Assembly (NCBI GenBank): GCA_963971425.1
Contig: OZ020524.1
Span: forward strand, 20,265,022 to 20,329,021
Length of the DNA: 64,000 nucleotides
Direction of reading: 5' to 3'
Source of the DNA: Bryoerythrophyllum caledonicum
Taxonomy: Eukaryota; Streptophyta; Bryopsida; Pottiales; Pottiaceae
Part shown: piece by piece, positions 1 through 64,000 of the stretch
Position numbering within the stretch: the stretch's first letter is position 1
Layout: every line of letters starts with the position of its first letter
The notes under the pieces: model-generated
Told to the model about the DNA's origin: nothing
Databases searched by the model: none
Seen by the model: only the letters and a program-made list of their open reading frames with translations
Translations under genes and position numbers: made by a program

Positions 1-874
1 CCGTCTCTACCTTCATCTCCAGGTTGTGCGCGCGGTTCAGGATCCAGTTCACCGCCTGCTTGTCCTTCCGCTTGCCGCTCGCCACATTCTCCACAAGGCC
101 ATCCTGCACGTACAAGGTGTGGAACGTGCGCCGCTCGGCCAGCAGCGCGGCGCGGATCGGCGCCACCCCGTACAACGCCTCGCCCTCCATCCTCCAATTC
201 ACGGCCTCGCGCTTCGGCCAGTTCTCCTCCTCGTCCTCCTCCTCCCCCTCCTCGTCGCCATCATCATTCCTCTCCCGCCTCGGCATCATCCGCCTCCCGC
301 TGCCATAGCCCCCTCCTCTGTCATTCCTGTACCCGCTCGGCCCCTCTTGACGCAGGCTCCCCCACGACGGTTTGCTCGACCGCCTCTCCGGAGCAGCCTT
401 GCTCCAAGTCCCCGCCGTCCCCCGACTACCGTCACCGCCCCGGCGCTCCTCGCCACCAGCGTCACCCCACTCCCTGCCTGCGAAGCTCACAGCCTTATCA
501 GACTGCGACCCTGAGCTCCGAGAGCTCGCTGCACTCTTCCTCGCATCCTCCCTCCCTGCTCTCGCATCCCTGTCCCTCCCATAAGGCTTCGACTCTCGCG
601 CGCTTCTCTCACTCGCGGGCTGCTTCTGTCCCTTGGCGCGGAAGAACTCCTCCGCGGCGTCCTCCCAGACGCTCCGGCCGCTCCCGCTCGCCTGCGCGTG
701 GGGGACGAGGCGGAAGGGAACCCTAGAAACGCGACCGGGCTTCACCGAAACGAGATTGCGCACACATCTAGGGTTCAAGGAGGGTTCAAGGGGTGAGATG
801 GATTTGAACACGGTGAGGAGACCTGCGGAGCGCCGAAGAGCGGGGGGGAGGGGCGACAGCAGAGACGACGACAT
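1..874 (-). CDS. SpoU-family organellar rRNA/tRNA 2'-O-methyltransferase (5' part, runs off window)
   Basis: Reading the minus strand from the ATG at 872-874 gives one open frame of about 291 codons that leaves the window still open. The first ~60 residues are Ser/Arg/Leu-rich with few acids, as in a plastid or mitochondrial transit peptide. A motif SVWEDAAEEFFRAK follows near residue 70, then a basic Arg/Ser/Gly-rich stretch and an acidic run of Glu/Asp. The segment EALYGVAPIRAALLAERR, followed by FHTLYVQDG, is the N-terminal substrate-binding start of SpoU (TrmH) methyltransferases, as in the plant family that includes At2g19870. The catalytic knotted SAM domain would lie beyond the left edge. 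The family methylates ribose 2'-OH in rRNA or tRNA. Organelle targeting and substrate are inferred. The overlapping plus-strand open frames are GC-rich shadows. Confidence 0.75.
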   Translation of the reverse strand, partial: MSSSLLSPLPPALRRSAGLLTVFKSISPLEPSLNPRCVRNLVSVKPGRVSRVPFRLVPHAQASGSGRSVWEDAAEEFFRAKGQKQPASERSARESKPYGRDRDARAGREDARKSAASSRSSGSQSDKAVSFAGREWGDAGGEERRGGDGSRGTAGTWSKAAPERRSSKPSWGSLRQEGPSGYRNDRGGGYGSGRRMMPRRERNDDGDEEGEEEDEEENWPKREAVNWRMEGEALYGVAPIRAALLAERRTFHTLYVQDGLVENVASGKRKDKQAVNWILNRAHNLEMKVET

Positions 875-1014
875 CACGATGCAGCGCGTGAGCCGAACCA
901 CATCAGTCCCCGGTGCTCTCCAACCGCACCATGGACTGCTGCGACTCCCGCGGCGACGGCAAACGTGTGCACTTACATCAGCTCTAGACACTGCACTCCG
1001 ACATGACGAATTCT

Positions 1015-1036
1015 CTAAACCCTAAACCCTAAACCC
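1015..1036. promoter_or_regulatory. Telo-box / interstitial telomere-type repeat
   Basis: Three consecutive CTAAACC units lie about 140 bp upstream of the minus-strand methyltransferase start. Plant telo-boxes (AAACCCTA) are known in promoters and 5' leaders of ribosomal and translation-related genes, which suits an RNA-modification gene. It could also be a relic of telomere-sequence insertion. The role is inferred from position only. Confidence 0.5.
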
Positions 1037-2107
1037 AAAACCCTGCGCATCCGATCCTTGGCTACAGCACTTTGGAGGTGTCTCATGCTCCTGCTCCTCA
1101 ACCTCGTCCCCGGAGATAACGTTCCTGCTCTCAAGCCAAGTTGTTCTAACGATGATCTTCCAACTAGGGTCCAGATATTTCATTCATCCATTATCCTCTT
1201 CCACATCAACATTTAGAAAGAAATCACACGCACATGCAACAACAGGAAATTAAAAATATTAAAAAACTTCGGTCTCCAATGGGGCCGGTGTGAATAGAGT
1301 GTATGTTCATTTCACCGCTAAATTCGTGTTCACCGGATATAGGTATAGTAGTATGGAACTACTCCCCCCTCTCGAGGGTAGGCACTATGTAATCTGTAAC
1401 TAGTAATCAAAAACCGGGGACCAACCATAGCCATAATGGTTGAGTTCTGAGGGATGGTTAGCGAGGGATTTAATGTGTATTTTAAAGGTTTTAAGGGGTG
1501 TTGTGTGATTCTAGGAGAGGTTGGTAATTTTCAAGTTTTTGTTTGTGTAGAAGAAACACATGCACATGCATGAGTATATGGATCGTTTGGAATCCAATCC
1601 ACACACTCTTTTTCCTCCGTCTCTTTTTAGGTTTAAATTTGATTTCTTCCTCGATTTCGACTCTTTCTCTTCTTTAGGTTCATTCTTCCTTATTTTCTTT
1701 TATTTTATCTCCTCTTCCTTGGGTTTCTCTTCTATTATTTTTTCTTATTTTGTGCACGGATTTGAGTGCTTTCATTTTCATTGCTTTAGAGGTTTTGAGT
1801 GATTTGTTTCCGCTAGGTCAATCCTCTTGCCGGTGGTTTTGTTCACATGATACTCAAGTGGAAGCCTTTTGAAGTCAGTCAAAAGATAGGCAAAGAAAAC
1901 GAAAGGTGAATATAAAGTCGTTTGATAAGAGTCTTCAATATCTTCTAAGTCTTTGTGTAGAAAAGTACTTTGATACTGGCCACAATAACTTTATGGAAAA
2001 ACATTGGGTGGAATTTATGAACAAGCTAAATGCAACCTTCTTTGACGATGTTGAACTTTTATGGCCATAGTGCCCATAGAAATGGACTAGAATGAAGACT
2101 AAGTACA
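1037..2107. other. Intergenic, no gene seen
   Basis: AT-rich DNA with a T-rich run at about 1600-1760. The short open frames have no recognisable domain. No RNA gene or repeat with clear ends was found here. Confidence 0.5.
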
Positions 2108-3454
2108 TTAACCCCTAAAGGACCAAGTGTCCAAATTGGGCTTTTTGAAAGTTTGGTCAGGTTCCTATGGTGTCAATTTCCAACATTCTTCTTTAAATTT
2201 TTTACTATAGAAAGACATTACCAAGAGCTTAGTGGGAAAATAAATTTTTCCTAAATTGGACATTTAATGAAAAAGTTATAGGGTTTTGAATTTTAAATGG
2301 GGAGGGCGGGCACCTCGGGCACCTCCAAAAACTTTTGATAGGACACTCTATTGAAAGTGAGATTTTCAGTACTCGCAAGTAATATTATTTCCCTTCATGT
2401 TGTCAAAAAAAAGTTCTTGTCTTTAGTGAAAAATAGCATACCAACCTAAGTCAAACATTTTCACACATTGTCACTCATTGTCGGGCAAGGTACCAAAAAA
2501 ACTTCTTCTTTTCCACATAAAACCTAGAGATCTTTATATTTTTCACTTTTTATTTTTCCCACAACAATATGTAATGTAAACCTTCTTATTAACCATTCGG
2601 ATTATCAATCGAAAACATATTAAGTTCAAAAACAATTAAAGTGTGAATTAACAAATTTCAAGCCTCCACTCCTTGCACACTTGTTTTGAATATGCTACAT
2701 CCTATCTCTACCTCTAAAAATTGGTGTGTAAGGAGCTAACATCATGCTTAACAAGATGGTAATAGATTTAGACCTTGTGTAGTGAAAATTTTTGACACTA
2801 ACTGAAGTCAAAGTCTGCTGATCCACTAAACGCAGGGAAGAAAATGAACCATTTTCTTGACTTCAAACACTATAATCTTTCAATCCGTGCAGTCAAAGTT
2901 TATGAAATTTTGTACACGTATTACTCAATAAGCCTTTATTGAGATCCTACGGTCAAAACTAAAAATAAAAGTTTTTGTTACCTTCTTTATTCATTGCACT
3001 AGAATCCATTAATTTTGAAGTGTTTTTGGTGTAAAATTGTCTTGGTACCTTAGAGCATCTCCACCCCAAGACGGAGAACCACCAAATTGGAGTTTTGTGA
3101 GGTCAAATAGTTGCACCCATCACCTCAAAACGGGGAAACTTTATAAAATTTTAGAAGTTTTGGTGCATGGCACACCAAAAGCTCCTTGGATGGGGGGAGT
3201 GCGCCATTTTTTGATGTTGGTGACACACCCATACCCTCGCAACACGTGGCGCCATGTCATTGATGTCGACACATGGCACCGTGTCATTGGTGGCGGGAGG
3301 TAAAAGGTCAAAGCATTTTTTTGGGTAAAATTTTTTGGAGCTTGGGGTGGAGCCAAGCAAGCACCAAACCCTCAACCACTCCTGGCGTGAAATTTTTTTT
3401 CCGTCCTAGCGTGGAAAATTCCACGCCAGGAGTGGAGATGCTCTTAGGGGTTAA
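2108..3454. mobile_element. piggyBac-like non-autonomous TIR element, copy A
   Basis: The segment is bounded by TTAA at 2108-2111 and 3451-3454. The inverted ends are imperfect: TTAACCCCTAAAGGAC on the left, and TTAACCCCTAAGG on the reversed right. TTAA duplication with ends starting CCC is the signature of the piggyBac superfamily. There is no transposase frame, so it is non-autonomous. It is carried again, diverged, at 21187-22116. About 394 bp of its length is a nested MITE near the right end (3053-3443 plus one TTA). Assignment to piggyBac rests on ends and target site only. Confidence 0.65.
3053..3443. mobile_element. PIF/Harbinger (Tourist-like) MITE nested in copy A
   Basis: Ends GAGCATCTCCAC and GTGGAGATGCTC are perfect 12-bp inverted repeats. 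They are flanked by TTA on both sides (3050-3052 and 3444-3446), the 3-bp target duplication of PIF/Harbinger elements. The element has no transposase. The related element at 21187-22116 has a single TTA at the same place and no insert, which serves as an empty site. Ends of the GAGCATCTCCA type are common in plant Harbinger MITEs. Confidence 0.8.
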
Positions 3455-4795
3455 GAAGAAAATGGAGCTCTTAGGGACTTAGTCTTTAGAATCTTTTCAC
3501 TTTAATGTTACTTTTGAACATGTTTACTTTACTTTTACATAAGATACTTTTGAAAGGGTTTCTAATAGAGGTATTTGAAATTTTGAATGTGTCTTCAATG
3601 GATTTATTATGGTCCAAGGGCAATTTTCCATTCAATATATAGTTTTATTCACTAAAATCACTTATAACAGGTAATTCAATGAAAATTTGATAATAACTTT
3701 TTTTACACTTTTGTTGGTTGGTAGAAGAAGCTAAGAAGCTTCTACAAGTAGTTATAATTTTTGTTTAATTAGTACGTGTAATAACTCCAAACCCAAGATT
3801 ATAAATATTTAGTGTCACAATGTACTTCCTTTGAAGTTTAGCATTCCTAAAAAATCCTTGTAGAAGGGATTAAATGACAAAATAATTAGGCCCACATGAA
3901 GAATTAAGTTAACTTTTACCAGCAATCAACCAAAATGTAAAAAAAAATCAATTTTATTTTGAATTCTCTGTTTTTGCCAGAATTCAATAGGGCGTAGTAG
4001 GATATTACCGCCATCTACAACTTCAAATATTGACAATTTGAGGGCCATGCAAGTTACAAAGTTGGATTTTTTTCTCATAAATCCTCAAAGTGGATGGAAC
4101 ATAAGCAAAGAATTGTCATGCCGGTTACTTAGCAATTGTTGACAAAAAATTCTCATTTTATATTTGTCATGAGTTATAAATGATTGTGGCTTATGAATTT
4201 TTGCAATTGATGCATAATCTTATTAATAAAGTAAAAGAGTCTATAATATTTGAATCAATTGAAGAAATGATATTTTGGTTGTGACATTGGGAATAAGAGC
4301 TTAATAGATTGTATGTAACATGCAAAGGCTGAAGAGGGCCTATGGAAAGAAGGCTAGTTTGACCCCAAATATGAGGTAGGTGATGACTTTGTTCAAACCT
4401 TTGAGGAAATATACACACTTAGCTCCCTTTACAAGAGCGTCTCTTACAACAACCATCTCCCTCTACAAACAGTTAAGTGCCTTTATAAACATTTAGTTTC
4501 CTCTACAAACATGGTTGTAATAACAAATGTTGTTTAAACAAACAAGGTTGTTGAAAAGGAAGCTGATTGTAGTTCTAGAAAAAAAATCACATGAAACATA
4601 TACTTGTTTGTGGGCATAGAGAAAAAGATACTAGCACTGATGTTGGTTAGACCAATGAAAACAAAGATTTAAATTACCATTGAATGTTGCTAGCAAAGAA
4701 ATATATTTAGAAGGTATATATGTTAGGAGGACTTAGACCGCTAGTTGAGTGATGATACTATCATTGTTGCAAGGAAGTTCCAAGTACAATTCCAA
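3455..4795. other. Intergenic, no gene seen
   Basis: AT-rich sequence without a recognisable coding region, RNA gene or bounded repeat. Confidence 0.5.
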
Positions 4796-4883
4796 GAAGT
4801 ATGTGATTTATAGGTATGTATGGTGCGCTCTACTAAATGAGAAGTATGTGATTTATAGGTATGTACGGTGCGCTCTACTAAAT
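4796..4883. repeat. Tandem duplication, 44-bp unit x2
   Basis: A unit beginning AAGTATGTGATTTATAGG occurs twice with a period of 44 bp and a single T/C difference. It lies immediately left of the SINE insertion. Confidence 0.85.
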
Positions 4884-4902
4884 GAGGAAACTAAAGCGGT
4901 AT

Positions 4903-4904
4903 AA

Positions 4905-4935
<31 letters not shown>

Positions 4936-5598
4936 AAGAAGAAGAAGAAGAAGAAGAAGAAGAAGAAGAAGAAGAAGAAGAAGAAGAAGAAGAAGAAGAA
5001 GAAGAAGAAGAAGAAGAAGAAGAAGAAGAAGAAGAAGAAGAAGAAGAAGAAGAAGAAGAAGAAGAAGAAGAAGAAGAAGAAGAAGAAGAAGAAGAAGAAG
5101 AAGAAGAAGAAGAAGAAGAAGAAGAAGAAGAAGAAGAAGAAGAAGAAGAAGAAGAAGAAGAAGAAGAAGAAGAAGAAGAAGAAGAAGAAGAAGAAGAAGA
5201 AGAAGAAGAAGAAGAAGAAGAAGAAGAAGAAGAAGAAGAAGAAGAAGAAGAAGAAGAAGAAGAAGAAGAAGAAGAAGAAGAAGAAGAAGAAGAAGAAGAA
5301 GAAGAAGAAGAAGAAGAAGAAGAAGAAGAAGAAGAAGAAGAAGAAGAAGAAGAAGAAGAAGAAGAAGAAGAAGCTTCGAACTCTAGTCTCCGAAGGAGAC
5401 TACCGTGAACTAAGCATATGGCATACACTAAGTGCTTCTCTACACTAATTCGTGGGTCCCTACAACGAGGCTTTGGGATCCCCCACCATAATTGGGTGGA
5501 CTATGGTGGTAGGCACCAAGCCGGCAATAGGACATGAACTCACAACCACCTCACCGGTGTGCCATGACTCCAACCACTACACCAAGGCCATGGTGCCT
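4903..5598 (-). mobile_element. tRNA-derived SINE with a giant TTC tail
   Basis: On the minus strand the element starts near 5598. A tRNA-like box A segment (TTGGTGTAGTGGTTGGAG) comes first and a box-B-like GTGAGTTCATGTCC follows about 40 bp later. A body of about 150 bp follows, ending in GAGTTCGAAG and then the simple-repeat tail. The 9-bp direct repeat AAGCGGTAT flanks it at 4894-4902 and 5599-5607, as expected of LINE-mediated target duplication. Plant SINEs commonly end in simple repeats. The unusual point is a tail of about 468 bp of pure TTC. The family is not one I can name. Confidence 0.7.
4906..5373. repeat. (GAA)n/(TTC)n microsatellite, about 156 units
   Basis: An uninterrupted AAG/GAA run on the plus strand. 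It forms the 3' tail of the minus-strand SINE. Poly-Lys and poly-Ser open frames across it are artefacts of the repeat. Pure GAA/TTC tracts of this length can form triplex (H-DNA) structures. Confidence 0.97.
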
Positions 5599-5607
5599 AA
5601 GCGGTAT

Positions 5608-8568
5608 CAATGTCAACAGTGCCAAGTTTGGATGATGCTAACCATGAAAAGTAGAGGTTGGAGTCAATGCAACTCAACATTTTTTAAGAGATGATTTTGT
5701 AATTCCAAAGAATGCAAATTTAATTTTTTTGGGATGTGGGATTTCATATTGCCAACCTTAGGATAATAATTGTTATTTAAATAGAAGCATTGTGACAAAA
5801 TTGATTTATCACAATTAAAGGCAATAAAAATCATGAACTATAGTATGCATTACACGACATGGTATTTATATGCAATTTTGTGCACTTGATATAAAATACC
5901 GCCTCTTTAAAAGTTATATCATCTCCTCATAATAACATACATTCTCTAGTATGAATATGCATTGAATACTTAAAAAAGAAATTCCAAGGAAACTGTCATA
6001 TATTATCAATATATGAACCAGACACTTATATATGCAAAAGTGTAACTGTGCATGTATAAAATGATCCAAATCCATTAGACTTGTATTCAATATATTTCAC
6101 ATGTAAACATCTAACAATTTCCAAAAATTGTCGTTTTGATGCAAAGACAAAAGTACACGTGCATGTGTGTCTTTTTTCAAATTGTGTATTTTATCGTTAA
6201 CCAATGACACAATTAATGTTTTTATTCGGATCTCATCCTCTACCTTGCCCCTTCTTTTGTCTTGGGAAGAACTTTCACAAGTAGTCCATTATCACTATTA
6301 TGAAGAATTTAAAAATAAATAAGAATCCAATCACTTCTTGAATCACTAATACATCCGTGATGGACTTACCCATGGGCTGGGATGCACATGGAGATAAATT
6401 AGGACAACATGAAACCAACTAACAACCCAACACCACACATTTCTATAGCCCTTCTAAATTTTCAAGATGGAAATGTAGCCTTTCTTCACATCACCTATAA
6501 ACTCATTGTTCAATACAAAACTCATGTAAAGGTAGGCTACATTTCCTCCATGAAATCTACAAGGGATATAGAAAGGTGCAATGTTGGGATGTGGGTCAGC
6601 ATTGGGTCGTCTCACCTTTGAATATGCCCAACAGTTGCGTATGCAAGATTCCTGAATTTGGCTTGTAGAGGGGTTATTTTTGGACAATGGGAGGAAGATG
6701 GAGGTGCTTGCTCCACACTCCTTGAAATACCGCCCTCAACTTCTTTTTAGGCCAATGAGAGACAAGAACAAATGAAAAGTTACATTAAGAGCATAAACAA
6801 AGGCCCACTATCACCGTATACGATAATCCCCTTGGTAACTAACCAAATCCAGTAATCGACAACTATAAAACTCGGATATATTCAATCCACTTCCGTTTCA
6901 TTATCATCCATTCAACTCTGATAGAGGTCTGCTATTAGTGAGAACCCTTACATTTGGTCGGCGCTTTTAGAGGTACCTATTGACAGCCACCGGCTTAAGA
7001 TGGCAACACACTTTGAAAATTCATAACTAATTCACATTTCATCAGAAATTATGAAATCACTTGAGTCAAAATTATAATTCTATTCGCTATACCTAAAAAG
7101 GAAATGTAATATTTTGTCCTCTCTCCATATATGTACATTGCTTAACTTATCGTTTATTGAGGGGGGTTTACCTTAGAGTGGACTTTTATGTTTAGAAGGA
7201 GGCACGGAAAGTTTAACCCTTTACCGCCTAAGTGGACCATGAGAGCCTGGAAGAATCTACGAACATAATAGATTAGGCAGAATATAATCTAGATGGTGGA
7301 TACATTTCAGCACGACCCCACTTCATGGAAATCACTATTGTTAGTAAATGCATGCATGGATTGGAGATTGGAGAGATCCGTTGGAATGTTAACGAGGAGC
7401 TCAAAATGCGTTCAGAGGTCGAGAAAGATAATGGCTGATTGTGGAAAGAGCTAGAAGAGCAAAAGCACCAAAATTGACCTTGCCAGGGCCTCGTAGGCGT
7501 CAAAGTATTAAAGTGTCTCAAGGCGTTGGTGGCGAGCACATGGAAGCACTTTTTGGCTTCCAAAAAATGCATGAGCAGGAACGGACATGGGTAAGCAAAC
7601 GGGAGGTTCACCCCTTATAGTACTCCGAGTGACGGGGACTAAGGTAGAGGCACCAAATTCCGATCGGCCACCCAATTCCAATCACTGAAGTATGCATGGA
7701 ATGACGCATGAAAATGGTTAATGCATGAAATGGTGCATGAAGCGACCCAAAACCGATAACTTAAAATCTGAAAACCCTAGTCATTATTGGCATTGGGTCA
7801 TGAAGTGTGCAGTTTTGGGTTGCTGCACCTCAACTGAGCTCTCATTGGTGGCCTTGCCTTGAAAGTCAAACAAGGCTGATCGACATTGGGTACCCTCCAT
7901 GAGTTGGTTATCCATGGCATGTCTTCTCTCTTTTACTCACTCTCACTTATCGACATTGGGCAAAGTAGGGCACCAAATCTCACCTACTCCAAAGTTTGAT
8001 TGTGAGCTCCAGTGGTTTCTGGGCTTCTAAATTCGATGTCAATTACAAATCTTTGAGATTAAATTTGAAAAAATATTTGTAGAGTTTCATTCCTAATTCC
8101 GCATCTTTCTACACAAATGTCTTTGACATACATGAGTTTTCCTGAAAGTCACCAAAATACACTGGATAGGTACCCTGAATCTTAGGGTCTTATGTTAATA
8201 ACCGGGACCACATGCACATGGTGTCTTGCCTTGGGAAAGGTTTGAGGGAACCATTGGTCAACCGTGTGAGAACTTAGGGTACTATGAGGGAGCTTTAGCT
8301 TGCATGGGGTAGGGCCCAAGAACATTGATTGCAAAGCATTTCATTGGTGCAGAAAAAGGCGATACGAAATTTCCTCATGCTCTTTTTTTTTCCATTTATA
8401 CATTCATACTCTTTGGCACCATATTCCTCTTGACTTGCCCATTCGGGGAGCACTTTCAGGAAAACTCTACAATGTCATTTGAGTCCCCAACTGGCTGAAT
8501 TGGGTGCCTCTACCTGAATCCCGTCACAGCAGCACCTCGCCTCAGCTACACCCACGTCTCGTATCGTT
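5608..8568. other. Intergenic, no gene supported
   Basis: About 3 kb of AT-rich DNA. A TTAACCCTTTACCGCC motif at 7213 resembles one end of the TTAA elements, but no partner end was found. None of the short frames shows a known domain. Confidence 0.5.
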
Positions 8569-8592
8569 CAGCCAGCCAGCCAGCCAGCCAGC
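8569..8592. repeat. (CAGC)6 microsatellite in ZDS 5' region
   Basis: Six perfect CAGC units about 200 bp upstream of the ZDS start codon, within GC-rich DNA that is probably promoter or 5' leader. No TATA box or specific operator could be assigned. Confidence 0.8.
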
Positions 8593-8789
8593 GACCTCCT
8601 CACCCAATCCACAACGCGCTCCGCCACTGTCTACAGCAGCGCACGCGGGTGCCGTCCCACCAGAGCAGGGGCGCTGCGTCGCGACGGGCTCTAGCTAGCG
8701 AACCCACAATTCAATCCTAGTGCCCCGCCTCTCACTACGTCCGTCGCTGTGGTTCCAGCTGCGTTGGCGTGCGCCCACTCGAGCCAGCC

Positions 8790-11700
8790 ATGGCGGGGCT
8801 GCTGCACGCAGGCCGCGCCGCACCGGCGGCGTCCCTCTACGCCTCCTCTTCCTCCTTTCTCTTGCGCGGAGCCTCCCCTGCGCCCGCCTTCGCCGTCGTC
8901 GACCGCCGCGATGTCAGGCGAGGCGCGCTCCAAGTTGACGCCAGCTTGCAGAGCATGGTCTCCGACATGAGCAGGAAAGGTGCGCAATTCATGAGGTTTT
9001 GCGCAAATCTTAATGCAATTCGTGGGCTTTGTGGGCAATGAGTGACTTGGTTTTTGGGTTTGGGGTGCAGCGCCCAAGGGGCTGTTTCCGCCGGATCCGG
9101 AGGCGTACACGGGGCCCAAGCTCAAGGTGGCCATCATTGGCGCCGGGCTCGCGGGCATGTCCACGGCCGTGGAGCTGCTGGAGCAGGGGCACGAGGTGCG
9201 TTATCTCGTGAGTTTTGTAATTGCTGGTGGAGCTGTTCGGAATTTGTGGTGAGCGTTTTTTTGTGTGGTCAGGTCGACATTTACGAGTCGCGGAAGTTCA
9301 TCGGTGGGAAGGTGGGGTCTTTCACGGACAAGAATGGCAACCACATCGAGATGGGGTTGCATGTGTTCTTCGGGTGCTACAACAATCTCTTTCGTCTCTT
9401 GAAGAAGGTGTAGATCCCGGCCTTCGTTTTCTCAAGGAAGAGTTAAAGGCACCTCCGGATGGATTCTCTAAGAGGAGGGGTTTATGGTTTAACTTGTGCA
9501 TAGAAACAGATGTTGAGAATTTACATGTGCATTACCTGTCTACGCCAGAACCCTACGATACTGAGGCCTTTTGTAGTGAGGATGACGAATCATGATGTGA
9601 TTTTATAGGTTGGAGCAGATGGAAATTTGCTGCTCAAGGATCACACTCATACTTTCGTCAATTCAGGAGGAAACCTCGGAGGTCAGACGTTTTCCGGAGC
9701 ACTTTTCTTGCCTGGCAATCAACTTGCACACTGCAGCTGTTTGCATTATGCTCTCCTTGTTTAGGTCGCACTAGAATGAGGAAGCGTCTCTTGCACGTGT
9801 GTTGTTGCGGTAAATAACACACAATGAGTAGGTAGGGATCACTTGTTGCGCAAGGACCTCATGTCTTATAAACATAATGTGTTAGAGGTGTGTGCAAACT
9901 TTCTTCAGCAAATTGGTCATTGGGATTCTGCAATTTGCAGAAAGAGTTGAGGGTTGTGTAAATCCGCTCACATGCCACTACTGGTGCTTTCATCAGAGTT
10001 GGACTTCAGATTTCCAGTCGGAGCACCCCTTCATGGCATGAAGGCATTTGTGACCACGAATCAGCTCCAAGTAAGTGCTAATCGTCCGCTAAATATCAAA
10101 CCTTCGCTTGCCCCAGATCTGAATGATAAATGGAAGCTGACTTGTGCTAATTCTTATTTTCCGCTTCTTGCTTTGAGGTTTCTTTTATATTCTAATAGTG
10201 TTTGTTACACAGCCTTTTGACAAGGCAGCGAACGCACTGGCACTTGCAACCAGTCCAGTTGTGCGGGCATTGGTCGATCCAGAGGGAGCCATGCGAAATA
10301 TTCGTGACTTGGATAAGGTAGCAATTATCTTCGTGCGATGTTTCAAGATCTGGTGGCTTAGGATTGGTTATTATGTTATCATCCAAGATGAGGTTCTCTT
10401 TGAATAGAAGAGCTAAAAGGAACAGTCATGGATGCAATAGTAATATATCACCTATTTGTGTAGATTTGTGTATTTTCCTTGCTTGATTCATCAGAATCAG
10501 TTTTTTTGTGGCAGGTGAGTTTTTCAGATTGGTTCATATCACACCGCGGCACGCGCATGAGTATCAAGAGGATGTGGGATCCCGTAGCCTACGCCCTGGG
10601 CTTCATAAACTGTGACAACATCAGCGCCCGGTGCATGCTCACGATTTTTGCTTTCTTTGCAACCAAAACCGAGGCGTCAGTATTGAGAATGCTCAATGGT
10701 TCTCCTGACATGCGCCTCAACGGACCTATCGCAGATTACATCAAATCCAAAGGTGGCAGGTATGATTGCTCTTTTTTTGCAGCAGAGTGTCAGTGTGTTT
10801 GGCCGCATTAGGTGTTTTGAATGATTAGAGTCCCTCACTTTATTGTGTTCTTCCCCAAAAGGGGTTTTCTTATGTTTTTTTTTTGGTCGGCTGAAGGTTC
10901 CACGTACGATGGGGTTGTCGCGAGGTTCTGTATGATCGCACTCCCGATGGAGAGACGTATGTCACGGGGCTTGTCATGACAAAGGTGAGTGTTCTTTGGA
11001 CACATCAAGATTTTCGAGCTTCAAATAATTAATGTCAATTTGAGTTTTAGTTGATGACCAAGTGACAACACAGATTCTATGTTGTGTAGATTGCACTCGG
11101 GGTCTATCGCTGTATCATTGTCTTATAAAGTGGAGCGGGTTGTCTCATGATTATTGATCACATGACATAATGGTTAATCCTCAGTGTCGTTGAAGAGCTC
11201 TAGTTATTGCATCCATTTTCGAGAGTGTTGTTAAGCTGTCTAAATTTTTAACGTGTGATGCAACAGGCAACAGAGAAACAAATTGTCAAGGCAGATGCGT
11301 ACGTAGCAGGTACATAGCATTTCTTGGATGTCATCTGATAGCAGAATGTTCTTGTGATTCTAGTATTCTAACTGTCGCTCTCGTCGCACACGCAGCTTGT
11401 GACGTGCCAGGGATTCACAGACTCCTGCCAAAGCCTTGGCGTGAGTGGGAGTTTTTTGACAACATTTACAAGCTCGTGGGAGTGCCAGTGGTAACAGTGC
11501 AATTGCGGTTCAATGGTTGGGTCACCGAGATGCAAGATCTGGAGCTTTCAAGGTATCGATTATTGTCTTAGGTATCATGTTGTAAGGCTTCAGATTTGAA
11601 AGTCGTGATCACAGATGAGGTGGATAAAGCGACCGATACTTGATCGTGTTTCTTTTGTTGCGATGATGCAGGCAGCTGCAGCGAGCTGCTGGGTTGGATA

Positions 11701-12683
11701 ATCTGCTCTACTCAGCTGATGCGGATTTCTCATGTTTTGCTGATCTTGCATTGACATCACCCGAGGATTACTACAAACCTGGAGAAGGCTCCCTCATCCA
11801 GTAAGTTCATGTTTTAGTCACATAAAGCAAGTGTCAAGAGTAATTATGCTCAAATCGACGTTTGAGAATTTAGCTTTCATTTGATGTTGAGCATTCTTAG
11901 TACATATAGTGATGGGCATTTGTGTGCATGGCCAGAGCGGTGATCACCCCCGGAGACCCATACATGTCATCACCAAACGACAAGATCGTGAGCAAGATTC
12001 ATGAACAGGTTCGTTTTCTTTGTGAACACGTTCGCTTATTTGCATTCTAACAATGTCAATTCAGGTTATTTGTGGCCACATGGTTATGAATGTTGCACTG
12101 TTTAGAGTTGCGTGGTAAGGATAGCGTCACCTAATTTTGTCCAGGCGTCGTTACTTATTTACAGGCTGTTGTACTACAATGATGGCTGCTTTCGGAATCC
12201 TAAACCCCTCTACTCTTCAGGTTCTTCGCCTCTTCCCCTCGGCAAATGCGCTTGAGCTGACATGGTCGAGCGTGGTCAAAATCAACCAATCTCTCTATCG
12301 TGAAGCTCCTGGCATGGACGTGTTCCGCCCCGACCAAAAGACGCCCGTCTCCAACTTTTTCCTCTCAGGCTCATACACCAAGCAGGTACAACATACACCC
12401 CTGGTTATGAATTGATAATACATGATCAAGGTTAAGATCAGGAAGTAAGGCTCATGTTCCCTTTCCCACAGGGTCTTATTTCTAATACTCTACTCATTGA
12501 CTTTGGTTGGAGCAGGACTACATTGACAGCATGGAGGGAGCGACTCTTTCAGGAAGGCAGACGTCTGCTCGCATCAACGAAGCGGGTTCCATGCTCCATG
12601 AGCTTCGTCAAAGACTGGAAAACGAAGGTCTCACCTCGTCCCTTGAAGCCAAGCCTGTCACGGAGGAGTTGACGTTCGTGTGA
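8790..12683 (+). CDS. ZDS: zeta-carotene desaturase, chloroplastic (14 exons)
   Basis: Exons: 8790-8979, 9071-9195, 9273-9407, 9609-9681, 9997-10070, 10213-10317, 10515-10759, 10897-10984, 11267-11309, 11396-11552, 11672-11800, 11936-12008, 12221-12385, 12516-12683. All junctions are GT-AG and phases agree, giving about 589 residues against about 560-590 for plant ZDS. The first ~60 residues are an Ala/Ser/Arg-rich transit peptide. [18 protein letters not shown] is followed by the FAD-binding Rossmann motif [21 protein letters not shown]. Other landmarks are [31 protein letters not shown] and the C-terminal [17 protein letters not shown]. The enzyme converts zeta-carotene to lycopene via neurosporene in the plastid, after PDS and Z-ISO. 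The start was chosen because it opens the transit peptide. No lesion was seen, so it appears functional. Confidence 0.95.
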
Positions 12684-13860
12684 GTTGGCCTTCCTCTGTA
12701 CTTTAGAATTGCTCATCATCATCATCTTGTCTCTTCTTGGCGAAGGCTGTGAATTTAGCTTATACTAGGGCATCATTTGGTAGGCAGAAGACTATCTTAG
12801 AAGTGCCTACAATGGGAGTTGATGCAATTCCCCTCTTCCTTGAGGCTTTGCATGGTCTGAATTATCATTATTGCCACATTAGCATGTGCACATTCACGCC
12901 CTTTGTCATTGTATTTAGATGTGAAAAACTTGAGATTGGGTGCTTCATTTCTACTTGTGGGTGCATTTTCAAAGTGAGAATTCTCAGAGTCCAGTTCTGA
13001 TCATTTTTTGAGGTGATACAATGTTGGTGACATTATATAATATCTAGGTTGAATAGTTGTCCGTTCACTAACCAAAATCGAATTTATTCAGATTTCAAGG
13101 CATTCAAAGGGATGCTTAAATTATATAATAACAAAGCTTTTGCCATTGTACATAATTGTTGAAATTTCAACAATTTCCACTAATTTCCACAAAATCTCAA
13201 TGATTTTTCATACACATCTAACTTTTTCCAATCCAACCCATATTTAGGGTACAGTGATGGATTGCACATGGGTGTCAATTGTTACATCACATGTTGTAGT
13301 ACTTTTTAACTTTAGCCATTCATACCTAGGGAGAAATTAAATAAAGTCAGAATTTGAAAAATTAAAATAAACAATCATGTCTCCTATGTTACTTTTGAAG
13401 ATTTTTAAAGAGGGTTTAAAAAATGATGTAATTTGAGCCAAAGTGATAAAAATCATTCCTAAAATGTCATTTGGAATGACCCTCCAATGTCTGAGGGAAA
13501 TTGGGGTTTAGTGTAATCGCGGCTGGTTGGTTTTGGGAAACGTCTGGTTGAATCAGGAAAGTGGAGGATGTGAAAACGGTGTTTTTAGAAAAAAGAACAA
13601 ATTTTAACTGGCTTTTATTTTGAGGAGGATTTTTTAACTAGATGGAATGTAAATGTAACATATTTCATCTGGTTTGACTAAATTGTGGCCGGATAATAAC
13701 TAGTATAACTGAGGACATGGAGAATTTCTCAAAATAAAAAATTACGAAAGCTAGGTACAGATCTTGGAAGATGGGTTGTTGGGGCCATAGTGGTTCACCG
13801 GTGGAACACGTGGTGCCGGTCCATTGGAATTAGGGCATTTGGTTGCGGTTGGAATGTGTG
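12684..13860. other. Intergenic, no gene seen
   Basis: ZDS 3' flank, then AT-rich DNA up to the copia target site. No recognisable feature. Confidence 0.5.
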
Positions 13861-13865
13861 GTGGC

Positions 13866-14185
13866 TCTTAAGAGATGTGAAGCAAACAAACCAGATGAAC
13901 AACAAGAATGAACTGTCTCTATGAGCACAGGCCTTGGTTTATTTATCTCGAGGCATTAGTGCCTCGAGATTAACGGTAGGTTGAGCTAGTTGTGAGTTAA
14001 CTGTAGGTAGCTGGTGGTTAATGCCTCGGGATTAACGGTAGCTGGTAGTTAATGCCTCGGGATTAACGGTAGCTGGTGGTTAACTGCGTGTTAACTAGAA
14101 GGTCTACCTAATCCGGGTAGGTGAGCTGAATGCTCCTCATTAAGAACCCCGGAGTGAATGGATGTATATTCATCCTATTTTAACA
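13866..14185 (-). repeat. copia 3' LTR
   Basis: 320 bp. On the plus strand it starts TCTTAAGAGATG, where the other LTR starts TGTTAAGAGATG, so the terminal dinucleotide is mutated; it ends TTTTAACA. It holds two copies of a 31-bp unit beginning GGTAGCTGGTGGTTAATGCC. Confidence 0.9.
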
Positions 14186-14251
14186 CTCCTCCTTGAACAA
14201 TGATCTTCCTCATTAAAAAAACTTCAAAAATATGAAGGAAAAAGAGTAAAG

Positions 14252-16003
14252 TCATTGTTCGGAATCTAATTCACTCAAGGTTCTCATACCTGCTGCTGTG
14301 ATTAATTTCCGGTGTTGGGGAGCGGGTAATGCCTTCGTCAGAACATCGGCAATGTTGTCAGCCGATGGGATCTTCTTGACTTGAATCTGATTAGTTTCGG
14401 TGAGGTCTTGTGTGTAACCAAAGATGTGGGGGCTGATGTATTTGACACGGTCAGCCTTGATGAATCCCGAAGACACTTGCTCGATACATGCTGCGTTGTC
14501 TTCGAATATGATGGTTGCGTTGTTTCTAGGTGGGAGTCCGCTCATCTGAAGAATAGCTTCTTGCATGGTGCGGAGCCATACTGCTTCGCGTGATGCTTCG
14601 TGGAAGGCAAGCAGCTCGGCGTGGTTGGTGGAGGTGGCGGTGACCGTTTGCTTGGTTGATCGCCATGATATCGGTGCACCGTTTTTGATGAAGATATAGC
14701 CAGTTTGGGGCTTGCCGGTCAAGGGATCGGTCTTGAATCCAGAGTCGGCGTATCCGACTATGTCGTTCGGTGCTTGTTTTTGGTAGTGAAGTCCGAGATC
14801 CTCTGTCTCGCGGAGGTATTGGAGGAGGTGCTTGATGCCTTGCCAATGTCGGGCCGTGGGCTTCTGGCTGTGCCGTGCAAGTACACTGACTGCGAACGAG
14901 ATGTCCGGCCTCGTGTTGGTGGCGAGGTATAGTAGGGCTCCGACGGCTGCTAGGTACTGGGATTTGTCGAGCTCCTCCTCGTTGTCTTCGGCTGGTCGAT
15001 ATGGATCGTCTTCGGTGCAACTCTTGCCGATCATGGGGGCGGACAACGCGTTAGCATTCTCCATGTTGAATGCACGTAGCATCTTCTTGACGTAGGTCTG
15101 TTGATGAAGAAGCAAGTTGCCGTCCTCGAAGTGTTTGATCTGTAGACCCAAGCAGTAGGATGTGCGACCTAATACTTTCATCTCAAATTTTTCGGTTAGT
15201 AATGTTTCTACGTATTTACTTAACGTTGATGTCCCTATCGAGTTTAGATCATCAACGTATACCGCGAGGATCACGAAACCAGTATCGTCCTTGAGGATGA
15301 ATACACAGGGTAGGGCTGGGTGGATTGTGAATCCTTGGAAAAGTAGAAAGGACTTTAGGTGGTGATACCATGCGCGGCCGGCATGTTTCAAGCCATAAAG
15401 GGCCTTGTGGATTCTCAATTCAGCAAACTTCCCGGGTTGGGGAGAGGTATCACCTGGTAAGAAGTCTGGTGGGGGTTTAATGTGAATTTGGGTGTCTAGG
15501 TCACCATACAAATATGCTCTAATGACGTCTAATAGACGGGTTTCGAGGGTTAGCTAGACTGCTATGCTTAGAAGGTAACGAAAAGATGTACTATCCATTA
15601 CGGGGGAGTAAGTTTGCTCAAAATCTATCCCTCGTTTTGGTGTATACCCTTGGGCTACTAGCCTGACCTTAAATCGAAAGACTTTACGGTGCTCATCTCG
15701 TTTGCGGGTAAATATCAATTTGTGCCCTATGGGTTTGGTTGTGAGGTTGGTCACTAGGGGTCCAAAAACTTCACGTTTTCTAAGGGATTTGTATTAATTT
15801 TGTAAGGCTTTCTCCCACTCTGGCCAATTTGGGCTACTCTTAGCCTGATCTAGTGTAGTTGGATCCATCTCGGGGTGGGTGAGGAATGATTGGAAATCAT
15901 CCAACGGGATTTCTACAGTCGGCTCTGATGGGTTGTAATGCATGTGCATGGCTGCACGTGCTCGGGGGGCCGGGTTCATTTTTCGTTTCTTGGCTGGGGT
16001 CAC
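14252..16003 (-). pseudogene. copia reverse transcriptase / RNase H region
   Basis: The frame carries the RT start (FKVRLVAQGYTPKRGIDFEQTYSPV), then LYGLKHAGRAWYHHL, the RT active-site motif YVDDL, the connection PDISFAVSVLARH, and the RNase H signature GYADSGF...TSTNHAELLAFHEA. It stops normally at 14252. In-frame stops at 15794-15796 and 15554-15556 interrupt it, and it is in a different frame from the upstream gag-integrase part, so a frameshift lies between about 16003 and 16228. The product cannot be made as one polyprotein. Confidence 0.9.
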
Positions 16004-16227
16004 TGGGACCGGGTTACCTGAACTAGGTACGGTACTTCTAATGATCCTGGGTCCTGAGTGAAATCCATCAGGGATGTTCTCGGCGAGGTTCTGTAGGTTG
16101 ATTAATTTTCTAACCTCTAGATCTGTGGGTCTGGGTTTAGGGTCAAGGTTTCTAAATCCTTGAAGTTCAGGGCTTTGTAGGTGGGTAGGTATGGGGTGCC
16201 TGGGAATTTTTCTATAAACTTACAGTT

Positions 16228-18612
16228 CTAAAATCTAGCCTTGTAAATATCGTCACTCTCGGGGAGTTTGTATCGAATGATACTTGGGGAGTCATATCCA
16301 AGGTATATGACTCTAATTCTGTGGGGTGTTAAAGTTTTCTGTTTTGGGACAGAAACAGGGACCCATACTTCGTAGCCAAAGGTGCGTAAGTGGGCGATAT
16401 GAGGTGTTCTACCGGATGCTAGTTCGAGCGGGCTTTGGGTTTGTAGAAGCGTTGGTATGAGCCTAAGTAATACAACGGCGTGTAAAACAGCATGACCCCA
16501 CAAGGTGGGCGGTAGGTTCGCATGAAATAAAAGGGGTCTAACTATGAGCTGAATCTTTTTGATATAGGCTTCTGCTAAACCGTTCTGGGCGTGTTCATAC
16601 GGAACTGAGTAAGTTAATTCTATCCCGGACTCTACACAGAAATCTTCGAAGGCTTGGGATTTGAATTCTAAGGCATTATCCATTCGAAGATAACAAATCT
16701 GATTATCAGGGAAATGGTTCTGGAATCTAATAAGCATCGCTAAGGTTTTAGGGAAGACCATATTTCGGGTTGTAAGCAATGAAACTTCAGCATGTCTCCC
16801 AGATGCATCAACAAGCACAAAGAAGTATTTAAACTGACCGGATTGAGGTGTGATGGGACCGCACCAATCGCCATGGAGGCGGTGTAAGGCGGCTGGCATC
16901 TTTGTCGGGAGCTTCCACCTCGACGGCTGTCTTATCAACTTCCCTTGTATGCATGCGGGACACTCATCCACGCGCTCCGCGTCGTTGGTGCACAGGTCAT
17001 GGCCTGTGAGATGAGGGATCATCTTCCTCATCATCGTTGATCTCGGATGGCCTAGCCGGCGGTGCCACAGGTTGGCCTTGTTGCTGGTGGCTAGGAACGA
17101 TGATATCATGTCCCTAGAGGGTAGGCACTGATGACACGCTCCAAGGCGTCCATCGGCCTCTTCCTCACCTTTGCAGAGGGGCTCGACTTGCTTGATAGCA
17201 AGCTCATATAGGCCGTTGGCTCCCGCGTGTGCGGTGGCGAGGATCGTCGGCCCTCGCCTGAGCTCCAACACCTCTTCATCGTTCTCACGCGTAGTGGAGA
17301 CGTGGATATTGTTGGCCCGTAAGTCACGATAGCTGATCAAGCTACGTGGGGCGTCTGGGGCATACATAGCCCGTGCACAGATGAAGGGGGCTCCCCCGGG
17401 CAAAACAATCTTTGCCCGGCCCTCACGTAACTTGAAGTTCCTTGTGCCTGCTATTGTGACTATGTCACAACTTTGCCACGGTTCGTTTCGAGTTTTGAAC
17501 TCGAAGTACGACGGGTCTTGTAAAATAGTGTGAGTAGAGGCGCTGTCTAACAATGCAATTTTGGCTGTGCTGACTGGCGCTACTCGCTGGACCATATAGT
17601 TTTCTAGGTCTAGATCAGTGAGTGTGAGGGAGAGTGCATCGAGGGTGTGTGTTTCCCTCTTGCCCTCCTTCAGTGACTGCAACTCTTTATACATCTCACA
17701 GACATTCTGGGAGGCACGACATTCCTTGGCGTAGTGACCAAGGCGACCACATTTATGACACATGCCTTTGACTGTCCTAGTGGATGACTGAAAAGATGTT
17801 TCGTTTTTGGGTTTATACGCATACCTCGGGTTTCGAAGATTCCGGTTCCACTCTTGCTTCGGCTTCCAGCTGCCCTTCGATTTTCGGCGTGGTGCATGAG
17901 AAATGTGTGACTCCCGGCTGCCGTTGCCTTGTACTGGCTTGGAGTTGTGTGTTTTCGCCGGGTTCGAGGTCTGCGGTTGACGCTGTACTTTGCTTGTATG
18001 GATCTCCTTGGCTGGGCGCGATTCGGCGTTCTTCAGCAGCAGTTGTTGTTGCTTCTCAGCCAAGAGCAAGTAAGACATGAGTTCGGCATGCGTCGTTAAC
18101 CTCGTGTTGCGATATTGCTGGGCTAAGATCGCGCATGCAGGTGGAAACGTTGACAGCGTCTTGTCAATCACCTCGGTGTCTGCTACTGTGTCGCCGCAAA
18201 GTCGGAGTTGTGCAACGATCCTGTGGAGCTCCGAGTTGAATGCAAGAAAGTTGGGGAAGTCCATGACACGAAGAGCGATCCACTCGCTACGGGCTTGAGG
18301 TAAAAATATGGTCTCCTCGTGTTTGAATCGGGCCTCCAAAGCTGTCCACAGTGCGGTGGGGTCTTCTACCTGGATATATTGCTGTCGCAGTGAAGGATCA
18401 AGGTGACGTCGAAGGAGAAGAAGTGTCTGCCATTTGTATGTAGCTGGAATCTCCTCCTCGGGTGTTGGGTTTAACGTGACGTCTAGTTCCTCAGCGCATA
18501 AGTATGTCCGCATGTCTATGTTCCAACCTAAGTAATTCGATCCATCGGGTTCTAAAGGTTCAAAGATGAGAGGTTGTATGCGGCTATCGCGGGGTGGGCA
18601 ATGTGCTGCCAT
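16228..18612 (-). pseudogene. copia gag-protease-integrase region
   Basis: An open frame of 794 codons from 18612. An N-terminal UBN2-type gag is followed by the zinc knuckle CHKCGRLGHYAKEC (near residue 285). Next come the aspartic protease core LLDSASTHTIL (near 353) and the integrase HHCC region HRRLGHP...CPACIQGK. The DDE core follows, with LHGDWCGP, FVLVDASGRHAE, RMDNALEF and NGLAEAYI. It ends at a TAG at 16228 within the integrase-RT linker. This part looks intact, but the polyprotein is cut off from its reverse transcriptase. Confidence 0.9.
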
Positions 18613-19030
18613 AGCTATGACTTCTATGGTTTCTACAACAGGTTTGGCTTCAGGTGTCTCTGACTATAAAACTGGCTGTCTAAACAACAAAAGAGAGAAA
18701 AAGAAAACTTCATGTATTTCTACACAAGCGGAGGATGATGAAGAGAGAAAAATAAAATAAAATTGAAAGACATGAGCGAAAGTGTTGGCTGCTCTCGAGA
18801 CTGCTCGGGGGATTGCACTCACGAACTTAAACCATCAATCCTCAACAAAGTTGCCAGGTCAGGGAGCCCGGTTAGTTCCCTGCAAGACAGCCTCGTGTAT
18901 TGGTCGTGATTGGGTTCGTGAAGCATCCCTTCACCGTTCCTCACTCTCTACTGCGATCACTACTACGTGATTGAAGGAAGAGAGAAAAATAAAAAATCAG
19001 CAAGAGAGCGTGAGATACGTGCTGATAACG

Positions 19031-19381
19031 TGTTAAGAGATGTGAAGCAAACAAACCAGATGAACAACAAGAATGAACTGTCTCTTTGAGCACAGGCCTT
19101 GGTTTATTTATCTCAAGGCATTAATGCCCCAGGATTAATGGTAGGTTCAGCTAGTTGTGAGTTAACTGTAGGTAGCTGGTGGTTAATGCCTCGGGATTAA
19201 CGGTAGCTGGTAGTTAATGCCTCAGGATTAACGGTAGCTGATAGTTAATGCCTCGGGATTAACGGTAGCTGGTGGTTAACTGCGTGTTAACTAGAAGGTC
19301 TACCTAATCCGGGTAGGTGAGCTGAATGCTCCTGATTAAGAACCCCGGAGTGAATGGATGTATATTCATCCTATTTTAACA
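19031..19381 (-). repeat. copia 5' LTR
   Basis: 351 bp, TGTTAAGAG...TTTTAACA on the plus strand. It is longer than its partner by exactly one 31-bp unit (three units against two), with scattered point differences. Confidence 0.9.
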
Positions 19382-19386
19382 GTGGC

Positions 19387-20072
19387 GGCTCCTCGCCTGA
19401 GTCACGGCCCCCGACTCCCGCCCAGGGTCCAAGCTCCTCGTCGTTGATTCCTCGTCGCTGCAGACTCTAGATCCTTTTCTACAGTAGTGCACAAACTCCT
19501 CAATCCCTCCCTATCGAGGTTGCCTCATCTCACTCACATCGCCTTGTCCTCTCCTCGTTCCCTAAAACCCTCTATATGTCTTTTCGCCTCATTTACAACT
19601 TTGCTACACTTGGAATCAATCTCTTTGTGGAAAATATGGTAATCTTCGTATTCTTGCACATATTGCTAGAGTGCAATGTGTAAGTACCGCTCAATGTGAG
19701 TATGTATTTTCTATTGAGAATTGTATCAAAACTAAGACTTGTAACAAATTGGACAAAAAACATTTAGAGTGTATTATGCATGTTGCTATGGAAGATCTTT
19801 ATGATGATCTTGATAACACACTAATAGAAGCTATTGCTTTGTGGAGGAACTCCACAAAGTTAGATGGTTGTTTTTACATCCAGAGAGGTATCTTTTGGGG
19901 CGTTTACTACTCAAAGGTTAAGGTGATCGTGCTAATTTTGACCCAAACGTTTGATGTTTTTTATTTTTGCATGTAGTATGGTGTGTTAGGTTACTCTTTT
20001 AAAGTCATGTGGCCTCAAAGCTAATGTGAGATTTTAAGACCTAGGTATGATAGAAGAGTAAATTCATGGCCT
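19387..20072. other. Intergenic, no gene supported
   Basis: The frame at 19671-19976 (101 codons) has no recognisable domain or intron context. I do not call it a gene. Confidence 0.4.
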
Positions 20073-20681
20073 TCAACTACACTAAACATCACATTTAGTA
20101 TAGTCACGCAAATAATGTAATTACCCTACTACACTATTTGCGAACAAGTTCACGATTAGTATTAGCCGCCAACATCATTAATGATGCCTCATCAACCGCC
20201 TATTAGCCTTCATGTCTTTATTTGCTATGTTGACTTTTCCTATTTCCCACCTCTCCCTACCCCCAATCAATCACCTACCGGCCGTCATGCCTTTCTTCTC
20301 TCTTCCTTAACATCATTAGAATCTTTGAATGCCCATAACTTACTCAAATTTTCTTCAAATTAAACATATGAGATGTTTTTTGACATTTACAAAAAATGTA
20401 GATGTCAAACAACATCTCATAAGTGTAATTCCGATTCTTTTTAAGTGACATATGCTCCTCTGAACAATGCTATTTTTCATTCACTGCGGCAAGCTTTTCA
20501 TACACTAATTATGCACAAGAAAAAAAATTAAAAAATCCAATTTTTACTGCCATTCACATATAGTGTAATGTTTCACATTTAGTGTATTGTTATGTCATTA
20601 CACTAATTGTGATTCATACATTTAGTGTAAGGATTCGTATTTAGTGTAGACTACACTAAATGCAATGTTTAGTGTAGTTGA
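20073..20681. mobile_element. MITE-like inverted-repeat element (609 bp)
   Basis: Ends TCAACTACACTAAAC (20073-20087) and GTTTAGTGTAGTTGA (20667-20681) are perfect inverted repeats. Further ACACTAAATG / CATTTAGTGT motifs recur inside in both orientations. There is no coding capacity. No clear target duplication was found, so the superfamily is undetermined. Confidence 0.55.
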
Positions 20682-21186
20682 TGGGTTAGTTCAGGTTCAA
20701 CTTCTATTGGGGATATATTCTTGATCATTGTTGTTGTTTGTTGTAGGTGATAAATTGTACATCATTGTTGTTGTATGTTGATATCATTACATGTTGTTGT
20801 TGTTGTTGTATGTTGATATGTTCTTTGAACATTGTTGTTGTATGTTGTTTGTTCATATCATTTTGGTACACTGGAAAAACCGGCTTTTATATGCATGATC
20901 AAGTTTTTGGCCGGTTGTCATTACATTGAAGAGGAAATTAGTCACCCATTGATAGAAAAACAACTCATTATGGCTCGTCAAAATCAAGGGCAACAAGTTG
21001 AAACCGGTGAAATTGAGGCAATGGCCGGCTGAAGCTGTCAAGTGGTAGATCATGGTTGGTTGAGCTCATATTCTCCTCGAAACGTGTGACCCTTCTTTGA
21101 AGAATGTGGTCCAAACAAATCCTTATTTGGTGGCTAGTCATGAATATTGGAAGACTTGGTCGAATTTAAGATTCACCTACCAAATA

Positions 21187-22116
21187 TTAACCCCTAAAGG
21201 ACAAGTGTCAAAATGGGCTTTTTGAAAGTTTGGTAAGGTTCCTATGGTATCAATTTCTAACATTCCTCTTTGAAAAATTTAAAGTAAAGGGGCATTAATA
21301 AAACCTCAATGGGAGAATATTTTATTCCTAAATCCAATATTTAATGCAAAATTTATTGGATTTTGAATTTTGAACTGGGTGAGCAGGCACATTGGGTTCC
21401 TCCTAAAACTTTTGCTAGAACACTCTATTGAGTGTGAGATTTTCAATGCTAGCAAGTAATATTATTTACTTTGATATTATTAGAAAAAGTTCTTATCTTT
21501 AGACGAAAATAGCATAATAACCCAAGTCAAACATTTTCACACATTGTCCGACTTGAAGGTTCTTCTTTTCATTATAAAACTTAGAGATCTTTGTATTCTT
21601 TACTTTTATTTTGTCCACATTAATATGTGGTGCAAACCTTTCTATTGACCATTTGGATCATCAATCTAAAAAACAATAAGTTCACAAAAAAATAAAACAT
21701 GATTTGGCGATTTTTGAACCTCAACTCCTTGGAGAGTTGTTTTGAATATGCTACACCCCTCCACTACCGCTAAGAATTGGTGGATATGGAAATAAAATCA
21801 TGTTTAACACAATAGTAATGGATTTAGACCTTGTGTAGCGCAAACATTTGACAGCAAATGAAGCCAAAGTCTGCTAATCCACTCAACGCAAGGATGAAAA
21901 TGAACCACTTGCTTGACTCCAAACACTGTAATCTTTCAATCCGTGTGGTCAAAGTTTACGGAATTTTGTGAGTCTGTTACTATTCAGTCTTATTTTAGAT
22001 CCTACAGCCAAAACTAGAAATAATAGTTTTTGTTTCCTTCTTTATTTCATTGCACTAGAATCCAACAATTTTGAAGTGTTTTTGGAGGGAAAGTGCCACG
22101 GTACCTTAGCGGTTAA
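21187..22116. mobile_element. piggyBac-like non-autonomous TIR element, copy B
   Basis: 930 bp bounded by TTAA (21187-21190 and 22113-22116), collinear with 2108-3454 over its length but diverged throughout. The site of the nested MITE in copy A is empty here (single TTA in GTACCTTAGCGG near 22101-22112). No coding region. Confidence 0.7.
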
Positions 22117-23563
22117 TATCTAGCTTTATTCGGCACTACAATGCGAGATCCGACCCGTGGGCAGAATCTTTAATTTTGAAGATCTAAAGTAGAAATCCTT
22201 AAATATAGCAACTATCTTCAGGCATTTTTTAGATTTCCAACTTGGCAAAATCACATAGATATTTTACCTCTTCAATGGAAACTTGCCTAACCCCATTTCA
22301 CCATACTGCTTATGTTGACCTCTTTTGACCACCAAAAATTAAAAATAAAGTTGTGACCACTTTTTCATGTCTTCTAGTTTGTACATCTAAATAGTATAAA
22401 TTGGCGACAGAATAAGCAATATGGCGAAGTCATTCCACCTTGAAAACGTCAATGATGCAGCTCCGAACGCTGGTTGCGGGGCAATCCTCGTCACTTTCCG
22501 TCATTATTCTCATGAGGACAGCCTAGCTTATGATGTAACTTGAGTTCCTCTTCCACATATCATGAGGACCAATCCTTCATGCTTCAATAATGGGAAAGTA
22601 GAGTCCCTATTAATCATAAGTTCCTTGTCCTGCACTGTATTTTGCCCCACGTCCAACTGTTCGGCAACCAATAATAAAAAAATAATCACATGCGCTCAGT
22701 AAGCAGATTCAGATCAAAGAGTAAGATTTCCACGTCGGAGGACGTCCATTTCAGTCTTCGATGATTACGTAACTTCGGTGCATGGAAGAGAGGATCATGC
22801 ATGAACGATCACTCAATCAACGTCGTGAATCTCCATCTGTCGAATGCAGAGCGCTGTGTGACAACCTAGATATATTCTAGATCACGTTGCGCATCAGTTG
22901 TGCACTATCATGTCATGTATTCAGCAGCTGCAGAGAATTAGAAGCTGCGGGAATTAACTTACAACCGCGGTACAGTCCTGGTTCATCTGTCAGGCTTATA
23001 AATCTTCGATGATTGCAAGAAGACATTGACCGTCTAGAAACAGAGGGGCATGATTTCCAGTGCACTGTCAGGCAGCTAGCAGCCTCGTGCTTGGTGTGAA
23101 CGTACATTCTAATCCACCTCAGAAATCATGATACAAGTTACTGAGTCTCGTCCACGCGGTGTGAATCACTTTCCGACCGATGTTTCACCGCACAAGTGGT
23201 ACGGGCAAGATACTAATAATGTTCTGTCGTTATCAAAGTCGTATGAGTAGTGGCAGAGTAAAGCATGCCAGGGTCGATAGATCTAGTGCCGACCCCACCG
23301 CGGCACCAACAAGTGCAGCGCTAACTGCTAGACCTCCATGATCACATTATCCAAGTCGTTAATCGGCTTACTTATAATATTGTAAGGAATCTGGTTCCGT
23401 ATAAATGGAGTACAGTTCGCTTTGGAATTTTATTGTCGACTTGTTTCTTGTCACTCGTCTCGTTGTTCGTGGTCGGTGCAACAGGGGATATGAGAGTCCT
23501 GTGTTGGTGAGAGTTGTTTGGAGGATTGTTGCCAGGAGAGTGATTCTCAGGAACAGTAGTGTC
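22117..23563. other. Intergenic and MYB upstream region
   Basis: No bounded repeat or RNA gene was recognised. The last few hundred bases are presumably the MYB promoter and leader. Open frames at 23368-23791 overlap the first MYB exon and are shadows. Confidence 0.45.
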
Positions 23564-25875
23564 ATGGGGCGACACGCAGGTTTAAGTCACAAGATGAAGC
23601 TGAAGCGGGGGTTGTGGTCGCCGGAGGAGGACGAGAAGCTGGCGCGCTACGTCACCGAGCATGGCCATGGCTGCTGGAGCGCCGTCCCCAAACTAGCAGG
23701 TATACTATGTCCCTGCACTCACTCATGTGATCCCTTCATAATCTTGCTCTCGAGACGTCTTCCTGGTCACCCAAACGCCCCCAATTTCTAGGCTCGGTGG
23801 ACCAGAGCGGCATTGAATCCTTCGTTGCAGGAACAGTTTCTCTGTTTCTATCTCTTCCACACGAGTGTTCGATTATTCCCGGCTGCTACAAGTTGGGATT
23901 CAGTGAGGTTTACCAGATGAATCAGAGGAAGAGGCACGGGGAATTAGGTGGCAGGATGTGTGGCTGGATCCTGGCTTTTGGTTCTAAGAAGGAAGGGTAC
24001 CCGGTTTAGATTCTTTACATAATAATTCTAGGCTCATGATCAATCCTTTTGTTATTGTAAACATCAGGTCTCCAGAGGTGCGGGAAGAGCTGCCGCCTCA
24101 GGTGGATCAACTACCTCAGACCAGATCTAAAACGCGGAGTGTTCACGGTAGCGGAAGAGAATCTGATCGTCGACTTGCACGCCGTCCTCGGCAACAGGTC
24201 CTCATCTCAAATGAATCCTATCAACCTGTCATTATCTAGTTTTATTAGCCTTCATCATGAATCCAGTTGTGCATGCTAATGTGCTCTTCTTTCATTGGAT
24301 CATGGTCACAGATGGTCCCAGATTGCCATCCAGTTACCGGGCCGCACCGACAACGAGATCAAGAACTTCTGGAACTCGTGCATCAAGAAGAAGCTCCGCA
24401 GTATCGGCATCGACCCAGACACGCACAAGCTTCTCACACCAGTTCACAGCAACTCTTCAGGTGAAGTCATGATGATGACAAGCAGCTCCCACATGAGCGA
24501 AGTGTCCAGCAAGCTTGGATCCGCATACAACGACAATTCCGGGCGGGCGGCGCTGGTGCGGTTCACCAACGACGAGTTCAAGGCGCAGACCCTGTTCCAG
24601 GATCAGGGCTGCAATCCAACCAGGACTAGCGTCAGCGTGACCAGTCACATGAGTGAAAACAAGCCGTCTAGTTTTGTGGATTTCAGCCAAGTGGAGACGA
24701 GTCATAATGGAGCCCTCAATCTTCTGGAGCGTCTCGTGGTGAGCAGGCAGCAGTCGGAGGCGAATATATACCATAATCATCCTGTGTCGAGTGAGTTTCC
24801 CGTAAACGTGACCACTCATGCGTTCTGGGTTCGTCAATGTGGAGCGTCCAGCTCCTCCACTTCTCTTCATGATCAGCAGCTTCATAATTCAGGTACGTTG
24901 CATGCTCATCAGGTTTTGTAATCTATCACACACAACTAACTACTTCTGTGAGTTTAATTACTACTTCTGGATGATTGTTTTTTCTGACCTGTCTAGCTGG
25001 TAATGTGAAAGGAGACCCTGGTTGCGAGAAAGATAGCCATTGGAGTGAGGAGACCGGTTAATCTCCGTAATCAGGGTTGTTTGCACATCAGTACGGGATA
25101 TTACGTCAATGGTTGGATTGATTGCTAAACTTGTTAAATGATGAACTAGGGCCTCTAATGAAAGGGCAGGATAGCTTAAAAGTGGTTGGGAAGTAGCTGG
25201 GAATTAATTGTGTTTGACGGTCATTGTATTTTAAGATTACACAATATTTCAGGCAGTCTGCACATCTACAGTAGTCTTTGTGTTGAAAGCAACCCCTGAT
25301 TATGGGCTCTTAACCTTGTCACTTCCTCTTCTTCAATGGTTGCCTGTCATGACCCCATGAGCTGCATTGACAATAGCCTGGGGGCTTAATTTGCAGGGCC
25401 ATCCACTGTCAGCCGCTTCGTGGGGGACAGAGGCGACTTGAGCTCCATGATTAGCAATAACCTGATGAGGACTGGGAGGACGATGGAAATGATGGCGGGC
25501 GAGGACCCAATGAATGTGGATGTGGACCACATGAGTCACAAAAACTTCCACCCAAGCGAGCCCTGTAGCAGCAGCACCAGCAACTGCAGCGCGGAGATTA
25601 ACCGATTGCAAATGAGCTCGTCCAATCATCACCACTCTTTTGACGATGTGGAGATGAAATGGTGTGATTTTCAAGATCACATGGGCCATCCCCGTCCCAT
25701 CATGGCGCACTGTCAAGAGGTGCATTCTCATCCCACCACTGACATCCGTGCCCATTTTGGCAGACCTCAGTCCACCCAAATTAGTTGGGAAATGCTGGGT
25801 GAAGTTGCGGGCAAAGACCGTCAGGTTCATGGCATGTATGATCACTCCATGGCCAGCCCCACAAAGTACAGATAG
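23564..25875 (+). CDS. R2R3-MYB transcription factor, AtMYB61/50/86-like (subgroup 13)
   Basis: Exons: 23564-23699, 24068-24197, 24312-24892, 25397-25875; about 441 residues. R2 begins [17 protein letters not shown] and continues through [14 protein letters not shown] into [21 protein letters not shown]3 contains [40 protein letters not shown] and [17 protein letters not shown]. The two introns within the DNA-binding domain are at the usual R2R3 positions. The C-terminal half is Ser/His/Met-rich and not conserved enough to read. The family binds AC-rich promoter elements; subgroup 13 members act in secondary wall, mucilage and stomatal control in flowering plants. The last intron (24893-25396), if retained, adds nine codons and a stop at 24921, so two C-termini are possible. 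Confidence 0.9.
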
Positions 25876-27499
25876 CTTCAACTAATTAATGGATATTAGC
25901 TGCAGGGTAATGATTTGCTCAAATTCATAGATGAGGCCTTGTCATGTGAGCTAGTGGCAGTGTTGCCTTGATGACCAATTATGTGTGCATAAAAAAGGTC
26001 TCTCGCTTTTGGCCCTTTCATGTGAAGAACTAACTTACCCTGCACAAGGCCATCTTGCAATCCATGTACCTGTGAATAATATAGAATATTCTGTTCCTTG
26101 TGGATTTGAGATTTCAATCTGTGAAAGGAATTCTTGAACACTGGAATGTTGGGTGGTAGAATTCAACAGCTACAAAAAGTCTGCAGCTTAGGTACCTTGT
26201 CATTATAATGTTTCTGCCATGCTCTTTTTGTGTCTGACTGCATCATGTACAAAGTGCACGCTGTCACATTGTTGTCAAACGTGTACTTGATTGAAGAAGA
26301 AGCAACGTTCAGCCTGGCCTGACTTCTTCTGGATCAGCATACGTTACGCATTCTTGTCTTATTAGGATGCACTGCAGCCAAGGTTCACCGCACTGATTTC
26401 TGGAGTAGTTTTCATGAAATGACCATGATGTGCCATTTTATGGACAAGTCATTGTGAACCATATTTCAACAACAGTAGTGTTGTACCACTTGCACCTTAA
26501 ATTTAAATCTTATTAGATGCAAGTTTAAATAGACTCTATTGTGTGGATACAACCGGACATGTTAGATATAACACACGAGTAAGAGAAGTGATCACAAAGT
26601 CACCCAGGAATTAATTTGCATACGCTTGGGGAAGGGCGATCAGCAATCAGAGGCACCAAGTCAGGAAATGGTAGTCTCATAATGATGTGGGGCACTTGTT
26701 GCGTCTTGCTACCAACCCCTTTTTCTCATGAGGCACAGGACAGTCGCCATATTATTCAACCGAGGTTGATATGTGCACGCACTCTATGATGACTTTAGCC
26801 CCACAGACCAATGGGGAAAGCAAAAAGCGACTGATTCCCTCTTGAGTAATTAGTTGACATTATATATGGCATACCATGTACATGATGATGCGGAATGTCA
26901 GTGTCAAGTTTTCCCAATCAAGATGATTGCCCATGTGCAAAGTTTGCACGGAAAGTTCAAGTCAATACAAAAATATGGATGAGTTGCAAAGGAACATATG
27001 TCAGACACACTTGGGTTTATACAAATATGTAGGTGTTCCATACCTTTTCTGTCAGAGCAACGTGCTCGAGACTTCAAACATTTAATGCTCACCAATCTAG
27101 ACCAAAAAAGGCATTTGCTGTTGGCCACGCTGGACATTTTGAAAGTAGGTTACCATGATATAGTGTTAGTAACAATATATTTTAAACATTTTATCTCCCA
27201 AAACTTGATTAACAACTAACACTATTTTGTGTTGGTTAACAAACGGAATGCTATATTTAGTGTGATAGGGAGGTCCCTTTCACAGTAACTGTAGCTCAAC
27301 TTGAAGTAGGGCAAGTTTAAAATTGTTTCAAAGCTGCACATTAATATGCAAATGCTATGGAAACGTATGGACAACAATTGAAGCATGACCCAACAATTCT
27401 TGCTTCTGGAAGCTAACATTTACCCTAGTTCTAAAGAACATCTGTTAAATGCACTACAATGAAGACAAAAAGCTGAAACTTCATCGAGCGACCCAAAGA
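25876..27499. other. Convergent intergenic region (MYB 3' flank)
   Basis: Lies between the 3' ends of MYB and the NAD carrier. No gene or bounded mobile element was seen. Confidence 0.5.
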
Positions 27500-27565
27500 T
27501 ATCACCGTATCAACTATCATCTATCACCGTATCAACTATCATCTATCACCGTATCAACTATCATC
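27500..27565. repeat. Minisatellite, 22-bp unit x3
   Basis: Three perfect copies of TATCACCGTATCAACTATCA plus TC, in the 3' flank of the NAD carrier gene. Confidence 0.95.
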
Positions 27566-27800
27566 TGTAAGTGTTAACCACTACCTAGATTCTGCATAGC
27601 AACTTCTCATAGGTAACACAGAAGAACAGGTCATCAATAAGTTCTTGTTTGCATATCTACAGAGGCCTGAGCAGTAACATCCATAACTATTCTGATATTC
27701 TAAAACGAGGAGATATAAGCTTCTCTTTACATCGAGTTTATCCGTATCAAACACACAAGTTCAGGGATGAGATGAGTATCTTACAAAGAAGACGATGATT

Positions 27801-30236
27801 TCACGAGGCAGCTTTCAATTTAGGGATCTTCACCTGCTTTGTAGCCACCACGCGCGCTGCCTTCACAAGCTCTTCCTTGGTCATGAACAGGATGGCTGCT
27901 GCCGCCACACTCTGCACGATTTTGGTGCTCATGCCCTTGTAAAAGCCTGCCACTCCTTCGAATCGTATCATCTTGATGATTGCGTCCAATGTGCCTGAAT
28001 ACATGTCAACAACGAAAATTATCATCACAAATTATAGGTCACACATCATGAGTGAGAGAAACTATGTGATTTCGAGGAAATAATTTACAGTCATTGATGA
28101 TCACGTATCAGAGTACTGGAAATACGACGAAAATGTGTAATGCGTAGGAATGAAAAATACAGTTGATGATAATGACTAACCAGTGTACTGCAAATATTTA
28201 TCTCCTCCTATATCCTGCTTTGCTTGCAGGCGAGACTGCCAAAAGACAAACCAACATTGATGGTAAGCTTCAAGTTCTTTCTTGAAAATGATGTATTTGA
28301 ACTTGTTTGTTTTTTCATTTTTTAACTTAATAGAGTGAGGCAAAGATACTCACCTTCACAACCAGCAAAGGGTATGTCACCACCGTCGCCCCAAGTTTCG
28401 CAATTGCTCCCAACAAGAAGACCTAACACATAGACACAACAGCAGAACGCGTTGAATCTCACCAACGTACATAATACCATGCGTATAAAAGCTGCAAATG
28501 CACAACTAAAAGAATTTACAGGTGAATATGGGCACGAATACCTCACTGGCTGAAACGTACTTCACACCTCTAGAAGTTACCACCCGCTTTTCTGTCAACT
28601 TCTTCAGCATACCTTCATAGAACATGAACTGAACTGCTGGGTTGCAAACCTGTTGCGGCACATAGTAGTCGCAATATCATTCATCACAAGAGAAACTAGA
28701 TTGTTCCTTATAGAATGAATGTCAAGTGCACCATCTTTGACACTTTTAAACCTCAAGTGTAGCACCTTCATTCGCTTTCAGTCAAATATTTTAAACGAAA
28801 ATAAGACGGAAGCACACCTCAAGTAATGCTTAAGCTCCAAACAACTTCATGGAGAGAAACCAACCATGATTAGAGAAGGGAGAACGCCTTTCCAGAACCC
28901 ACGCACTCCAGCCTCATTATATAAATCCTTGACCTGCGATCCAAGCAAATACGTCAGAATCTAATAATGAAGAAAATATACAATGGACATGACAAAAGGG
29001 CAGTGAGTAGCTTCCTCATAAAATAAAATAAAGCAACCCACACCATCAGAAAGAACAGAGGCATTACTGTGTCAAGTGTTCCTTGCTCTACAGTGGAAGG
29101 AGAGGAATTGGACTCCGAAGTTGTAGCAATACTTGGAACTACAGAATATCCCGACCGCGTTGTAAGTTCACTCTTTGCAGCCATCTCAGACCTCTTCTGA
29201 GCCTGTGCTTGAGTCTGGTAAACACATGCCAGGCAGAAACACAACCGAAAAAGGATGTCAATCCTACAACGACGAGGGAGAGGTAAACTCCAAAACATGT
29301 ATGCCCGAATTTCCTCAGAGACATGTACAAAATACTTCAGTCGACGGTGAAGTATGGCCCAAGTTTATACCTGCATCCGTGTAACAATCACCCAAATAGG
29401 ATTCGTCACTAAAACATTTACACACCTGCACACAACGGAAGTTTAAGATCTGGTAAACCCGGTGTGCACGAAAAGAAGTTTATGCACATTTTAAATGAGT
29501 TAGAACAGCTCCAAACATGAACATAAGTCTTGAAGCAAGGTGAAAATATGCAAATGATAGGAATTTCTACCCAGCCACAGCTGCTATAACCAGGGAAGCC
29601 AGCATGCCCACAGACGCATCAGCCTTCCCCAGCTTCTTTGCTCGAGCCTCTGCTTCATCTCTCAAAAGCTGATAGAAATAGTAGTAGACGCCCTACACGA
29701 TTGACATCTGATTCAGAACCCTGACATCAAGCCGCCACGTTCTCACAAACTTTGCAGGATATGCTTGCATAAAAAGAAAACATTCAGCATAAAATTTGGT
29801 TATACCTGAGAGAAAGCAGTGCCTATCAAAGAAGGCATAAACCCTCGATACAAACCTCCCCACCCCTCTGATTTGATAACCTGCAATCAACAAGATCCAA
29901 CAAAAGCTCAGAAAATCGAACAAGCTCTCTGAAATATCCTCACACCATCACCTCACTGAAAATTCAACGGCATAGTACCTTGAAAAGTTCTTGGATGGTT
30001 CCTGTTTGCACTGTTGGTTTTGGAGCAAGCGTGTTTGCTTTGGCCTTTCGCTCCGTCTGTTGCCTGGTGTTAACCTACGGAGCACAAACTGTTCTCAGTG
30101 AAGTCCTAGAAAACAATTGAGCTTCATTAAGAAGGTCTAGAGGAGCTTCACTCACCGCGAGGAGGGGGTAGGTAAGCACTTGCGACACCACGCCGCCCCC
30201 GGCGCCTGCCAAACCATTCACCACAGCGTCCGACAT
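27801..30236 (-). CDS. PXN: Peroxisomal NAD carrier, mitochondrial carrier family (11 exons)
   Basis: Exons in transcript order: 30156-30236, 29979-30074, 29806-29880, 29571-29692, 29371-29425, 29068-29214, 28866-28933 (a boundary may be off by one), 28542-28649, 28354-28422, 28181-28235, 27801-27994. The product is about 356 residues with three carrier repeats. Repeat 1 has GLAGAGGGVVSQVLTYPLLAVNTRQQ, where a PxxxVxxR motif is recognisable. Repeat 2 has NPIWVIVTRMQ, and repeat 3 has YPLLVVKSRLQ with EGVAGFYKGMSTKIVQS. This matches plant PXN (At2g39970), which imports NAD+ into peroxisomes in exchange for AMP or NADH. A low-complexity Ser/Thr loop of about 45 residues between repeats 1 and 2 is encoded by exon 6. 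There is no presequence, as usual for PXN. The gene looks intact. Confidence 0.93.
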
Positions 30237-30359
30237 TCCTCCCAAACTCTAAAACCTGATCAGAAACCAGAAACCGAATGAATATAAACACATCAGAACC
30301 AACCGCGTGTGTGCGACACCTTCTCATCAAACGCACACAGTACAGACTAAAAATCTCCG

Positions 30360-30392
30360 CTAGGGTTTAACGTTTGGCACGGTTTAGGGTTT
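30360..30392. promoter_or_regulatory. Telo-box motifs upstream of PXN
   Basis: CTAGGGTTTAA at about 30360 and TTTAGGGTTT at 30383-30392 lie 120-160 bp upstream of the PXN start codon. A similar AGGGTTTAGGG stands at about 30543, in what looks like a partial duplication of the same leader. Telo-boxes near transcription starts are common in plants. Function is inferred. Confidence 0.4.
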
Positions 30393-30881
30393 GACGTGGC
30401 TTCTAATCCAAACTTGAAGCAAATGGACATCAGTTTAGCTATGGCAATGAAAGTGCGTGTCGTACAGCAAAACAGAAGACGGCCAAGCGGAATCGAGTGA
30501 CAGATTCAAAGACACACACAATGCAGACTTCAAAGCTCCGTCAGGGTTTAGGGCTTTCTGTGATTTAAGGCAAGCCGGACATCATTCCGTGCAGAAAAAT
30601 GAAACAGCGGAACTGGAGATGATCGAGACGACAACGGTGCAGTGACAACGCTGAATTGATCTGTGAGTTGGGTGAGTTACCTCAACAAGCTCGCATCGAC
30701 GATGGTGATGTGCATGCTACTACCAGAGTCTTGGGGATTGTGGGGCATCGTTAGCATTGATTGTATGAATGTGCGATTGAGTGACGCGCGATGCCGTGAT
30801 GGATAAGAGTACCGACTTGGCAACTTCGGTGGAGGTGGCGTATGCACCGCATCCCCTGGCGGTGCAAATTTATCTATCGCT

Positions 30882-32697
30882 TCATCCATCCATGCCTGGT
30901 TTTGAAGGGGCCACTTGCTCCAAAGAGGTCATCGTGCTCATTTGCTTCTTCAGCTCTGCAATCTTAGCTTGGATTGCCTTCATCGTCTCTGATCTGACAA
31001 TTGAAGACCTTGGACGCTTCTTTAAGTAAAGGGCGAAGCAATTCTTGACGTTAACCCTTTAGCGCCTAGGAAGCTCGAAGTGGGACTCCGGAGGTGCTCA
31101 AACTCAATTTGCATGAAATCCATGAGGAACTAGGCTTCGAGATATGAGGTTCAGATTTGCGCATTCGTTACACAAACACTCTCCAACAATCAGATCATGA
31201 TTTGGATTTATAGAACTCTTGGAAAAGCTAGGAATACAACACAAAATACACCAAATACACTCAAATACAGTGAATACAGTGAATACTATGCCACATACTA
31301 TGTTGTATTTCACACACATGCACATTGATTTTGGTCTTAAATTTTGATTGAACTTGGTCTTTAAGACATTCTTCATTGTTTTGTGATTGTTGATCTCTCT
31401 CTTCACATACAAAACTTCCGTTTTGATTCGTATAAGGTTTGAACATTTTTGTATACAACCAAGTAGAAAAAAGAAAAAAAATCACCAATAATTGGGTATA
31501 AATATATTCTTCACACATAATATGTCAATGTGAAGCTATCAACCTAGTGCACATGTGAACCGCTCTAATTCAAAGTAAAAAAATTCTTGCAAGACTCTAT
31601 TGATAGTTAAAGTAGTACACCCTCCAAATTCCACAGTTTTCACTACCAATATACGGTAACTTTAAACACTATAATCTATTCCATCAACGGTTGGATGTTG
31701 TGCAAAATTTCCCCAAAGTTGAGATCATGGGTTGAGTTCAATTTTGTAAGGTTAGATATTAATATTAGTCATTGTATTTCCATCAATTCCGGTTCAAAGA
31801 AAAAAATCAGCAGAATTCTTGGTTTCTCCATAAACATCCCTGGGCGCTAAAGGGTTAAGGCCGAATGTGCCACAATGAGAACATGTGACAGGCTTCTTTC
31901 CTTTGCCCCCAACCTTTCGGCTATCTTGGTCTTAGGCATAGCCTTCCTCGCGCCTCCTTCTTTCTTCTTAGAGTAGTTGGAATCCCCCCTAGGTGTAACC
32001 CGCTTCCCCACAAGACCAGCAATGTACAACCTTCTCAATTTGCGCCTCAGCCAAGGTGCCGGTCCCGGTGGCAAGTTTCTCGGATTTGGGAGCGACCATC
32101 AAGGATGTGATCAAGTCCGTAGTCTCTCTCACGCCAAGCGCCTTGTTAAGCGATTCCACTTCGGCAAAGGCATGTGCCAAGGTCGTGTTGCGGTGATATC
32201 GAAACCGAAGATGCGGATCGATCATCTTTCTACCATCACCTTCTCTAGCTTGGAGATAAAGATTTTCATCAACTAGCGTTCTGTGAACACACCGTCCACT
32301 TCCGCCGCCAACCGGGTATATATGGAGCAAGGAGCATCCTCATTATCATGGCAAAATTCTAGGATGCAGTGCGTCTGATCACGGCAAAACCCTTCATACT
32401 CCGCCTCCAATTGCTCCAAAAAACATATTAGGGATTAAAGCCCGACGGTTCGCCAATCACCATTAACGCCGTCTTCATGGCCTCGGCCAAACATGACATG
32501 GCTAAACCAGCACCTTCACCTCCAAGAGCAATGCTCTTTTGTTTAGTGTCCCCACTAGACGGGCTCTCTTCCTCCTTGGGCACACTGCTAGCAGATGAGA
32601 CATGAGCGATCGCACTTTCCTTGAGCACATTCACCAATTCTACCCAGTCGGGCCAATAAATCTCTATTGAATGCAAGTGCTCCTTGTGTAGCTTCAT
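30882..32697 (-). pseudogene. Decayed retrotransposon gag with two zinc knuckles, split by a TTAA element
   Basis: Minus-strand fragments in shifting frames read as a plant gag polyprotein. They include TLVDENLYLQAREGDGRKM with a parallel frame containing KIFISKLEKVMVE, then ATLAHAFAEVE-like TTLAHAFAEVESLNKALG, TDLITSLMVAPKSEK, and a knuckle CWSCGEAGYT (expected His replaced by Tyr). A second knuckle CSHCGTFGL is broken at 31858 by the TTAA element, and its last Cys lies on the far side at about 31037. A coiled Lys/Gln-rich tail ends at 30882. Several stops and frameshifts make it dead. Whether it came from a copia or gypsy element is not resolved. Confidence 0.65.
31051..31858. mobile_element. 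piggyBac-like non-autonomous element, copy C
   Basis: 808 bp including both TTAA sites. The ends are 20 bp with one mismatch: TTAACCCTTTAGCGCCTAGG on the left against TTAACCCTTTAGCGCCCAGG on the reversed right. No transposase frame. The interior is AT-rich with only faint similarity to copies A and B (around AAACACTATAATCT). It sits inside a gag zinc knuckle whose frame is continuous across the empty site, so the TTAA duplication and insertion are exact. Confidence 0.8.
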
Positions 32698-35600
32698 CCA
32701 CTGACCATATGTTTAAAGAGCCTTCAACTTGAGATGCTAGGGTAGTAACTCAAAAGTGTACAACTCGTTGAACAAGAGTATTTGCTAATTTGTTGAACAA
32801 GAGAATTTGTTGACTCTTCTTTCTTTGAGCATGTCTCAAATCGGAGTTTCCAATTGTACAGATAAATGCCCTCAACTTGTCCCAAGAAACAATTCTACAC
32901 GACATGGCAATGAACCTCTGCCATGTCGTCTGTCGTGCACAAACACATCGTGCAAAGATAACATCGTGCCAATAGGTGAGAGCGCACAAATAGAGGCAAA
33001 CTCGGAGCAATGGTGACTATACTATCACCGTTGCCTCCGTAAACAACGAAAATAATTGTTCACAAAAGAAACTATTAACCACTCAGCAACCTGGGCTAGG
33101 GAAAAAGAAATAAATACCGAGACCACAACATTTAGTGATTGGTCTACAAGGACCCCTTTACTAATAAACAAGTACAAAACACTTGTAACTACACAATAGT
33201 CAAGTCGATGCTACTCTTGAAGAGTTGAAGCATGATCACGATGCGGCTAACGGTGTGCACACACTCCCTCACCTCATCACGTGGGAGACTCAACTTGAGA
33301 AAGATGAGTCTCCCTCAACCACACGTGAAGGTCATCCGGGTTCCAAGTCCCGAGATGAGGTGTCAAAAGACACTACCGTTCCCCTAGCCGCCACGGGGCA
33401 CTAGCCCTAACCCTAATCTCCCATTAGCGCTAAGTCTTGGGCTCTCCGATAACTCCACAATTCTCTAGATGGTTTCTACCCGAATACCACCTACACAAAC
33501 ACCTCCATGCACCGATCCTGACACGTCACATGTGTCCACATTCCAAACCTAAAGCCTACAATCGATATTCAACGCAGAAATAGGTTCAAAAGTCTCATCG
33601 GTATTCGATCATGGCTCAAAGTCTAGAGTGGACGCACTCTCTAGTTAATCCGGTGAGAGGGAGCGGGTAACACCGACTCCTCGTATTAACTATAAAGAAA
33701 CCCCCGGGAAACTACCTACGACAATTATCTAAGTGATAAAGGTGACCTGCACTTTGCAAAATCACCAAATTATGCAAATGATTGATCATCACCTCCGGCA
33801 ATCACAGTCCCAACAACCACTCTACAAAAAAGCCATGCCGGTCATTACCTCGGCTTTGTTCCTACAATACTCTTATCACAAACTAATGACTATAGAAAAC
33901 GGGGACACCTGAGAACTTCGGCAACAAAATCCCGCAACATGGGAGGCGTACCATAAATAAAATCTAGGAAATTAACATTGGATCCTCTCCCTCAACAACA
34001 TAAAAGCAAGAAAAGACAAAGTGACAAGAGCTATTGGATTGTGCTTGCAGTGGGTGATCACAAAAAATAAAAACACCTACAATAGTGCAAGAGAAACACT
34101 AAAATTGTTCCCCCTAAGTCCCACTACTTCAAATTTTGGGAAATACTTGAAAATTGGTGTTGAAAAACACTATTCAGCCCATAAAAATAGTCATTCGGGG
34201 CCAAAAATCAATTCTCACAGCCAATTTCAACAACTTAATTTGATTCCTTGGCCAATTCCACCGAAATTAGGCACGAAATATGCCTAATTTGGAGCTAAGG
34301 TGTATCCACGGATGAAGTTTCAAAGTTTGGCACTCTATTTTTTTATTCCTTTTTAGAACTCACATAGAAATGTGGTTTTTGAAAGGTTTTAACAACTAAA
34401 ATCTAGCTTCTCCACCAACTATGTACTACCACTACAAATTCAAATCCAAAACCACAATTAAAAATTAATAATTTTTGCAAAAGATAGAAATGTGAAGTAA
34501 CCATTCTAGTGACACATTGACACATTAAAATTCCTAAAATTTCAATTGACACATTAAAGGGTCCGACACGCAAAAGGATATATGATGTTGTCAAGTCCCC
34601 AACGCCTTTGCATCCTATCGATAGATGGATAATGAGCGGATGAAATCACAGCTTGGATGAAACTGCAGTGCAAATGAAATCGCAACTTGATAGAAAAATT
34701 GCAACTAGAATGGAAAATTGCAGCTAGGATTTGAATTACAGATCGCAACTATGGGAACGTGCTTGAGATTTGCAGACGCCCACTTGGCGACTTTAGTCTT
34801 TACTAGAGGTTAACAAACTATGTATGTAGACTACATCTAAAAGATGACAAGTTTATAACAACGAGCATATTCTACATCAATTCTATTTTTTAAATACAAT
34901 TCCGTCTTTAAGTGGAGCCTAGCCATCCATACTTTCTTCTCATCACTAAAGTCAATCAAATATATATGTGCAACGAGCCTATTTCCACTATTGACAAAAA
35001 AATTCCAACCTTGTCTTGTTGCACCTAGACCTTGGTAGGTGCTTGGCAAACCTACACCCACGTTGGTACCTAAAATTCTTTTGTAGGTTCAATGGTTGAA
35101 CTTTCTCATTTTCAAAGACAACCTAATGCATCTCCTTGATAATTCAATTTAGGTCTATGATTCCAAAAGCTACGATTCATTTAGGAGGCAATCGCTATGA
35201 TCCGATATCAACATTTTAAAACATGGTTTTCATGATGAAGTAACAACCGCAAGTGTTAATTTTCCATGGCTTTTAGTGGGCCTTGTACCTCAAATAAGTT
35301 ATTTTCTTGTTTATAGAGTTCATTAGAGGTACCCTTTACAACAAAGACTGGACAACAAGTTTGTCTTGGTCCTTTGTTTCTATATATGCCTTCAATATTT
35401 TGTGATTAAGGAGGGAAGATAGACACTTCCCGCTCCCCCAATTTGCATAATGTTTTTATACAGTAGTTAGGAGGAAAGGTAGGCAATTCTCTATCCCCCT
35501 TTCACCATTTTTTGTGATTTGAGGTAGGAATAAACACTTGCCTATCCCTCCAAATTCTACAATGTCTAATGGTTTTACAATCGCAACTCGGAAGGATATA

Positions 35601-35740
35601 GACTCTAGCCTATTCCTTCCTTCCAATTTCCACAACATTTTAAGGATTTGTGGATACAAAGAGAAGGGTATGCAACGGCCAAACCTCCTTCACTATTTTT
35701 TTTATTAAACATGGGAAGAGGTCGGCACTTGCCTAATGTA
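32698..35740. other. Repeat-derived intergenic DNA, unassigned
   Basis: No gene is supported. The part at 32700-34300 may be the rest of the gag-bearing element, but LTRs were not identified. Degenerate repeats of about 60 bp (variants of ACTTGCCTATCCC) occur at about 35410-35690, next to the first Tc1-like element. Confidence 0.4.
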
Positions 35741-36680
35741 CAGTAGGGTGACATTCAAATTGGCCGTTTGGGCAATTCCAGGGATGGTGTCCCACACTGC
35801 TGCCAACTTTGACGCCCTCCACAGGGTTGAAAAATTGTTTTTTTACTCTGAAATTTTGGGAACAGCATCACCTCTATGTTAAAAACATGCATACCAAATT
35901 TCAAGTCCAGAGGACTTATAAAACAAAAGATATTAAAAATTAACCACCATGGGGTAGCTGTGAGAAAAGTTTCTCAACCGCCAACTTTGACACCATCCCA
36001 AGGATTGAGGAAATTTTTTTTGCCCATGGAATTTTTGGAGTGAGAACACCTTTATGTTGATTACATGTGTGGAAATTTTCAAGTCCAAGAAATGCACAAA
36101 AAAAATCACATCCCAAATCTACCAACATGTGTAATTGTGAGAAAAAAAGGGAAAAACCATTTTACTACTTCCAACTTTGACACCCTCCCTAGGATTGAGG
36201 GTTTGTTATTTCAACATGAAATTTTTGACACATGGTAACCTTTATGTTGATAACATGTGGGAAAATTTTCAAGGCCAAAAAATGTATTCAAAAGAAGATA
36301 TTCAAAATCTACTAACATGGGGGTTAGTTGTGAGAAAAGTTTCATAGTTGCCCACTTTGACACCCTCCCAAGAATTCAAAAAAATTTATTTGTCCATGAA
36401 ATTTTGGGTATGAAGTCACCTTCACGTCAAATTACAAGTGTGGAAAATTTCAAAATCCAATTACACAAAAATCCACATACCAAGTCTACCAACATGTATT
36501 GTTGTGACAAACAAAGGGGAAAGTTTACCACTACTTCCAACTTCAACACCCTTCCTAGGATTGAGTTTTTGTTGATACATAATGAAATTTTGGCCACAAG
36601 ATCATCTCTATATTGGTAACATATGAGATAGATTTCAAAGCCAAAAGATGTATATACAAAAAAAAATTATTCCATATCTA
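35741..36680 (+). repeat. Left TIR of element 1: five tandem ~180-bp units
   Basis: Each unit contains a version of CCAACTTTGACACCCTCC, then ATTGAGG, GAAATTTTTGG, TTATGTTGA-ACATGTG, TTTCAAGTCCA and ATCTACCAACATG. Units begin near 35800, 35980, 36168, 36348 and 36533. Units differ from each other far more than the left arm differs from the right arm. Confidence 0.85.
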
Positions 36681-36989
36681 CGAATGTTTGTAACAATGAG
36701 AAACTATATTGAAGGGGCATATTGAGAATGTCAAATTATCTTTGACACCTCGTACTCTTCATTGATTTTATTCATGTGACTAAGCTACCAAACATAAATG
36801 CATCTTGAAAATATCAATGAAATCTACATGTAGAATTGCAGAGTTGTTTTGTGTAGAAGAATCCACTTGTCATAAGGTTTGGTGTGCATTATGCACGTAT
36901 GACGAGTTTTCTCCTCCAAATATCTGTTGAGCACTATGTAAAGGAAATGTTGTGTGTATTTTGTCATGTGATTTGTAATAGAGTGAATG

Positions 36990-37180
36990 TTGAGATGGTA
37001 TTGAGAGTGAATGTTGAGATGGTATTGAGTGGACATATTAGATATGGGCTGAGTGTTGTTGACTGATTGAGTGGACATATTAGATATTGGCTGAGTGTTG
37101 TTGACTGATTGAGTAGACAAATCACACATGGGCTGATCCATTGAGTGGGCATATCACATATGGGCTGATTTATTGAGTGG
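36990..37180. repeat. Minisatellite inside element 1, ~45-bp units
   Basis: Repeats of ATTGAGTGGACATATTAGAT with GGGCTGAGTGTTGTTGACTG, decaying to the right. A second short repeat (ATGCACATGCCATGGTTATC) follows at about 37273-37340. Partial similarity to 41390-41450 of element 2, inverted, shows shared ancestry. Confidence 0.75.
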
Positions 37181-37511
37181 ATATATATATTTATTTTTTT
37201 GAGAGTTATTGACTAGTTTACTGAGTGTTGACGAATCACATGTGGCATGAGTATGTCCAAAAGTATTTTTGGTTCACTCAATTGATGCACATGCCATGGT
37301 TATCATCTAATGCACATGCCATGGTTATCACCTAATGCACATGCCAATGTGAGTGTTATGTTGTTGATTGATTTATTTAGTGCACATGCCATAAGCTGAG
37401 TCCTTTGTGTTTACTGAATTATATAATCCAATTGCCATAGGTTGAGTGTTATATTGATTACTTATTGAAGAGCATTTAGTATTGTATCAACATCATAAAA
37501 AATAGTCTATA

Positions 37512-38519
37512 ATGGCAATTTCAGATGAAATCCGTGCTCGCATTATAGGTTTGAGTGAGGGAGGAAATACAGGAGTTCAAATTGCAGCCATTACTGGAGT
37601 TTCTATTAGAACAGTTCAGAGGTTAGTAAAAACGTTTAAAGAAGATGGAACTTATAAGCGCAAACCTTGCGGTGGAAGTCACGCTAAAAAACTTAGTGAG
37701 AGAGATGTGAATAATATTGTGCGTTATGCAAAAACTCATCGTTGTTCCTCGGTCTCAGAGATTACTAATATGTGCCGTACTCAAGTGTGTAGACGTACTA
37801 TTCAAATGGTATTACATAAAAGTGGTATTTTTAGTCGAATTGCAGTCAAAAAACCTTTCTTGACATCCCATCACATGTCTCAATGGTTAGCTTTTGCTCA
37901 GAAGTACCATGGATGGAGTCCAAAAGAGTGGGAGCGTATTGTTTGGACATATGAATCTACTTTTGAGATTGGAAAAAGTTCTCGGCAAATTCATGTTTGG
38001 AGAAGTGCATATGAGCGTTATTCATCAAGTTGTATAGTTCCTACTTTTAAAAGTGGACGGACATCTTTGATGATTTGGGGTGCATTTGCTGGAGGACAAA
38101 AGTCACAACTTGTCTTTATGCCAAAAATTCAACGTTCTGCTAAAGATTTTGTTGAAGTGGTCTACGATGGCGAATTGATTCATTTCTTGAGTACACTTCC
38201 AGAAGGAGTGCTAATGGAAGATGGTGCACCTGTTCATCGTAGCAAAACATGTGAAGAATGGAGACAAACCCACCAACTCGAAAAGCTCAATTGGCCTGCA
38301 AACTCTCCCGATCTCAATCCAATCGAGAATGTCTGGAGGATGCTAAAAGATGTTGTGCAACATGGCAAGGAATGCCCTAGAAACTTAGAAGTGATGAAGG
38401 TAGTTCTTGAAAAAGAGTGGAATTTGGTTAGTGGTACAAAGCTCCTTCAACTATGTCATTCTATGCCCTCAAGGTTACAAGCGGTGATTGATGCTAATGG
38501 AGGACATACACGTTGGTAG
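37512..38519 (+). CDS. Tc1-like transposase, catalytic Asp changed to Tyr
   Basis: 335 codons, uninterrupted. The N-terminal paired-type helix-turn-helix covers residues 1-60 (IRARIIGLSEGGNTGVQIAA, VSIRTVQRLVKTF), with a second DNA-binding half to ~115. The DDE core has the second Asp in LMEDGAPVH (residue 237) and the Glu in DLNPIENVW (residue 272), exactly 34 residues between, so DD34E, the Tc1 type rather than the DD39D mariner type usual in plants. The first catalytic Asp (the WTDES motif in element 2) is Tyr here (WTYES, residue 147, codon 37950-37952), so the protein should be catalytically dead although its frame is open. The last codon overlaps the start of the right TIR. Confidence 0.9.
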   Translation: MAISDEIRARIIGLSEGGNTGVQIAAITGVSIRTVQRLVKTFKEDGTYKRKPCGGSHAKKLSERDVNNIVRYAKTHRCSSVSEITNMCRTQVCRRTIQMVLHKSGIFSRIAVKKPFLTSHHMSQWLAFAQKYHGWSPKEWERIVWTYESTFEIGKSSRQIHVWRSAYERYSSSCIVPTFKSGRTSLMIWGAFAGGQKSQLVFMPKIQRSAKDFVEVVYDGELIHFLSTLPEGVLMEDGAPVHRSKTCEEWRQTHQLEKLNWPANSPDLNPIENVWRMLKDVVQHGKECPRNLEVMKVVLEKEWNLVSGTKLLQLCHSMPSRLQAVIDANGGHTRW

Positions 38520-39458
38520 ATATGGAATAATTTTTTTTGTATATACATATTTTAGCTTTGAAATCTATCTTATATATAACCAATATAGAGATGATCTTGT
38601 GGCCAAAATTTCATTATGTATCAACAAAAACTCAATCCTAGGAAGGGTGTTGAAGTTGGAAGTAGTGGTAAACTTTCCCCTTTGTTTGTCACAACAATAC
38701 ATGTTGGTAGACTTGGTATATGGATTTTTGTGTAAATCTTTTGGATTTTGAAATTTTCCACACTTGTATTTGACGTGAAGGTGACTTCATACCCAAAATT
38801 TCATGGACAAATAAATTTTTTTGAATTCTTGGGAGGGTGTCAAAGTGGGCAACTATGAAACTTTTCTCACAACTAACCCCCATGTTAGTAGATTTTGAAT
38901 ATCTTCTTTTGAATACATTTTTTGGCCTTGAAAATTTTCCCACATGTTATCAACATAAAGGTTACCATGTGTCAAAAATTTCATGTTGAAATAACAAACC
39001 CTCAATCCTAGGGAGGGTGTCAAAGTTGGAAGTAGTAAAATGGTTTTTCCCTTTTTTTCTCACAATTACACATGTTGGTAGATTTGGGATGTGATTTTTT
39101 TTGTGCATTTCTTGGACTTGAAAATTTCCACACATGTAATCAACATAAAGGTGTTCTCACTCCAAAAATTCCATGGGCAAAAAAAATTTCCTCAATCCTT
39201 GGGATGGTGTCAAAGTTGGCGGTTGAGAAACTTTTCTCACAGCTACCCCATGGTGGTTAATTTTTAATATCTTTTGTTTTATAAGTCCTCTGGACTTGAA
39301 ATTTGGTATGCATGTTTTTAACATAGAGGTGATGCTGTTCCCAAAATTTCAGGATAAAAGAACAATTTTTTAGCCCTGTGGAGGGCGTCAAAGTTGGCAG
39401 CAGTGTGGGACACCATCCCTGGAATTGCCCAAACGCCAATTTGAATGTCACCCTACTG
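38517..39458 (-). repeat. Right TIR of element 1: five tandem units, inverted
   Basis: Inverse of 35741-36680. The marker GTCAAAGTTGG (or variant) recurs near 38650, 38838, 39020, 39208 and 39387, matching the five units of the left arm in order. Confidence 0.85.
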
Positions 39459-39460
39459 TA

Positions 39461-40038
39461 CAATAGGGTGACATTCAAATTGGCCGTTTAGTAGTTCCAA
39501 GGATAGTGTCCTACACTGCTGCCAACTTTGACACCCTCCCCAAAGCTGAGAAATTGTTATTTTACCATGAAAATTTGGGGACAGCATCATCTTTATGTTG
39601 AAAACATGCATACCAAATTTCAAGTCCAGGAGACTTATACAAAAAAACTTATGCAAGATCTACCAACATGGGATAGCTGTGAGAAAAGTGTCACAGCTGC
39701 CAACTTTGACACCCTCCCAAGAATTGAGGAAAATTTTTTTGCCCATGAAATTTTTGGAGCAAAAACATTTTTATGTTGCTTGCATGTGTGGAAAACTTCA
39801 AGTCCAAAAGACCCATACAAAAAATAATATTCCAAATCTACCAACATGTGTAGTTTTGAGAAACAAAGGGGAAAACCATTTTACTACTTCCAACTTTGAC
39901 GCCCTCCTTAGGATTGAATTTTTGTTGATACATAGTGAAATTTTTGGCACAAGATCACCTCTACGCTGGTAACATGTGAGATAAATTTCAAAGCCAAAAG
40001 ATGTACACAAAAAAGTTATTCCATATCTACCAACGTGT
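39461..40038 (+). repeat. Left TIR of element 2: three tandem ~180-bp units
   Basis: Units begin near 39520, 39700 and 39885 with CCAACTTTGACACCCTCC-type starts, followed by the same internal landmarks as element 1. Confidence 0.85.
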
Positions 40039-40089
40039 ATGTCCTCCATTAGCATCAATCACTGCTAGTAACCTAGAGGGCATAGAATG

Positions 40090-41034
40090 TCATAGTTGAA
40101 GGAGCTTTGTACCATTGACTAACTTCCACTCTCTTTCGAGAACTACCTTCCACACATCTAAGCTTCTAGGGCATTGTTTGCCATGTTGCACAACATGTTT
40201 TAACATCCTCCAAACGTTCTCGATTGGATTGAGATCGAGAGAGTTTGGAGGCCAGTTGATCTTTTCGAGAAGGTGGCTTTGTCTCCATTCTTCACATATT
40301 TTGCTCCTATGGACGGGTGCCCCATCTTCCATAAGCACTCCTTGTGGAATTTGACCCATGAAATGAACCAATTTGGCATTGTAAACCACTTCTATAAAAT
40401 CCTTAGCAGAACGTTGACCTTTAGGCATAAAGACAAGTTCTGACTTTTGTCCTCCGGCAAATGCGCCCCAAATCATTAAAGAAGTCCTTCCACTTTTAAA
40501 AGTAGGAGCTAGACAACTTGATGAATAACGCTCGTATGCACTTCTCCAAACATGAATTTGCCGAGAATTTTTTCCAATTTCAAAAGTAGATTCATCTGTC
40601 CAAACAACACGCTCCCACTCTTTTGCACTCCATCCACGGTACTTCTGAGCAAAAGCTAATCGTTGATACATGTGACGAGGTGTCAAAAAAGGTTTTTTGA
40701 CTGCAATTCGACTAAAAATGCCATTTTTATGCAAGACCCTTTGAATAGTATGTCTACACACTTGAGTAGGACATGAATTGGTAATCTTTGAGAGTGAAGA
40801 GCAATGATGAATTTTTGAGTAATGCACAATACTACGAACATCTCTATCACTAAGCTTTTTAGCGTGACTTCCACCGCAAGGTTTGCGCTTGTAGGTTCCA
40901 TCTTCTCTAAATGTTTTTACTAACCTTGTAACTGTTCTAATAGGAACTCCAATAGTAGCTGCAATTTGAACTCCTGTAAATCCTCCTTCACTCAAACCTA
41001 TGATGCGAGCACGAATTTCATCCGAAATTGCCAT
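40090..41034 (-). pseudogene. Tc1-like transposase with late nonsense codon
   Basis: 314 codons close to the element 1 transposase. All three catalytic residues are present: WTDES, MEDGAPVH and DLNPIENVW, with 34 residues between the last two. A TGA at 40090-40092 stands where element 1 has a Cys codon. The frame continues beyond it for about 24 codons with the same C-terminus, ending at the TIR edge near 40018. Only the extreme C-terminus is lost, so it may be the more nearly active of the two. Confidence 0.85.
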
Positions 41035-41062
41035 TATAAACTTATAGAGTGGGTGATGCTAG

Positions 41063-41240
41063 CTACAGCAGTAGAATAGGGGTTAGAGCAGAGCAAGGGG
41101 GAGAGAAGGGGGCCAAGGGGCTAGAGCAGAGCAAAGGGGGTTGCAGGATTGACACGTGACAATTGGCAGAGGAAGGAGAACAGGGCTGGAGCAGAGCAAG
41201 GGAGAGAGAAGGGAGCCAAGGCGCTGGAGCAGAGAGGAGA
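41063..41240. repeat. Purine-rich tandem repeat in element 2
   Basis: Variants of GCAGAGCAAGGGAGAGAGAA and GGAGCCAAGGCGCTGGAGCA recur about four times upstream of the minus-strand transposase. Absent from element 1, so it was probably inserted or expanded later. Confidence 0.7.
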
Positions 41241-41663
41241 GAGAAGGGTCGCCAAAACACAAGCCCATATGCATACATGAAAAATCGTTTTGCTCTTAAT
41301 CACTCATCATGTATGCCCAATGTGAATCAACACTCATGCATCCCACAATACAACACTCTCTGTTTTGAGGATTGTCTCAACATTCAGTCTATCACAAATC
41401 ACACACACCATTCCCTTTACATAGAGTTCAATAGATATTTAGAAGAAAAAATTTGTCATGTGTCTAATGCACACTTTATGGCCAAGTGGATTCTTCTCCA
41501 TGGAACACCTCTTCACTTCTTCATTTAGATGTTATTGATCTATTTGAGAAGCATTTATGTTTGGTGGCTTACTCACATGATTGAGTTCAATGAAAAAGCA
41601 TGAGGAGTCAAAGATATTTTGACATTTTCAATATGACCTTCAAATTGTTTATCATGGTTACAC

Positions 41664-42240
41664 ATGTTGATAGATATGGAATAACTTTTTTATGTATGTC
41701 TTTTGGCTTTGAAATTTATCCCACATGTTACCAGCGTAGAGATGATCTTGTGCCAAAAATTTCATTATGTATCAACAAAAACTCAATCCTAAGGAGGGCG
41801 TCAAAGTTGGAAGTAGTAAAATGGTTTTCCCCTTTGTTTCTCAAAACTACACATGTTGGTAGATTTGGAATATTATTTTTTGTATGGGTCTTTCGGACTT
41901 GAAATTTTCCACACATGCAAACAACATAAAAATGTTTTTGCTCCAAAAATTTCATGGGCAAAAAAAATTTCCTCAATTCTTAGGAGGGTGTCAAAGTTGG
42001 CAGCTGTGACACTTTTCTCACAGCTATCCCATGTTGGTAGATCTTGCATAAGTTTTTTTTGTATAAGTTTCCTGGACTTTAAATTTGGTATGCATGTTTT
42101 CAACATAAAGATGATGCTGTCCCCAAATTTTCATGGTAAAATAACAATTTCTCAGCTTTGGGGAGGGTGTCAAAGTTGGCAGCAGTGTAGGACACTATCC
42201 TTGGAACTACTAAACGGCCAATTTGAATGTCACCCTATTG
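41664..42240 (-). repeat. Right TIR of element 2: three tandem units, inverted
   Basis: Inverse of 39461-40038; GTCAAAGTTGG recurs near 41800, 41990 and 42170. Confidence 0.85.
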
Positions 42241-42311
42241 TACATGAACTCTGAATTTAAATTTGGCCATGAATTATCAAATTTCAGGTGGCATTTCAAA
42301 TAAGCTTTCAA

Positions 42312-42544
42312 CACCATATTCATTATATTGGGAGATTGGGAGCCTTCCAAAATATAATATGAAGCTTAAGTCGACCTAAACATGCAAATGTTTAGTGAAT
42401 TTACACAATGAAATTTGTCCTATATGTACAATATGGGTACATATTTAGCTCGAGTCGAGCTAAATGTGCACAAACAATTTCTATTGGGAAAACCATTCAT
42501 ACCTTTCAAAGTCCTGGAAATCTCCCAATATAATGAATATGATG
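42312..42544. repeat. Inverted repeat, ~25-bp arms
   Basis: CATATTCATTATATTGGGAG at about 42314 pairs with CTCCCAATATAATGAATATG at about 42522, leaving a loop of about 185 bp. It may be a small MITE, but no target duplication is evident. Confidence 0.55.
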
Positions 42545-44414
42545 TTTTTCGTATCAAGGTGCCCATTTGTTGTTTTGTGATTAATGAACTTATTTGGATA
42601 GTAAATTACAAGGATGTATGGAAACCCGATGTAAATTTTTAAAGTGCCCTCAATAGCTATAGTGAGACTAGATAATTGTTGAGGTGAGAAGGATGCCTCA
42701 ATAAGAAAATGTCATGTACATGATTCTACAAGTTCTATGTGGTGAAATATCTCTTCTCACGGTGACAAAAACTTGGGTAAATACCAAGGTGATAGTCAAC
42801 TAGGCTACTATGAAAAACGTGTGGAAGGGTCAAGGGCCGCACTCACGAGCGTTCTCTTGCTGCCATGTGCCAAACTTGGCTTCAATTTTAGACTTGTGAT
42901 GATGGAATGTGATTGTTGACTTTTTCAACATTATGAGACTCTTAAATAGTTAGAAATCCGCCATATGACCTGATCAAAAAAAGCATATTTGTTATTACTA
43001 CATGCTTGTCTCAGGTATCTCAAATCGGACAAATATACTTCTTTTGAGAGGTTCACGAGGTAAAATACTTTGAAGATTTCGAGACACGTTCATACCATAA
43101 TGTGTTCATACATTATGATTGAAAATTCTACATCTGAAACTTAAATTTAATTTTTTGGTAAAAAACATGTTAATTTTCACAACTCCTAGGGATTAATGAT
43201 TAATTAGGGATTAATGTTGGTTTTTGATTGTTGATAAGGAATTAATGATCAATTAGGGATTAATGTTGGTTTTTTCTCCAGATTCATATCTAAACTACTA
43301 TACCATACAAAATTCTATCTTGACATGCAAGATGTCCAAAAAAACTTTATTTTTCCATCACTTTCTTCAAAAACAAGTTTTTGGTACCTTGATTCAACAT
43401 ATATACTCTACACTGTATATGGTATATTTTCAGCCTTTGTAGTATACAATATACAATATACTCTGCCTCAGTTTTGAGTTGGGCCACCTACAGAACTGCA
43501 CATGTTCAATCAACACAAAGTCCAAAAAATCAACAGTTTGTCTAAGATATCTTTTGTTCACCTACCAATTTATTGGCCAGGATTTCTTTAGATTTTTTAA
43601 AAGACGGTGGGCATTCAACAACAATTTACAAAGGGCTCAAAAAAATTATACTAGGGAGTATTTCTTTGTGCCCAAAAGTGAGTAACCTTGTGGACTTCTA
43701 CCTATAGTAAAAAAATTTATAATACTTACCCAAAAAATATAACTACCTAAACATACTAACTTGAATAATTAAAAAATTAATGTACTTCCATTCAAATATA
43801 AAATGTTATTACTAATGAGAATTTTAAACATCTTATAAGACTTAAAGACTCCAATCTATCACACATGTATGGACGTAATTATATTATGTAGAGTATGAAG
43901 TCTTAATTATATTATGTAGAGTATGAAGTCTTAATTAAATTGGAAGTATAATGTATCGTAATGACTAAAGAACTTTTGAAGAATTTACTATAAGAGTTTT
44001 GAAGAATAATCATTGCAAATTCAAATTGTAAAAAAATATCCTTAAAACATGATTTTGTAAAAAAAATAAAAAAATTGTTTTACGAATATTTTGTTACTTT
44101 AAATTTGATCCTTGTAGAAATGTATAGTAAACAAATTGTAGTTTTAAAAAAAATGTATTTATTCCAATTGCAAGAAAAAAGGGAGTTCACAATCATAGGG
44201 AGAAATTAACCATAAATGAAAACAAGAATGAGTTTGTTTATAAAGATTCACGCTTCCTTTGGAGGATGAACGACATTATGGTACAAAGCATCATGGTTCA
44301 AAAAAATAGAGAATGGATCTCCGTGACCTTCTAAAATTTTATGTCTCCATAGGAATTCCGCAAAAAAAACTACCTAGTTAAGTGTTTTGGGTGCCTTCTT
44401 TGTTAAGCGACCGC
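42545..44414. other. AT-rich intergenic DNA with two short tandem duplications
   Basis: No gene seen. GGGATTAATGTTGGTTTTT with its flank occurs twice at about 43188-43275. A 32-bp unit containing ATGTAGAGTATGAAGTCTTA occurs twice at about 43875-43936. Confidence 0.5.
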
Positions 44415-44850
44415 TACACATGCATTTGTATGCACGCCGGTTATATGGTCTTTGAAAAACTAGCAGTGATTCACGGTGAGGTGGGTAAAAACCCAATTGA
44501 TTCAATCAAGGGCCATCGTATTTACTCCAACAATCACTAATGATAGTAATTCCGAGTTTAATGTATTGGTAAATTAAATTAACTAATGTCTTTTTTCCCT
44601 ATCTAGTACAACTGCTAAAAACATGCGTTGCACATTGCTTCTTTCTACTCCACCAAACACCCATTGCCCATCTCAACGTGCACCTTTATGATATTTGCGC
44701 TTGCCAAACTTTGACTCATCAATCTCAACAATTCCACCTATACCTCCAATTTTTTGAAAATTGTGATTTTCAAGTGCTTTGCTACAAATATCATGAGAAA
44801 AATTGTACCAATCAATCATGGGATTTTCACTTGTGTAAGAATCTACCATG
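44415..44850 (-). pseudogene. ISXO2/Merlin-like (IS1016-type) transposase remnant
   Basis: Minus-strand translation gives NPMIDWYNFSHDICSKAL, then GGIGGIVEIDESKFGKRKYH, then a stop and GQWVFGGVERSNVQRMFLA. Shifting frames continue with ITIISDCWSKYDG and THLTVNH, then FKDHITGVHTNACV. This is the order and spacing of the DDE domain of IS1595/ISXO2-like transposases (VEIDES, QWVFGG, IISDCW, HLTVNHS, PETGAHTN), the family of eukaryotic Merlin elements. At least two in-frame stops and several frameshifts show it is dead. Element ends were not found. Confidence 0.75.
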
Positions 44851-45699
44851 ATTTACCTTTGCTTGCAACCTCTACTTCAACTACACATAATTGTAAGCAT
44901 TTGAACAAGAGAGAGTTTTGACCCAAAAAAAAAACAGTATCGGTGCGAATAGAACAAGTTGCTCTACAACATCTAGTGCACCGCCATCGGTCTTAGTAGT
45001 GGAACGAACATACACTTTATTCACGCCAGCTCCTTCGAAGACCGGCGTTTTTTTTTTTTTTTTTCACCGCCATCTAACTCCATCAACTTTCGTTCTATCC
45101 CTCTCTCAATGCATTTGTTCACCTCACACACACTATAAGAAAATTGCGTTTTTGGAGTCGTCAAGGCTGCAACGTGTCATGTTTTTTGAGAGGTCATACG
45201 TTTGTCGAACAACGGCCGCGACACCTAAATTTTTTTTTGACATTGTATCAAACGTGTTCCTCTTAAAGGCGAAATGCATAGATATCACCATAGACAAACA
45301 CGTTTTGGAATACGTCAATAACAATGTGATCACGCATGAGTTCAACGCCATAGAAAATGTGGGAGGTCCATGTCAGCCCAACATTCATTTTCACTATGGG
45401 ATGACTGCAAACCGCTGCCCAGAAGCAAAAAACTCAGCAAAATTGGCAGCTCTTTACAAAGATAAGCAAAACTTGATTGTGTGGAAACATTGGCTTTGAT
45501 TACATGGGATAAATTATTTTGATAGACTTACAGGAACACATAAAACTAAAAATTTATTTATGGCTCAACTTAAATGCACATATTATATATATTTTGTATA
45601 CATAATATTTTTAACTTGATTAAATATGGGATTTTTTGCTCATTAATTTCAATTAGATCACACAACATGCTTGTTGATATGGAAATTCGAGTAATTTAT

Positions 45700-47720
45700 T
45701 TTTTAAATTCATTTTTCAAAAGAATGAATTCCAAAAAATGACAAATGTTTGAGTGGCCTTGGGTGGTTAAAAAATTATGAAAGTGGAAAAAAAATGGAGA
45801 AGGTGTGAATGGTTTTAATGTGTTTCAAACTAAGAGTGATTAACAAAAATTGGGAATGGTCGAACTAGTGTTAGGTTGTTCTAAAAATTGCAAGAGCAAC
45901 TAAGAAAATGGGTAAGGTGAAAGTAGTCTTTGGGATTAGGAAAATTGAAAAGAGTGAACTAAAAAAAATAGGTAAGGTTTAGAGTTGTTGGGTTGTTTTA
46001 AAAATTTGAAGAATTAGACAAACATTTTACGGAAATGAATTAAGTGGAATGTAAAAGTTTTTTAATATGTTCCTACCATCAATAGAAAAAAACTAGAAAT
46101 GTACAAGCGGTCTTTAGGTTTAGGGTAGCTCAAAAGACTGAATAAAAAACTTTGGGAATGGTTGGCGAGGTCTTGGGATCTTCTAAGAATTCCAAGAGTA
46201 AACGAATAAAATGGAAAAGGTGTAGGTGGTCTTCGAGTTTTTTAAAACTCACAAGAATGAATAAGTTTTATTAGGAAAGGTGTAAGTTGTCTTCGGGTAT
46301 GTGTTTACAAGTTACAATACTCAGAAAAGTGGATACATAAATGAACCAGGTGGCAATGGGTCTTAGGGTGTTCCATACATAAATTAAGTGATTAAAGAGA
46401 ATGGAAAGGTGAAAGTGGTCTTTAGGCATCTTAAAATTCACAAAAATATATAAATAAAATTAGGTAAGTTACAAGTTGTCTTTTGGATAAATTATTTAAT
46501 GGACTTACATTTAAAACTAAAAATATGTTAATGGCTCAACTTAAATGCACATGTTACAAATATTTTGTATACATAATATTTTTAAGTTGATTGAATATGG
46601 GATTATTTGCTCATTAATTTAAATAATATCACAGAGCATGCTTGTTGATACATTAGTTCCAGTAATTCATTTTTTAAACTCATGAACTCAGTGGCAAATG
46701 TTTGAGTGGTTATTAAAAATTGCGAAAGTGGGGGAAAAAATGGGGAAGGTGAAAGTGGTCTTTAAGTTTAGCATAACTAATACAAGTGAATAAAAAAAAA
46801 TGGATAAGGTTTAGAGTTGTTGGGTTGTTTTAAAAATATGATGACAAATGTAAATGACAGCATATTGCCGTTAAAAATAAAGCAAAATGGATGAATTGGT
46901 TTTGGGCTTCTCTGAAAATTGCAAGAGTGAATGTAAAAAATGGAGAATGAATAAGTGGTCTTTGGTTCAAGAAAATCTCAAAAAAGTGAATAAAAAAGTA
47001 AGAAATGGTTGAATTGGTCTTCAAGTGTTTCTTACATCCCAAGATTTAAAATAAATAAGAATGCATGAGTGCTTATTGGGTGTTTTTTAAATTGAAACTC
47101 ATTGAAGAAATAATTGGGAAACATTGAAGTGCTCTTCATATGTTTGGAAACTTGGAAGGTTTAAAAAAGTAAAATGGGAACGCATAAGTGGTCTTGGGCT
47201 CTTAAAAAAATTGCCAGAGTAACTAAAAAAATTGGGAAATTAAATAGAGGTCTTTTGTTTAGTCAAAATGAAAAGAGTGAATAGAAAAAATGGAAAATGG
47301 GTAAAGTGATCTTGAAGGGTTTCAAAGATCTGAATAATGAATAAAAATTTGGAAATGTGTAAGTGTTTTTTGGGTCTTTTAAAATTGCCCCAAGTCTAAA
47401 GAAAAAAATGGGAAATCTTGAAGTACTCTTTGGATGTTTGGAAACTTAAAAGGTTAAAAACAAAAAACATGCAAATGGATGAAGTGGCCTTGGGCTCTTC
47501 ACAAATTTGCAGGGTCGAATGACAAAAATTGGGAAATTGTCAAGTAGTTTACCATTTAGTTAAAACTGAAAACAAAGAATAAAAATAATGGAAAATGGTT
47601 GAATCGCTCATGGGTATAGGAAAAAGTCTCAATTTTATATTAAATGAAGGGAAAGTGTGTAAATGCTCATTGAATGTTTTAAAATTGAAAATATTGATTT
47701 AAAAAAAAGGCAAAGGTTGT
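45700..47720. repeat. Degenerate tandem repeat array with a higher-order duplication
   Basis: About 2 kb of loosely repeated units of roughly 70-80 bp, with recurring AAAATGGGAAAGGTGAAAGT, GGTCTTTGGG and GCAAGAGTGAAT-like motifs. A segment of about 140 bp at 45530-45670 (ATGGCTCAACTTAAATGCAC, then TTTGTATACATAATATTTTT) recurs at 46500-46645, so part of the array was duplicated with a period near 970 bp. No coding function seen. Confidence 0.65.
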
Positions 47721-48921
47721 CGGAAAAATGGGGTGTTTATAAAGTTGAAATAGTAAATCCAAAAGTTCTACATGAAACTACTTAACGGAGGCAACATATT
47801 CTGGACTTCCTTATCACATTGTTCATTTTCTTTGGCCTAGCCACTTCTTCATTGTTCTCATTTTCAGTACAGACATTTCAAAATGTTGATGAATAGAGCT
47901 ATGTATATTCCTCAATTACACATTGGATAAACTTGAAACAAATTCAAAGAGTTGCAAAGGACGCAACAACTTGAAGAGAACAGAGAACCACACATGTTGT
48001 AATAATGGCTTTCCTATATTGCAAAATACACCATAATCAATAATATTCAAATCATTCACTTACAACTTAAAGTTTGTCAACTATAGTTGTCATTACAATT
48101 GCCATCATTTATAATTGGACATCACTGAAGACGTCACCAAATATGTGTATGAAAACATCAATACAAACATGTAGGAAGTATCCAAAATGATGTCACTCAT
48201 AACATTGGTGTCCACATTCATGACTACGTCATCTTCAACGGAATTGCTGTAGAGAACTGCCTAGAGCATAAGTATTTAAACAAGAGGACGAACATCATGC
48301 AAGGCCAAATCATTTTCCATCCATAGTGGAAGAAATATGTCACTGGTAAGGAAGAACCAAAGGGCGACTTATTCAAAAACGGCCAACAAATTACCCACAC
48401 TTTACTTTTGAGAGTGTGGATGAGAACAAACTGAACTTAGGTGATAGCGGTGGGAGGTGAGGAGCGGCAAAGCTCACTACAACGCTAAGAGGAGGGAGAT
48501 TAGGAGAACAACAAGGGATAAAGAGAGGTGACTTGAAGGTGCTGGAGCAAAGCAACGGCGGTTATGGCGGGGCCAAGGGTTCAGCGATGGAGTGGTGACG
48601 ACAGAGCTAACTGGAAGCAAGACAATTTGTAGTAGATCAAGACGGCAAGGGGAGAGCTCAAAGGGAAGTAGAATAAGGGCAGAAGGAGGTCTAGCCATAG
48701 CCGGCTAACCCAAACCATAGCTAACCTCAGCCATGGCTAGGAAGCCCTAGCCATAGCCGAGTTCAGTGTTTGCCATTGTGGAGAGGCAACTTTAGCAACA
48801 AAGGCGAACCCAAGAAATTTTAAGTTTACACATTAGTACCTCCTTCTCTTCTTCTTTTTTATCCTCAAAAAGGAGTTATTGACGTCCTTGATGTAAATGT
48901 GTGCACTCTGTCACGTAGACC
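47721..48921. other. Intergenic, no gene supported
   Basis: The minus-strand frame at 48477-48698 lies in a low-complexity GC-richer patch with GCCATAGCC/GCCATGGCT repeats. No domain was recognised. Confidence 0.4.
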
Positions 48922-49041
48922 ATGGTGCTAGGGAGGCTACCGTTTGATCCCGAGGTAGATGCGGAAGTGGCAAAGGAGTACCAACCGCAACAAGAGGACA
49001 AACACAAGGTCCATCCTCATTATGCAACAGAGATTGAGAAG
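48922..49041 (+). other. Possible orphan exon or gene fragment
   Basis: ATG at 48922 opens exactly 40 codons rich in Glu/Gln/Lys (MVLGRLPFDPEVDAEVAK...) and ends in AAG followed by a good donor GTACGT. A second coding-like stretch lies at about 49310-49490 (SLEKEIEAPGEPPTYPQHVA, KGPTPKPVGISKPPHVV). I could not join them with confidence and do not recognise the protein. It may be a captured gene fragment or a decayed retroelement. Confidence 0.2.
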
Positions 49042-50729
49042 GTACGTAGTCATGTCACCGAGCTGGAGAGTACTTAACGCGTTTAACAAGACCACCTCCT
49101 GTCAATCCTAACATCTTTTTTGACGTTTTAGATGACAATTTGTAATGTTAGTGAGGACAAGGGCAATTCATTTAATTTACCTTACGGGTGACTATGGTCT
49201 CCAAATGTGTTCATTTTCACAAGAAAATTCTTTTCTTAGCATGTGTGGATGTTAGATGTTGTGTTTCCATTGAGCTTTGGAATGGATGCAAGTGTACACT
49301 CAAATGTGTTATCCTTTTGAATCCTTGGAGAAAGAGATTGAAGCACCGGGTGAGCCACCAACCTACCCACAACATGTTGCGAAGGCAACGAAGAACATGG
49401 CCAAGGCAATAGGAAGCAAAGGCCCAACACCAAAGCCAGTTGGTATATCCAAACCTCCACATGTTGTGTCAAATGTAGCTCAAAAGTATCAATTTAAAAA
49501 AAAAATTCTTTCATTTTCAATTCAGATGGAAGCAAGCATACAAATGGAAATATTTATAACAAGGGAAAGTCCTCGATGTTAAACAATAGCCGTAGGTCCC
49601 AAATTTGTCAATTTTTTTTCAAAAAAAGCCTTTGGACCCCCCAAAATAAGAGGGCCAAAAAAATGACCCCATGCAATCAGGATGGGGCCCACCTCGGGTA
49701 AGTACATACGAGGGGGTCAATTCGCCCTGGGCCCCAAAATCCTAGTAGTCAGACGAAGCGGATAAGGATTGAAGGAGAAGAGAATATCTGCAAAAGACTG
49801 ATCTACAGCTTAGAAGAAATCAGTTATTACATGCATGTTGATTTGTTGTGAATATGGTGTTTGAGGTTGTATGTGGCGAGCTTTGAACAGGCTGCACAAG
49901 TGTGAATTTGGGCAGTTTTGTGAAATGAGTACCGATCAGAGTTTCACATGGTCGTCTTTCAGAATATTTGAAATGTGAATTCTTGTCGTGAAAGACGCGA
50001 CTGGTTATTGATGTAGAAAAACTCAATAAAAACATCAAAATCACTGATGCACGTTCGTTTTGAAGGATGTCCATGTAGGTCAGGTTTTCGTTCTTGTGAA
50101 AAAACAAAAATCCGTAGTGGAACGGGAAGTTGGTTCTCAATGTCATCTCAGCCACAACCTTCATCTCAAGAAAAACACGAAGACACTACATAAGCTTCCA
50201 AGAACCGAGATGGGAATGGCTGTTCACAGGGCACTCACCGCACCTGATACTACTGCTGATGGTGCGAATGGGTTTTACCGAGTCGGCAGCATTTTCTTTC
50301 TCTGGAATCTGTCAAGTTACTGGGATCTGTAAATTCATCTCGTCAGAAATCACACAGTACAAGAGGCAATCTACTGTAAAGGGTACCAGAGAACCTGACC
50401 TTCTGAGAGAACAGGCAAGTAGTCTGAAGTCGAAGATAAAAACTCTTGTATGATCAGAGATAATTAATAACGCTAGGCCAACCCAGCTTCGGATTCCAGA
50501 GTCTATGGAAGTGAAGCATCTGAATAGCAGATGCGCGCTGACGAGCCGGGCGGATATATGTACATGTTCGCTAATTAATCAACAATTCAGGGCACACGTG
50601 AGTGGCTGTCGTGGAGGGTATCCTTCGCACCCTCGAAACCCCAACGTCACCACGGCTGTCCCTGACAGGTTACAAGCCCGCTCCTGGCGCTCAAAGCACC
50701 AAAATGGGTTCTGAGTAGCAGGTATGCTT
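49042..50729. other. Intergenic / myosin 3' flank
   Basis: No recognisable gene. The part next to 50730 is presumably the 3' UTR of the myosin gene. Confidence 0.45.
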
Positions 50730-53700
50730 CTAAACTAAGTTGTGTCGTTTGCTCCACCATTTCTTCCGTGTCTTGTCCTTCTCTCTTTCCATGGTCATAT
50801 CCGGATTGTTAAGTTTGCCAAGGACCACCTTGGTCTCCCGCAACCTGACCTTGAAGTCTTTCTTCCAGCCATCGAACCTGGCCTTGAGTTTCCGCAGCTC
50901 CTCTTCAGGGTTCAAATGCGCCTGGGTCTGCCCGGTCTTGACTTCCACGAGGAAGTCTACATCGTCAGTGAACACCTGCCGTCGATGGTCATACTCTCGG
51001 ACCATCTGCGTTACGTACGAACGACCAGCTGCAACCTCACCCTGACTGGAGGCATATTCAGACCCTGCTTGGGAGAATTTGCTAGAATTCTGTAGCGGAC
51101 TCTTTGCAGAGGCGCTTGCTGCTTCGTCGTCCCATCCGAACTCCTCTTCATCAGTCGCGAGGAGCGGTCGGGCGGTACGGCTGTGCTTGGCAGATATAGC
51201 TCGTGGGTCCAAAGGACTTTTCTTGGGAGAAATTTGCATGGCGCTCTCTTCAGAAGCCATGCTCTTCTTTGCGGCTTCTAAACTAAGTTGTAACGACGAC
51301 ATCTGCTTCTGCCACATCTCCTCCATTGCCGACATCTTGGCCTTATACTCCACCCACTGTTGGTCGTAGTGTTGGAGCTTTTGACGCAGCAATATGTTGT
51401 CTTCTTCTTTCTCCCTCAATGCTTTCTCCGCCATTACTGCCCTCTGCTGTAACTCCAAAATATAAGAAGGCTTTACTCGGATGGTTGCTTCTTTCTGTTC
51501 ATGCAGCCAAGAGAAAACGTAGTCACAAACTAAGCAATTTGAGCAAATAACTATCTCGGCACAATTACGTAATTATATGGCCTACAACCTTGGTTGGAAC
51601 TAGACAAACCAACTGTCCAACGGTGATAAATATCTAGAATTCTCTAGATTGTTAGAAGAGAAAATAGAGTGCATGTACCTCGGTGGCTGGCGTTTCAGAC
51701 ACTTCAAAAGATGTCTTGGGCGTTTTAGTCGTAGCCGTCTCGTATATTTCCTTGATGCTTTCTTGCTCTTCATCAGCTAAACCAGGACCCTCCACTTGTC
51801 GCCTGGCTCTTGCTTCTTCCAGTAAAATGGCCTCCGCAGCCCGCTTCGCATCAGCTGCTGACTTCTCGGCCTCCGCAACCAACTTAGCCTCCGCTGCTCT
51901 CTTCTCCTCAGCCAACTTTTCTTCGGCTACTCTCTTCAGCTCAGCCAACATTTCTTCGGCTGCTCTCTTCTCCTCAGCCAACTTGGCTTCCGCTGCTAAC
52001 TTCTCCTCGACCTCTTTTTGGAGAGCAAATAATTGTCTCTTGGCCAACCACATACGAACCACTGCCACGTCCAAAAATGCATCAGAAAATGCGAAACTAG
52101 CAGTGTATTTGCAGCAGTAGAACCATGTCACTGAATATGCTTAAATACTTCCTAAATTCAAGAAACAAAAACTAAATCAAGCATTACCTGATTGGACCTT
52201 GACCACCTGCTTCTTCTTAGTTTGATATGCACGTCGTGCACACCACCTCCGGACATGCTTTTGAATCACAACAGCTGCTCTGTGACGTTGACGTATATCT
52301 GCAAAACGTTTCCTTGCCATCGCCGCTCTTACCACTACACAGAGAAAAGTATTCTTAATGGTCATGAGGAACACGATAAAATTAACAGTTGAAATCACTC
52401 ATGAACTGACCTAACCTAACCTTACCAAGAGTGAAAAGTACATGTTCGACCATAGCTAGTTTATCCCTGTGCGGAACAGGATTAAATGCCAAGCAACTCT
52501 CAAGTCTTGAAACCAACACAGCCTCGGTAAATCTAGGCTTGCATCAGCATAAGTTATCCAACAAGCAACTAAAGTAAGGAAAATGGTAGCAAACTGGTTT
52601 CATTTTTCTTTTTTCTTTTTTTTGTCAAAAGAATATCCCAAACATGAGTAAACAAATGTGCAGATATTCCAATTACGGGTCCAAAGGCCAAGAGCACTCA
52701 CTGCATTGTAAGAAAATTATAGTCTTGCGTGTCTTTTTGTACTTGAGTCGAACCTTGTACCCCTTGTACACTGCTTGGGCTCGAGCAACTCCCTGTAGTG
52801 TTCTCTCCCTAACATCCTCCAGCATTCCTATCTGTAGGACATGATATTGCAGATGAAATCCAGCATCAGATGACGCAAATTAATACACGAAAGATTGTTC
52901 AATGCGCACATGACATTGATCAGCTTAATGCAGAGTCGAAGGAAACAAAGGTCTAGTACAGGTGAAGGAATCTTTGATTAACACAAACGATTGTCGGGTG
53001 AGCATATTGTTGAGCTAATAAAACCAACGCCAAGATTGCTTTGCATAGAAACATCACGTGAGATACATGTGATATATGTAGAAAAATTACCTGTCCAGCA
53101 CGGAAAAACAGCTTGGTTATACCAACTTGATACATTTCGGGAGCAATACCGAAGTGATCAAAGACAGCCACGCATATACTCAACACGTCCTCATGATCAG
53201 AGAGGACTCTAGGAAGCAGGAAGCCATATCTGCAAATAGAGGACCACATCAGAATTAGTTGCCAACGAGTAAGATAATCTTAAAAACTCTTAAAAACAAC
53301 ACCTCAAACATGAAAGCAGTGTAGTATAAGGGTTAAGAATCATATTTACCTATTGGCAAACTCGTTGTGTGTGTAACGAGTAGGGTAGCCAGCGCGAGAG
53401 ATGCGGACCACCTCAAGGACTCCACAACACTTAAGCTGTTGCAAGACCAATTTCTGATCAACAACATTTGGAAGTTGCTGTGTATTTGGCTTGATGCAGC
53501 GTATGAAATGAGGTTCAGTGACCTCCAGTCTTTGCATGAGCTTGTTCAATTGACCCTGTAATCACCAAATTTACCATGAGGAGATGGCCCTCGCCAAACA
53601 TGGTTGAAGTAATAATTACCCATTATCCTCAACAGGGAACTTCTCCAACAGATTGAGGGATGTGCAAATAGTAAGTAGTTAAATCAAGGTACAAACCTTG

Positions 53701-56700
53701 AACTTGGCTGCAACACTCTGCTTTTGAGATTCTGAGCCATTAGCCCTTTGAGAACCTTGTACATTAGGAACTGAAAATTGACGGGTCAAAGCGCAGTCAC
53801 AAGAATTCAACAGCTCCACTAGATCTGCATGTAGCAGGTCTCTGTTCTTCTCGAGAAACCCATCTGTCTCATAGATGACCTGCCCATACACAGCAATCGA
53901 AAGTCGAGGAAAATTAAAAAGACGTACACAAAACAGAAGCATCAGGAATGCATTCAGACGGATAATATCCCATCCAAGAATAGTGCTAGAGTTACTCTAT
54001 TGAGGACCAACAAAATCATGTACAACATTTCATTAATTGATAAAGGTATCCTACCTCTCCAGCATAGTGATAAATTCGAAACTTTTTGTCCCGCTCCCCT
54101 TTAAAGGAAGAATTCCTTTTCAGATGATCCTTCAACTTATTTGCAAGCGTAAAATCACTTGCTCGAGGAAACATACACTCCTCATCCAGTAATGAGATCA
54201 ATCCCAAAGGCCTCTGCAAAGTCAAATGCACTCCTTAGTTTCAAAAATTGCTACTACAAACAAGAACACAGTACAAATTTTCAAATACAGAGCCAGACAG
54301 TGAACATTATTTTTCCAAAATCCAGGTTATGATAGTTATGAACTAAATCATTGGTGAAGTGGTCGACTTCACCGCTACACTAACATCACCGCCCAGGACT
54401 TAATACTCAAAAGCATACCTTCTCAATAAGTTCAAGACATTCTTGATTGTCTTCAAATTCTACTCTAGTCCAATCAATATTCTCAGAAGTATATTCCTGT
54501 ATGATCATTCAAGAAATACAGAGTAAGAGATTACCAAGTTCCCATAGAAATAATTGCAAAGAAAGCTGAGAATGCGGCAGGGGGGGGGGGGGGTAAAATG
54601 TGCAATTTGGTAAAATGTCCACTACGTAAATAAAAGACAAAGCTGCAAATATAACTATGCATTAAGTTTACTGAGTTCCTTTCAACGTACTTCCTGTTCA
54701 AGCTTAAATAAATGGCGGTTAAAATGCTGCTGCAACCTCTCATTCGCATAGTTTATACATAGTTGCTCAAAACTATTTTTCTGCAGACACCAACATACGA
54801 TTCAACATGCATTAGCGCATAACTAGGGTATGGTAAGACATATAAACAAGATATACATAGAGACAATAAAATTCTCAAATATTCTCTGATAATCGACAAT
54901 GTCCAACCCATCTTCGGGACATTCTAAGAGAAATACCATAAAGTAAATAATTTGCATGAATGAACAAGTTGACGAGATTGTGGCAAATTTGCATCTAACA
55001 ATTTGCATCTAACAATTTGCATCTAACAATTCATCATTAGACGGTATAAACAGCGAAGAGAAATTACCTTGAAAGACTCAAATCCATAAATATCCAGAAT
55101 GCTGATTGACCTTCCAGTCAATTTCTTGCCAACTTCCAACGAATTGTTTACACGTCCAACTAGCCAATCGAACAAGTTGGAGTAAATTGCTTTGGCAAGC
55201 GCATCTCTCGAGTCAGTTGCCTGCAACAATAATTAAGTAAGAAAAGCCTATCCACAAGCAGATGATGTCTTTCTGCACATAGAGTGCATACTACCAGTTC
55301 TCTTTTGATAAAAGCACGCAGCTGAAGCTTAAATAACACAGTGGACTACCAAAGGTTCAGCAGGCCTTTAAAAGCAAGCCAATTAAAAACTTTTTAAAAG
55401 TACCTGAGCAAGGGTCAATTTTTGTACAATAGTATCACCCCCTACACGCATCCTCCGACTGGAAAGTGCCGCAACAAGGTTACTAGACTTGCAATGCAGC
55501 AAGGCTGCGGCAACTTCCACAGCTGCTTGCAAGTTTGCCACAATAGAGTTAGAACGTCATGGAGCCAATAATTAATCAATAAGAATAGCATATTTCAGAC
55601 ACATTTTCCAAGACGAAGATGATGTGCACCTAATCCAGCTAATCAATATTGCTCCAGTTTACTGCGACCGCCTCCATACAACACATATTTCTCGCATTTA
55701 CTTCAGATTTTGATAACTAGAATATGGACATCTTCAGCTGGCAACAGATCCAGCACATATACATTATCTGATTTCTTCATCGTGATAGACGGGTGGCTGC
55801 TAACCAAATACCACAGTAAATTTTTGCACTGAAGCAGAATTGCGATTAAAAACATTGTAGACAGAAAGAATTACCTTCATTGTCCTCGACCATGACGTGA
55901 TTTTCGTTCTCTACAACGCGAAAGGAAATATTTCCAAGCCACAGGATTGCAGAAAGCAATTCAAACGCTTCCTCCTGCTCTTCCTCACAAATTCGCACAA
56001 CGTTCATTGCATTCTGAAGACAATAAACAAGCGGCACATCTCAGATATCGATATTTTCGAAAGTTTCTGTAAAACAATTTTGGAAATGTACCCCAAGTAG
56101 TAATCTGGCAACTCATAGCGGAAATGAATATTTACTGTTCAAAACAATCTAAATTCTGGTGTTAACTCCGGCACGCAAGACCCAGCTGTACACAGCACGC
56201 ACCCTCAATATTTGGAGTTTCTTAGCATCATCTACATTTTCGATTGACAGACAGTTGCTCTGGTTCAGGTAGCGATACTCATTGGCGGCCCTCAATTTTA
56301 GACGATCTGCTCAAAACTCACACAGTTTATAGACGTCACTTATCAGGTATAGCAAATCAGGGAGGAAAAAGCAACACCTTTTAGTGCAAACGAACTACGA
56401 GCACCTAAAGGTCGTAAAGAAGCTGAAAAATATGCTGTCGCACGAGAGACGGCTCAAAAATGATGCAGCTCAAAACGACGGCATACCTCGTAAAGATCCA
56501 TCAGCTCCAGCACATAATTGATAAAATACATGATATGATCGTTCCCCTTGTGCTTGCTGTACAACCCTTGACTGCAAACAAAAATTAACAACTGGTTAGC
56601 TATGGCTACAGAATACGAACAGAAGAGAAACATAGATGGTATTACATTATCAAGCTCCGGTTCAGGCCATACAATTCTGCGTAAATGAATATTGCCTTGT

Positions 56701-59201
56701 TTGCTCCCAAATTAAGCATACGCACACATCAAAGAGGTCATACCTTCTCAAGTAAATCTTTGCAGCCACAGATATTACAGCCGATTCAACAGATGGGCAG
56801 CAAAGAGTTGAAGGTCAGAACTTAAGAACAGCTCAAGTAGTAAAGACAAACTATAAATAAAGCTTAGCAAGCAAGAGCAAAACCTAGTTTTTAGCAAATA
56901 CACAACAATAGTGACACGCCTTACAGGTCTGGATGTTCGCCCCGCATATTTTCCCGGTTTCGTCAAAATGAATGTCAATGAGCTTCCCCTGATAAAATGA
57001 AGTTACCCGTTAGTAAAAGAACTGGCAAGGTCCATGGGACTGAAACCATCATGGCACAAACCAAATCTAACACCTAGAGGAGATTATTTTGTCAAGATTA
57101 GATAAGCAAATGATCATATACTAATACGAGTTAACAGATACATCAGTTAACAGATATGAGTTCACGATTACAGAGCCAATTCAAATGATATAATATCTAT
57201 TTTCAGATGCATTTCCAAAATCCGAAGCTTACAAAGCGACTTGAATTGTCGTTTCTTGAAGTTTTTGCATTGCCAAATGCTTCCAAAATTGGATTGGTTT
57301 GCAAAATTTCTTCTTCTACCCCACCACCTCCTCCGAGAAAAGCTAAATACTGCATGGCAATTTTAGCTGTTTCTGTCTTCCCTGCACCACTCTCACCACT
57401 ATGTACAGAAGTAAGCACATCGTGTTGATTGAATAATCAAAAAAGATGCCATCAGAAACTACCGTACACCTAGAGAGAATGGGACTAAGCCAAACCAAAG
57501 GAATAAAGAATACCTTATAATTATGGACTGGTTGATGCCCTCTGCACAAACAAAACCAACGGAATCTGGTGAGCCACGGAACCACACCTTCACACGGTTC
57601 GAGTCAGAAGGTAATATCTAACAACAGCAGCAATTGAAATCCGCTGACCACCCATCTATTTGAGTTGTCTACTAAGAAAAAGAAAATTGCGAAGATGTTC
57701 ACCTTTCATCATGGCACCAAAGGCAGAGTCAGCTGTCATATACACATGTGGATGAGAGCTCTCTGACGTTCTGTTCTGATAAGCTCGCACGTTCTCCTCT
57801 CCATAAATAGGAACTTTTTTGAACGGGTTGACTGCAATCAAAACAGGACCGGCCCTCGTCTGCAAAACATGTTAGAACTCGCAAATATGATATCGTAACG
57901 TATCTTCATCCAACCCACTACAACAGACATGAATAGTCACGTTCAGCAAATCAGTCGATTCCAAGGAGCTTGCGCTTACATAAATCTGATCTTTCACATA
58001 TCGGTACTCCAAGTCATGAAGAACAGAAGGCTCATTGAGGTAGCTCAGCTTTGTTAGATCATCTACTCCTTCCAATATGTCGGGGTTCGCAGGTTGCAAT
58101 TTTGATGTAGTCACGCCGATCTCCTGTAATCAGCCAACCATTCAAAAATCAAAACTATGAACCTGCACTAACGAACTGCAAAACTTAGTCGATCTACAGG
58201 GGGAAAAAACAAGAGGTTACATATCGGAACGCATACTTGTCGATTCAAGGTCCGCACAACAGCCTCCGTATCTTCGACCGACGTAATGACTCCAGATATC
58301 CATGTATCCTCTGGAGTTAAGCACCACACTCGCAAACCCTGCACAGCATAAGCACATGAATTGTGATGAATAACATGATGACCTATTTGACACTCAATCA
58401 GAATATGGTATCAATTGGCAAACAAACGCGACACCTCGACTGCTGGAGCTGAATCAGTACAGTGATATGCTATAACTTGAAAGAAGATCCTCTGAACGTA
58501 GCCTGAGCTACCTTTCTGAGGCGCAAAACGCCGTCGTCCTTCCATTTCTTGCCCGGTGGTGTAGGAGAACTTAGTTCCGGGGGCGGGGTAGGAGGCGGAG
58601 TAAGAGGGGGAGTTTGCATGTTCGGAATATGTAGCTGCTCCGGCCTAACGGCAGACAAACCTTGTGGAGCAAGCCCGACCTCGTCGTAGTCGACGGAGCC
58701 GTTGGCCTTCTTCGCAGAATCCCCAAACGAATTCCCTAAGTTCAATTCTGATCCTCTCTCGCCTTCTACACCTGAGCCAATCGATGAGGATTTGATTTGT
58801 TCCAACTTAGTCTCAATCGCGCCGCTCAAATGCTCATCAAATTCCACATGACCATTCCGAGGGGCCTGATCAGCAGAAACGCTCAATGCAGGACTGTCTC
58901 TCGCCCGTAAACCCTGATCCTCGTCTCCACAACGATCAACCAGCGGCTTCGCGCCAGGGTGATCAACGGCAGGTTTACCTCCGGTAGCGAGCCTTGCCGC
59001 AACGCCATTCGGCTGCTTCTTAGCTCGCACGGAAGACGGCAAGCGCGCCCGGGACGTCGGCCGCACAGGCAGCGGCGGCGGCCGAGTTTCCTCCCCGGCA
59101 TCCCCCGCACTCTCCCGCTCCTGCTGCGCGTCACTCGTCCGAAACAAATCCAGCATCTCCTCCAAAGTGCTCCGCGGCCCGGAGCTCTTCATCGGAAACA
59201 T
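50730..59201 (-). CDS. Class VIII unconventional myosin heavy chain (23 exons)
   Basis: Exons in transcript order: 58512-59201, 58237-58338, 57980-58123, 57703-57859, 57514-57541, 57233-57398, 56925-56988, 56744-56757, 56487-56571, 56203-56309, 55875-56013, 55404-55522, 55068-55220, 54691-54780, 54419-54496, 54055-54213, 53697-53879, 53350-53555, 53091-53229, 52702-52831, 52188-52334, 51679-52061, 50730-51494. Phases agree throughout, giving about 1415 residues. An N-terminal extension of ~230 residues ends in a Pro-rich stretch. The motor has P-loop GESGAGKTE, switch I NDNSSRF and switch [10 protein letters not shown], then FIRCIKPN and [22 protein letters not shown] motifs ([32 protein letters not shown]) bind calmodulin-type light chains. 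A Glu/Ala/Lys coiled coil follows, then a plant-specific tail. Class VIII myosins act at the plasma membrane, plasmodesmata, division plane and endosomes. There is no sign of decay. Confidence 0.95.
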
Positions 59202-60631
59202 CTTCGTACCTCCTCACTCTCCAAAAACTCACTCTCCAAACAACAAAAACGACCTCAGAATCACCAGCTCCACTACGCCTTAACCTCCACCGCAATTACG
59301 CATTGCAGCGGAGTCTGGCAATGCCCCCAGGCCGGCGACAAACCAGCTGAATCCCGGTCCGCCGCACATTCTCCATCCTCCACCACATCTCCTCCGCCAA
59401 TGCACCTTCCCGGCGCACCTCTGTCTCTCCTAAACCGCTCATGCATACTGGCCGAGCTCCCTCCTCCACCACAACCTAAGCTCCAACCTCAAAACCAAAC
59501 CTAAGCCTCCAAGAACATCTCATATCCCAAACGCGATTCAACCTCAAATTCCGAGCCGGAAATAGAAATGCCTCCTCCTCCTCGGACGCCGATCCTTCCT
59601 GTCCTGTGCGCTTACCCTAGATCTTGACCTGAACACTCCCTCCCTCTCCCTCCCTCCCTCCTTCTCTCTCTCCACTACCTCGACTTAAAACAGACGCTAA
59701 ATGCATGCTCCACCAGAGGTTTGTTCGCGAGCAAAACATCTCCCTCCTCCCGCCATAGCTTTGCTTTCGTTGCGACGGAGAAACAGCAGCACACACAAGA
59801 ACGAGGGAGAGAGAGAGAGAGAGAGTCAACTGAGGATGGGCATCACAACAGGAAAGGGTTTAAGGTTAACGCTCTACAGTTGAAACTAAACAGTAGACAC
59901 ACTCCGAGGAAACAGACAGTGAAGATTTTCACTAGACTCATAGATTTAGTACGAGCCGCGGAAGTGAATCGCTCTACGGGGAAAAGTTACTCAGTTAATG
60001 CGCGGTAATCAAGGATGTTCACTAAGTACACAAAACCCCCAGGCAGGAATCCACGTCCCTGGTAGACTTAGGCTGGCAGTCTGGTAGATGCGATAAAGTG
60101 ACGGCTTACGAGTTAGCAAACGACACGCTCCATGGCGTGGTAATATTTTCTTACTTTAACAGCGACGTGGTACATTGCGATCTCTGTCGTACACAAATCG
60201 AAGATATCTATGACGTCTATAGACCTTGATGTATTTTGAATGTCGGTGTTTCTTTACGTGATGGGACATCTTTACTGGTTGCATTATCTAGTGAGGAGAG
60301 ACATTCTATGGACTTTGAGAGTTGAGTGTTGAAGTGGATATCCAGATGCCACTCCGGGTAACACTGCTTTTCTTGGATTTAGGAACCAAGAATGCAGTTG
60401 GTTGTGGGGTGAGAGAACGGTTTTGGGTGCGGTGACGGTCATGGGTGAGTATCATGTGAAGTTGAAATTGGCTTTTGCTTTTCCCGCGGTTATGGAGTCA
60501 GGTTTTTCATGGGGACGATGCTTTTTTACGCGCATCTAACGATCATTGGTCTCGCGGTCTTTCTCCACCGCTAGATTTCAAACCATATTCTAGCTGCATG
60601 AAAACCGCCTACATTTGAATCGCCTGCTACA
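59202..60631. other. Myosin upstream region
   Basis: GC-richer leader or promoter with CT-rich runs (TCCCTCCCTCC near 59640-59670) and a GA microsatellite at about 59806-59826. Plus-strand frames here and across exon 1 are shadows. No TATA box was assigned. Confidence 0.45.
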
Positions 60632-60793
60632 TTTATGAAATCTGTGCCAAGCTGGGACCACGATTTGCACTAGAATTTCTGAATATTTATGAACTCTGTG
60701 CCAAGCTGGGACCATGATTTACAATAGAATTTCTGAATATTTATGAACTATGTGCCAAGCTGGGGCCATGATTTGCACTCGAACTTCTGAGTG
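60632..60793. repeat. Minisatellite, 54-bp unit x3
   Basis: Three tandem copies starting TTTATGAA, containing CTGTGCCAAGCTGGGACCA (or variant) and GAATTTCTGA, with a few substitutions each. Confidence 0.95.
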
Positions 60794-61159
60794 TGTTAAA
60801 CAACAGAATGGCAGGAGCTTGAATTCTTCTGAGGTTAGTTAGGGGCGTTTCACACACAGACCTAGGACCGAATTCCATGGAAGACCAATCTATGCCTAGA
60901 GGCTGAGTTTTGGAGTTGAAAAAAATATGTAACTTGTGGAGAGTGGGTGTTTGGAGTGTGAAGCATCATGGACCAAGCTAAAGGGGCTGTGGCCCATTCC
61001 GGCCCATTCCATTTGGCAGATTCCAATTCAGCTTTAAGTCTCTAAGGGTCATTATATAAAACCTCTCATTTTTCTCAACTCATGGAGCCTTGAAAAGAAA
61101 AAAACTCATTTATGGTGAAAAGCATCAAGAAAATTATAAAAATGTGCACTACTCAAAAA

Positions 61160-61237
61160 ATTCTAGTATAGTCACTAGGACTATAATTGTTACAAAACAT
61201 TCTAGTATAATCACTAGGACTATAATTGTTACAAAAC
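61160..61237. repeat. Tandem duplication, 39-bp unit x2
   Basis: Two adjacent copies of a unit starting ATTCTAGTATARTCACTAGG and ending TTGTTACAAAAC. Confidence 0.95.
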
Positions 61238-62156
61238 AGTAATAAATGAGATTTCTTTTACTAAGGGAGAAAAGGCGGGGGAATTGCTAATGGGGAAAGA
61301 GCCACTGAGCAGTATTGGGGGAGACTAGAGGTCGAGTTCCTACTCTATAATCTTCCAATTCATACGGTCAGCTTCCATGATTTTAAAGTGTCTTATTAAT
61401 GATTTTAAAAATCTATTATTGGTATAGATAAATATATGCTGTTGAAAATAGAAATTGAACTATCATCTTCCTCTTATCCTCTATTATTTCAGGTCGTAGT
61501 TATCAATATTCAATATAACTTATTTAAGGACAAAGTTATCAATATTCAAAATATCCTCTCCGAAGTCAACTGTATTTAGACCAAGTTTCATGCGTTTTTC
61601 TTTCTTCGCAGACTGAACGATGAGCCTTGCATATCTGTCTCCAAAATATGATCTCCCACTAAATAGGTATGTGTATTAATAATCCATTAAAAAAAGGTTG
61701 ACTCTATGGAATAACATAAAGCGTCGTCAGGCGCTTTGACAATCTTTCAAGAACTTTCTGCGTACCTTTAAGGCTTTAAATGATGGTTCTCTAAGCGCAC
61801 GCCTTTGAATCTGTGTCTTTCAGACTGTGCAATAGTACCAGTCTCCAGAGCTACAGTCTCGGCAACTGAAAGAATATCAATAAACTAACTTCCTGTTTCC
61901 CATAGTGTAAAACTGGAACTGGCTCCAAGCGGAGCTGATGATAATATGAATGCCACCTATTATTGCTTTCATGGGCTGGTGCATTCTCTGTACAGGGTGG
62001 AAAGAAATAAGGATGTTTTCTAAAAGAGCAGACCTTGAGCCAAATCAGCTTACACCACTCACAGCTTGACGGCTTTAACGCATTTCCTAATTCATCAATT
62101 ATTCTGGGCATTTAAAACTCGCAAATGCATGCACGTATTTCCCTCTCACGTAGTTT

Positions 62157-62261
62157 AAACAACTGGAGTTCATCGCAACGCATGAAACTTGGTCTAAATA
62201 CAGTTGACCAAGTTTCAAGCTTGCGATGAATAAAGTTTCATGGAATGAACTCCAGTTGTTT
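62157..62261. repeat. Long hairpin, 105 bp
   Basis: AAACAACTGGAGTTCAT at 62157-62173 pairs with ATGAACTCCAGTTGTTT at 62245-62261. The inner segments (CATCGCAA...GAAACTTGGTC and GACCAAGTTTC...TTGCGATG) also pair, with a short loop around CTAAATACAGTT. A copy of the inner strand (TCAACTGTATTTAGACCAAG) lies inverted at about 61566. Confidence 0.85.
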
Positions 62262-62643
62262 ACAGACAGAGAGGAGCAAGTCTCCAATCATCCACAAGAA
62301 CTGATGCCAAAGGATCCTTTGGATATTGGATACTTCAACCCAAAGGCTACTCAGAAATGGTAAGAATTTGAGGCTCCAACTCTAAGTTTGGACTCTGAAA
62401 TTCTGACGGAGAGTACAAGGGACTGTTGAATACGGTTTATTCTAGTTACGTTTCGTGACATGATCTAGTAGTTGTTGAGTAATTACCCGTTCAAGGTTCA
62501 CCGATCTGAGATACATTGCACAATTCCTTGCTCCATTAGCTGCACACAGCTTTATGCTGCACATCAAAACTCAGATTGTACGAGGGCAGGAGGACGATCA
62601 ATCACGATGGTGAAGCAAAGTGCACTTATGTACAAATCCAGTA

Positions 62644-64000
62644 TCATAAATCAAAACTACTGGCCAACTGTTGTAGCCCAGCCCAGGTGTTTAATACGTC
62701 CACTTTGGTAGCAAAGAGTTGCGTCCTATTCCAGGTCAGATTTTGCCAGGGTTTACTGTTACCCATCGTTGAAGCTGAAAATGACGTTTGCGCTCGGTGG
62801 GACTCTTCGGCGCATTTCGAAATGTGTTCTTCCTTGGACAGAGCGGTACAATGCACGACCTACACATCGAACGAAGCAAACTACTGTCAGACATTCCTAC
62901 TTCAACACTTGAGAGCAATCTCATGAGCTAGGGTTTTAACTCACTGTAGGACCCCGTTGACATGCTTGTTCCAGAACAAATCTCAGAATCGTGGCCTCGC
63001 TTTCTTCAAGGTCGCTGTCAACACCCTGCATAAGCCAAGCAGTGGTCCACAGGTCTCCTTGTGGTGGTTCCCCCTGCACCCATATTCGTTTGTGTCTGCG
63101 CACCACGGAACTCAGCACTTGAGGCAACGATACTCCTGAACCGGCTTGGTTTTCACTAGGGTGAGAAAGTTGGGCTAATGCGATTATTGATGGACAAAAA
63201 GCCGACACATCCCCTGCTAATCCTTGAAGTCCGAGGAACTTGGATGCTTGATCACCTTTGGCCCAGCACTCAGCTACTGCAGATCCATCATCTACAACAA
63301 CAGCAACGCCAAGTGTAACTCACAGATTATTACACAAAGATTTGCATTCTGATGGCGTAGACGTCACATAATATCTTGCAGTAATTAACAAAACGACTTA
63401 GAAAACTAGAATTTTCAAGTAGACTTCCAAAGCTCCAACACATCTCTCTGAAAGATTCCTGACCTATTATAAAGCAGCCACATTTAACTGCAATACACCC
63501 AGCCATATCGTCCCCCATGGGCATTGTATCTACAGAGAACTTTCTCTGAGAGACTGGTCTGGACGTCTGCCACTCCAACTCAAGTTCTTGTACCGATACA
63601 ACCTGAAATGTGCACGTATGGAAGTATTGAGATAAGGCTCAAAGACTTGAAAAGGCATCAAAAAATACAGAAATCAAACAAATGACTACTTAGAGAATGC
63701 ATACTTCACAGATAAGTGGACGCTTACCCTGCAGTGAAGCTTCAGGTGCTTTTTCCTCGGTTCCGATTTACAAATGAAATCATTAAGAAGATCTACAACA
63801 TTTACATTCTCTACGCAGCCCTGTTCGTCCTCAAGTAGCAACCTGTCCAAATACCGCGGTTCGTTTTCGTGCGATAAGACGTAAAGTCTCTCCACTACAC
63901 TTTCAATAAACACGTCTGTAGTTGGAATACCAACAAGGAGATTTGCGTCCCTGTACAAGCCACGATATTCAGAACTGTTCAAATATATAGAAATGATAGA
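62644..64000 (-). CDS. CTC1: CTC1-like CST telomere-capping subunit (3' part, runs off window)
   Basis: Exons in transcript order: 63728-63974, 63464-63602, 62945-63291, 62644-62859, with further exons beyond the right edge. All four fit GT-AG sites and continuous phase. Splicing joins GCFII to DDGSAVAECWA, a typical OB-fold strand pair, then LPQVLSSVVRRHKRIWVQ and ATILRFVLEQA, and the protein ends QQLASSFDL. The arrangement resembles the C-terminal OB folds of plant CTC1, the large subunit of the CTC1-STN1-TEN1 complex that binds telomeric single-stranded DNA and recruits polymerase alpha-primase. The identification rests on remembered C-terminal features, not on alignment. Another OB-fold protein is possible. 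Confidence 0.55.

What the first reader, a model, noticed from the sequence alone, without database searches (positions are those of the whole stretch)
35741..42240. Tc1-like transposons whose inverted repeats are built of tandem ~180-bp units, with equal unit number at both ends
Element 1 has five units in each arm (about 940 bp) and element 2 has three in each arm (about 578 bp). Ordinary Tc1/mariner TIRs are tens to a few hundred bp and not internally tandem. The architecture recalls Foldback elements but is tied to a DD34E transposase. The matched copy number left and right, with units more different from each other than arm from arm, implies that arms are copied into each other as whole blocks, for example by gap repair or template switching. 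The units may carry multiple transposase-binding sites.
Basis: partly seen in the sequence, partly recalled or inferred. Interest (0 to 1): 0.85.

Follow-up and report, generated by a model that had tools for sequence, protein, structure and literature searches.

The report
Tc1 transposons with tandem-repeat arms
Two jumping genes in this plant-like genome have long mirror-image ends built of repeated 180-base blocks, and comparing copies from the same genome indicates that the two ends are kept matching by one end being copied over the other.

Summary
Two abutting Tc1/DD34E elements share one TA: E1 (35741-39458) with five ~180-bp units per arm, E2 (39461-42240) with three. Units within an arm are 47-76% alike, the same unit in the two arms 95-100%. 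In the copies examined, unit number is fixed by subfamily: 3+3 in 20 of 21, 5+5 in 12 of 14. Arm-to-arm copying is supported: private variants lie in both arms of a copy (53 seen, 1.3 after re-pairing); E2's third unit is the same mosaic in both arms; one relative lost a unit in one arm only; another has 248 bp of flank copied in inverted orientation. Equality is not universal: a transposase-less ~1.3-kb family is 5+2 in 7 of 8 copies read, under end sequences ('caps') matching a simple Tc1 element without units. So arrays and caps look separable. Insertion at TGTACA, rebuilt at both ends, explains the abutting. Repeats inside Tc1 ends are known (IR/DR); their size and number and the copying evidence are the new part. 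Binding was not tested.

The parts
35741..39458 (+). Element E1, Tc1-like, 3718 bp, CAGT...ACTG ends, flanking TA at 35739-35740 and 39459-39460
35742..36655 (+). E1 left arm, five units (35742-35921, 35924-36099, 36102-36289, 36291-36467, 36473-36655)
38541..39456 (-). E1 right arm, five units (38541-38723, 38730-38909, 38911-39098, 39101-39276, 39279-39456)
   Evidence: inverted repeats I2 (675 nt, 99%) and I6 (205 nt, 97%)
37512..38519 (+). E1 transposase ORF, 335 aa, HTH_Tnp_Tc3_2 and DDE_3; first catalytic residue is Y in place of D
36980..37346 (+). minisatellites (24-, 42-, 32- and 25-bp units) in the E1 leader between left arm and ORF
39459..39460 (.). TA shared by E1 and E2; the junction reads ACTG-TA-CAAT, that is TGTACA
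39461..42240 (-). Element E2, Tc1-like, 2780 bp, CAAT...ATTG ends
39462..40008 (+). E2 left arm, three units (39462-39641, 39643-39818, 39822-40008)
41692..42239 (-). E2 right arm, three units (41692-41878, 41881-42058, 42060-42239)
   Evidence: inverted repeats I4 (398 nt, 96%) and I7 (191 nt, 99%)
40090..41034 (-). E2 transposase ORF, 314 aa, DD34E present, C-terminus cut short

Best explanation
E1 and E2 are two sister subfamilies (majority transposases 85.7% identical) of one Tc1/DD34E family with an extended IR/DR architecture. Each end has a terminal cap of about 30 bp followed by an array of diverged ~180-bp units; the most conserved 16-18 bp of each unit is the best candidate for an inner transposase-binding repeat (inferred). 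Unit number changes by in-register loss or gain inside one arm (seen in L092). One arm then serves as template for the other, by gene conversion or gap repair switching between the inverted arms, so the new number and new point mutations appear in both arms (pattern shown, enzymology inferred). The copying tract can run past the terminus into host DNA (L091, one case). Insertion is nearly restricted to TGTACA, and because the ends are CA...TG every insertion rebuilds TGTACA at both sides, so elements stack end to end sharing one TA, as here. Caps can be combined with arrays separately: non-autonomous arrays carry the caps of a different Tc1 element and are probably mobilised by that element's transposase (inferred).
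For: Units and symmetry. Fixed number in sampled copies: 3+3 in 20 of 21, 5+5 in 12 of 14; end-to-end lengths read off the first 100 places listed agree, 33 of 38 E2-type pairs at 2772-2832 bp and 33 of 34 E1-type pairs at 3638-3795 bp. Copying: 12 E1-type copies, arms differ 0.55% within a copy and 1.48% between copies, 22 of 24 arms have the sister arm nearest, 53 minor alleles lie in both arms against a mean of 1.27 (max 5) after re-pairing arms; 20 E2-type copies, 49 against 9.2 (max 20); 1 of 49 and 0 of 32 at CpG. Shared mosaic: E2 unit 3 is E1-unit-3-like in front (90.6 v 78.6%) and E1-unit-5-like behind (87.3 v 75.5%), 56 of 20000 permutations as good, the two E2 arms being 96% alike there. 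L092 left unit 1 = right unit 1 front (92%) + right unit 2 back (94%). L091: flanks identical in inverted orientation for 248 bp outside the ends, one mismatch, then abrupt divergence; 41 of 43 elements show 7 bp or less. Target: 58 of 68 ends have TGTA outside against 285 of 3809 TA sites of the window preceded by TG; 21 abutting junctions. Caps and arrays.
Against: In the E2 subfamily only 9 of 40 arms have their sister strictly nearest, so homogenisation there is old, weak or incomplete. The 5+2 family has spread (219 and 192 ends for its two caps), so equal arms are not needed; its outermost left and right units are only 90-91% alike while five copies differ by 3.2-5.9%, so no recent copying there. 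The direction (five to three units) rests on a clock-like reading of 76-78% v 84-87% identities. The overrun is one case. No binding, excision or transposition was measured. E caps and the non-autonomous caps may be distant homologues with a 10-bp shift rather than unrelated. The fetched E copies were picked by transposase similarity, mostly from the top of capped lists.
Confidence: 0.7

Rival explanations
1. Equal arms by descent alone: each subfamily inherited its unit number from one founder, selection keeps arms alike, and no copying between arms takes place.
For: Unit number is constant inside each subfamily as sampled; E2 arms cluster poorly by copy; the 5+2 family shows no recent copying.
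Against: Private variants shared by both arms of one copy, 53 v 1.27 on re-pairing and 49 v 9.2; the same mosaic unit in both E2 arms; flank copied with the arm in L091.
Confidence: 0.12
2. Assembly artefact: assembler or polisher made the arms of each element alike.
For: Arms are near-identical inverted repeats, a known difficulty; one copy (L029) has a 200-N gap in an arm.
Against: Arms of many copies do differ (up to 4.2%), differences are unevenly spread along arms, L091 has a sharp 248-bp overrun and L092 an uncorrected unequal state. Read data were not available.
Confidence: 0.07
3. The units are passive: a satellite-like or hairpin-forming module carried by Tc1 elements, with all transposase recognition in the terminal ~30 bp; arm identity is a by-product of being a long palindrome.
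For: A simple 2,074-bp Tc1 element with a 28-bp TIR and no units lives in the same genome; the same ~1.25-kb array body occurs under two related caps (92.6-93.3% identical bodies in L087-L089); plant Tc1 elements PpTc1 and PpTc2 have 33-bp TIRs (PMC4054914).
Against: The unit core is the most conserved stretch (0.89 v 0.68 mean pairwise identity); the E1/E2 terminus resembles the core in reverse orientation (2 to 4 of 2000 shuffles as good, in ten uncorrected tests, and no such match in two of the three other termini); the IR/DR relative Bari1 binds its repeats (PMC3828361, passages).
Confidence: 0.35
4. L091's inverted flanks are a pre-existing 2 x 248-bp palindrome into whose centre the element inserted, so they are no trace of copying.
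For: The target is palindromic at the centre; L034 shows 13 bp of the same kind.
Against: 41 of 43 elements show 7 bp or less (for about a quarter of them only 21-26 bp of flank were in hand); both sides carry the same departure from the TA duplication (TG|CA), as expected if one side was copied to the other.
Confidence: 0.15

Closest known systems
IR/DR group of Tc1 elements (Sleeping Beauty, Bari, Minos, Paris, S)
   Same: DD34E transposase, TA target, inverted ends that hold repeated sites; SB has two direct repeats per ~220-bp TIR, Bari three (PMC7827188, PMC4120734, PMC3828361, passages read). The nearest solved chain to the E1 transposase is SB100X (E 1.4e-27).
   Different: Three or five whole ~180-bp units per arm of about 547 or 915 bp; the IR/DR ends described there are about 220-250 bp with short repeated sites. 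Unit binding is untested here.
Galileo F subfamily (P superfamily, Drosophila)
   Same: Long TIRs with ~210-bp internal tandem repeats varying in number; repeats are said to hold extra transposase sites in GalileoG (PMC3573991, passages read; PMC3688188 seen in a search listing only).
   Different: In Galileo F the two TIRs of a copy are reported to differ in repeat number, called independent TIR dynamism (PMC3573991, passages); here numbers match in the E1 and E2 types. Different superfamily.
Tetris / TIR-220 foldback (Drosophila virilis)
   Same: ~220-bp tandem repeats inside TIRs; terminal sequence shared with another element, DAIBAM (PMC4079207, passages read).
   Different: No transposase found for Tetris; here transposase-coding elements carry the arrays and a matching simple element is in hand for the non-autonomous caps.
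PpTc1 / PpTc2 of moss (PMC4054914)
   Same: Tc1-like DD34E elements in a plant, CAGT ends, TA target.
   Different: 1,584 and 1,709 bp with 33-bp TIRs; no internal units are mentioned in the parts I read. Closest in form to L085, not to E1/E2. Their sequences were not compared here.

Membership tests
Tc1/DD34E (Tc1/mariner superfamily) | DDE_3 transposase with D-D(34)E | tested here: met
   [quoted passage not shown] Pfam DDE_3 and HTH_Tnp_Tc3_2 above cut-off for both window ORFs
Tc1/DD34E (Tc1/mariner superfamily) | TA target duplication, CAGT-like ends | tested here: met
   T and A in the two positions outside 65 of 68 ends each (TGTA as a whole 58 of 68); ends CAGT or CAAT
IR/DR Tc1 group | long inverted ends with two or more direct repeats | tested here: met
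IR/DR Tc1 group | the outermost repeat lies at the very terminus and shares its sequence with inner repeats | tested here: inconclusive
   terminus resembles the unit core only in reverse orientation, in E1/E2 ends; columns 1-55 of unit 1 are 23-48% like other unit classes
IR/DR Tc1 group | transposase binds the repeats | not testable with these tools
   needs a binding assay
Foldback elements | long TIRs of tandem units | tested here: met
Foldback elements | longer target duplication and no DD34E transposase (recalled) | tested here: not met
   TA target and own DD34E ORF
Galileo / P superfamily | P-type transposase and 7-bp target duplication (7 bp: PMC3573991, passage) | tested here: not met

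The most novel reading that the evidence does not exclude
Tc1 ends in this genome are modular: a ~30-bp cap read by the transposase and an array of ~180-bp units that can be re-capped. A new cap or a new unit number arises at one end and is spread to the other by arm-to-arm copying, so a transposase-less array can leave one transposase and become mobile by another, keeping both caps matched.
Probability: 0.35. Interest if true: 0.78.

Novelty: new variant of a known kind. Interest (0 to 1): 0.62.

Why it matters
How the two ends of a DNA transposon stay matched while both change is an open problem for any element that needs two compatible ends. Here the question can be read from sequence: number of units, private variants, a one-arm deletion and an overrun into flanking DNA all point to one arm templating the other. 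It also gives a natural series (2, 3 and 5 units per arm; caps with and without arrays) for testing what inner repeats do in Tc1 transposition, in a Tc1 family with hundreds of ends in a plant-like genome, where Liu and Yang 2014 (PMC4054914) found Tc1 elements much less abundant in angiosperms than in moss.

Tried and rejected
Catalytic-residue loss as a selected feature: window E1 and 3 of the 12 other E1-type copies whose motif was found lack the first D or the E (L029, L031, L035), as do 2 of 19 fetched E2-type copies (L019, L026). A separate sample of 40 open E1-type copies gave 4 hits on the three catalytic residues where 124 missense changes over 145 sites predict 2.6, so it is ordinary decay. 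Dropped.

Relatives in virus contigs: one scan, none confirmed. Terminus-to-core similarity: kept as a lead only. The idea that caps 2 and 3 are unrelated was dropped: they are 26 of 33 alike. L029 (2+5) was first taken as unequal arms; its left arm contains 200 N, so it says nothing. A count of the simple L085-type family was asked for four times and not answered. The transposase structure was not predicted, since sequence already placed it. In the length counts, two E1-type + / - neighbours 16-17 kb apart were not taken as pairs, nor were unpaired ends; units were not counted in copies known only by length.

Literature searches: all in the open-licence PMC library; no listed title or abstract start described Tc1 elements with three or five ~180-bp units per arm or re-capped arrays. 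Subscription papers and preprints were not covered.
Full report
1. What is there. The stretch 35741-42240 holds two Tc1-like elements that abut and share one TA. E1 is 3718 bp with a 335-aa ORF on the plus strand, E2 is 2780 bp with a 314-aa ORF on the minus strand. Both ORFs match Pfam DDE_3 and HTH_Tnp_Tc3_2; the nearest solved chain to E1's is Sleeping Beauty SB100X, E 1.4e-27. The second and third catalytic positions are 34 apart in the 33 of 35 ORFs that my motif found. The unit core CCAACTTTGACACCCTCC occurs five times per arm in E1 and three times in E2, mirrored, every 178-190 bp, and a profile of the unit finds these 16 units and no others in the window at E 0.001. Units of one arm are 47-76% alike, the same unit in the two arms 95-100%.

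2. Both window copies look disabled. E1 has Y for the first catalytic D and E2's frame ends at 314 aa where intact copies read 335. Other copies have open frames with the triad.

3. Host. The window lies in a 437-Mb assembly of 894 contigs.

4. Other copies. Transposase searches returned 126 and 120 scored places, each at 93% identity or more to its query, out of 4217 and 4357 first-look candidates; counts are lower bounds. I fetched 20 E2-type copies, near the top of the list of 126, and 8 + 5 E1-type copies, the 8 near the top and the 5 more widely spread in the list of 120. With the window copies, 20 of 21 E2-type are 3+3 (L024 shows no left-arm unit; L026's last unit is cut) and 12 of 14 E1-type are 5+5 (L029 has a 200-N gap in its left arm, L030 shows no unit on one side; L037's outermost left unit is cut by the edge of the fetched stretch). 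End patterns count 779 E2-type and 455 E1-type ends in the genome (a few E1 ends may be in both), none for the pattern read backwards. From the first 100 places listed for each I read off pairs of facing ends: 33 of 38 E2-type pairs span 2772-2832 bp (others 2530, 2566, 2671, 2681, 2876) and 33 of 34 E1-type pairs span 3638-3795 bp (other 3253). No length lies one unit or one dimer away from the mode. So unit number is a fixed trait of each subfamily in these samples.

5. Arm-to-arm copying. For 12 E1-type copies the arms differ by 0.55% within a copy and 1.48% between copies; 22 of 24 arms have their own sister as nearest arm; 53 minor alleles sit in both arms of a copy where re-pairing arms between copies gives 1.27 on average and at most 5 in 500 trials. 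In the first 7 of these copies 31 of 32 such alleles were private to the copy and none lay at CpG. For 20 E2-type copies the signal is weaker, 2.24% within and about 2.8% between, 9 of 40 nearest sisters, yet 49 both-arm alleles against 9.2 (max 20), 25 of them private. No column distinguishes left arms from right arms (both consensus bases at 70% or more) in the 20 E2-type or 7 E1-type copies tested.

6. How unit number changes. E2's third unit is a mosaic: its front matches E1 unit 3 (90.6 v 78.6% for unit 5) and its back E1 unit 5 (87.3 v 75.5% for unit 3), with the switch just behind the core; 56 of 20000 permutations do as well. Units 2 and 4 of E1 (78.1%) and 3 and 5 (76.5%) are further apart than E1 and E2 at units 1 (87.2%) and 2 (83.6%), so the ~370-bp dimer seems older than the split and E2's arm a shortened one (a clock-like reading). 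The third units of the two E2 arms are 96% alike. L092, an older relative, shows the step half done: its left arm has two units, the first joining the front of right unit 1 (92%) to the back of right unit 2 (94%), while the right arm keeps three. L091 is 2+2 and L093 3+3; all three have damaged transposase frames 52-68% like E1/E2 over their main pieces.

7. An overrun. In L091 the inverted identity does not stop at the ends. The flanks outside both ends are the same in inverted orientation for 248 bp with one mismatch and then diverge at once. Among 43 elements with both ends in hand, 41 have 7 bp or less of such identity, L034 has 13 and L091 248. The best reading is that repair copied one arm over the other and ran on into host DNA.

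8. Target and stacking. TGTA stands outside 58 of 68 ends, while 285 of 3809 TA sites in the window follow TG. As ends are CA...TG, insertion into TGTACA makes two new TGTACA sites. 21 places hold two E-related ends sharing one TA (pattern with up to 3 mismatches). A rough estimate of mine, 30 TGTACA in the window scaled to the genome and about 617 elements (half of 779 + 455), gives about two by chance. The window pair is one of the 21.

9. Arrays under other caps. Next to several copies lie arrays with other ends. The end CAGTCCCCTTCAATAAGGTTACGTAC has 219 matches at up to 3 mismatches; of 38 pairs read from the first 100 places, 32 span 1307-1323 bp, four 1136-1278 and two 2074. L082, L083, L086 and the array in L023 have 5+2 units (with a short unit remnant) and no transposase; L084, a shorter variant, has 4+2 cores. 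L085, one of the two 2074-bp pairs, is a simple Tc1 element: 28-bp TIR, 347-aa open frame, transposase 42% identical to E2, no unit found. The 1.32-kb ends match L085's right end at 31 of 32 aligned bases of the first 33 and its left end at 26-27 of 29, and the E ends only weakly after a 10-bp shift. A third end (pattern CAATACCCACCAATAAGTGTACG, up to 2 mismatches) has 192 matches; L087, L088 and L089 carry it on the same array body, 5+2 units, 92.6-93.3% identical to the other over about 1270 bp; the two caps are 26 of 33 alike. From about base 36 inward these ends align with E unit 1, 48 of 62. So similar arrays sit under at least two kinds of cap. The 5+2 family shows that equal arms are not required for spreading, and its outermost left and right units are only 90-91% alike while copies differ by 3.2-5.9%, so no recent copying is seen there.

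10. How it works. Shown: extended repeat architecture, fixed numbers in the samples, both-arm variants, a one-arm and a two-arm deletion, one overrun, narrow target, caps and arrays in more than one combination. Inferred: double-strand-break or gap repair templated by the opposite arm, inner units as transposase or architectural sites, mobilisation of the 5+2 arrays by the L085-type transposase.

11. Against what is known. Tc1 elements with two or three repeats per end are the IR/DR group (PMC7827188, PMC3828361, PMC4120734: passages). Galileo F has ~210-bp repeats in its TIRs with numbers reported to differ between the two ends (PMC3573991: passages); Tetris has ~220-bp ones (PMC4079207: passages). 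Plant Tc1 elements were reported by Liu and Yang with 33-bp TIRs (PMC4054914: abstract, first two of five text parts and sections 9 and 10). TIRs of 17-300 bp are given for Tc1/mariner (PMC9777934: passages). What I read in these does not describe arms of about 547 or 915 bp in a DD34E element with matched whole-unit arrays.

Noticed in passing
window 4771 to about 5480: Array of a 9-15-bp-period tandem repeat (50 overlapping register hits, 30 shown); not examined.
   Followed up: no
window 2132-3053 and 21209-22109: Two ~0.9-kb stretches with three blocks 79% alike, 19 kb apart; unidentified repeat family.
   Followed up: no
window 13868-19381: Copia-type retrotransposon with ORFs 14252-15511 and 16228-18612 (minus strand) between direct repeats 95-98% alike (Pfam for the second ORF).
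   Followed up: partly
L090:1-3221: Two 5+2 array bodies in one place (one with a cut last unit), and at the right end the ~40-bp cap-3 sequence is tandemly doubled at a TGTACA-like site, a possible step in cap change.
   Followed up: partly
L032:360-4100: An E1 copy flanked on both sides by other Tc1-type elements, each junction sharing one TA: three stacked elements.
   Followed up: yes
L042-L081: Catalytic region of 40 open E1-type frames shows 124 missense to 30 synonymous changes, no clear sign of constraint after insertion.
   Followed up: partly
L034:364-376 and 4055-4067: 13 bp of inverted flank identity beyond both ends, either a palindromic target or a short copying overrun.
   Followed up: no
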